Source: Pseudomonadota bacterium
GTDB taxonomy: Bacteria; Pseudomonadota; Gammaproteobacteria; QQUJ01
DNA length: 37,651 bases
Direction of reading: 5' to 3'
Assembly (NCBI GenBank): GCA_008501635.1
Contig: QQUJ01000011.1
Span: forward strand, 1-37,651
The notes under the pieces: generated by a model
The model's input: only the letters and a program-made list of their open reading frames with translations
Told to the model about the DNA's origin: nothing
Database searches by the model: none
Shown: positions 1-37,651 of the stretch, piece by piece
Layout: every line of letters begins with the position of its first letter
Position numbering within the stretch: the first letter of the stretch is position 1
Program-made: the position numbers and the translations under genes

Positions 1-338
1 TCCAGCAGATGACGAAAATTGAGAATCGTCGTCTCGTCGGGAACCGGCTCACGCCCAAGGTCAATGCCGGCGAAAAGACACATGGAGCGAGATTCATACA
101 ACGCTTCCTCGGCGCCTGGATCCGACAAGTTGAACCAGTGTTGGAGGAAGTAGATGCGCAACATCCGTTCCAGTTCAATGGGGGGGCGCCCGTTTCCCGC
201 TTTGGGGTAGTGGGGTTCGATGAGCTCACAAAGCTGATCCCATGGAACCACAGCATCCATCTCCGAGAGAAACTTCTCTCGCCGGGTTGGTTTTCGAAAT
301 TGCTCAAATTCCCCCGCGGCAAATGTTTGCTGTTTCAT
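1..338 (-). CDS. IS5-family transposase, N-terminal part (cut by window edge)
   Basis: The minus strand from ATG 338-336 reads MKQQTFAAGEFEQF and continues with RPPIELERMLRIYFLQHWF and EPVPDETTILNFRHLLE. This is the N-terminal DUF772-type domain of IS5-family DDE transposases, which bind and cut the element ends. About 112 residues are visible and the catalytic DDE core lies beyond position 1. The start is the first Met of the family pattern. There is no frameshift or stop in the visible part, so this copy may be intact. A longer plus-strand frame over the same bases has no family resemblance and is an antisense shadow. Confidence 0.93.
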   Translation of the reverse strand, partial: MKQQTFAAGEFEQFRKPTRREKFLSEMDAVVPWDQLCELIEPHYPKAGNGRPPIELERMLRIYFLQHWFNLSDPGAEEALYESRSMCLFAGIDLGREPVPDETTILNFRHLL

Positions 339-403
339 CGTTTTCTACCGGTTCCAAATAATGCGTGTATTGTCGCAAACTTTGGGACTTAATCAGAGAT
401 GCC
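1..403 (-). mobile_element. IS5-family insertion sequence, right-hand part in window
   Basis: The element covers the transposase start plus 65 bp of upstream sequence. Its end is placed at 403 because the reverse complement there begins GGCATCTCTGATTAAGT, which matches the end of the second IS at 37429 (GGAACGTCTGAATAAGT) at 12 of 17 positions, including a shared TCTGA-TAAGT core. The next four bases outside are TTAA (404-407), which fits the YTAR target of IS5-group elements. The boundary is inferred from this comparison; the other end is outside the window. Confidence 0.75.
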
Positions 404-510
404 TTAACGTTAAAAGCAGTCTCACCCCACACTAACTGGGTACCCCATTTAAGTTGGTCTTAAGGTTGGCGCGATAGGCTTTCCATAATTCCTCTCGATG
501 GGATTTCCGT

Positions 511-2487
511 ATGCGCGCGTGGCAGGCTTTTGAGGGTCGCTTCAGACTCCTCTTTCTCATGTGGGCAGTTACCTTGGTGCTGAACACCGTCGTACGGGTA
601 GGGCTCGCTCACTTTGGCGGCGTTTCCCCAGAGTTGACCCTAGGCATAACGGTTCATGTTTTCACGTTGGGGTGGCTGTATGACTCGGCGTTCTTTCTAT
701 TCGCCTCCCTACCCGCCCTGGCCCTGTTGTGGCTGGCGCCCAATGCCATATGGCGGAGTTGGGCCGGACAAGGAATCTCGCATTTTGGCGTGCTGATCAG
801 CCTCTACGTGCTTGGATTCGCCGCCCTTGCGGAGTTTATCTTCTGGGATGAATTTCACTCCCGCTTTAACTTCATTGCCGTCGATTATCTGGTCTACACC
901 CAAGAGGTGATCGATAACGTTCTCCAATCCTATCCGGTGGGCTTGATGTTGATGGCGATCGGCGTGGGAGTGCTCGTGCTTTACTGGCCGCTGCGTCCTC
1001 TGATATCGAGCGCCCATGATCGTGACGAAGGATTTGTGACACGCACTACCGCCACCGCCGCTTGGTTTGTCCTCACTTTGCTGGTGGGACTCGGCGTCAG
1101 CCAAACGCCTCGCAACGGTTTCGCCAACTCGCTGCAGGCAGAACTGGCCAGCAACGGGCCTTACCAATTCTTTGCCGCGTTTCGCAACAACGAGCTCGAC
1201 TATTCGCAGTTTTATGCCACCATCCCCGATGCGGAAGCCGCGCAGACGTTGCGCACCGTGGTAGAGGAGCCTAACGCGCGATATCTCTCCGGCGAGCCGT
1301 TCGATATCGAACGCCAGATCACCAATCCGGGGTCCGAGCGTCGTCGCAACGTGGTTCTGGTCACTCTAGAGAGTTTCAACGCCTCGTATCTCAGTCAGTT
1401 CGGCAGTAGCGAAGGGGCGGGGCTGACTCCCTTTCTGGATGGCTTGATCGACCAGAGCCTGTTTTTTGAACACTTCTACGCCACCGGCACCCGTACTGTG
1501 CGTGGCCTTGAAGCGGTGACGCTGTCGATCCCGCCTACCCCGGGGCGCTCCATCGTTAAACGCATTGGCCGTGAGAGCGGAATGTGGTCGCTGGGCAACG
1601 TGCTGCGCAGCAAGGGCTATAGCACACGCTTCATCTACGGTGGTCGCGGCTACTTCGACAATATGAACGCCTTCTTCTCCGGCAATGGCTACGAGATTAC
1701 CGATCAATCCTCCGTCCCAGGCACTGAAATGACCTTCACCAATGCATGGGGTATGAGCGACGAGGACCTCTACCGGCAGGTAGTTCGGGAGGCTGATCGT
1801 GCAGCCGCCAGTAACGCACCGTTCTTCTTTCATGTGATGACTACCTCCAACCATCGCCCCTACACGTACCCAGAGGGGCGCATCGACATCCCATCGGGGA
1901 GCGGACGCGCCGGGGCGGTGAAGTACACCGACTACGCCCTGCGGCAGTTCATCGAGCAGGCGCGACAGCAGCCGTGGTTTGAAAACACCCTGTTCGTCAT
2001 CCTCGCCGACCACACCGCAAACGCCGCCGGTAAGCGCGCATTGCCGGTGGATCGCTACCATATCCCGCTCTGGATCTATGCACCGGCCCTGATCCAACCC
2101 GCGAGGGTAGCAACCGTGGCGAGCCAGATCGATCTTGCTCCGACATTGCTCGGACTGCTCAATATGAGTTATCGCTCCAAGGCCTTCGGCCACGATGTGT
2201 TGAACTTTCCACAGGGCAAAGGGCGTGCCCTGATCGCCAACTATCAGTCGCTGGGCCTGTTTCAGCCGGGCCGGTTGGTGGTGCTCAGCCCGGTGAAGCG
2301 CATGGAGACCGATGCGCTGGCCGGGGACCGGGTGATAGCGGCCGAGGAGGCACGCATTGACGATCCGTTGGTGCGGCAGGAGATCGCGTTGTACCAGGGT
2401 GCGAGCTACATCTACCGTCGGCATCTCAATGCCTGGTCGCCACCCCCGCTGGCGAATCTAGACCCTATGAAGTTCGTGTATCAGTGA
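511..2487 (+). CDS. LTA-synthase-like membrane phosphatidyl/phosphoglycerol transferase (sulfatase fold)
   Basis: This is a 658-residue inner-membrane enzyme. The first ~210 residues hold about five hydrophobic segments, followed by an alkaline-phosphatase/sulfatase-fold domain facing the periplasm. Visible active-site elements are the strand with the metal-binding Glu (NVVLVTLES, E287), the GTRTVRGLEA loop with the likely nucleophile Thr329, the TSNHRPY segment (H448), and ADHT (D501, H502). This order matches LtaS/OpgB-type enzymes, which move phosphoglycerol or related head groups from lipids to an envelope acceptor. Gram-negative bacteria lack lipoteichoic acid, so the acceptor is more likely a glucan, lipid or LPS component (inference). 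The stop overlaps the next gene's GTG by 4 bp, so a PAP2 phosphatase is translationally coupled. It is the first gene right of the left IS, with 107 bp between. Confidence 0.88.
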   Translation: MRAWQAFEGRFRLLFLMWAVTLVLNTVVRVGLAHFGGVSPELTLGITVHVFTLGWLYDSAFFLFASLPALALLWLAPNAIWRSWAGQGISHFGVLISLYVLGFAALAEFIFWDEFHSRFNFIAVDYLVYTQEVIDNVLQSYPVGLMLMAIGVGVLVLYWPLRPLISSAHDRDEGFVTRTTATAAWFVLTLLVGLGVSQTPRNGFANSLQAELASNGPYQFFAAFRNNELDYSQFYATIPDAEAAQTLRTVVEEPNARYLSGEPFDIERQITNPGSERRRNVVLVTLESFNASYLSQFGSSEGAGLTPFLDGLIDQSLFFEHFYATGTRTVRGLEAVTLSIPPTPGRSIVKRIGRESGMWSLGNVLRSKGYSTRFIYGGRGYFDNMNAFFSGNGYEITDQSSVPGTEMTFTNAWGMSDEDLYRQVVREADRAAASNAPFFFHVMTTSNHRPYTYPEGRIDIPSGSGRAGAVKYTDYALRQFIEQARQQPWFENTLFVILADHTANAAGKRALPVDRYHIPLWIYAPALIQPARVATVASQIDLAPTLLGLLNMSYRSKAFGHDVLNFPQGKGRALIANYQSLGLFQPGRLVVLSPVKRMETDALAGDRVIAAEEARIDDPLVRQEIALYQGASYIYRRHLNAWSPPPLANLDPMKFVYQ

Positions 2488-3224
2488 GGTGGCTGCCAGC
2501 CAACCGGGCACCCCGATACGAGCGCCATTATCTCTGGGCGCCGATTCTGCTGCTGATCAGTGTGGCGGTGGTAGTGGAGTGGCAGGGCGTAGACCTCGCT
2601 GTGGCGCGAATGGTTTTCGCTGCCGAGGGCGGGAACTGGGCGCTGAAGGATCACTGGCTGACCGAGACGCTGATTCATGAAGGCGGGCGTCGCTTTTCCG
2701 CCTTTCTGCTTCTCACTGTTTGGGCGTTGACGGCGGCAAGCGCCCTCTCCTCTCGGTGGCGCGCCGTGCGCGCGCCGCTGCTCTACCTCTCGTTAGTGCT
2801 TCCCCTCGCCCCAATAGTGGTTGCCGTACTCAAGTCTTCCGTTCCTGTAAGCTGTCCGTGGAGTCTTGCGCTCTTCGGCGGGACCGACCCCTGGATGGAT
2901 GGATGGTGGGGCGCCTTGACCGATCCCGGCAGTGCAGCGGGCGGTGGCTGTTTTCCTGCTGGTCACGCCAGCGGGGGATACACTTTCGTTGCGCTCTACT
3001 TTGCCTTGCGGGACCGCCTGCCCCGCTTACGGTTTGCCGGCCTCGTATTCGGGCTGCTGTTGGGGATTACTTACGATGTCGCTCAGCAGCTGCGCGGAGC
3101 CCATTTTCTCTCCCACGGACTGTGGACGCTGGCCATCAGCTGGTTGTCTGCTGTGGTGGGCTATTCAGTTTGGCAATGGTTGACAGCACAACGCACCATC
3201 ACTTGCGACGTCGCGAAGACATAG
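2484..3224 (+). CDS. PAP2-family membrane phosphatase
   Basis: This 246-residue protein has about six membrane segments. PAP2 signatures are in order: a K117-containing first motif (LKSSVPVSCPW), a second motif PAGHASGG with His161, and a third motif RGAHFLSH with the nucleophile-type His207. The usual final Asp is replaced by His211. Such enzymes remove phosphate from lipid phosphates, for example undecaprenyl diphosphate, phosphatidylglycerophosphate or lipid A. It starts at GTG inside the stop region of the LTA-synthase-like gene (GTGA overlap), so the two probably act in one pathway, perhaps recycling the lipid product of the transferase or modifying the same acceptor. The substrate cannot be read from sequence. 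Confidence 0.87.
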   Translation: MRWLPANRAPRYERHYLWAPILLLISVAVVVEWQGVDLAVARMVFAAEGGNWALKDHWLTETLIHEGGRRFSAFLLLTVWALTAASALSSRWRAVRAPLLYLSLVLPLAPIVVAVLKSSVPVSCPWSLALFGGTDPWMDGWWGALTDPGSAAGGGCFPAGHASGGYTFVALYFALRDRLPRLRFAGLVFGLLLGITYDVAQQLRGAHFLSHGLWTLAISWLSAVVGYSVWQWLTAQRTITCDVAKT

Positions 3225-3452
3225 GGCCAGACTCGCATACTCCCAGCCTGCGAGAAAAGGTGACAAACTAATTTTCTGCTGACAGCGGCGATGTTAGTGC
3301 CTCCTCCGGCAGCGCCGAGTGGTACAAGGTTGTGAGGGTGGATTTCTGGATGCCTACATTATGGTGGAAGTAACATCTGTCTCGTTTCCACTGTTGTTCG
3401 AGTTGTTCAGGAGTTTTTCTACTGTTTCGTTCAGTCTCATCAGGGAGAAGAC

Positions 3453-3679
3453 ATGCACTGGAACGCTGGAGGATGGTTCGGAGCGCAGATCGGTGCAACG
3501 GTATGGATGCTCGTGGCGGCCGTACTGACAGCGATTCGCGATCCATCCACGGGCGTGGTTGTGCTCCTGTTGTTCGTCGTTCCAAATGTCATCGGCCTCA
3601 TGCTATGGCTGAGTCGCAAGTTCTCATGCTCATGTTCTACTTCCGCTTTGGTCGAGGTGGCAATGGGCTTGCGGTCTAA
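3453..3679 (+). pseudogene. Decayed small membrane-protein gene (internal deletion and frame change)
   Basis: A good ribosome site (AGGGAGAAG) precedes ATG 3453. Residues 1-52 (MHWNAGGWFGAQIG..., then VVVLLLFVVPNVIGLMLWLSR) look like a real two-segment membrane protein. After about 3610 this frame turns into non-membrane sequence and runs on to 3776 inside the next gene. Another frame over 3599-3679 reads VLMLMFYFRFGRGGNG and stops at TAA 3677-3679, which looks like the C-terminal membrane segment of the same kind of protein. I infer that the middle of the gene was deleted with a shift of frame. From memory, full-length relatives with this start and end are around 120-140 residues; this was not checked. 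The old stop codon sits inside the start of an attC-like site, as in integron gene cassettes. Confidence 0.55.
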
Positions 3680-3742
3680 CATGTTGCTCAAGCCGACTGC
3701 GGCACGCTTAACGCACCGCTGCCGGTTGGCTCTACGTCAGTC
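3674..3742 (+). repeat. Candidate attC-like (integron cassette) recombination site
   Basis: GTCTAAC at 3674-3680 fits the inverse core consensus RYYYAAC exactly. It is followed by CAAGCCGAC, a typical left-arm spacer sequence. An inner arm pair is present: AGCCGACTGCGGCA (3691-3704) against TGCCGGTTGGCT (3720-3731), imperfect. A degenerate core GTCAGTC lies at 3736-3742, where GTTRRRY would be expected. The total of 69 bp is within the size range of attC sites. The TAA stop of the upstream decayed frame lies within the first core. No integrase gene is in the window. Confidence 0.45.
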
Positions 3743-3768
3743 AGCTATGTGGTGCCGTGGCGTCGCCG

Positions 3769-4275
3769 ATGAGTAGTTGGTTCAGTTCAAAGACCGAAAA
3801 GCGCGCGAGCCCGATTCAGGGCCAAGGGCTTTTTGCGTGCGACGCGATCGCAGCGGGGGAGATCGTTGCCGTCAAGGGCGGAGCCATCATGGACGCTGCC
3901 TCGTTGGCGCTGATCCGCGAACTGGTGTCACCCGCTGAGATTCAGATCGAGGAGAGTCTCTACATCGCGCCCCGCAGCGCCGAGGAGGTTCAAGCAAACA
4001 TCCTCTGCCTGAATCACTCCTGCAATCCCAACGTCGGCGTTTGCGGGCAGATCACATTTGTGGCAATGCGCGACATTCCTGCCGGGGCGGAGTTGACCAT
4101 CGACTACGCAATGATCGATGGCGATCCCGCAGAGCGGATGGAGTGTTCGTGCGGGGCACGGGAATGCCGGAAAATCATCACGGGCAGCGACTGGCGCCTC
4201 CAAGAGCTGCAGCGGCGTTACGCGGGCTACTTCTCGCGCTATCTTCAGGATCGTATCCGCATCACTGCCGGGTGA
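3769..4275 (+). CDS. SET-domain protein methyltransferase-like protein
   Basis: This 168-residue protein is one SET domain. Visible motifs are GQGLFA near the start (S-adenosylmethionine side), LNHSCNPN (N82-H83-S84-C85, cofactor binding and pseudoknot), ELTIDYAM (catalytic Tyr region), and a post-SET cysteine group CSCG...C (C126, C128, C133) that usually binds zinc with a Cys from the SET core. Family members transfer methyl groups to protein lysines; bacterial targets are mostly unknown. ATG 3769 is used here; GTG 3757 is an in-frame alternative and neither has a clear Shine-Dalgarno sequence. It begins 26 bp after the attC-like site and could itself have been a cassette gene. Bacterial SET genes are patchy in distribution and often horizontally acquired. 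Confidence 0.85.
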   Translation: MSSWFSSKTEKRASPIQGQGLFACDAIAAGEIVAVKGGAIMDAASLALIRELVSPAEIQIEESLYIAPRSAEEVQANILCLNHSCNPNVGVCGQITFVAMRDIPAGAELTIDYAMIDGDPAERMECSCGARECRKIITGSDWRLQELQRRYAGYFSRYLQDRIRITAG

Positions 4276-4716
4276 TGACACAAGGGATCGATGCGTTGGT
4301 AGTCACAGCAAAGTTTGGCCGTTAGCCGACATGACCATGCCCCCGCATTATCTGGCGATACCGAAATCGGGCACCGGCCCGGGGGTCCTGGTCCTGCACT
4401 CCTGGTGGGGCCTGAATCCGTTCTTCAAAGAGTTGTGCGACCGATTCGCCCGTGCCGGGTTTGTTGCGCTCGCCCCGGATCTCTATTCGGGCAAAGTCGC
4501 AACCACGGTCGCTGCAGCAAAAGCGTTGCGCGCGCAGGCGACGGCCTCGCGGAGAACACCCGCCTACAAGATGCTGATCGCGGCAATCGAGCACCTTTCC
4601 CACCATGCGGCGGTTACCGCGCCGGGCATCGCTCTGGTTGGGTTCTCAATGGGAGGCCACTGGGCGTTGTGGTTGGCTCAGCGACCCGAACTCCCGATTT
4701 GCGCGACCGTTATCTA

Positions 4717-4980
4717 GAACCTATCTCAGAATCCCGCGCGTGCTGTGTTGAGCCCCAGAGGTGCGCTGGGTAGGCCCGAAGGCGCAGCCAATAGCAACGC
4801 TATTGGCAAGTCGAGAACACCGCCAGCGCACCTCTGGGGCCAACCCGAAGGGCCGGGCGCTCGCGGCTCCAGCGCGGTGTTGCGGCTCACTCATTGGGAG
4901 TGACCCAACCACGATCGCCGCGCCTGGCGCTGAAACCGCGAGCGACCGGCACAGCTCGCGGGGGATTCTGAGATAGGTTC
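4717..4980. mobile_element. 264-bp MITE with TA target duplication
   Basis: The ends are inverted repeats of about 31 bp with two mismatches: GAACCTATCTCAGAATCCC at 4717-4735 is exactly mirrored at 4962-4980, and the similarity extends inward to GCTGTG. The element is flanked by TA at 4715-4716 and 4981-4982. Removing the element and one TA restores the host reading frame exactly. It carries no transposase-sized frame, so it is non-autonomous. TA duplication points to IS630/Tc1-mariner-type mobilisation (inference). The inside is strongly structured: arms at 4752-4769 and 4823-4840 are an exact 18-bp inverted pair, enclosing a hairpin CCAATAG/CTATTGG at 4788-4806. Confidence 0.9.
4752..4840. 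repeat. Nested inverted repeats inside the MITE
   Basis: The outer arms GCCCCAGAGGTGCGCTGG (4752-4769) and its exact reverse complement (4823-4840) surround a smaller perfect hairpin with 7-bp stem CCAATAG and loop CAACG (4788-4806). If transcribed, the insert would fold as a long stem. The strength of the structure relative to the element size suggests selection for the fold, or origin from a hairpin-rich end of a larger element. Confidence 0.85.
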
Positions 4981-5241
4981 TACTATGCGGCAAGGAACGG
5001 CGACTTCACGCAAAGCAGGTCAAGGTTGCTCTTTCACTTCGCCCAGACCGACGAATGGGTTTCTGCCGCAAGTATCAAGAAACTCAAAAAGAGCCTGGCG
5101 GGTGCGTCTCTGGATGCGACCTACCACGAGTACCCAGATACGACCCACTGGTTCTTCGAGCGCGATCGATCCGAGGCATTCAACGGGAAGGCCGCAGCGC
5201 TTTCCTGGAAGCGATCCCTGGAGTTTCTGCGTGGCGGCTAG

Positions 5242-5494
5242 CCACTGCCAAGGTGCGTCAAGGTCCAGGCTCGGGATCAAAAACTCCTTGGCCGGCCGCA
5301 AATGCCCGCTTCTTACGACCCTCGGCACAGAACACCTGTCAGTGGGGTGTGGACGGTCCGGGAGGAGATGTCCATAAACTGACCGCCAGCCCGCGCACCC
5401 GGAGCAATGCAGGATGCAAGGGTGTGCGCGGGACTCACTCGCGACCGGTTTTGCGAGACGGATCCCCCATTGTGAATACTTGATCAAACAGGTT
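5242..5494. other. Non-coding gap between hydrolase pseudogene and TetR operon
   Basis: I see no convincing gene here. Open frames across it have no recognisable domain and no ribosome site. No strong hairpin with a T-run was found. The last bases lead into the AT-rich operator-like region before the TetR gene. Confidence 0.5.
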
Positions 5495-5520
5495 TATCTA
5501 TTAAGATAGTAATTAATTAC
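5495..5520. promoter_or_regulatory. Two adjacent palindromes, candidate TetR operator
   Basis: TATCT-ATTA-AGATA (5495-5508) is an inverted repeat with 5-bp arms. It is immediately followed by the perfect 12-bp palindrome GTAATTAATTAC (5509-5520). They end 17 bp upstream of the TetR start, in an AT-rich patch unlike the surroundings. TetR-family regulators commonly bind such palindromes over their own promoter. Which of the two is the real site is not known. Confidence 0.5.
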
Positions 5521-5537
5521 TCACTTTATGGTGCCTC

Positions 5538-6143
5538 ATGGAATCACACACCAAGCATCTTCCCGCGGACGAAAGACGCGCCATCACCGTGGAATCGGTG
5601 GTGGAGCTGGCCGCTGAGCAGAATCCCAGCGAGATCACCACTGCGGCGATCGCCAGGCACATGAACCTCACGCAGGGGGCGCTGTTTCGCCATTTCCCCA
5701 ACAAGGACGCAATCTGGCAGGCGGTGATGGAGTGGGTGGCGGAACGCCTGCTGTCGCGCGTGGACAAGGCGGCGCGCAAGGCGGCTACGCCCCTTGCCGC
5801 GCTGGAGGCGATGTTCACGGCCCATATCGATTTCGTGGCGAAACACCCCGGCGTTCCACGCATGATGTTCGGTGAACTGCAGCGGGCCGGGGAGTCACCC
5901 GCCAAACGGATGGCGCAGACGCTCATCAGCCGCTATCACGAGCGATTGAACCGACTCATCGAAGAGGGAAAGGCCCAGGGTGAAGTGTCTGCGGACATCG
6001 ATACCGCAGCGGCGGCGGCGTTGTTCATGGGCACGATTCAGGGTCTGGTGATGCAGTCGCTCATCGCCGGTGATATGGAGCGCACGCGCCGCGAGGCACC
6101 CGGGGTTTTCGCCATCTACCGGCGCGGGATCGGTAGCGTGTGA
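5538..6143 (+). CDS. TetR-family transcriptional regulator
   Basis: This 201-residue regulator has an N-terminal helix-turn-helix (residues ~15-60: ITTAAIARHMNLTQGALFRHFPNKDAIWQAV), a classic TetR motif with the conserved FRHFPNKD recognition-helix region. The C-terminal helices form a ligand-binding and dimerisation domain. It is the first gene of a four-to-five gene exporter operon; its stop TGA overlaps the ATG of the membrane fusion protein by one base. By analogy with similar layouts it likely represses the operon and itself until an exported compound or toxic ligand binds. The palindromes just upstream are the natural operator candidates. The ligand is unknown. Confidence 0.9.
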   Translation: MESHTKHLPADERRAITVESVVELAAEQNPSEITTAAIARHMNLTQGALFRHFPNKDAIWQAVMEWVAERLLSRVDKAARKAATPLAALEAMFTAHIDFVAKHPGVPRMMFGELQRAGESPAKRMAQTLISRYHERLNRLIEEGKAQGEVSADIDTAAAAALFMGTIQGLVMQSLIAGDMERTRREAPGVFAIYRRGIGSV

Positions 6144-7339
6144 TGAACATTAAACTGCCCTGGAACGCGCGTACGCTGGCTCTGGTGGGGGTGCTCGTTC
6201 CGCTGCTGGCGTTGTTTCTCTACGTGGGGTTGCGCTCGGGACCGCTGGCCCCCATTCCTGTCACGGTGACCACGGTCGAGGAGCTATCGATCTCCCCGGC
6301 GCTCTACGGACTGGGAACCGTGGAAGCACGTTACATCTACAAGGTTGGACCGACCACTGCCGGGCGCGTGAAAGCGGTCGGCGTGCAGGTCGGCGATATG
6401 GTCAAGGCGGGGCAATTGCTGGCGGAGATGGACCCCGTCGATCTCGACGAGCGGGTCAGCGCGCAGATGTCCTCCCTCAAACGCGCGGAAGCCAACGTAC
6501 TGGCGGCCGATGCCCAGGTTCAGGATGTCGTGGCCCGTCGCGCGTACGCACAATCCCAGGCGCAACGTTACGAGGCGCTGCTGCGCGACCATACGGTCAG
6601 TGCCGAGGCCGCCGAGCAGAAGAGCCAGGAGCTGCAGGTGGCCAGCGCCAGCCTCGCCGCCGCGCGCGCCAATCTGGATGCCGCCAAACAGGAGCTGGAG
6701 CGTGTGCGCGATGAAGGCGCGGGCCTGATCCAGCAGCGTGCGAATCTGCGCCTGGTCGCCCCGGTGGACGGGCTGGTGGTGGCGCGCGAGGCTAATCCCG
6801 GCACCACCCTGGTCGCGGGTCAGTCGGTGGTCGAGTTGATCGATCCCACGCAATTGTGGATTAGCGTGCGCTTCGATCAGCTGCAGGCAGCCGGCCTGCA
6901 ATCCCGGCTCGGCGCGCGTATTGTATTGCGCTCGCGGGCCGGGGAGGCGCTGAGCGGAGAGGTGCTGCGGGTCGAGCCGTTGGCCGATGCCGTCACCGAA
7001 GAGATGCTGGCCAAGGTGGTGTTCAATGAGCTACCGCAACCACTGCCACCACTTGGTGAGCTGGCCGAAGTCACTATTGTCCTGCCCGAGCGCGCCAAGG
7101 GACCGTCGGTGCCCAACGCCGGCATAAAACGAATCGACGGTCGTCTGGGGGTCATGGTGGTGGACGCCGGCGCGCTGCGTTTCAGGCCGGTCACCGTTGG
7201 TGCGACCGATCTCGAAGGCCGGACCCAGATCCTCGAGGGCTTGAGTGCGGGTGAGCGTGTGGTGGTCTACAGCCAGCGCGCGGTGAGCGAGCGCAGCCGG
7301 ATCAAAGTCGTTGAGCGATTGCCGAGCGCCAAGACATGA
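6143..7339 (+). CDS. HlyD/DevB-type periplasmic membrane fusion protein
   Basis: This is a 398-residue adaptor. An N-terminal membrane anchor (residues ~10-28) is followed by a biotinyl/lipoyl-like half (VGPTTAGRVKAVGVQVGDMVKAGQLLAEMD), a long alpha-helical coiled-coil hairpin (~95-195, rich in Ala, Gln and Glu), the second lipoyl half (LRLVAPVDGLVVAREANPGTTL), then beta-barrel and membrane-proximal domains. It links an inner-membrane transporter to an outer-membrane channel of TolC type, which is not encoded here. ATG 6143 overlaps the TetR stop; GTG 6140 is a possible alternative start. It overlaps the downstream permease by 4 bp (ATGA). The partner genes make this a DevBCA/MacAB-style tripartite exporter. 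Confidence 0.9.
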   Translation: MNIKLPWNARTLALVGVLVPLLALFLYVGLRSGPLAPIPVTVTTVEELSISPALYGLGTVEARYIYKVGPTTAGRVKAVGVQVGDMVKAGQLLAEMDPVDLDERVSAQMSSLKRAEANVLAADAQVQDVVARRAYAQSQAQRYEALLRDHTVSAEAAEQKSQELQVASASLAAARANLDAAKQELERVRDEGAGLIQQRANLRLVAPVDGLVVAREANPGTTLVAGQSVVELIDPTQLWISVRFDQLQAAGLQSRLGARIVLRSRAGEALSGEVLRVEPLADAVTEEMLAKVVFNELPQPLPPLGELAEVTIVLPERAKGPSVPNAGIKRIDGRLGVMVVDAGALRFRPVTVGATDLEGRTQILEGLSAGERVVVYSQRAVSERSRIKVVERLPSAKT

Positions 7340-8538
7340 TCAGCCTGGCGGGTCGCGACATTCTGCACTCGTGGGGCAAGTTCGTCTTCACCGGTGTGGG
7401 CCTGGGATTATTGATCGGGGTGACGCTGACCATGACCGGTGTCTATCGCGGTATGGTCGATGATGCCAAGGTGCTGCTCGACAACAGCGGCGCGGACCTG
7501 TGGGTGGTTCAGCAGGGGACGCTGGGGCCGTACGCCGAACCTTCCAGCCTCTACGATGACACCTATCGCGGTGTGCTGGGTATGCCGGGGGTGGCGCGCG
7601 CCGCCAACGTCACCTATCTCACCATGCAGGTACGCCAGGGCACGCGCGACGTGCGCGCCATGGTGGTGGGCGTGGTACCGGGCGGACCCGGGGAGCCGGG
7701 ACAACCCGGTTTTCTGATCGCCGGTCGGCACATCACCCGCAGCCACTACGAGGCGGTTGCCGATGTGGCAGCCGGATTCCGGCTGGGCGACCGGATACAG
7801 GTACGGCGCAATTTCTACACCGTGGTCGGCATCACGCGGCGCATGGTCTCGTCCAACGGCGACCCGATGGTGTTCATTCCCCTGCGCGACGCGCAGGAAG
7901 CGCAGTTTCTGAAAGACAACGACGCCATTCTTGCGCAGCGCCGCCGCACCGGCGCCAATCCTGCCTTCAATCGGCCGGGTGTTCCCGGCCTGTTGGATGC
8001 GGTTATCGCTTCGCAGACGACCAATCAATACGTCAATGCGGTACTGGTGCAGATTCGGCCCGGTTATCAGCCTGAAGAGGTGGCGGAACCGATTCGTCGC
8101 TGGCAGCGCCTGCAGGTCTATACGCGCGCGCAGATGGAGGCGATCCTGATCGAGAAACTGATCGCTACCGCCGCCAAACAGATCGGTATGTTTCTGGTGA
8201 TACTCGCCATCGTCAGCGCGGCGATTGTCGCCTTCATCATCTACACCCTCACCCTGGGCAAGATCCGCGAGATCGCGGTACTGAAACTCATCGGTACAAA
8301 AAACCGCACCATCGCTGCGATGATCATGCAGCAGGCGGTGGGGCTGGGTGTCATCGGCTTCGTGGTGGGCAAGGTTGCGGCGACGTTCTGGGCGCCGATC
8401 TTTCCCAAGTACGTGCTGCTGGAACCTGCAGATGCCGTCGCCGGATTTTCATTGGTGGTGGTGATCTGCGTGCTGGCCAGCCTGTTGGCGATTCGCGCGG
8501 CGCTGAAAGTCGACCCGGCGGAGGCGATCGGTGGCTGA
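7336..8538 (+). CDS. FtsX/MacB/DevC-like ABC transporter permease
   Basis: This 400-residue permease has one N-terminal membrane helix (~17-37), a large periplasmic MacB-PCD-like domain (~45-270, with ADLWVVQQGT and IAGRHITRSHYEAV), and three C-terminal helices forming the FtsX domain (~280-395). That topology is typical of type VII ABC systems, which use mechanotransmission rather than passage through the membrane. It overlaps the preceding gene by 4 bp and the following ATPase by 8 bp, so the three subunits are made together. The substrate is unknown; relatives export glycolipids, antibiotics or peptides. Confidence 0.9.
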   Translation: MISLAGRDILHSWGKFVFTGVGLGLLIGVTLTMTGVYRGMVDDAKVLLDNSGADLWVVQQGTLGPYAEPSSLYDDTYRGVLGMPGVARAANVTYLTMQVRQGTRDVRAMVVGVVPGGPGEPGQPGFLIAGRHITRSHYEAVADVAAGFRLGDRIQVRRNFYTVVGITRRMVSSNGDPMVFIPLRDAQEAQFLKDNDAILAQRRRTGANPAFNRPGVPGLLDAVIASQTTNQYVNAVLVQIRPGYQPEEVAEPIRRWQRLQVYTRAQMEAILIEKLIATAAKQIGMFLVILAIVSAAIVAFIIYTLTLGKIREIAVLKLIGTKNRTIAAMIMQQAVGLGVIGFVVGKVAATFWAPIFPKYVLLEPADAVAGFSLVVVICVLASLLAIRAALKVDPAEAIGG

Positions 8539-9250
8539 ATCGCGCACTCAGGGGATACGCATCGAGGGGCTGCGCAAACGCTATGGCGAGGGCGATACCG
8601 CCGTCGATGCGCTCACCCATGTGGACATGCAGGTCGAACCAGGCGAGGTGGTCGGGTTGATCGGTCCCTCAGGCTCCGGCAAGAGCACGCTGCTGAAAAG
8701 CCTGGGTGCGGTGATCACGCCGACCGCCGGGCGCATGACGCTCGGCGACAAAGTGATCTACGACGACGGCTGGAAGATCTCCGACCTGCGCGCCCTGCGC
8801 CGCGACAAGATCGGCTTCGTTTTCCAAGCGCCTTACCTCATCCCGTTCCTCGATGTCACTGACAATATTGCGCTGCTACCCATGCTGGCGGGGCGTCCCA
8901 ATGACGAGTCCCGAGCGCGTGCGTTGGAGCTATTGAAGGCGCTGGATGTGGATCACCGTGCGCGTGGAATGCCGTCGCAGCTTTCCGGCGGCGAACAGCA
9001 GCGCGTCTCCATTGCGCGCGCACTGGTCAATCGCCCGCCGGTCATTCTGGCCGATGAACCGACGGCGCCACTGGATAGCGAGCGCGCCCTGGCGGTGATT
9101 CGTATCCTCAACCAGATGGCGCGCCAATACGAGACGGCCATCATCGTGGTCACCCACGACGAGAAGATCATTCCGACCTTCAAACGGATCTATCATATCC
9201 GCGATGGACGCACGCACGAAGAAGCGGGCGAAGGACGGGCATTGCAGTAG
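8531..9250 (+). CDS. MacB/LolD-type ABC transporter ATPase
   Basis: This 239-residue nucleotide-binding subunit has Walker A GPSGSGKST (residues ~44-52), Q-loop VFQAPYLIPFLDV, signature [15 protein letters not shown], Walker B VILADEPTAPLD and H-switch VVTHDEK. All catalytic residues are present, so it should be active. GGEQQR and the nearby permease type place it in the LolD/MacB/FtsE group. It energises the permease encoded just upstream. It is the last core gene of the TetR-controlled exporter operon, with 45 bp before the next gene. Confidence 0.92.
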   Translation: MAESRTQGIRIEGLRKRYGEGDTAVDALTHVDMQVEPGEVVGLIGPSGSGKSTLLKSLGAVITPTAGRMTLGDKVIYDDGWKISDLRALRRDKIGFVFQAPYLIPFLDVTDNIALLPMLAGRPNDESRARALELLKALDVDHRARGMPSQLSGGEQQRVSIARALVNRPPVILADEPTAPLDSERALAVIRILNQMARQYETAIIVVTHDEKIIPTFKRIYHIRDGRTHEEAGEGRALQ

Positions 9251-9295
9251 TACGGTGTAGCGGTCAATCGAAATCAACGAAGGAGTCGAGCGGCA

Positions 9296-9694
9296 ATGAA
9301 CAGTAACAAGATCATCAAATGGTTGGCCATCGTCGCCCTGTTGTTTGGGGCCTTGACGATTGCAAGCGGCGCGCGCGCCCTGTTCGGTGCTGCGGAAACG
9401 AAGGCGGCGCTGGGCGATGTCGTGCCCTTTGTGCTGTGGTTCAATTTTCTCGCGGGGTTCGTGTACGTTGTGGCCGGTGCGGGATTGTTGGCGCGCAAAC
9501 AGTGGGGCGTCTACGTGGCGATATTTCTCGCCATAGCGACCGTCCTGGTTTTTGTCGCCTTCGGTGTGCATGCGGTGGGTGGTGGCGCGTTCGAAGCGCG
9601 AACCGTCGGGGCGCTTACGCTGCGTTCGTTGTTCTGGATCGTGGTGGCCATGCTGGCCTATCGGGCAACCCCGCGAATCTCCGCGGCGGGTTAG
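9296..9694 (+). CDS. Small four-helix membrane protein of unknown function
   Basis: This 132-residue protein has four hydrophobic helices (~8-30, 42-66, 68-92, 105-123) with short loops. I do not recognise a named family. An AAGGAG ribosome site lies at about 9280-9285 upstream of ATG 9296. It follows the exporter ATPase by 45 bp on the same strand, so it may be cotranscribed. Its end overlaps the end of the convergent yadH-like gene by 4 bp, so no separate terminator fits between them. Confidence 0.75.
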   Translation: MNSNKIIKWLAIVALLFGALTIASGARALFGAAETKAALGDVVPFVLWFNFLAGFVYVVAGAGLLARKQWGVYVAIFLAIATVLVFVAFGVHAVGGGAFEARTVGALTLRSLFWIVVAMLAYRATPRISAAG

Positions 9695-10470
9695 GTCCGA
9701 ACGCCTATCCCCTTGTTGAGAAGGACCAGGCAGGCGACATAGAGCACGGTAATGAAACCGACGATGATGGTGAAAGCGGTTCCGATCGCTATGTCGCTGA
9801 CCCCAAGGATGCCGAAACGAAAGGCATCCACCATGTAGAGTATGGGATTGAGCAGCGACGCACCCTGCCAGAATGGCGGCAGCATATCGATGGAGTAGAA
9901 GATTCCCCCGAGATAAGTCAGCGGTGTGAGGACAAAGGTGGGGATGATGGAGATGTCGTCAAAGGTTTTGGCGAACACACCGTTGATAAAGCCGGCCAGC
10001 GAAAAGAGCATCGCCGTCATGGCCATCACCACCAGGGTGACACCGAAGTTGTGGACCTGGATATCCCAGAAAAACATCGAGACGCCGGTAACCGCCAGCG
10101 CCACGCACAACCCACGCGCCACACCGCCGCTGACATAGCCGAGCAGTATCACGTAGTTGGGAATCGGCGAGACCAGCAGCTCTTCGATATGGCGCTGAAA
10201 CTTGGCACCGAAGAACGACGAGACGACGTTGGCGTAGGAGTTGGTGATTACCGCCATCATGATCACTCCGGGAATGATGAAATCCATATAGCGGTAACCG
10301 GCCATCTCGCCGATACGCGGACCAATGAGATTGCCGAAGATGATCAGATACAATCCCATGGTGATTGCCGCCGGCAGAACGGTCTGCAACCAGATGCGCA
10401 GAAAGCGGCGGATCTCCTTGGTCGCGATGGTGCGATAGGCGATCCAGTTGGTCTGCAGTCCCGTGCTCAT
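9691..10470 (-). CDS. yadH: ABC-2 type exporter permease, YadH-like
   Basis: This 259-residue protein has six membrane helices and the ABC-2 permease pattern: WLQTVLPAAITMGLYLIIFG near the N-terminus and FVLTPLTYLGGIFYSIDMLPPFWQ in the conserved C-terminal region. Sequence and partner gene match the YadGH exporter, a widespread pair of unknown substrate related to drug and polysaccharide exporters. The start overlaps the stop of the ATPase gene by 4 bp, so the two are translationally coupled. The downstream end meets the convergent small membrane protein gene. Confidence 0.9.
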   Translation of the reverse strand: MSTGLQTNWIAYRTIATKEIRRFLRIWLQTVLPAAITMGLYLIIFGNLIGPRIGEMAGYRYMDFIIPGVIMMAVITNSYANVVSSFFGAKFQRHIEELLVSPIPNYVILLGYVSGGVARGLCVALAVTGVSMFFWDIQVHNFGVTLVVMAMTAMLFSLAGFINGVFAKTFDDISIIPTFVLTPLTYLGGIFYSIDMLPPFWQGASLLNPILYMVDAFRFGILGVSDIAIGTAFTIIVGFITVLYVACLVLLNKGIGVRT

Positions 10471-11438
10471 TGCACCCTGCCCTCTTCCAGTGGCGCGGGG
10501 TCCTCGTCGCTATCAGGAGCCGTTGCGCCATTGTGAATCATGCGCACGAACAGCTCTTCCAGACGGTTACGTTTGTTGCGCAGACTCATCACCTCGATAC
10601 CGACCCTGGCCAATCCGCCGAACAGGCGATTGACGCCCTGATCGCGCGCGACATCGGCTTCGAGCGTCGTGGCGTCGAGCTGCCGCAACAGATAGCCGGG
10701 AATCTGGGGTATGGCGTCGATGGGCCGTTGCAGATCGAGCACGAAGGTCTCGGTGTGCAGTTTCTCCAACAACGCTTTCATCGTGGTGTCTTCGACGATG
10801 CACCCGTTATCGATGATGGCGATGGTGCGGCACAGGCTCTCCGCCTCCTCCAGGTAATGGGTGGTGAGGATTATGGTGGTCCCCTCAGCATTGATCTGGC
10901 GCAGGAAGTCCCACATCGAGTGGCGCAACTCGATATCGACCCCGGCGGTGGGCTCATCGAGGATCAGCAGCCGGGGCTGATGTACCAGCGCACGGGCGAT
11001 CATCAAGCGCCGCTTCATGCCGCCGGAGAGATCGCGCGCCTGACCGTGGCGCTTTTCCCACAACCCGAGCTGACGCAGGTAGCGTTCAGAGCGCTCCATT
11101 GCCAGACGCGGTGCGATGCCGTAGAAGCCGGCCTGATTGACCATGATCTCGATCACCGGCTCCCACTGATTGAAATTGAACTCCTGCGGCACCAGACCGA
11201 TGCAGGCCTTGGCTTTGGCCAGTTCGCGGTCCAGGTCGTGTCCGAATACGGTCACCTGGCCGGCGCTTTTGTTCACCAGCGAGCAGATGATGCCGATCAC
11301 GGTGGATTTGCCAGCGCCATTGGGGCCGAGCAAGGCAAAGAAGTCGCCCTCGTGTACGGTCAGATCGATCCCTCGCAAGGCGGTAAAATCGTTGCGGTAG
11401 GTCTTATGCAGGTTGCGGATTTCGAGTGCGTTGGTCAT
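10467..11438 (-). CDS. yadG: ABC exporter ATPase, YadG-like
   Basis: The chosen start gives MTNALEIRNLHKTYRNDF and a 323-residue ATPase; an in-frame extension upstream to 11579 runs through the promoter region and has no family resemblance. Motifs are Walker A GPNGAGKST, signature LSGGMKRRLMIARAL, Walker B LLILDEPTAGVD and H-switch LTTHYLEEAE. The C-terminal ~80 residues form the extra domain usual in ABC-2 partner ATPases. It drives the YadH permease encoded next. It is divergent from the MFS transporter gene, with 127 bp between the two starts. Confidence 0.92.
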   Translation of the reverse strand: MTNALEIRNLHKTYRNDFTALRGIDLTVHEGDFFALLGPNGAGKSTVIGIICSLVNKSAGQVTVFGHDLDRELAKAKACIGLVPQEFNFNQWEPVIEIMVNQAGFYGIAPRLAMERSERYLRQLGLWEKRHGQARDLSGGMKRRLMIARALVHQPRLLILDEPTAGVDIELRHSMWDFLRQINAEGTTIILTTHYLEEAESLCRTIAIIDNGCIVEDTTMKALLEKLHTETFVLDLQRPIDAIPQIPGYLLRQLDATTLEADVARDQGVNRLFGGLARVGIEVMSLRNKRNRLEELFVRMIHNGATAPDSDEDPAPLEEGRVQ

Positions 11439-11466
11439 GCGGGTTGCGCTGGCGCCAAAGCGGGAC

Positions 11467-11472
11467 ATTATA
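11467..11472 (-). promoter_or_regulatory. Candidate -10 box for yadGH
   Basis: On the minus strand the bases read TATAAT, a perfect sigma-70 -10 hexamer, about 30 bp upstream of the yadG start. The -35 region 17 bp further up (AACAAA-like) is poor. The surrounding 11460-11545 segment is AT-rich compared with the coding sequence on both sides and likely holds the divergent MFS promoter too. Confidence 0.4.
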
Positions 11473-11565
11473 GACTGCTTTACTAAGGATTTGTTTTGCA
11501 CAGCGCGATCAGTATTTGGATTAATATTAGCTTGATCTCCAACAATCAGAATCGCGCACCCCCAC

Positions 11566-12807
11566 ATGTCTCCCATCACCGCTCGCTCGTTCTCCTTCCA
11601 CTATGGCTGGGTCATCGTCGGCACCGGCGCGCTGATCACCATCGCCTGCCTGGGATTCGGGCGTTTCGCGTTGGGCATGCTGCTGCCCTCCATGGGCGTT
11701 TCGCTGGGACTCGACTACTCGCAGATGGGTTTTATCTCCACGGGCAACTTCGTGGGTTATCTCTTTGCGGTGGTATTGAGTGGCCTGTTGACGGCCCGGT
11801 TGGGGGCACGATGGCTGATCGTCTTCGGACTGACATTGGTCGGGGGCTCGATGGTGGCGGTCTCGCAGGCGCACTCCTACCCCCAGGTGCTGGTGCTTTA
11901 CATCGTCACCGGTTTTGGTGCCGGCGCGGCCAATGTTCCGATCATGGCACTGGTCGCACATTGGTTCGAACGTTCGCTGCGTGGGCGTGCGGCAGGATTC
12001 ATCGTCAGCGGCAGCGGATTGGCGATCGTGCTGTCGGGCTGGATGATACCGGCCATCAACCTGCATGCCGGGGCGGAAGGCTGGCGCTGGAGCTGGATGG
12101 TGCTGGGTGGTGCATCGCTGGTCATCACCGTGATTGCCGGGGTGTTGATCCGCAACCGGCCCGCTGAGTTGGGGCTGCAAGCCCTGGGGGACAACACCGG
12201 CGGTGTGAGCGCGGCGACGGTGGCAAAGCCGGTCGCGCACAGCGGACGCCTGCTCACCCATCTGGGGGTGGTCTACTTTCTGTTCGGTTTCACCTATGTG
12301 ATCTACGCCACCTTTATTGTCACCTCGCTGGTGCAGGAGCGCGGTTTCAGTGAGACCTCCGCCGGTCAGTTCTGGATGTGGGTGGGGGCGATCAGCATCC
12401 TCTCCGGTCCGCTGTTCGGGACCCTGTCGGACCGGCTCGGACGCAAGCGCGCGCTGATGATGGTCTTCGCGCTGCATACCGCCGCCTACCTGCTGGTGGC
12501 GCTGCGGCTGCCCGATGGTTTCGTCTATCTCTCCATATTTTTATGGGGGATCGGGGTGTGGAGCATCCCCTCGATCATGGCCGCAGCGGTGGGTGATTAC
12601 CTGGGCGCGGAACGCGCCGCCGCCGCCTTCGGCACCATCACTCTCTTCTTCGGCGTGGGACAGATCGTCGGCCCAGGGCTCGCAGGTGTGCTGGCTGATT
12701 ACTCCGGTACTTTCGCCTGGAGCTTTGCCATGGCGGCGGGTATGACGGCGCTTGCAGTGATACTCAGCTCGGCGCTGCAACGCCCCGATGAGCGGAAGGC
12801 GGATTGA
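11566..12807 (+). CDS. MFS transporter (YbfB / oxalate-formate antiporter-like)
   Basis: This 413-residue protein has twelve predicted membrane helices. The N-terminal half starts FHYGWVIVGTGALITIACLGFGRFALGMLLPSMG, a pattern of the YbfB-like and OFA-like MFS carriers. The loop between helices 2 and 3 holds GLLTARLGARW, the MFS motif A position, and the central loop (~190-215) separates the two six-helix halves, with GTLSDRLGRKRAL as motif A of the second half. It moves a small solute across the inner membrane by secondary transport; the solute is not evident. It is divergent from yadG and appears to be a single-gene unit. Confidence 0.87.
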   Translation: MSPITARSFSFHYGWVIVGTGALITIACLGFGRFALGMLLPSMGVSLGLDYSQMGFISTGNFVGYLFAVVLSGLLTARLGARWLIVFGLTLVGGSMVAVSQAHSYPQVLVLYIVTGFGAGAANVPIMALVAHWFERSLRGRAAGFIVSGSGLAIVLSGWMIPAINLHAGAEGWRWSWMVLGGASLVITVIAGVLIRNRPAELGLQALGDNTGGVSAATVAKPVAHSGRLLTHLGVVYFLFGFTYVIYATFIVTSLVQERGFSETSAGQFWMWVGAISILSGPLFGTLSDRLGRKRALMMVFALHTAAYLLVALRLPDGFVYLSIFLWGIGVWSIPSIMAAAVGDYLGAERAAAAFGTITLFFGVGQIVGPGLAGVLADYSGTFAWSFAMAAGMTALAVILSSALQRPDERKAD

Positions 12808-12951
12808 TCGCACAGTGTGTTGAACGGTACCGTATTTAAACTTGTTCCCTCGGCCGACATTCCGCTGCCTTGTGGCCCGCGGTGCGCGCATTTTGCGTTA
12901 TAGTGCGGCTCCATTGCGGCGAACTTGTACGGACCGGGAATAAACTCAGTG

Positions 12952-13725
12952 ATGCACCTGAAAAGCGCCACACTCAGGCCCTCCGCCTTCCCCAACCGCG
13001 ATCACTACCCTTTCAACGTACCGCTTTTCCATCGGGAGGATCCCATTCCATTTACCACGCCGGTAACCTTTTTCATCGGTGAAAACGGTTCCGGCAAGAC
13101 CACCCTGTTGGAGGCCATAGCGCGACGCTGTCAGATTCATATCTGGCGTTACAAGGAGGCGCGTCGATTTCAGCCCAATCCGTACGAGCAGGAACTGAAG
13201 CAGTACCTGTCGGTGGAGTGGAGCAACGGCCCGGTGCCAGGCTCCTTTTTCTCCGCGCAATCGCACCGTGAGTTTGCGTTGATCCTGGACGAGTGGGCCG
13301 CGACCGATCCGGGGCAGCTCAAGTATTTTGGCGGCGAGTCGCTGGTGACCCAATCGCATGGTCAGTCCACCATGGCGCTGTTTCGCAGCGCCTACCGCAA
13401 CAAAGGTATCTATTTTTCCGACGAGCCCGAGACGGCGCTCTCCCCGAAACGGCAGGTGGAGCTGGTGCGGTTGCTCGCGAACATGGGGCGTGAGGGGCAG
13501 GCGCAGTTCATCATCGCGACCCATTCGCCGATTCTGTTGGCCTGCCCGGGGGCGACGATCTACGATTTCAACCGCTCTCCACTGAACGTCATCGCCTATG
13601 AGGAGACCGAGTACTATCAGATCTACCGGCAGTTCCTGGACAACCGTGAACTGTTTCTGAGCCAGGACGACCCCCCGCAGTCCGCGACGGTTCCGCGCAA
13701 AAGATCATCCTCAATACCGCGCTAG
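12952..13725 (+). CDS. Orphan ABC/SMC-type AAA ATPase (predicted ATPase)
   Basis: This 257-residue soluble ATPase has Walker A GENGSGKTT (residues 43-51), a signature-like LVTQSHGQS, Walker B GIYFSDEPE (D157, E158), a D-loop-like LSPKRQ, and a His switch ATHSPIL. This set is the AAA_21/AAA_23-type fold related to RecF/SMC heads, without a long coiled coil and without a TOPRIM domain. Such proteins dimerise on DNA or partner proteins, but the role of small stand-alone members is mostly unknown. ATG 12952 is chosen because the family similarity starts there (MHLKSATLRPSAFP); the open frame extends upstream to 12925. It has no neighbouring nuclease or toxin. A hairpin separates it from the convergent TonB-receptor gene. 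Confidence 0.83.
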   Translation: MHLKSATLRPSAFPNRDHYPFNVPLFHREDPIPFTTPVTFFIGENGSGKTTLLEAIARRCQIHIWRYKEARRFQPNPYEQELKQYLSVEWSNGPVPGSFFSAQSHREFALILDEWAATDPGQLKYFGGESLVTQSHGQSTMALFRSAYRNKGIYFSDEPETALSPKRQVELVRLLANMGREGQAQFIIATHSPILLACPGATIYDFNRSPLNVIAYEETEYYQIYRQFLDNRELFLSQDDPPQSATVPRKRSSSIPR

Positions 13726-13734
13726 CACCACCGC

Positions 13735-13768
13735 GCACAGGCAGGCACCAAGGGGTGCCTGCCTGTGC
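13735..13768. terminator. Strong hairpin between convergent genes
   Basis: GCACAGGCAGGCACC (13735-13749) pairs perfectly with GGTGCCTGCCTGTGC (13754-13768) around the loop AAGG, giving a 15-bp GC-rich stem. It lies between the stops of the ATPase gene (13725) and the receptor gene (13787), so it can serve both strands. There is no T-run on either side, so efficient intrinsic termination is uncertain; it may instead stabilise transcript 3' ends. Confidence 0.7.
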
Positions 13769-13786
13769 CGCTGGCGCGGCAGCGGA

Positions 13787-15673
13787 TCAGAACGATGCGG
13801 TATATTCGACGTAGTAGTAGCGGGCGCCGGGATCGTTGGGGTAGCCGCGGGCGCCCATGTTGTAGGGGATTTCGCGGTTCATGGCATTGTCCACTCCCGC
13901 CGCCACCTGATGGTGGGCGTTCAGCCGGTGCGCGAATTTGAGATCGAGCGTGGTGAAGTCGCTGTTGACGTTGGTGCGTGTTGCGTCGGCGGCATAAAAA
14001 TCGCGAGTCGTCTGCAGATTCACGTAAAGCGTCGATTGCTCCCCGAGCGTGAAGACGTTGCTGATCCTGGCCTGCCGATCAGGACGATCGGCCAGCCGTT
14101 CACCGGTGATCTCGTTGGTGGCCCGCAGATACTCGAGTGAGGCGGAAAGCTTCCACCAGTCGTTGATCTCGGTATCGAAGATCAGCTCGATACCGCGCGT
14201 TTTTGCCTCCGCGATGTTGTTGTAGCTGTAGAGGGTGGTGAAACCGGCGCTGCCGGTGATCTCCGAGGCGATCAGATTGTCGAGCTGCGAGCTGTGATAG
14301 ATCGCCTCGAAACCGTAGCGCGCGCCGCGGTAACCGAAAGCGGCCTCGAGAGTTTGTGATTCCTCCGGTTCGAGGTTCGGATTGCCGCTGATGTCACTGA
14401 TGAACGGACCGCGTTGACGCGTGATATGGATGTACATGTCGGTGAACGTGGGCGCCTTGAACGCGGTGCCGTAACCGAGTCGCGCCAGCCAGCCGTCGTT
14501 CGACCAGTGCAGGGTGACACGCGGATTGACCGTGCTGCCGAAATCGCTGTAATCGTCGTACCGCACCCCGGCGGCCAGCGAGTAGTCCGGCGCGAATTCC
14601 CATTGGTCCTGAACCAGCAGATAGTGAACCTGCCGGTCGGCGGTCTGGGAGTAGACCGAGACGTCGATATCCTCGCGGGTGCCGCCCGCGCCCAGAGTAA
14701 CGATGTGCGCCAGGTTGGGAAACAGCGTGAGGTAGGCGTTGAGTTCGCCCTGGCTGTAGTCGATGGCCTCGTTACCGGTGCCGCGATCGACCTCGGCATC
14801 GGAAGCACCGTAGCCGAGACTGATGTCGACGATGCGGCTGTCGTTCTCGGTGTGGTAGCGGCCGCCGACCTGGTAGCGTTCTTCGCGCTCGTAGGTGGGA
14901 TAGGCGGTGGTGCTCAGCCCGTTGTCATCCTGGTCGATCCATTCGGCACTCCATTCGATCCGATCGCGCTGACCGAGTCGATAGTCGCCCTGGTAGGAGA
15001 AGGAGAGCTTCTCCTCGTCGCGCAGATCGGTGCCCACCTGGGTCGGGTCATCGCGAAACGGCGCACGATCCTTGAGTTCGTAGGCGAACCGATGGCCGGC
15101 GGCGCCCACACGGCCGAGGTTTGCGCTGCCGCGCAGAATCCAGGTCTCGCGCTGGTCGTTGTCGGCGAGACCACTGATCACCGTGTTGGTGAAAGAGACC
15201 CGGTCGTCGGCCCGCCTGGTGATGATATTGATCACGCCGGCCATGGAGTCCGAGCCGTACAACGCCGACATGGGGCCGCGAATGATCTCGATACGTTCGA
15301 CGTCGGCGAGTTGGATGCCGTTGAGATCACTGTGTCCGTATTTGCCGGTACGGCGCATGCCGTTGACCAGGATCAGCGTCTGGTCGTCATCGAAGCCGCG
15401 CAGGTAGACCGAGGAGGTACTGCCGCTGTCACGGACAAAAAAGCCGGTCGCGCTCTGCAGTACCTGCGGCAGGCTGCGCCCGGAGAGCGACTGCAGGTCC
15501 TGCGCGTCGATCACCTCGATCGTGGCCTGCACGTCCTCGATGGACTGTTCCATACCCGGCGCGGTAACGGTGATCAGTGGCTGGCTGCGGTCGGCGGCCA
15601 GTGCCTGGCCCGACAGCAGAATGATGGCGCTGCACAGACGGGCCGTCCCCGCAGTGTTGGTGCGTGATTTCAT
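13787..15673 (-). CDS. TonB-dependent outer-membrane receptor (FepA/CirA/BtuB-like)
   Basis: Starting at ATG 15673-15671, after a GGGGGAG ribosome site, this 628-residue protein has a signal peptide ending ALAA, a TonB-box-like segment PLITVTAP, a plug domain (~50-160, with SVYLRGFDDDQTLILVNGMR and IEIIRGPMSALYGSDSMAGVINI), then a 22-strand-type barrel ending in YYYVEYTASF. The terminal Phe is the normal outer-membrane assembly signal. Such receptors import ferric siderophores, heme, cobalamin or similar ligands using TonB energy; TonB-ExbBD are not in the window. A Fur-like palindrome about 200 bp upstream favours an iron source. No cobalamin riboswitch was found upstream. Confidence 0.93.
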   Translation of the reverse strand: MKSRTNTAGTARLCSAIILLSGQALAADRSQPLITVTAPGMEQSIEDVQATIEVIDAQDLQSLSGRSLPQVLQSATGFFVRDSGSTSSVYLRGFDDDQTLILVNGMRRTGKYGHSDLNGIQLADVERIEIIRGPMSALYGSDSMAGVINIITRRADDRVSFTNTVISGLADNDQRETWILRGSANLGRVGAAGHRFAYELKDRAPFRDDPTQVGTDLRDEEKLSFSYQGDYRLGQRDRIEWSAEWIDQDDNGLSTTAYPTYEREERYQVGGRYHTENDSRIVDISLGYGASDAEVDRGTGNEAIDYSQGELNAYLTLFPNLAHIVTLGAGGTREDIDVSVYSQTADRQVHYLLVQDQWEFAPDYSLAAGVRYDDYSDFGSTVNPRVTLHWSNDGWLARLGYGTAFKAPTFTDMYIHITRQRGPFISDISGNPNLEPEESQTLEAAFGYRGARYGFEAIYHSSQLDNLIASEITGSAGFTTLYSYNNIAEAKTRGIELIFDTEINDWWKLSASLEYLRATNEITGERLADRPDRQARISNVFTLGEQSTLYVNLQTTRDFYAADATRTNVNSDFTTLDLKFAHRLNAHHQVAAGVDNAMNREIPYNMGARGYPNDPGARYYYVEYTASF

Positions 15674-16118
15674 TGGTACTCCCCCGTTTTGTGAACCGAT
15701 AAGGCGCTCTGCGGATCGACGGCGCGGCGTCTGGCTGGGCACGGCGCAACACCACTCGATAACGCATTGTGGTGATCACCGCGGTCGAGCAACCCGAAAA
15801 GGCGGGCTGACCTTAGCGGAGGGAAACGGGTGTTTCAAACCAAGTTTCACAACTCTGCGTGTAACTTCGGGAAGGGATAATAATTACTTTGTTATCAGTT
15901 AGTTAAGCTGTGTGATATGCCCTACCCCGTGCGCCAATTCACACCCCGGGTGAGCTCCTCGCAACCGTGCCTGAAACGCACCTGTTGTTGGAGCGCAATG
16001 GCGCACCATCGCAACCGTTTATGACCAATGACGGTTCGGCTTTCTTTATTCCGGACCGCCGATTAACCTTACAGCGGCGCGCAGCCGTCACCCTCCACCC
16101 CTTGATCGAGGAGCCCGC
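15674..16118. other. 445-bp divergent intergenic region
   Basis: This lies between the TonB-receptor gene (minus) and the GNAT-hydrolase gene (plus). It holds a candidate Fur box (15876-15896) in an AT-rich patch at 15870-15910, and a GAGGAG ribosome site just before 16119. A short plus-strand open frame from 15967 that overlaps the next gene in another frame has no recognisable domain. No riboswitch consensus was seen. Confidence 0.5.
15876..15896. promoter_or_regulatory. Candidate Fur box
   Basis: GATAATAATTAC followed by TTTGTTATC resembles the 19-bp GATAATGATAATCATTATC Fur consensus, with about 12 of 19 matches and the outer GATAA/TTATC arms intact. It lies about 200 bp upstream of the TonB-dependent receptor start, in the only AT-rich part of this intergenic region. 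The assignment is by eye. Confidence 0.4.
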
Positions 16119-17687
16119 ATGCCCCCCAGGAACAACTCGGAAACCAAGAGTCAGCTCATCGTCCGTAATGCCAAAACCTCCGATGTCCCCGCCATCAAAT
16201 CCCTGGTAGGCAAGGTCTACCCGGAGATGGGCAGCTACACCAGCAGTCAGCTGCGCGGTCAGATCAACAACTTCCCCGAGGGGCAGTTCGTGGCTACCTA
16301 CAAAGACGACGTGGTGGGTTACTGCGCCACCTTCCGTATCAGCGCTGAACTGGCCTTGAAACCACACACCTGGATGGAGATCACCGGCGGTGGCTTCGGC
16401 TCGCGCCACGATCCCCGGGGTGAGTACCTCTATGGCATGGAGGTGTGTGTCGATCCGGCGTTTCGTGGTTATCGCATCGGGCAGCGCCTTTACGATCAGC
16501 GCAAGCGGCTGTGTGAGGATAAACGCCTCAAGGGTATCGTCTTCGCCGGACGCCTGCCGACGCTGCAACGCCGCCTGCGCCGCTACAAAAGCGTCGAGGA
16601 GTACATCGACCAGGTTCAGCAGAAGCAGGTGCGCGATCCGGTGCTCAGCTTCCAGCTGCGCAACGGCTTCGAGGTGGTGGGTGTGATACCCAATTACCTG
16701 CCCAACGACCGCGAATCCCTGGGCTACGGTATTCATCTGTTGTGGCGTAATCCCAAGATTCCCGAGGAGGAGTACGACGGCAAGCGCAAGAGTTATGGCG
16801 AGCGGTTGCCGGATACGGTGCGCGTGGCGACGGTGCAGTACCAGCAGCGGCGCGTCAGCTCGTTCCAGGAGTTTCTCGGCATGGTGGAGTATTTCGTCGA
16901 CGTGGTGGCCGACTACCGCTCCGATTTTGTCGTCTTCCCTGAGCTATTTACGCTGCAGCTGCTCTCCATCCAGGATCAGGAACTCAACCCGGCCGAGTCG
17001 ATCGAAGAGCTGACCAAGCACACCGCGCCGCTCAAGGAAGCGTTGCGGGACATGGCGATCCGCTACAACATCAACATCATCGGCGGCTCGCACCCGACGC
17101 GCGTGCCTTCGGGGCGGGTGGAGAACATCAGCTACGTCTATCTGCGCGACGGCTCTATCCATGAGCAGCCGAAGATCCATCCCACGCCCAACGAAGTCTA
17201 CTGGTGGAACATCGAGGGCGGACATCTGCTGCAAGCCATTCCCACCGATTGCGGCCCCATCGGCGTGCTGATCTGTTACGACGCCGAGTTCCCCGAGCTG
17301 GCGCGCCACCTGATCGATCAGGGGGCGAACATCATCTTCGTTCCCTTCTGTACCGACGAGCGTCAGAGCTATCTGCGGGTGCGCTACTGCTGCGCGGCGC
17401 GCGCGGTGGAGAATCAGTGCTATGTGGTGATGTCGGGCAACTGCGGCAACCTGCCCGGCGTGTCCAACATGGATATCCAGTACGCGCAGAGCTGCATCCT
17501 GACGCCGTGCGATTTTCCCTTTGCTCGTGACGGCATCGCCGCCGATACCACACCCAATGTGGAGACGGTGGCCTTCGCCGACATCCGTCTGGAGTCGCTG
17601 CACATGGCGCGCAACAGCGGCACGGTGCAGAATCTCAAGAATCGCCGCCATGACCTCTACACCGTGGTGTGGCGGGAGCCGAAGTAG
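16119..17687 (+). CDS. GNAT acetyltransferase - carbon-nitrogen hydrolase (nitrilase) fusion
   Basis: This 522-residue protein has two domains. Residues ~12-215 are a GNAT fold (IVRNAKTSDVPAIKSLV at the start, acetyl-CoA site with VDPAFRGYRIGQRLYD). Residues ~228-515 are a nitrilase-superfamily domain with the complete Glu-Lys-Cys triad: E275 in VFPELFT, K352 in QPKIHPTPNE and C386 in LICYDAEFPE. The same fusion exists in bacteria, for example Bacillus YhcX. The hydrolase likely cleaves an amide or amine-bearing metabolite, and the GNAT half may acylate the same or a related compound (inference). GAGGAG before the ATG is a good ribosome site. The next gene follows after 22 bp. Confidence 0.92.
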   Translation: MPPRNNSETKSQLIVRNAKTSDVPAIKSLVGKVYPEMGSYTSSQLRGQINNFPEGQFVATYKDDVVGYCATFRISAELALKPHTWMEITGGGFGSRHDPRGEYLYGMEVCVDPAFRGYRIGQRLYDQRKRLCEDKRLKGIVFAGRLPTLQRRLRRYKSVEEYIDQVQQKQVRDPVLSFQLRNGFEVVGVIPNYLPNDRESLGYGIHLLWRNPKIPEEEYDGKRKSYGERLPDTVRVATVQYQQRRVSSFQEFLGMVEYFVDVVADYRSDFVVFPELFTLQLLSIQDQELNPAESIEELTKHTAPLKEALRDMAIRYNINIIGGSHPTRVPSGRVENISYVYLRDGSIHEQPKIHPTPNEVYWWNIEGGHLLQAIPTDCGPIGVLICYDAEFPELARHLIDQGANIIFVPFCTDERQSYLRVRYCCAARAVENQCYVVMSGNCGNLPGVSNMDIQYAQSCILTPCDFPFARDGIAADTTPNVETVAFADIRLESLHMARNSGTVQNLKNRRHDLYTVVWREPK

Positions 17688-17709
17688 TCAACCAACCACA
17701 AGGGGCGGC

Positions 17710-18150
17710 ATGGTGAGAATGAAACTGTGCAGCGTATCGATGCTGTTCGCGGTCGCGGGGATCGTCGCGACATCGGGTTGTGCCCGACACCCCACGCGCC
17801 CGGTCCTCTATCCCAACGAAGCCTACAAGATGGTGGGCGCGGCACAGGTGCAGAGTGATATCGATGATTGCATGCAACGCGCCCAGGCTTACGGGCTGTC
17901 GCCCACCCGTGGCAATCAGGCCGCCGGTGGGGCTGCCGGCGGTGCGATGGTGGGTGCCGCTTCGGCGGCGGCCTGGTCGCTGATCAAGGGCGGTAACGTA
18001 GGGGAAAACGCGGCAGCGGGAGCTGCTGCGGGCGGGGCGGCTGGCGGCGTCCGCGGAGCGTTGCGTGGCAGTCCGCCCGACCCCAACTATCAGGCCTTCG
18101 TCAAGCGCTGTCTGGCGGAATTCGGCTACGACGTCATCGGCTGGAAGTAA
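17710..18150 (+). CDS. Glycine-zipper lipoprotein
   Basis: This 146-residue protein has a lipoprotein signal (MKLCSVSMLFAVAGIVATSGC; lipobox-like TSGC around residues 23-26). The middle (~75-120) alternates Gly and Ala (AAGGAAGGAMVGAASAAAW, then GENAAAGAAAGGAAGG), forming two glycine-zipper helices able to pack within a membrane. The C-terminal part has one conserved-looking Cys (KRCLAEFGYDVIGWK), and another Cys lies before the zipper. ATG 17710 follows an AAGGGGC site closely; ATG 17719 is an alternative with better spacing. It probably sits in the inner leaflet of the outer membrane as a structural or stress-related protein of unknown role. It stands between the amidase fusion and the acyl-CoA ligase on the same strand. 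Confidence 0.82.
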   Translation: MVRMKLCSVSMLFAVAGIVATSGCARHPTRPVLYPNEAYKMVGAAQVQSDIDDCMQRAQAYGLSPTRGNQAAGGAAGGAMVGAASAAAWSLIKGGNVGENAAAGAAAGGAAGGVRGALRGSPPDPNYQAFVKRCLAEFGYDVIGWK

Positions 18151-18162
18151 CGGGAGTGCCCG

Positions 18163-19764
18163 ATGAACGAGTCTCTTCACGACGTCAATGGATGGGTGGT
18201 CGGGGAGGTGCTTGCATCGCGGGCTGAGTCCCACGGCGACAGAATCTGCATCCGCTTCGCGGGTGGAACCGAACTGACCTACCGGGACGCCGAGCGACTG
18301 GGCAACCAGGTTGCCCGACTGCTGATCGATCAAGGCGTCGCGCCTGGCGACAATGTCGCGCTCTTTATGCCCAACGGGCTGGCGTTCTGCCTCGCCTGGT
18401 TCGGTATTGCCAAGGCGGGTGCCGTGATGGTGGCGGTGAATACCGAATACAAGGGCGCATTCCTTCAGCACGTGTTGAACAATTGTCAGGCACGGGTGCT
18501 GATCTGCACTGCCGAGTACCTGGAGCGCGTCGTTGCCATCGAGGCACAAGTGCCGGACCTGGAGTTGGTGCTGGTCCCCGGTTTTTCCGAAAGCTATCGA
18601 TTCCAACGCCTGCGCTGTCTGCCCTTTGAGGAGTATCGGCAACGACCGGAGACCACGCCCGGTGTACCGGTGAGCTATCGTGACACCGCCTGCATCATGT
18701 ACACCTCGGGCACCACCGGCCCCTCCAAGGGGGTGCTGATGCCGCACGCCCATCTCTATCTGTTCGGATTGGGCACCATCGACAACATGCAGCTCACGGA
18801 GAGGGATGTGTTCTACATCGTGCTGCCGCTGTTTCATGCCAACGCTCTTTTCATGCAGCTCTACGCCACGCTGATTGCGGGTGCGAGCGCGGTGATCCGC
18901 GAACGCTTCAGCGCCGGCGAGTGGCTCAACGAGGTGCGCCGCTACGGCGCCACCATCACCAACATGCTGGGCGTGGTGAGCGCCTTCGTGCTCAACCAAC
19001 CACCGACCGCCGATGACCGCGATCACCACCTGCGTGCCATCGGCGTGGCGCCCAACCCGCCCGAGCTGGATGGTGCGTTTCGGGAACGCTTCGGCGTCCA
19101 GGACGTCTTCGGTCTCTACGGCATGACGGAGATCAATATTCCTCTCTACACGCAAGCCGGCGTCGCGCGCCCCGGCAGCTGCGGAAAAACCTGGGACCGT
19201 TACTACGAGTTGCAGATCGTAGATCCCGAAACCGACCTGGAGGTACCGCGCAATCGGACCGGCGAAATCGTGGTGCGTCCCAAACTGCCCTTCGGATTCA
19301 TGAGCGGCTACAACCGCATGCCGGAGAAGACCGTCGAGGCGTGGCGCAACTTCTGGTTTCATACCGGCGATGCCGCGCGTATGGATGAAGAGGGTTATGT
19401 CTACTTCGTCGATCGCATCAAGGACTGCATCCGCCGGCGCGGGGAGAACATCTCGTCGTTCGAGGTGGAGAGCGTGATCGCCACGCATCCCTCCGTGGCC
19501 GATGTGGCGGCGGTGGCGGTACCGTCAGAAATTCGCGGCGGCGAGGATGAGGTGAAGGTGGTGGTGGTCGTTAAACCGGATCGCGTGCTGCAGCCCGAGG
19601 AGCTGATCGCTTTTTGCGAGCCGCGCATGCCGCGCTTCGCGGTCCCGAGATTCGTTCAGTTTGTTGCGAGTCTGCCCAAGACGCCAACCAACAAAGTGCA
19701 GAAACACCTGCTGCGCGGCCAGGTGGATGACGATACGATCTGGGATAGGTTATGCAGCAACTGA
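18163..19764 (+). CDS. Class I adenylate-forming acyl-CoA ligase (CaiC-like)
   Basis: This 533-residue enzyme has the complete AMP-binding set: P-loop YTSGTTGPSKG (residues 180-190), acyl-pocket and A5 motif GLYGMTE (317-323), the hinge region YFVDRIKDCIRRRGENIS, and the C-terminal catalytic lysine K511 in KTPTNKVQK. It activates a carboxylic acid with ATP and transfers it to CoA. Overall pattern (NTEYKGAFLQHVLNNC, NMLGVVSAF) is closest to crotonobetaine/carnitine-CoA ligases, but substrate assignment in this superfamily from sequence alone is unsafe. It lies 12 bp after the lipoprotein gene. A CaiC-like ligase beside an amidase-GNAT fusion suggests catabolism of a nitrogenous acid (inference). 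Confidence 0.9.
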   Translation: MNESLHDVNGWVVGEVLASRAESHGDRICIRFAGGTELTYRDAERLGNQVARLLIDQGVAPGDNVALFMPNGLAFCLAWFGIAKAGAVMVAVNTEYKGAFLQHVLNNCQARVLICTAEYLERVVAIEAQVPDLELVLVPGFSESYRFQRLRCLPFEEYRQRPETTPGVPVSYRDTACIMYTSGTTGPSKGVLMPHAHLYLFGLGTIDNMQLTERDVFYIVLPLFHANALFMQLYATLIAGASAVIRERFSAGEWLNEVRRYGATITNMLGVVSAFVLNQPPTADDRDHHLRAIGVAPNPPELDGAFRERFGVQDVFGLYGMTEINIPLYTQAGVARPGSCGKTWDRYYELQIVDPETDLEVPRNRTGEIVVRPKLPFGFMSGYNRMPEKTVEAWRNFWFHTGDAARMDEEGYVYFVDRIKDCIRRRGENISSFEVESVIATHPSVADVAAVAVPSEIRGGEDEVKVVVVVKPDRVLQPEELIAFCEPRMPRFAVPRFVQFVASLPKTPTNKVQKHLLRGQVDDDTIWDRLCSN

Positions 19765-19949
19765 ATTCCGGCATAAGTTTCCTTGGCCGGTGCCTGTATC
19801 AGCCGCCCTATCGAGATGCCGCTGGAGCGGGTCGTGTATCGCCCTCCGCCGCGCCTCCTGGAGCTGTCATCCCCGTTTCCCAGATGGCCAATGAAGTGCT
19901 TTGACGAGTTCAGTTAGACTTGGGGTTCGCACGATACGCGACCGTGATC

Positions 19950-20837
19950 ATGGAACAAGCGATAGCCGATCTGCAAAAGCGCCTGGCAGGGGCCTGCTAC
20001 GTGGCCGACAGTTCACTCGCCACGACACTGGTCCTGATGGAGCGCCTGCACCGGCCGCTGCTGGTGGAGGGCGATGCCGGCGTGGGGAAGACCGAACTGG
20101 CCAAGGCGCTGGCGGCAGTAAACGGCTGTGAACTGATCCGCCTGCAATGCTACGAGGGGCTCGATGTCGAGACGGCGGTCTACGAGTGGAACTATCCGCA
20201 CCAGATGATCGCCATCAAGCTCCAGGAGCAGACGCACGACACGTTCGCCGAGCGCGAGGCGCATATTTTCAGCGAGAAGTACCTGTTGCCGCGCCCACTG
20301 CTCCGCTCAATCAGCCAGCCGGTTGCGCCGGTTCTGCTGGTCGACGAAATCGACCGCGCCGACGAGGAGTTCGAAGCCTTTTTGCTCGAGTTGCTCTCCG
20401 ATTTTCAGATCACCATTCCAGAGCTCGGTACCATCACGGCGCGGACCGTCCCGCGTGTCGTACTTACCTCCAACGGGACGCGTGAGTTGAGCGATGCCTT
20501 GCGCCGCCGCTGTCTCTACTACCACCTCGACTACCCGGACCTCGAGAAAGAACTGCGCATCGTCGCAGCGCATCTGCCGCAGATCGACCAGCGCCTGGCG
20601 ACCCTGCTGGTGCGATTTGTACAGGGTCTGCGCGACATCGACCTGCGCAAGAGGCCGGGTATTGCCGAGACCCTCGACTGGGTATCCACGCTCGCCGATC
20701 TGCACATCGATCTGTTGTCGCAGGACCTCTCACTGATCCGGGGCACCCTCTCCTGTCTCGTCAAAACGCACGAGGATCAGCAGCGTCTGGACGACGAGAC
20801 TTTCACGCATCTGATCCGGAACGCGGAAGCAGGATGA
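19950..20837 (+). CDS. MoxR-family AAA+ ATPase (CoxD-like)
   Basis: From ATG 19950 this is a 295-residue AAA+ protein; a TTG ten codons earlier is the alternative start. Walker A is GDAGVGKTE (G41-E49), Walker B LLVDEIDRAD, sensor 1 VVLTSNGTREL, and an Arg-finger pair in LRRRC. MoxR ATPases act with VWA proteins to insert cofactors or assemble metal enzymes, as CoxD-CoxE do for CO dehydrogenase. The next gene is exactly such a VWA partner, starting inside this gene's stop (ATGA). No molybdenum hydroxylase or other obvious client is encoded nearby. Confidence 0.9.
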   Translation: MEQAIADLQKRLAGACYVADSSLATTLVLMERLHRPLLVEGDAGVGKTELAKALAAVNGCELIRLQCYEGLDVETAVYEWNYPHQMIAIKLQEQTHDTFAEREAHIFSEKYLLPRPLLRSISQPVAPVLLVDEIDRADEEFEAFLLELLSDFQITIPELGTITARTVPRVVLTSNGTRELSDALRRRCLYYHLDYPDLEKELRIVAAHLPQIDQRLATLLVRFVQGLRDIDLRKRPGIAETLDWVSTLADLHIDLLSQDLSLIRGTLSCLVKTHEDQQRLDDETFTHLIRNAEAG

Positions 20838-22051
20838 GCGTTGGTGCCGCCCGCAGCGTCGCCGGCTTCGTACGCTTTTTGCGCCATGAAGGCTATAGCG
20901 TCGGTATCGAAGAAACGCTCGACTCGCTCACCGTCATCGAACAGTGCGATCCTCCCGAGATACCCATGTTGCGTTCCGCGTTGCGCAGCCTGGTATGTCG
21001 CGATCGCGATGAATGGGCGCGTTATCGTACGCTTTTCGATCGTTACTGGTTACCGGGCTCGGTGACCGATGCGCAAGTGCCAGACAGCGCTGCGGCGCTG
21101 ATCGATCCCCGCCTGCGCCGTGTCAAGACGGCTACCGCCACCACCGGGCTCGCCCGCGCACTCTTTGTCGATCCAGACGCGACCGACACGATTACGGGTA
21201 GCGCCGGGCGTCAGAAAACCCTGACACGCACCGACTACCGATTCCTGACCGACGCCCGTGACCGGCGCCGGATTGAACAACTGGCTGAACGACTGGCGTT
21301 ACGCTTGCGCAAGCGTTTCGTGCGGCGGCGCCGCGTCGCCACCCGCGGCCGGCGTCTTCATCTGCGGCGCACGTTGCGCAAAAGTCTGGCCTTGGGGGGT
21401 TTGCCGATACACCGCCGTTTCCGGGTACGCCGTCGCGAACCCCCGCCGTTGGTGTTGATCCAGGATATTTCTCACTCCATGGCGCCCTACACACCGCTCT
21501 ACACCCGTTTCGTACGCGGCCTGCTGCGGGTGTTCCGTGATGCCGAAGCGTTCGTCTTTCATACCGAGCTCTTTCCCGTGACCTGGCTTTACCGCGAATC
21601 GGATAGCACGGTGTTGCGGCAACGACTGGAGAAGATGAACAGGCTGTGGATGGGCGGTACGCGTATCGCCGAGTCGTTGGCGCGCTTCAATCGTGAGTTT
21701 GCCGCGCGAATGGTCGATCCGCGCACGCTGGTGATCATTCTCAGCGATGGCTTTGACACCGATCAAACGGAGCGGTTGGTTGAAGAACTCGCGGTGCTAC
21801 GCCAGCAATGCGGTAAGTTGATCTGGCTCAATCCGGCCTTGCGCGGGCTACACTCTGTGGACGAAGAAGTGTTGTCGCGCGAACTGCGGACGAGTCTTGA
21901 TGGCGTGATCCGCGCCAACGATCTGGAGAGCCTGGCCTATGCTGTGGAATGCGTGGCAGGTGCCGTCGCGGGGAAGGTTCCCGGTTTCACCACGGGCAGG
22001 AGGAGCAATGAAAAGCTTAACGATCGCGTTGGGTTTGGTATTGGGTTGTAG
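20834..22051 (+). CDS. VWA-domain protein, CoxE-like
   Basis: This 405-residue protein has an N-terminal helical region (~1-100), a very Arg-rich middle (~140-200) and a C-terminal VWA domain (~205-385). The MIDAS metal site is visible as DISHS (D211, S213, S215), with MGGTRI and ILSDGFDTDQ as the later MIDAS loops. This is the CoxE arrangement, in which the VWA protein presents a client to its MoxR ATPase. It overlaps moxR by 4 bp and the next gene (ATG 22008) by 44 bp. The last ~15 residues after GKVPGF, which lie over the next gene, look unconserved. Confidence 0.88.
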   Translation: MSVGAARSVAGFVRFLRHEGYSVGIEETLDSLTVIEQCDPPEIPMLRSALRSLVCRDRDEWARYRTLFDRYWLPGSVTDAQVPDSAAALIDPRLRRVKTATATTGLARALFVDPDATDTITGSAGRQKTLTRTDYRFLTDARDRRRIEQLAERLALRLRKRFVRRRRVATRGRRLHLRRTLRKSLALGGLPIHRRFRVRRREPPPLVLIQDISHSMAPYTPLYTRFVRGLLRVFRDAEAFVFHTELFPVTWLYRESDSTVLRQRLEKMNRLWMGGTRIAESLARFNREFAARMVDPRTLVIILSDGFDTDQTERLVEELAVLRQQCGKLIWLNPALRGLHSVDEEVLSRELRTSLDGVIRANDLESLAYAVECVAGAVAGKVPGFTTGRRSNEKLNDRVGFGIGL

Positions 22052-22487
22052 CACCGCTGGTGCCGCGGACGAGCAGCTGACCGTCAAGCTGCGTGCGTTT
22101 TCCGCCGACACGGCCGCCAAGATCGCGGCCGCGGCCTATGCCGACTGCACCAAGAAAGGCTTTAAGGTGGCGGCGGCTATTGTAGGGCGTGACGGCAACC
22201 TGCTGGCGTTTCTGCGCAATCCCCTCGCCGGTCCGCACACGGTACAGGTGAGCCAGCAGAAGGCCTATGCGGCGGCGAGTTTTCAGGTGCCCACTTCCGC
22301 CATGGGTGAGATGCGCGATCTCGCCTTTGCCCCCGGCGTAATACTCGCGGTGGGTGGAGTGCCGATCGACGTCGCCGGCCACTTCTACGGGGGCATCGCC
22401 GTATCCGGCGCCGACCCGAAAACGGACGAGGTATGCGCACAGGCGGGCATCGAGGCCGTACGTGAGCAGCTGGAGTTTACCGACTGA
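22008..22487 (+). CDS. Exported GlcG/HbpS-like (DUF336) protein
   Basis: This 159-residue protein has a signal peptide (cleavage near AGA-AD, residues ~20-22; LGC at 15-17 is a weak lipobox alternative). The mature part is a GlcG/HbpS fold: AAAAYADCTKKGFKVAAAIV, then DGNLLAFLRN, KAYAAASFQVPTS, and GGVPI with GGIAVSGA near the end. Some family members bind heme or cobalamin-like ligands; others are annotated only by fold. A strong AGGAGGAG site precedes ATG 22008, which lies inside the end of the VWA gene. An exported small ligand-binding protein coupled to MoxR-VWA suggests a periplasmic cofactor step (inference). Confidence 0.87.
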   Translation: MKSLTIALGLVLGCSTAGAADEQLTVKLRAFSADTAAKIAAAAYADCTKKGFKVAAAIVGRDGNLLAFLRNPLAGPHTVQVSQQKAYAAASFQVPTSAMGEMRDLAFAPGVILAVGGVPIDVAGHFYGGIAVSGADPKTDEVCAQAGIEAVREQLEFTD

Positions 22488-22526
22488 GGATGGGATCTGC
22501 GAGCAAGAGTCCGAGTTGCGATATCA

Positions 22527-22802
22527 ATGAGTCGTTTCGCGATTCGAGTCCCCCCGCTGCCCGATTGCTGGGAGAGCTGCGGTAACTGTTCTGACGGCGG
22601 GTTGGCGGTGGCTGCGGTGCTGGTGAGCACCGGGCAACGGCTGCACCGTTTCGATCCCATTGTCCTACTGGAAGCCGACAAGACCACACTGGAGGTACCG
22701 ACCCTGGAGGCGGGTTGCGTGGCGCAAGTGTGCGTCGCTGTCGGTGATCGGGTGAGCGAGGGCAGCTGCCTGCTGGTCATGGAGAGCGGGGCGTCGCGGT
22801 GA
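22527..22802 (+). CDS. Stand-alone lipoyl/biotinyl-domain protein with Cys-x3-Cys-x2-Cys
   Basis: This 91-residue protein is a single lipoyl-like hammerhead domain. EADKTTLEVP (residues 49-58) carries K52 in the place of the lipoylated lysine of E2 subunits (consensus D-K-A/T). The symmetric second half VAVGDRVSEGSCLLVMESG matches the family's end. It lacks the catalytic domain and linker of E2 proteins. Unusually, the loop after VPPLPD reads CWESCGNC (C14, C18, C21), plus two more Cys in the second half. It may carry lipoyl, biotin or an acyl group for a nearby enzyme, or bind metal. It lies 39 bp after the GlcG-like gene and its stop overlaps the next GTG (GTGA). Confidence 0.8.
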   Translation: MSRFAIRVPPLPDCWESCGNCSDGGLAVAAVLVSTGQRLHRFDPIVLLEADKTTLEVPTLEAGCVAQVCVAVGDRVSEGSCLLVMESGASR

Positions 22803-23740
22803 GAGGCGCGTTGTTGGTGGCGCTGCTGCTCCAGCCAATCAGCGCCTGGCCCCTGGATTTTTCCGAGTGTATAACCGATTTGCGGCACGAGGCGGCGTCG
22901 CTGGGTGTCGCGCCGCGCACGCTCGATTTTGCACTGACGGGGGTTCTGCCCGACGACCGCGTGATCCGCCTGGATCGCCATCAGCCGGAGCGCGTTCTTA
23001 CCCTGCGGGCCTATCAGCAGCGGCTGCTCTCCGATGCCCGTGTTCAGCGCGGGGAGGAAGAACTGCGGCGACTCGACGCCCGCGGTGCGCACTACCCGGT
23101 GCAGAACGCGCTGTTGGTTGCATTGTGGGGTATCGAGACCGATTACGGTCGCATCACCGGGGAGTTCGATACCGTGCGCTCCCTGACCACCCTGGCGTGT
23201 GATGCACGGCGCCCTGTCTTCTTCCGGCGCGAACTGCTGGCGTTGCTGCAGCTCATCGAGTCCGGCCAATTCGGGGATGAGCGACCCAGCGGCTCGTGGG
23301 CCGGTGCACTGGGCTACCTGCAGTTCCTGCCCTCGGTGCTGCAACGGCATGGTCGGGACTTGGATGGCGATGGCCGTGTGTCGATCTTTACCGGCAACGA
23401 CGAACTGTTCGCGACCGCCGCGCGTTTTCTGGCCGATTCGGGCTGGCGCCAGGACCAGCCGTGGGGTGCGGAACTGGCGTTGCCGGTTGCGGGTTGCGCG
23501 GGTCCGGCCGAGTGCCGATATACCGATATGGCCCAATGGAGAGGTCTGGGATGGCGCGACCGGCAGGGCCAGGGGCTGCCGACTGCCGCTGGACCTGCGC
23601 GAGTGATCCATTTCGATGAATCGCCACCCCGCGCCTTTGTGGTGTTTTCCAATTTCGAAGCCCTGCTCAAGTGGAATCGTTCCACCAAGTACGCCATCGC
23701 GGTGGGCCGCTTGCATGATGCCTTGACGGATCAGAGATAA
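22799..23740 (+). CDS. MltB-family lytic murein transglycosylase
   Basis: This 313-residue protein has a signal peptide (first ~18 residues, ending ISAWP) and a family 3 lytic transglycosylase (SLT_2) domain. The catalytic Glu113 is in ALWGIETDYG, followed by RSLTTLACDARR, GSWAGALGYLQFLPS (family GSFAGAMGxxQFMPS), DLDGDGRV and a final FVVFSNFEALLKWNRST segment. It cleaves peptidoglycan glycan strands to 1,6-anhydromuramyl products in the periplasm. The GTG start overlaps the lipoyl-domain gene stop by 4 bp, so it is in the same transcript. Lack of a lipobox suggests a soluble periplasmic form like SltB. Confidence 0.92.
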   Translation: MRGALLVALLLQPISAWPLDFSECITDLRHEAASLGVAPRTLDFALTGVLPDDRVIRLDRHQPERVLTLRAYQQRLLSDARVQRGEEELRRLDARGAHYPVQNALLVALWGIETDYGRITGEFDTVRSLTTLACDARRPVFFRRELLALLQLIESGQFGDERPSGSWAGALGYLQFLPSVLQRHGRDLDGDGRVSIFTGNDELFATAARFLADSGWRQDQPWGAELALPVAGCAGPAECRYTDMAQWRGLGWRDRQGQGLPTAAGPARVIHFDESPPRAFVVFSNFEALLKWNRSTKYAIAVGRLHDALTDQR

Positions 23741-23777
23741 GGCCACGGCCGCACGTTGTTACTGGGCAGGCCGGGCT

Positions 23778-24143
23778 CTAGCGGCGCTGCGACCGTGCAA
23801 TCCAGAGGCCGTAGATCGCCAGGTTGATGACGATCAGCGCAATACCCAGCAACCACTGGGTGTCGCGCGTCAAACCCACCGGGTAGAGCAGCGGCACCAG
23901 GTACCGTTCCACCACGCCCGCCGCGGCGTCGATCTCCTGCGCGGTCTGACGCAGTCGGTACTCGAGCGGTGTCAGTGGGCAGATCCAGCCCTTCCACTCG
24001 ATCAGCACGCCCCACGCCAGTGCCGGCAGATGCACCCAGGCCCAGCGCCGTGAAAGTCCGTAGAGCAGACCACCGAGGATCACGAAAACCACGAAGAGTC
24101 CGTGCAGGATCAGGACGGCATCGGCAAGCAGGGCGTAGGGCAT
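23778..24143 (-). CDS. DUF2784 membrane protein
   Basis: This 121-residue protein has three to four membrane helices. The DUF2784 pattern is clear: LADAVLILHGLFVVFVILGGL at the N-terminus, WVHLPALAWGVLIEWKGWICPLTPLE in the middle, then ERYLVPLLYPVGLTRDTQW and a last helix. The function of the family is unknown. It converges on the transglycosylase gene (37 bp between stops) and is separate from the diguanylate cyclase gene further along the same strand by 123 bp. Confidence 0.9.
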   Translation of the reverse strand: MPYALLADAVLILHGLFVVFVILGGLLYGLSRRWAWVHLPALAWGVLIEWKGWICPLTPLEYRLRQTAQEIDAAAGVVERYLVPLLYPVGLTRDTQWLLGIALIVINLAIYGLWIARSQRR

Positions 24144-24266
24144 GGAACCTGTTGTTATGCGCGACGACAGGAGGATCCGGTTATATCATCTGTGGCAGCG
24201 GGTACCAGGGATAGCCAAAGAAGAAGGTTCCGGCGTCGCGTCGCGTGGCGCGGTGGGTTTTTGGGA

Positions 24267-25409
24267 TCAGGCATGTTCGGAAGCCGCGGCCCGCTGGCGG
24301 TCGGCCGACGGATGCTCGGTCGCGGGCGGATCGTCACCATGCTTGGCGCGATACATCTCGCGATCGACATCCTCCAGGACGGCATGGAAATCGGTATCGG
24401 CCACCTGGATCTCACGAACGCCAAAGCTGCATCCGAAATCAACGCCGACTTCTGCGGCCAAATCCTGAATCCCTGTCTCCAGGGTCCGGGTGATGCGTGC
24501 AGCCTGCTCGGCGGTGGCTTCGGGCAGGATCAGCACAAATTCGTCGCCGCCGTAGCGGGCCACCAAATCGGAGCTGCGCACGGCACGGCGCATCAACTTG
24601 CCCATCTCGCGCAGTACGCGGTCGCCTTCGGCGTGACCCCGGGTGTCGTTGACGGCCTTGAAGCGATCCATATCGGCGAAGATGATGGTGGCGTGGTGCT
24701 CGCCGCGGTTGAGCAGCTGAAACACCAGATCGGCGGACTCGTAGAGTCCGCGTCGATTCAGTATTCCCGTCAGCGCATCGTAGCGGCTGAGCTGTTTCAA
24801 TTCGCGCTGCGAGCGGGTAATCCGCTCCATCAAGACGTAGCAGTAGAGCACGATCAGTGCCGAAAAAGCGCAGAGGAAGATCAGCCCCCCGCTGAGCTGC
24901 TCCATGGAGGTGCCGTAGCGTATCGTCAGTGCCAGAGCGCCGCCAATGAACGCACCGATGATCGATTCACGAAACAGCGGCATACCGTAACGCATGCCAT
25001 TACCCATGATGACCATGGCGTAGGCGAGCAACGATACGGGTATGGCATAGGGATCATTGATAACGCAACTTGTCACCATGCCCAGATCGACCCACATATT
25101 GAACCGGCAACGTTTCAGGGAGCAGTGACCCCTCGATGCCTTGAAATAGGCGAAGGTGTTGAATACGCAGTAGAGGGCGAGCAATCCGTTCAGGTAGGTT
25201 AACGGGATCCAGTACGGCGCACTCTCGGGGTTGAGGTTGAAATAGATGAAACCAAGCAACCCGAACAGGTAACGTGTGAGAAACTGCAGGCGTTGTTCGG
25301 ACCAACTGGGAATACTCACTTCACTGCTGGAATCGAGCAGGTGGTATTGCCCGCGGCGGCGGTCCTGGCCTGAGCGGCGCTCGCGAGTTTTCTGGGGGTT
25401 TGCCGACAC
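24267..25409 (-). CDS. Membrane-bound diguanylate cyclase (GGDEF)
   Basis: This 380-residue protein has five to six membrane helices in residues ~45-215 and a C-terminal GGDEF domain (~225-365). The active-site motif is intact (GGDEF, 287-291), with DALTGILNRRG at the domain start and FADMDRFKAVND upstream. An allosteric I-site RSSD (278-281) lies five residues before the motif, so product inhibition by c-di-GMP is expected. It makes c-di-GMP from GTP and probably senses an envelope or membrane signal. The start is GTG 25409, supported by GGAGGG seven bases upstream. The gene is divergent from the sulfurtransferase gene. Confidence 0.92.
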   Translation of the reverse strand: MSANPQKTRERRSGQDRRRGQYHLLDSSSEVSIPSWSEQRLQFLTRYLFGLLGFIYFNLNPESAPYWIPLTYLNGLLALYCVFNTFAYFKASRGHCSLKRCRFNMWVDLGMVTSCVINDPYAIPVSLLAYAMVIMGNGMRYGMPLFRESIIGAFIGGALALTIRYGTSMEQLSGGLIFLCAFSALIVLYCYVLMERITRSQRELKQLSRYDALTGILNRRGLYESADLVFQLLNRGEHHATIIFADMDRFKAVNDTRGHAEGDRVLREMGKLMRRAVRSSDLVARYGGDEFVLILPEATAEQAARITRTLETGIQDLAAEVGVDFGCSFGVREIQVADTDFHAVLEDVDREMYRAKHGDDPPATEHPSADRQRAAASEHA

Positions 25410-25587
25410 TCAGTGTCCCTCCGGAGTGATTCCCTGTCGGGGATTGGGTCTTGCTCGGCCGCCCTGAACCTTTCCTTGATCAGGGGCATCCGAGCGAAGG
25501 GGGCGAAAGTAGCATGAGTTGCGGGGAACGGGCAAAGACAGGCACTCTTCCAGACCGGGAACCACAACCCGCACCGGAGCATTGGTC

Positions 25588-26430
25588 ATGACCCATCGAA
25601 CGCTGATCGACGCCACGGAGACGGCTGCACATAGGGACGATCCCGGCTGGGTCATCGTCGACTGCCGCTTTAGTCTGGCGGATCCCGCAGCAGGTTATAT
25701 CGCGTACCAAAACGGCCATCTGCCGGGTGCGGTCCACGCGGATCTGGAGCGCGATCTTTCCGGACCGGTGACCCCGGAGACAGGCCGACATCCGCTGCCG
25801 GATCCGCGGAGGCTGGCGGACCGTTTCGGCGCCTGGGGAATCGGTCCGGGGATACAGGTGGTGGTTTACGATGATGTGGGCGGCGCCTTTGCGAGCCGGC
25901 TCTGGTGGTCGCTGCGCTGGCTGGGGCATGAGGATGTGGCCCTGCTCGACGGTGGGCTGGGCGCCTGGGTGGCGGTGGGTTTTGCGCTCTCGACGGCCCT
26001 ATCCCAACCGACACCCCGCGTGTTTGGCGGGAAGTTCTGTCCGGAGTTTTCCACCATCGATACCGTGGAGCTGCAGGCTCTCAGCGCAGGGTGGCTGCTC
26101 GATGCACGTTCGCCGGAGCGCTACCGTGGGGAGCAGGAGCCCATCGATCCGGTGGCGGGCCATATACCCGGGGCTGTAAGCGCTCCTGTCGATGGTAATC
26201 TGGGGTCTGACGGCCGATTTCTTCCCACCGCGGCACTGCGTGAGCGGTTCGAGCGCCTGCTGGCGGGAGCTGCCCCGACAGCGGTAATTCACTACTGCGG
26301 ATCGGGGGTGATGGCGTGTCACAATCTCCTGGCAATGGAGCATGCCGGTTTGACCGGGTCGCGCCTCTACCCCGGATCGTGGAGTGAATGGATACGTGAT
26401 CCCAGCCGCCCAATCGAACTGGGTGGCTAA
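25588..26430 (+). CDS. sseA: 3-mercaptopyruvate/thiosulfate sulfurtransferase (two rhodanese domains)
   Basis: From ATG 25588, preceded by CGGAG, this is a 280-residue tandem rhodanese. The N-terminal domain (~1-125) has VIVDCRFSLADPAAG, GHLPGAVHADLERDLSG and the linker DGGLGAWV. The C-terminal domain (~150-278) carries the catalytic Cys237 in the loop CGSGVMA. The family uses CGSGVTA for mercaptopyruvate and CRKGVTA for thiosulfate, so mercaptopyruvate is the better guess; Met replaces Thr at the last variable position. It moves sulfane sulfur to cyanide, thioredoxin or other thiols in the cytoplasm. Its stop overlaps that of the convergent DUF423 gene by four bases. Confidence 0.9.
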   Translation: MTHRTLIDATETAAHRDDPGWVIVDCRFSLADPAAGYIAYQNGHLPGAVHADLERDLSGPVTPETGRHPLPDPRRLADRFGAWGIGPGIQVVVYDDVGGAFASRLWWSLRWLGHEDVALLDGGLGAWVAVGFALSTALSQPTPRVFGGKFCPEFSTIDTVELQALSAGWLLDARSPERYRGEQEPIDPVAGHIPGAVSAPVDGNLGSDGRFLPTAALRERFERLLAGAAPTAVIHYCGSGVMACHNLLAMEHAGLTGSRLYPGSWSEWIRDPSRPIELGG

Positions 26431-26789
26431 TCGCCGCGTAGCGCCCCGATCAGAAACAACAACCAGGCGAGCATCATGAGGCCACCCCCCAGGGGCACGA
26501 CCGGTCCGAGGGAGGGTATTCCGGCCAGGGTCTTGAAGTAGATGCCCCCGCAGAAGCCGACGATGCCGCCCAGCAATAACCACGCGGACCAACGCCACAA
26601 ACGGCGCTGCGGACGATGCTGCTGCGCCAGACCGATCAGCAGCAGCCCCAGACCCTGCGACATCTGGTGTTGGACCGCAGTGGTGAAGGCTGCCGCGGGA
26701 GTGCCGGTCAACAGGTGAGCGCCTATGCCACCGAAGACGAGCGCCAGCAAGACATTACCCGCCCCTATGACCAGCCAGCGTTGTGCCAT
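26427..26789 (-). CDS. DUF423 (YgdD-like) membrane protein
   Basis: This 120-residue protein has four membrane helices. The DUF423 pattern is present: ALVFGGIGAHLL in the first part, TAVQHQMSQGLGLLLIG, then GIVGFCGGIYFKTLAGIPSLGPVVPLGGGLMMLAWLLF. The function of the family is unknown. It starts 2 bp after the stop of the FMN-binding split-barrel gene on the same strand, so the two form a small operon. Confidence 0.9.
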   Translation of the reverse strand: MAQRWLVIGAGNVLLALVFGGIGAHLLTGTPAAAFTTAVQHQMSQGLGLLLIGLAQQHRPQRRLWRWSAWLLLGGIVGFCGGIYFKTLAGIPSLGPVVPLGGGLMMLAWLLFLIGALRGD

Positions 26790-26791
26790 GG

Positions 26792-27268
26792 TTACTCCTC
26801 GTTTTCCAGTGCCTGGAGCGTGTCGGCCGATAAGGTACGTGCAACACCCAATCCGCCGACATAGCGCGCCTCAGCGATAAACAGGCGCAGTAGCATGAAA
26901 TCGCTGAACTCAAAAAGTTGCCTGGCTGCCGGGAAGCGGTTCAGGTACCGTTTGGCGGCAGTACCGCAGTGGCCGTCGTCGCGGTCCACCACGACCACAC
27001 GACCGGTAAGCGTCAGGCGACGCAGTGTTTGTGGGTCGTGGCGGCCGTCGTCGGGTTCACCGATCGAGAGCGCTGCGCGGGGGTTTTCCAGCAGTGCACG
27101 GGTATGGGCCGCAAGCAGCGAGAGCAGCAGCAATATGCTGGCCAGCCCCGGCTCCGTCGCGTAGGCGACCTGTGCGGCGATCGGGCCATTCCGGCCACAG
27201 GCGGCCAACGCCGCCCAGCGCCCGCCATGGATCAGTCTGAGCATGCTTGTGCGATCCTGGTGTTGCAT
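26792..27268 (-). CDS. Pyridoxamine-phosphate-oxidase-like FMN-binding split-barrel protein (HugZ-type)
   Basis: This 158-residue protein has the split-barrel pattern of HugZ-like proteins: GGRWAALAACGRNGPIAAQVAYA, LSLLAAHTRALLENPRAALSIGEP, LTLTGRVVVVD and a C-terminal ARYVGGLG. HugZ proteins bind FMN or heme and some degrade heme, but this one lacks the C-terminal DUF2470 extension, so only the barrel is supported. It heads a two-gene unit with the DUF423 protein and is divergent from the NERD-domain gene, with 94 bp between the starts. Confidence 0.82.
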   Translation of the reverse strand: MQHQDRTSMLRLIHGGRWAALAACGRNGPIAAQVAYATEPGLASILLLLSLLAAHTRALLENPRAALSIGEPDDGRHDPQTLRRLTLTGRVVVVDRDDGHCGTAAKRYLNRFPAARQLFEFSDFMLLRLFIAEARYVGGLGVARTLSADTLQALENEE

Positions 27269-27362
27269 GCGGTCTGCGTATCCTCCCCAGGGAGTGTTGA
27301 ACCGAAGGAATGTGGCACGTATTCTACCCGACCCTCTTGGCGGCTTAACGATACACCCCGGT

Positions 27363-27938
27363 GTGAATCACTTCTCTCCCTACTTGCTGTGGTTGACCAT
27401 TGGCGCGGGCGCACTGCTGTTGGTGGCGTTATTGATCATGATCTGGCGGCGCGGCCGTTCGGACCGCGGCCGGATGCGCCGCGTGCTGAAGCAGCTCAGT
27501 GGCGTCTATCTGCAAGAGGTGCTGATTCCTGACGGGTTGGGCGGTGAGATCCAGATCGACTACCTGGTGCGTTTGCCGGACAGGTTTCTGGTGATTGACC
27601 TCAAGGAGATGAGTGGCGTGCTGTTTGGCTCCGAGCAGATTGATGAATGGACCCAGATTGTCAATCGGCGCAGCTACCGTTTCCGCAATCCTCTCCACGA
27701 TAATCGGGCGCGTTGTCAGGCGGTGGCCGAGCTGGTCAAGCCCAACGAGGTGCTGGGGCGGGTCGTGTTTACCGATACCGGCGAGTTTCCCCGTGGGCGG
27801 CCACAGGGTGTCTCCACCATGGCGACGTTGATCGGTGATCTGGCTCATCCGCAAATGGCAGCGCCTCGGCCTGACTTGGATAAGGTCTGGCAAAAACTGA
27901 CTCATCTGGCCACGCCTGCCCCACCCATCAAGATTTAG
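27363..27938 (+). CDS. Membrane-anchored NERD-domain protein
   Basis: The likely start is GTG 27363, giving MNHFSPYLLW and 191 residues; an earlier in-frame ATG at 27243 would overlap the divergent gene. One membrane helix (~8-30) is followed by a NERD domain (~40-165): LKQLSGVYLQEVLIPDGLGGEIQIDYLVRL, FLVIDLKEMSGVLFGSEQIDEWTQ and FRNPLHDNRARCQAVAEL, a pattern shared with restriction-type nuclease folds (D-D/E-x-K). The visible D and the K of IDLKEMSG fit the PD-(D/E)xK site. It may process nucleic acid near the inner membrane; the biological role of such proteins is unknown. Confidence 0.85.
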   Translation: MNHFSPYLLWLTIGAGALLLVALLIMIWRRGRSDRGRMRRVLKQLSGVYLQEVLIPDGLGGEIQIDYLVRLPDRFLVIDLKEMSGVLFGSEQIDEWTQIVNRRSYRFRNPLHDNRARCQAVAELVKPNEVLGRVVFTDTGEFPRGRPQGVSTMATLIGDLAHPQMAAPRPDLDKVWQKLTHLATPAPPIKI

Positions 27939-27959
27939 GCGCGATTATCGGCTGCTGGC

Positions 27960-28033
27960 TCCCACTTTTTGTCGATTACAACCGCCTGTTTCTAGGCACT
28001 CCGAATAATTTGCTTAAAACAAGAAAAGTGGGA
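27960..28033. repeat. Spaced inverted repeat in convergent intergenic region
   Basis: TCCCACTTTT (27960-27969) is the exact reverse complement of AAAAGTGGGA (28024-28033), with 54 bp between. It lies between the NERD gene stop and the EF-G-like gene stop, in AT-rich DNA that also holds a T-run after 28040. It could form a long-loop hairpin that ends transcription from either side. Confidence 0.5.
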
Positions 28034-28089
28034 AATAGTAAATTTTTTAGGCGTCTTGAAATGGATCATGTGAGAGAGTCCGACTTTTA

Positions 28090-30132
28090 TTAGTGTTTAT
28101 TGGCTGCCTGATGCTCGCTGATGATTGTTTTCTGGATGTTTGCCGGTACCTCTTCATAGTGACTGAACTCGACGCTGTAGGTGCCTTGCCCCCCGGTCGC
28201 ACTCTTGAGAAAGGTCTGGTAGTCGCTGATCTCTGCCATCGGGACCTCCCCCTTGATGCTCAATAGTCCGCCCATCAGGCTGTCGGTGCTGCTGATTCGC
28301 CCGCGTCGTCCAGGCAGGTCACCGGATACGTCGCCCATGGCCGCTTCCGGCACCGTGATATCGATCTTCACCACGGGCTCCAGCAGGACGGGCTTGGCCT
28401 TTTCCACCGCCTCCTGAAAGGCCTTCTTGCCGGCAGCGACGAACGCAACTTCTTTGGAATCTACCGAGTGGTGTTTGCCGTCACAGACGGCAACCTTGAT
28501 GTCATGCAGCGGGTATCCGGCAAGAAAACCCTGCTCCATCGCCTGCCGCACCCCTTTCTCGACGGCGGGGATGAACTGGCCGGGGATGGCGCCCCCTACG
28601 ACCTCGTCGATGAACACAAAACCCTCGCCGCGCGCCAGAGGTTCGACACGTAGATGCACCTCGCCGAACTGTCCCGCTCCGCCGGTCTGCTTCTTGTGGC
28701 GATGGTGACCCTCGGCCGTGGCGCGAATCGTCTCCCGATAAGCGATGCGCGGTGGGCGGGTTGCGACCTCGACGTTGTAGCGGTTCTTCATCTTCTCCAG
28801 CACGATGCGCAGATGCAGCTCACCCAGACCGCGGACGACGGTTTCGTTGGTGGCCGGTGAATGTTCCACCTGAAAGCTGGGATCCTCCGCGCTCAGCATC
28901 GCCAGTGCCCGGCTGATTTTCTGATCGTCCACGTGGTGGCCGGTCTCGATCGCCAGGCCGTGCATGGGTTGCGGGAAGAGCATGGGGCGCAGACAAACGC
29001 CGCCATCCTCCTGGGAGTCGTGCAGCACCGCATCGAAATGAATTTCGTCGACCTTCGCGACAGCGCAGATCTCACCCGGCAGTGCGTGGTCGATCTCCAC
29101 CGTCTCCTTTCCCATCAACCGGTAGAGGTGTCCCGCTTTGAACGGCTTGCGGGCATCGCCGATGTAAAGCTGGCTGTCACTGCGGACCGTGCCCTGGTGA
29201 ATACGAAAGATGCCCATCTTGCCGATGAAGGGATCGGTAGTGACTTTGAAGACATGGGCCAACACATGCTTGTCGGGATTGTGCTCGGCGACAAATTCGT
29301 CCTGCTGACCGTCGGTCTCGCGCAGGAAGACATGGGGATTGCCCTCATGAGGATTGGGCATCAGCTTGACGATCACCTCCAAGAGTTCCGGTATCCCGGC
29401 GCCGCTCCTGGCGGAGGTGAAACAGATCGGAATCAGGTGACCGTTACGCAGCGCCTCTTCGAAGGGCTCGTGTAACTGCTCCGGGCTCACCTCACCATGC
29501 TCCAGGTAGAGCGCCATCAATTCCTCGTCGACCTCCACCACCTGGTCGACGATTTCGGTATGGGCGTCGGTTACCGAGAGAATGTCGGAGTCACCATTGG
29601 GGTTGAAAAAACAGTCGACCACCGATTGCCCGCCGTTGGCCGGCAAATTGATGGGCAGGCATTCGCTGCCGAAGAGTTCGCGGATCTGAGCAAGCAATCT
29701 GGTGAGATCGATGTTCTCGGCGTCGATCTTGTTGACAATGATCAGCCGGCAGAGATGCTCTTCGCCGGCGCGCTCCATCATGCGATGCGTCACGGTATCA
29801 ATGCCGGACTGCGCATCGATGACGATCGCCGCCGTCTCCACCGCTTCGAGCGCGGCGTAGGCTTGTCCGAGAAAATCGGGATACCCCGGGGTGTCGATCA
29901 GGTTGATCAGCCGTTTCTGATAGTCAAAACTGGCAACCGCGGAGGCCAGCGAGTGCTGGTGTTCTTTCTCTTCCGGATCAAAGTCGCAGACGGTGTTGCC
30001 GCGCTCGATCGTGCCCGGAGTCTTGATGGCGCCGGCTTGATGCAGCAAAGCCTCGACCAGCAACGTCTTGCCGGCGCCGCCTTGGCCTACGAGTGCAAGG
30101 TTGTGGATGTCTTCGGTGGAATAGCCGGGCAT
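28090..30132 (-). CDS. Elongation factor G-like GTPase (EF-G2/FusA2-type)
   Basis: This 680-residue protein starts at ATG 30132 after a GAGGAGG ribosome site; the open frame extends further upstream without similarity. All five EF-G domains appear present. The G domain has P-loop GQGGAGKT (16-23, against AHIDAGKT in canonical EF-G), DTPGYPDF (80-87) and VNKID. The residue after DTPG is Tyr84, where translational GTPases carry the catalytic His. Switch I reads EKEHQHSLASAV and lacks the usual RGITI. Domain IV and V regions (GHHRHKKQTGGAGQFGEV, GRRGRISSTD) are conserved. Such EF-G2 paralogues bind ribosomes in some species but usually do not replace EF-G. It is monocistronic. Confidence 0.92.
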   Translation of the reverse strand: MPGYSTEDIHNLALVGQGGAGKTLLVEALLHQAGAIKTPGTIERGNTVCDFDPEEKEHQHSLASAVASFDYQKRLINLIDTPGYPDFLGQAYAALEAVETAAIVIDAQSGIDTVTHRMMERAGEEHLCRLIIVNKIDAENIDLTRLLAQIRELFGSECLPINLPANGGQSVVDCFFNPNGDSDILSVTDAHTEIVDQVVEVDEELMALYLEHGEVSPEQLHEPFEEALRNGHLIPICFTSARSGAGIPELLEVIVKLMPNPHEGNPHVFLRETDGQQDEFVAEHNPDKHVLAHVFKVTTDPFIGKMGIFRIHQGTVRSDSQLYIGDARKPFKAGHLYRLMGKETVEIDHALPGEICAVAKVDEIHFDAVLHDSQEDGGVCLRPMLFPQPMHGLAIETGHHVDDQKISRALAMLSAEDPSFQVEHSPATNETVVRGLGELHLRIVLEKMKNRYNVEVATRPPRIAYRETIRATAEGHHRHKKQTGGAGQFGEVHLRVEPLARGEGFVFIDEVVGGAIPGQFIPAVEKGVRQAMEQGFLAGYPLHDIKVAVCDGKHHSVDSKEVAFVAAGKKAFQEAVEKAKPVLLEPVVKIDITVPEAAMGDVSGDLPGRRGRISSTDSLMGGLLSIKGEVPMAEISDYQTFLKSATGGQGTYSVEFSHYEEVPANIQKTIISEHQAANKH

Positions 30133-30433
30133 GGGGGCCTCCTCGGCGCCGCCCAGGAAGTGGGTCAGTGACCCTACCCCCCGCCCGCTCCCATAGGTCG
30201 GGTTGCCTCTGTGGTGGATGTGATCACATTGGCGGTTGCGGCCTCGATGGTCTCCGCCGCGCCACCGCTGCGATGTTCTCTGTTCTGTTTCAAGGATAGG
30301 TAGCGTGCGGAGCTGGTGCTTGTCAACCTGGATCGGGACCATGCGTTGGCAAGCTCTGCCTTGGCAGTTACTGGAAGGGCGGTGTAAGGTGGTCGCGCGG
30401 TGCCGACGCACCCATTGAGATTCGGAGGGCACG
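30133..30433. other. 301-bp divergent intergenic region with palindrome
   Basis: This is the region between the EF-G-like gene (minus) and the DUF4389 gene (plus). It contains the perfect 12-bp palindrome ATGTGATCACAT at 30218-30229, about 90 bp upstream of the EF-G-like start, and a GGAGGG ribosome site just before 30434. No gene is supported here. Confidence 0.5.
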
Positions 30434-30922
30434 ATGGAAAAAGAAGAACTGCGTGAGCATTTGACCGCCCGCGATACCTGGATACGCGGGCTCTATATAC
30501 TGCTGTTTGCCGTCATCTACAGCATTGCGGGCCCGGTGCTCGCGGCGGTCGTAGTGTTCCAGTTTGTAGCGCGCCTGATAACCGGCGAGGTGAACGAGCG
30601 CCTGTTGGAGTTTGGGCAGCAGTTGAGCCGCTATCTCTACGACATATTGCGCTTTTTTACCTTCAACATTGATGAGAAGCCCTACCCCTTTGCGCCCTGG
30701 AACAGATCCACCGACAGCGACCCTCCCGCGGTTTCTGGTGAGACTCCAGGCCCGGCCAGGTCGCCGGCGAAGAAAAGCGCGCCGAAGAAACCGGCGGCAG
30801 CGAAGAAAAAGTCCGCGACGCCGCGTCGCGCGGCGCCTAAGAAAAGCCCTATCCAATCCACGGATCAGGCGGAGGGAGATGAGCCGCCAGCGCTGCCGCC
30901 TGGTGACGAACCGAACCGCTGA
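30434..30922 (+). CDS. DUF4389 membrane protein with lysine/alanine/proline-rich tail
   Basis: This 162-residue protein has a DUF4389 core in residues ~1-95: RDTWIRGLYILLFAVIYSIAGPVLAAVVVFQFVARLITGEVNERLLEFGQ with two membrane helices, followed by LYDILRFFTFNIDEKPYPFAPW. After residue ~110 comes a low-complexity tail of repeated KK, KP and AA blocks like histone H1 or AlgP C-termini, ending in an acidic stretch. The core function is unknown; the tail could bind nucleic acid or acidic polymers at the inner face of the membrane. GGAGGG gives a good start at ATG 30434. Confidence 0.88.
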   Translation: MEKEELREHLTARDTWIRGLYILLFAVIYSIAGPVLAAVVVFQFVARLITGEVNERLLEFGQQLSRYLYDILRFFTFNIDEKPYPFAPWNRSTDSDPPAVSGETPGPARSPAKKSAPKKPAAAKKKSATPRRAAPKKSPIQSTDQAEGDEPPALPPGDEPNR

Positions 30923-30930
30923 GTTTCCGC

Positions 30931-31254
30931 TCAGCGCTCCAGCAGATCGAGCTTGCCCTCCTTGTCGCGCCAATCGTCGGCGTCAGGGGGGGGGTCCTTT
31001 TTCTGCACGATGACCGGCCACTCGGCGGCAAGTTCGGCGTTAAGCGCGATAAAGTGTTGCTGAGATTCGGGTAGCTCGTCTTCTGACAGAATCGCCTGTA
31101 CCGGGCATTCAGGCTCGCAGAGTGCGCAGTCGATACACTCCTCGGGGTCTATCACCAAATAATTGGGGCCCTCGTGGAAGCAGTCTACCGGGCATACCTC
31201 CACGCAATCGGTGTACTTGCACTTGATGCAGTTCTCGGTGACAACGAAGGCCAT
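30931..31254 (-). CDS. fdxA: FdxA-type 7Fe ferredoxin
   Basis: This 107-residue protein is a bacterial-type ferredoxin with a 3Fe-4S and a 4Fe-4S centre. By comparison with Azotobacter ferredoxin I, C9, C17 and C50 should bind the 3Fe-4S cluster and C21, C40, C43 and C46 the 4Fe-4S cluster; C25 is the extra conserved Cys. The C-terminal extension [22 protein letters not shown] is standard for FdxA. It transfers electrons at low potential in the cytoplasm. It follows iscR by 10 bp on the same strand and so is expected to share its Fe-S-sensing promoter. Confidence 0.95.
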
Positions 31255-31264
31255 CGCGTTTTAC

Positions 31265-31738
31265 TCAAGCGGCGTTGCGCCGACTGTGCAGGTTGCGACG
31301 TCCGTTCAGATCCTGTTCGCCGGCGCGCTCGCGCACCTTGGGCTGGTTGACCAGGTTGGCGAGCGTTATCCCATCGAGGAAGGTGTGGATCTGATTGCTC
31401 AGTTCGGTCCACAGATCGTGAGTCAGGCACCGCTCACCGTCCTGGCAGTTGCCTTGACCGCTGCACTTGGTGGTATCCATGTTCTCGTCGACCGCCGAAA
31501 TGATCTCCGCGACACTGATGGTTTCAGCCGTCCGGGCGAGGCGGTAGCCGCCGTGGGGGCCGCGGGTGCCTTTCACCAATCCCTGGCGGCGCAATTTGGC
31601 GAACAGCTGCTCGAGGTAGGAGAGCGAAATCCCCTGGTACTCGGAGATATCCGCCAGGGGTACCGGCCCAAGTTTTTCGTGGATGGCCAGATCGAGCATG
31701 GCGGTAACGGCATAGCGCCCTTTGGTCGTGATACGCAT
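31265..31738 (-). CDS. iscR: Rrf2-family Fe-S regulator IscR
   Basis: This 157-residue protein has a winged helix-turn-helix ([43 protein letters not shown]) and the [2Fe-2S] ligands C92, C98, C104 and H107, at the same numbers as in E. coli IscR. With cluster bound it represses Fe-S assembly genes through type-1 sites; the apo form acts on type-2 sites. A good type-1 site lies ~120 bp upstream. Unlike the classic layout the next gene is fdxA rather than iscS-iscU-iscA, so this copy is separated from the isc operon, or a second isc locus exists outside the window. Confidence 0.94.
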
Positions 31739-31860
31739 TTCACTACTCCTCTTTGCGTGGTCAACCCCGACGGTGGCTGCGACGGCTGGATTCTCGGCCT
31801 TTGTTGATCGTGGAGGGGCTTATGCAGGATTCCACGGCCGCCTGTGTAATTCACGCTAGA

Positions 31861-31885
31861 TTACCCGAGTTACTCTGTCAACTAT
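31861..31885 (-). promoter_or_regulatory. Type-1 IscR binding site upstream of iscR-fdxA
   Basis: On the minus strand the site reads ATAGTTGAC, seven bases, then ACTCGGGTAA. By hand it matches 20 of 25 positions of the E. coli type-1 consensus (ATASYYGAC...GTCRRSTAT) and shares TTGAC and ACTCGGG with the E. coli iscR promoter sites. A perfect -35 hexamer TTGACA (31876-31881, minus strand) lies inside it, so bound IscR would block the promoter, as in autorepression. The -10 is not clear. Confidence 0.75.
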
Positions 31886-31994
31886 AGCGTTGTTTCTTAA
31901 GACAGGCGGTTGTTAGGATGGTTCTCCTTTCTTGCCTCGTAGTTGGCAGAGGTGTGATTGAAGCGATGTGGCATTCCCGTTCTGCGGAGTCGAT

Positions 31995-32687
31995 GTGAAC
32001 ACCCCTATTCTCGAACTCGAGGCGTTGTCCAAGAGTTACCATGAAGGTGAAGCGCGGCGCGAAATACTGCGGGAAGCGAACCTGCGTCTCCAGGCGGGTG
32101 AATTTGCCGTTCTTCTGGGGCGCAGCGGCAGCGGCAAATCGACGCTTTTGAACCTGATCAGCGGTATCGACCTCCCCGACCATGGGCAGGTGCGCGTCAA
32201 TGGTGTCGAACTGACCCGATTGAGTGAGCGCGATCGAACGCTGTTTCGTCGCCGCCATATCGGTTTCATCTACCAGTTCTTCAACCTGATCCCGATCCTG
32301 AATGTCTGGGAAAATCTGGTCCTGCCGCTGGAGCTGGGGGGCGCTCTCACAGCAGCACAGTCGCGCCGTGCGCAGGAGCTGTTGGCGAGGGTGGGTCTGG
32401 GTGACAGGCGGAAGAGCTTCCCCGATCGGCTGTCGGGAGGCGAGCAGCAGCGCTTGGCCATAGCCCGCGCCCTGGTCAATCGGCCGGCTGTGCTGCTCGC
32501 CGACGAACCCACGGGCAATCTGGACGCCGCGACAGGGCGTCAGGTGCTTGATCTGCTCCACGAAGTGCTGCGCGATGCCGGCCACACGGTGTTGATGGTG
32601 ACGCACAGCGTTGAGGCCGAGCGTTTCGCCGACCGCGTTTTCGAGTTGCGCGATTACGGGGTCAGGGAGCGCGCGCCATCGTGCTGA
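31995..32687 (+). CDS. ABC transporter ATPase, AttE/LolD-like
   Basis: This 230-residue subunit starts at GTG 31995, with GGAG about seven bases upstream; an in-frame GTG at 31968 is less likely. Walker A is [10 protein letters not shown]-loop [11 protein letters not shown], signature [15 protein letters not shown], Walker [13 protein letters not shown] and H-switch MVTHSVE. GGEQQR and the partner permease put it in the LolD/MacB/FtsE group. It is the first gene of a three-gene set (ATPase, FtsX permease, AttH) equivalent to AttEFGH. The permease GTG overlaps its stop by 7 bp. Confidence 0.9.
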
Positions 32688-35185
32688 ACCGCGCACTGCG
32701 AGGGATAAGCTATCGTTACCTGACGGGCCATCCCTGGCAGGCGGGGCTTGCGGTGCTCGGCATCGCCCTCGGGGTCGCCGTTGTGGTGGCGGTGGATCTG
32801 GCCACCGCCAGCGCCCAGCGCGCGCTCGAGATCTCCATCGAGCGTATTGCAGGTCGCGCGACCCATCAGCTCCGGGGCCCACCCGCCGGCATTCCGGAGA
32901 GCCTCTACGTGCAGTTGCGAGGCGAGCGCGGGATGCAGCACAGCGCACCCCGGGTCGCGGGTTTTGGAACTATCGGCGGGAACACCTACGAGCTGTTGGG
33001 CGTCGATCCGTTTGCGGAGGCGCCGATCGGGCGCCTGGGCGGGGCGCTCTCCTTTTCGCCTGCTGCCATCAATCTGCTCATTCGCCCCGGCTCGATCGTA
33101 CTGCCTGCGGAGGTGGCCAAAGAACTGCAGGTTACACGAGGCGATGTGGTGCGGGGGCGATTTGCGGGCTTGACGCACACACTGGTGGTGGTGGGTGTGC
33201 TCGCTGTACCCGATGATGCCCAGCCACAGGGACGCTTGATCATCACCGACATCTCGACGGCGCAGGAGTTGATGGGCAGCATCGGTTACCTGAGCAGTGT
33301 CGATTTGATCCTCGTATCAGACCAGGTGTCAGTCTTGCGTGGTCTGCTTCCTGACGGCTACCTGCTCGATGCCGTGGGCGGCCAGGCAGGCGCACTGGCG
33401 GCGATGACGCGGGGCTTTACTCTCAACCTCAGCGCGCTCAGCCTGCTCGCCCTGATGGTGGGTGGTTTTCTGATCTATAACACCATGACCTTTTCGGTAG
33501 TGCAGCGCCGCGATCTCTTTGGCCTGTTGCGCATGCTGGGCGCCACCCGTTACCAGGTGTTGGGCCTGGTGCTGGGTGAGGCCGTGTTGATTGGCGCCGT
33601 GGGCAGTCTGATCGGGATGCTGGTGGGGGTGCTGTTGGCCCAGGGGCTGGTGCAGTTGGTGACGCGTACCATCACCGATCTCTACTTCGTGCTGACGGTA
33701 AGGGAGTTTTTCTTCGACACCACGACCCTGATCAAGGGCAGCGCCCTGGGTATGGGGGCGACGCTGCTGGTTGCTCTCTTTCCCGCCTGGGAGGCAGGCA
33801 GGTCCACCCCGCGCATGACCATGACCCGCTCACTGCTGGAGTACCAGGTGCGTCGCATCGTTCCCTGGCTTGGCGGCGCTGGCGTCGCGCTGGCGGGGAG
33901 CGGTGCCGGAGTGTTGGCGTGGAGTGATAGTATCGTGACCAGTTATCTGGGGTTGTTTGCCCTGGTGGCGGGGGCGGCACTGCTCAGTCCGTTGGCGACA
34001 CTGCTGCTGGTCAGACTGTTGCCGCAGCGGAGCAGGCTGTTGGTACGTCTCGCGACGCGCGGGATCACCGGGGCGCTAAGCCGCACCTCTGCCGCCATCG
34101 CTGCGCTGGTCGTAGCCATCGCTGCAACGGTCGGCATTGCGATCATGGTGGTCAGCTTTCGCGCCACCGTCATCGACTGGCTGGACTATCATTTGCGTGC
34201 CGACATCTATGTCTCGGTCCCGGACGCATACTCCCGGCGCGCCAGTTCGCCGCTGACACCGGCCGTGATCGATGCGCTCATCGGCCATCCCGCCGTCACG
34301 GAGTTCACCAGTTGGCGTGGTGTCGAAGTGGGCGCTCACCTCGGTCCCATGCGTTTGTCGGTAGTGAAATTGACCGCAGCAAGCCGTCGGGCGTATCGCC
34401 TGTTGCCCGGCAACCTGGAACCGACCTGGGATCGGGTTTCGGTGGGGGCGGTACTCGTTTCGGAGTCGCTGGCCTATCGCCACGGACTTGCCCCGGGCGA
34501 TGTATTGCAGATCGATACGGATCGCGGGCGGCACGCTTTTCCCGTTGCGGGCATCTACTACGATTATGGCTCCGATCGCGGCACGGTGCTGATGGCGCGT
34601 CCGGTCTACGAGCGGTTCTGGTCGGAGCGCGCCATCTCGGCTCTGGGGCTTTATCTCGAGGAGGGTGCTGACCCGCAACAGGTGATCGATGCATTGCGCG
34701 GCCGGGTCGCGGACAGGCAGGAGGTGGTCATACGCAGCAATCAGAAACTGCGCGAGTCTTCGATCGCGATCTTTGACCGCACCTTCACCATTACTCAGGT
34801 GCTGCGCCTGTTGGCGATGGGGGTCGCCTTCGTGGCGGTGGTCAGCGCCCTGATGGCGATCCAGCTGGAACGGGCCCGTGAGTTTGCCATCTTGCGGGTA
34901 ACGGGCATGACGCCTGGCCAGTTGTGGCGCCTGATGCTGGGCCAGACGTTGCTGATCGGTGCGGTGGCCGGAGTGTTGGCGCTGCCGCTCGGGACCGCGC
35001 TCGGGTGGATTCTGACCCAGATCGTCAATCGCCAATCATTTGGCTGGAGTCTCGGCTGGCAGGTACCACCGGGTACGTTGCTCTTTACGCTGGCGTTGGC
35101 CTTGATCGCGTCGCTGCTTGCCGCGATCTACCCTGCCTGGCGTATGGTGCGCACCTCACCGGCATGGGCGCTGCGCGAGGAGTGA
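32681..35185 (+). CDS. Large FtsX-family ABC permease (AttF/AttG-like)
   Basis: This 834-residue permease has an N-terminal helix (~20-42), a periplasmic domain (~45-240), a first FtsX domain with three helices (~245-385), further helices at ~395-450 and 470-495, a second periplasmic domain (~500-700) and a final FtsX domain (~710-830, ending in the [19 protein letters not shown] pattern). This two-FtsX layout is found in the Att and YbbP-type permeases. It couples ATP hydrolysis by the upstream ATPase to work on an envelope substrate, probably a lipid or lipoprotein-like ligand handled by AttH (inference). GTG 32681 overlaps the ATPase stop, and its own stop overlaps AttH's GTG. Confidence 0.9.
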
Positions 35186-36345
35186 AGGTGATCTGGCGCA
35201 TGGGTCTCGGCTTGCTCGTCGTGGTGCTGATTGGCGTCGGTTGGCGGGGATTGGGGGGTGATCAGCGGGACCTTGTTGCTCGCCAAAACCAGCCGTTGAG
35301 CGCGCGCCACTTGTTGGCGGGTACCGACGCGACCGGGTACGCGCGTGCAGTGTCGCCTCGCCCGTTCACGTTTCCACAGGACCATGCCGCGCATCCTGAC
35401 TATCGTCACGAATGGTGGTATCTCACCGGCAACCTGCAGGATGCGCAGGGGCGCCGCTACGGATATCAGTTCACGCTGTTTCGCTACGCGCTCCAACCGG
35501 CGGAGACGGGAGGCGAGTCGGCATGGCGCACGCGGCAGATCTATATGGGACATCTGGCCGTTACCGATGTCGCGTCCGGACGCTTTCACAGCTTCCAACG
35601 ATTTGCCCGCGGTGCCCTGGGCCTGGCCGGAACCGGGATCGATCCGCTGCGTATCTGGCTGGAGGACTGGGAGCTTGGCGCGGAAAACGAAGCATCGCCA
35701 TGGCGTGTCCGCGCCGCCGAGGGAGAGTTCGCGATCGATCTGGCGCTGACACCGACCAAGCCCATTGTGCTTCAGGGCGAAAGCGGATTGAGCCGCAAGG
35801 GCAGCGAACCGGGCAACGCCAGTTACTATTACTCTCTGCCGCGCCTGGCAACCCGAGGAAGGATTACGCTGGGGGGCGAGCCTCTCGCCGTTGCCGGATT
35901 GAGTTGGCTGGATCGGGAATGGGGCACCAGCGTGCTGGGGAGCAAAGTGGCGGGTTGGGATTGGTTTGCCCTGCAACTGGACGACGGCCGCGATCTAATG
36001 CTTTACCATTTGCGCCGCACCGATGGCACTCTCGATGCGCACAGCGCAGGAGTTCTCGTCGATGCCGGCGGGAATGCCGTTGCGTTGGCGCTGCGCCCGG
36101 AGAGCCTTGCGGTAACCCGGACCTGGGTGAGCCCGCGCACCGGTATCGAGTACCCGGCCGGTTGGCGTCTTCACTTACCTGAGCATGGGCTCGATTTGAT
36201 CGTGCAGCCACTGGTGGCGGCCCAGGAGTGGAATCAGGCGGTACGCTACTGGGAAGGCGCGGTCGCCGTGCGGGGAGGTTCGGGTACAGGTGGAATGACC
36301 GGTTCGGGGTATGCCGAGCTGACCGGATATGCAAAAAACGACTAA
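35182..36345 (+). CDS. AttH/CrtC-like lipocalin-fold protein
   Basis: From GTG 35182 (GTGA overlap with the permease stop) this is a 387-residue protein with an N-terminal signal or anchor helix (MGLGLLVVVLIGVGW). The paired lipocalin-like domains show the family motif HEWWYLTGNL (76-84 region), GHLAVTDVASG, YYYSLPRLATRG, LSWLDREWGTS and a final YWEGAV. AttH and hydroxyneurosporene synthase (CrtC) share this fold; AttH is a periplasmic partner of the Att ABC transporter and probably binds a hydrophobic ligand. Carotenoid hydration is not supported, as no carotenoid genes are present. pdxH follows after 11 bp. Confidence 0.88.
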   Translation: MKVIWRMGLGLLVVVLIGVGWRGLGGDQRDLVARQNQPLSARHLLAGTDATGYARAVSPRPFTFPQDHAAHPDYRHEWWYLTGNLQDAQGRRYGYQFTLFRYALQPAETGGESAWRTRQIYMGHLAVTDVASGRFHSFQRFARGALGLAGTGIDPLRIWLEDWELGAENEASPWRVRAAEGEFAIDLALTPTKPIVLQGESGLSRKGSEPGNASYYYSLPRLATRGRITLGGEPLAVAGLSWLDREWGTSVLGSKVAGWDWFALQLDDGRDLMLYHLRRTDGTLDAHSAGVLVDAGGNAVALALRPESLAVTRTWVSPRTGIEYPAGWRLHLPEHGLDLIVQPLVAAQEWNQAVRYWEGAVAVRGGSGTGGMTGSGYAELTGYAKND

Positions 36346-36356
36346 AGGCCGTGAGC

Positions 36357-36956
36357 ATGAGCAACGAATCTTTGACACTTTACCGTGAGGCGCTGAAGCG
36401 GCTTGAAGGGCTGCTGGAGAAGGTGAAGGAGACCGATCTTCCTGAACCCACGGCAGTGACTCTGGCGACCGCCAGCCCGGAGGGTCGCCCCATGGCACGC
36501 ACGGTGCTGTTGCGCGGCTTGGATGAGCGCGGGATCACCTTCTTTACCAATCTGGGAAGCCGCAAGGGACGGCAGTTGCTGGACAACCCCCACGCCGCGC
36601 TCGCCTTCTACTGGCCACCGCTCGCCGAACAGGTTTTGGTGGAAGGAACGGTGGAACTGGTGAGCGATGCGGAAGCGGACGCCTACTGGGCAACCCGTCC
36701 CCGCGAGAGTCAGATCGGCGGCTGGGCCTCGCGCCAGTCGGAACGCTTGCCGAGCCGTTTCACGTTGCTGCGCAGAGTAGTGAGTCGCGCGGCGCGCTTT
36801 GGCGTGGCGCCGATACCCCGCCCGCCCTTTTGGTCCGGGTTTCGCATTCAACCGCACCGCATCGAGTTCTGGAGCAGCCGGCCCGCGCGGTTGCACGACC
36901 GGCGTTGTTACCAGATCGTGGATGGTGAGTGGGAGACGTTCTTGTTGTATCCGTGA
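36357..36956 (+). CDS. pdxH: Pyridoxine/pyridoxamine 5'-phosphate oxidase
   Basis: This 199-residue FMN enzyme makes pyridoxal 5'-phosphate from the amine or alcohol form, with oxygen. Family motifs are GRPMARTVLLRGLDERGITFFTNLGSRKGRQLL (FMN site), FYWPPLAEQVLVEGTVE, the ESQIGGWASRQS segment, and a C-terminal RLHDRRCYQ (PdxH signature RLHDR). Length is slightly below the usual ~215, with a short N-terminus. ATG 36357 is the first Met matching the family; GTG 36351 is an alternative. It is last in the AttH strand and may be cotranscribed. Confidence 0.94.
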   Translation: MSNESLTLYREALKRLEGLLEKVKETDLPEPTAVTLATASPEGRPMARTVLLRGLDERGITFFTNLGSRKGRQLLDNPHAALAFYWPPLAEQVLVEGTVELVSDAEADAYWATRPRESQIGGWASRQSERLPSRFTLLRRVVSRAARFGVAPIPRPPFWSGFRIQPHRIEFWSSRPARLHDRRCYQIVDGEWETFLLYP

Positions 36957-37428
36957 GGTGCACGCGGGCTGTTCGAAAAGCCCGGTAGGGCTTTCAACGC
37001 ATAGAATTTAATGTCAAAGAACTGGACTCGCGCAAAGGCGTCAAGACGCCAAGAAGCGCAAAGGAATTCCAGAATCGGCGTAGAGTGAGCGAAGCCCACG
37101 CGAGTTAAAACATTGGTCAACTGAAATAGTCGGCCTTGCATCTGTCAATCAGCATCAGATGAACTCAAGTCCTAGATGACCCGGATCGGCCAATTAAAGC
37201 CCTTCACTTCGCAAGACTCGAATAGGAGAAAAGCCGCGGTAGCGGACATTGGACGTTAAGGTATAAATATATCGTCGATAGTAGGAAGAAGACGTTTACA
37301 GTACCAGGTGCCCCTGAAAAGGGCTTTGACCCCTTTACCTGGTCCCCGTGAAACATCTTGATGACCAGCCAATTGGGTTTCCAATTGCCCCATCTTTACA
37401 ACCCCAACCCCGTGATACACATAACTAA
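36957..37428. other. 472-bp non-coding stretch up to the right-hand IS
   Basis: I find no supportable gene. Besides the hairpin after pdxH it holds: a 9-bp direct repeat GCGCAAAGG at 37030-37038 and 37056-37064; a small palindrome GGCGTC-AA-GACGCC at 37037-37050; and a nested hairpin ACCAGGT/ACCTGGT (37303-37309 and 37337-37343) enclosing AAAGGG/CCCTTT (37318-37323 and 37331-37336). Base composition drops compared with the genes on the left, which fits a junk or insertion-prone zone. Confidence 0.55.
36977..36994 (+). terminator. Short hairpin downstream of pdxH
   Basis: AAAGCCC (36977-36983) pairs with GGGCTTT (36988-36994) around the loop GGTA, 21 bp after the pdxH stop. This resembles an intrinsic terminator stem, though the T-run after it is only three bases. 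Confidence 0.5.
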
Positions 37429-37651
37429 GGAACGTCTGAATAAGTGATGCAAACCAGCACGGCCGATTCAATATGTTTGTGTTTTTCATCATAAGGAGCG
37501 TTTGCAGGCAGTATTCGGCTCAACATGGGCCGTTTTCTAGCCGTTTTGTGCGCCGTTGCGGTTTATCAGGCGCACCAATCCTATGTCGGGCATCGCAATC
37601 GTCGCCGCGCCAGGTACAGATTGGTCAATGCACTCAGTACAAACAAGGCAT
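37429..37651 (-). mobile_element. Second IS5-family insertion sequence, left-hand part in window
   Basis: The end GGAACGTCTGAATAAGT begins at 37429 and matches the reverse complement of the end at 387-403 in the left IS, including TCTGA-TAAGT. The preceding four bases CTAA (37425-37428) fit the YTAR target of IS5-group elements. The transposase frame on the minus strand ends 152 bp inside. The rest of the element lies beyond the window. Orientation is the same as that of the left copy. Confidence 0.72.
37581..37651 (-). CDS. IS5-family transposase, C-terminal end (cut by window edge)
   Basis: The minus-strand frame reads ALFVLSALTNLYLARRRL and then stops at TAG (37583-37581). The pattern LFxLSALxNLYxxRxxL is the conserved last helix of IS5-family transposases. 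Only about 23 residues are visible; the DDE core and start are to the right of the window. Confidence 0.75.
   Translation of the reverse strand, partial: ALFVLSALTNLYLARRRLRCPT

Follow-up and report, generated by a model that had tools for sequence, protein, structure and literature searches.

The window, which is the whole stretch of DNA analyzed here (37,651 nucleotides), contains a gene of the dienelactone hydrolase family that is split into two parts by a 264-bp MITE. The features of this locus are as follows.

4331 to 4714, plus strand: front part (5') of the hydrolase gene, codons 1-128, which encodes the nucleophile Ser and matches Pfam DLH on its own (3.2e-22)
4715 to 4716, no strand: left TA copy of the target-site duplication, read from the sequence
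4715 to 4717, plus strand: in-frame TAG stop made of the target TA and the first G of the MITE, codon 129 from ATG 4331
4717 to 4980, plus strand: MITE without a gene of its own, 264 bp, with inverted repeats and other copies in the genome
4717 to 4747, plus strand: left terminal inverted repeat, from an inverted-repeat search
4752 to 4840, no strand: inner hairpin 1, arms 4752-4769 and 4823-4840, 18 nt, 100% complementary
4852 to 4950, no strand: inner hairpin 2, arms 4852-4875 and 4927-4950, 88% complementary
4950 to 4980, minus strand: right terminal inverted repeat, from an inverted-repeat search
4981 to 4982, no strand: right TA copy of the target-site duplication, read from the sequence, with the frame restored on removal
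4983 to 5241, plus strand: remainder (3') of the hydrolase gene, encoding the triad Asp and His and cut off from the translation start

A gene for a SET-domain protein (3757-4275, Pfam SET 8.6e-12) lies immediately upstream of the split hydrolase gene, and a small ORF at 3453-3776 has no Pfam match and an end, NMLLKPTAARLTHR..., that looks repeat-derived. Both extremities of the window are ends of collapsed multicopy elements: positions 1-406 match 16 other contig ends, and their minus strand encodes the first part of an IS5_4-type transposase, to which the plus-strand ORF 9-392 is antisense; positions 37425-37651 match 17 other contig ends. Scanning the window for Rfam families and tRNAs returned nothing.

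The first-pass annotation had described the gene as cleanly interrupted, with removal of the insert restoring a 214-residue frame that contains Ser, Asp and His of the triad, and this description holds. When 4717-4980 and one TA are deleted, a single 214-codon open frame runs from ATG 4331 to TAG 5239-5241. The joined protein matches Pfam DLH over residues 7-212 (131.7 bits, E=3.7e-38), while the N-terminal piece alone scores 79.7 bits and the C-terminal piece alone has no Pfam match. Aligned with 21 homologues, the joined protein has its Ser (in GFSMGG), its Asp (in TDEW) and its His (in TTHWF) in the triad columns, and the insertion junction lies ungapped inside a conserved strand (ATV-IYYA in the window, ATVIYYG in relatives). 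The DLH profile thus places the host gene in the dienelactone hydrolase family, with Ser replacing Cys in the triad; most relatives have GFCMGG or GWCFGG where the window has GFSMGG, and (H/Q)EWWGL where it has HSWWGL. The closest relatives with solved structures are dienelactone hydrolases/carboxymethylenebutenolidases, and the nearest homologues found are less than 40% identical. A second DLH gene in the same genome (G000:C1:8529-9128) is 38% identical and has one TAA within the match; another MITE end lies about 440 bp away from it.

The insert itself was placed to the exact base by the first-pass annotation, with TA at 4715-4716 and 4981-4982, and its 31-nt terminal repeats indeed differ by two mismatches; together with the flanking TA they form two 33-nt arms (4715-4747 and 4950-4982) that are 94% complementary. 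Folded as DNA, the 264 bp give a long stem and two arms within it (z-score -14.1). We also considered a 4-bp duplication, CTAG, of the kind seen in MITEPsy1 and rejected it, as the flanks beyond the TA differ (CTA..TAC in the window) and the frame is restored by removal of TA only.

In the 3.93-Mb genome (30 contigs), 88 stretches match the MITE. There are 15 near-full-length copies of 251-265 bp with at least 93% identity besides dozens of shortened or one-ended copies, so that the idea of an element with no other copies anywhere is excluded. If up to three mismatches are allowed, the 18-bp MITE end is found 102 times in the genome and a reversed control pattern once; together with the 88 matching stretches, this shows that the family is more than a product of chance. 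The element is therefore a MITE in the usual sense, being multicopy, bounded by terminal inverted repeats and free of a transposase gene, with a TA on both sides of 11 of the 15 full-length copies. The fetched stretches contain 31 two-ended elements of 44-265 bp, of which 16 have TA on both sides; the target of these 16 is C-TA-G-like, with C 5' of the TA in 12 and G 3' of it in 8. No conserved frame exists in the MITE, since the copies L011 and L015 have one-base insertions that would shift any frame. The MITE was not found in 35 other genomes of the same class, nor in plasmid or phage collections. In four copies (L017, L030, L023:6852 and L060) inner hairpin 1 is inverted, as if flipped by recombination between its perfect 18-bp arms. 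Stretches L001-L060 also contain 44 one-ended sites, where solo ends often comprise 30-110 bp of the element followed by unrelated DNA, as well as two-ended remnants of 44-87 bp.

When 14 full copies are aligned (pairwise identity 91-99%), the window copy, whose nearest neighbor in the tree is L004, has zero private substitutions (0 to 7 in the other copies). This lack of private substitutions supports a recent insertion into the hydrolase gene, as had been proposed earlier from the intact frame, which alone is no proof. The sole other clear case of a gene interrupted by a full copy is a LysR-type regulator, hit near codon 6 (G000:C28:19110), and most of the remaining full copies appear, with open frames as the sole criterion, to lie between genes or close to a gene end.

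When the species-genome collection was scanned for TAGAACCTATCTCAAAATC, at least 120 stretches were returned, and the matches listed come from Nitrospirota, Verrucomicrobiota (Opitutales), Lysobacteraceae, Rhodanobacteraceae, Muproteobacteria and others. An exact 17-bp copy of the MITE end, with a TA next to it on the outside, is present in Lysobacteraceae, Nitrospira, Gammaproteobacteria, Verrucomicrobia and others. The end GAACCTATCTCAAAATC with a duplicated TA bounds intact IS5 elements (NF033580) of about 833 bp in Lysobacter and other genomes, and among the matches listed at least eight elements of 802-846 bp have the same 17-bp end on both sides. A TA flanks both sides of seven of these eight, the eighth beginning at a contig edge, and four of the eight contain intact frames of about 257 codons. 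The four intact transposases match the IS5 family transposase profile NF033580 with 199-223 bits (E 1.3e-58 to 4.5e-66; cut-off 110 bits), and the transposase of L140 also matches DUF4096 and DDE_Tnp_1. The IS5-family transposase encoded by the complete elements that share these ends identifies, on sequence grounds, the MITE ends as IS5-type and the parent family as IS5, not as the IS630-type element that the first-pass annotation had led one to expect; among the matches listed, no DDE_3-type transposase was found between these ends. The TA duplication of the MITE also fits the IS427 group.

The same end bounds at least 76 short two-ended elements among the matches listed and in the class genomes, 60 of the 76 with TA on both sides, and these short elements form several families with unrelated interiors. 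MITEs that share this terminal sequence and likewise duplicate TA occur in Opitutales OFTM84 (L097, L103, L105, L116 and others) and Nitrospirota (L098, L123, L160), in families of 274 bp and 150-151 bp whose interiors are unrelated. One 17-bp IS5-type end on unrelated MITEs in at least Pseudomonadota, Nitrospirota and Verrucomicrobiota makes cross-mobilization testable. Our literature search found no paper naming GAACCTATCTCAAAATC ends. As the window MITE and the complete IS5 elements share only about 17-20 bp, direct descent by internal deletion would be conjectural. We describe the MITE as a bearer of IS5-type ends rather than as a deletion derivative of a resident IS, since no such IS was found in the genome or at its contig ends. 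An IS5 remnant beside a MITE end (C10:700540) was rejected as parent because its own right end differs; it resembles a collapsed IS5_4-type element.

We propose, with a probability of about 0.92, that a transposase of the IS5 family (DUF4096/DDE) moved the insert in trans, the insert being a non-autonomous MITE with IS5-type ends. Such a transposase would recognize the 17-18-bp ends and paste the MITE at a TA target, and the junction created in this way would supply the TAG at which translation of the hydrolase ends. An autonomous IS5 partner was not detected in the same genome: the L140 transposase has no match (best E=0.377), a search with the PF13586 profile found none, and none of the 60 ends of all 30 contigs, which were inspected because multicopy IS collapse in such assemblies, encodes this IS5 transposase, nearly all ends being repeats. 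The assembly is 98% complete, and the incompleteness of about 2% limits this absence. These results suggest that the partner is probably absent and the MITE probably an orphan, and the family is thus probably stranded here, unless its source escaped detection or is gained and lost through horizontal transfer. An autonomous IS5 partner that is present in the organism and missing from the assembly, with a family that is still active, is unlikely, though the least improbable of the alternatives. A multicopy IS could have collapsed out of a 98% complete assembly in 30 contigs, and the window copy looks very young; however, a multicopy partner would show at the contig ends, where 0 of 60 encode such a transposase, and a single-copy partner would normally have been assembled.

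The TAG at codon 129 leaves a product of 128 residues that keeps the nucleophile and lacks Asp and His, and the 264+2 bp of the insertion shift the frame besides. From the sequence we infer that the split gene is very probably dead. That the insert is tolerated, either because the halves act as a split or fused hydrolase or because an RNA-level process removes it, would agree with two halves that have no further stops, but we regard it as highly improbable, as the TAG stands at the very first base of the MITE together with a 266-bp frameshift, no Rfam intron family is found in the window, and the recency of the insertion accounts for the intact halves. Hardly credible at all is mobilization of the MITE by a transposase of the IS630/Tc1-mariner type, for although a TA duplication and TA-flanked short elements are typical of IS630 and the genome has one partial DDE_3 match (C24:14610-14795), this sole match is a decayed fragment elsewhere in the genome that spans 62 profile positions and contains a stop codon, and the complete elements with these ends are all IS5-type where their frames are readable (eight among the matches listed). 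The disruption of the hydrolase locus is in itself an ordinary, textbook MITE event.

The new and most interesting finding is an IS110-family element that addresses the ends of this MITE. A genome search with both ends of the element gave ten places and no others, five of them with a left end and five with a right end. At five contig ends the sequence reads ...GGGATTTT/AATGGAATGGTCGCCCC... leading to MKITTVGIDVAKTLLQVHGVDERG..., and at five others ...GGGGCGACCATGTA/TGAGATAGGTTCTA, one of them with a single base change. The ends of the IS110 element in MITE repeats are located at

G000:C16:1-176, C28:1-176, C1:99767-99942, C13:85933-86108 and C17:354078-354253
the starts of C26 and C19, and the ends of C22, C16 and C7

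All ten ends visible in the assembly fall on one and the same position within the MITE terminal repeat. This position corresponds to about 4727/4728 in the left and about 4969/4970 in the right repeat of the window copy, both of which are empty. The encoded protein matches NF033542 (IS110 family RNA-guided transposase) over its N-terminal 83 residues with E=1.4e-22, a score that misses the cut-off for the whole protein, the protein being truncated. The repeat ATGGTCGCCCC is present at both ends of the element, and the region downstream of the transposase aligns with relatives. Subterminal repeats and a long downstream non-coding region mark the IS1111 type (PMC11187229), and the element has both in addition to its transposase and fixed target, which places it among IS1111-type IS110 elements.

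Eight plasmid relatives of the element are 63-74% identical in the N-terminal region, with one at 61%. In their downstream region, a first segment resembles the complement of the right flank and a second one the left flank. The summed guide-flank match of the eight is 114 compared with a permuted mean of 86, and none of 300 permutations is as high, a result that is supportive and not independent, as the rule had been spotted by eye on the same eight relatives before the permutation. The match is weak in two of the eight (L305 and L307). When the guide was read from the last 120 bp of the element, the best pairing was not above shuffles (60 of 200), which we attribute to the guide segment being absent from the assembly, as it would lie just upstream of the contig breaks. 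Searches for the missing piece of the element gave nothing or relatives only in viral contigs and plasmids. The predicted guide consists of a segment with CCTATCTCA, a small hairpin and then a segment with GGATTTTG. The relative with 61% N-terminal identity, L308 on the Enterobacter plasmid pPOL9B, lies within GGCTTTGTT/GAATAAATC, a site that presumably resembles an IS903 end, and adjoins an IS5-family transposase gene.

It is likely that the IS1111-type IS110 element is a dedicated parasite of the MITE family: an RNA guide would address the IS5-type repeat, and no landing sites other than MITE copies are visible in the genome. By breaking one end, each insertion probably immobilizes the MITE that receives it.

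Most MITEs have TA at their borders (PMC4133298). MITEPsy1 of Pseudomonas syringae pv. phaseolicola resembles the window MITE in being short and non-coding with ends of the IS5 family (those of ISPsy2), and in interrupting genes and shifting their frame, with a preference for CTAG/YTAA targets (PMC3189936). It differs in its length of 100 bp, its unrelated ends GGAAGGTCTGAAAAAGCC and its 4-nt duplication, and its movement was shown experimentally in the presence of an intact ISPsy2 (PMC3189936), whereas the window MITE duplicates TA only, is 264 bp long and has no partner in the assembly. ISPsp10, an IS5 element of the IS427 group, likewise duplicates TA, and a stop codon can arise at its insertion site, but it has two frames joined by a frameshift (PMC4133298), in contrast to the single frame of about 257 codons in the complete elements described here. 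The Correia elements (CREE) of Neisseria, compared by literature description, are also multicopy bacterial MITEs and differ in ends and host.

For the IS110 element, the closest parallel is IS4321/IS5075, elements that insert in the ends of Tn21-family transposons according to Partridge and Hall (2003), as cited in PMC11187229. They too are IS1111-type elements at a fixed base of the terminal repeat of another transposon, and IS4321/IS5075 copies in Tn21-type ends (L309 and L310) show the same junction geometry as the element described here. They differ in that their targets are Tn21-family ends, while the present element targets the end of an IS5-type MITE, and it thus adds a further case of an IS of the RNA-guided type aimed at the terminus of another transposon.
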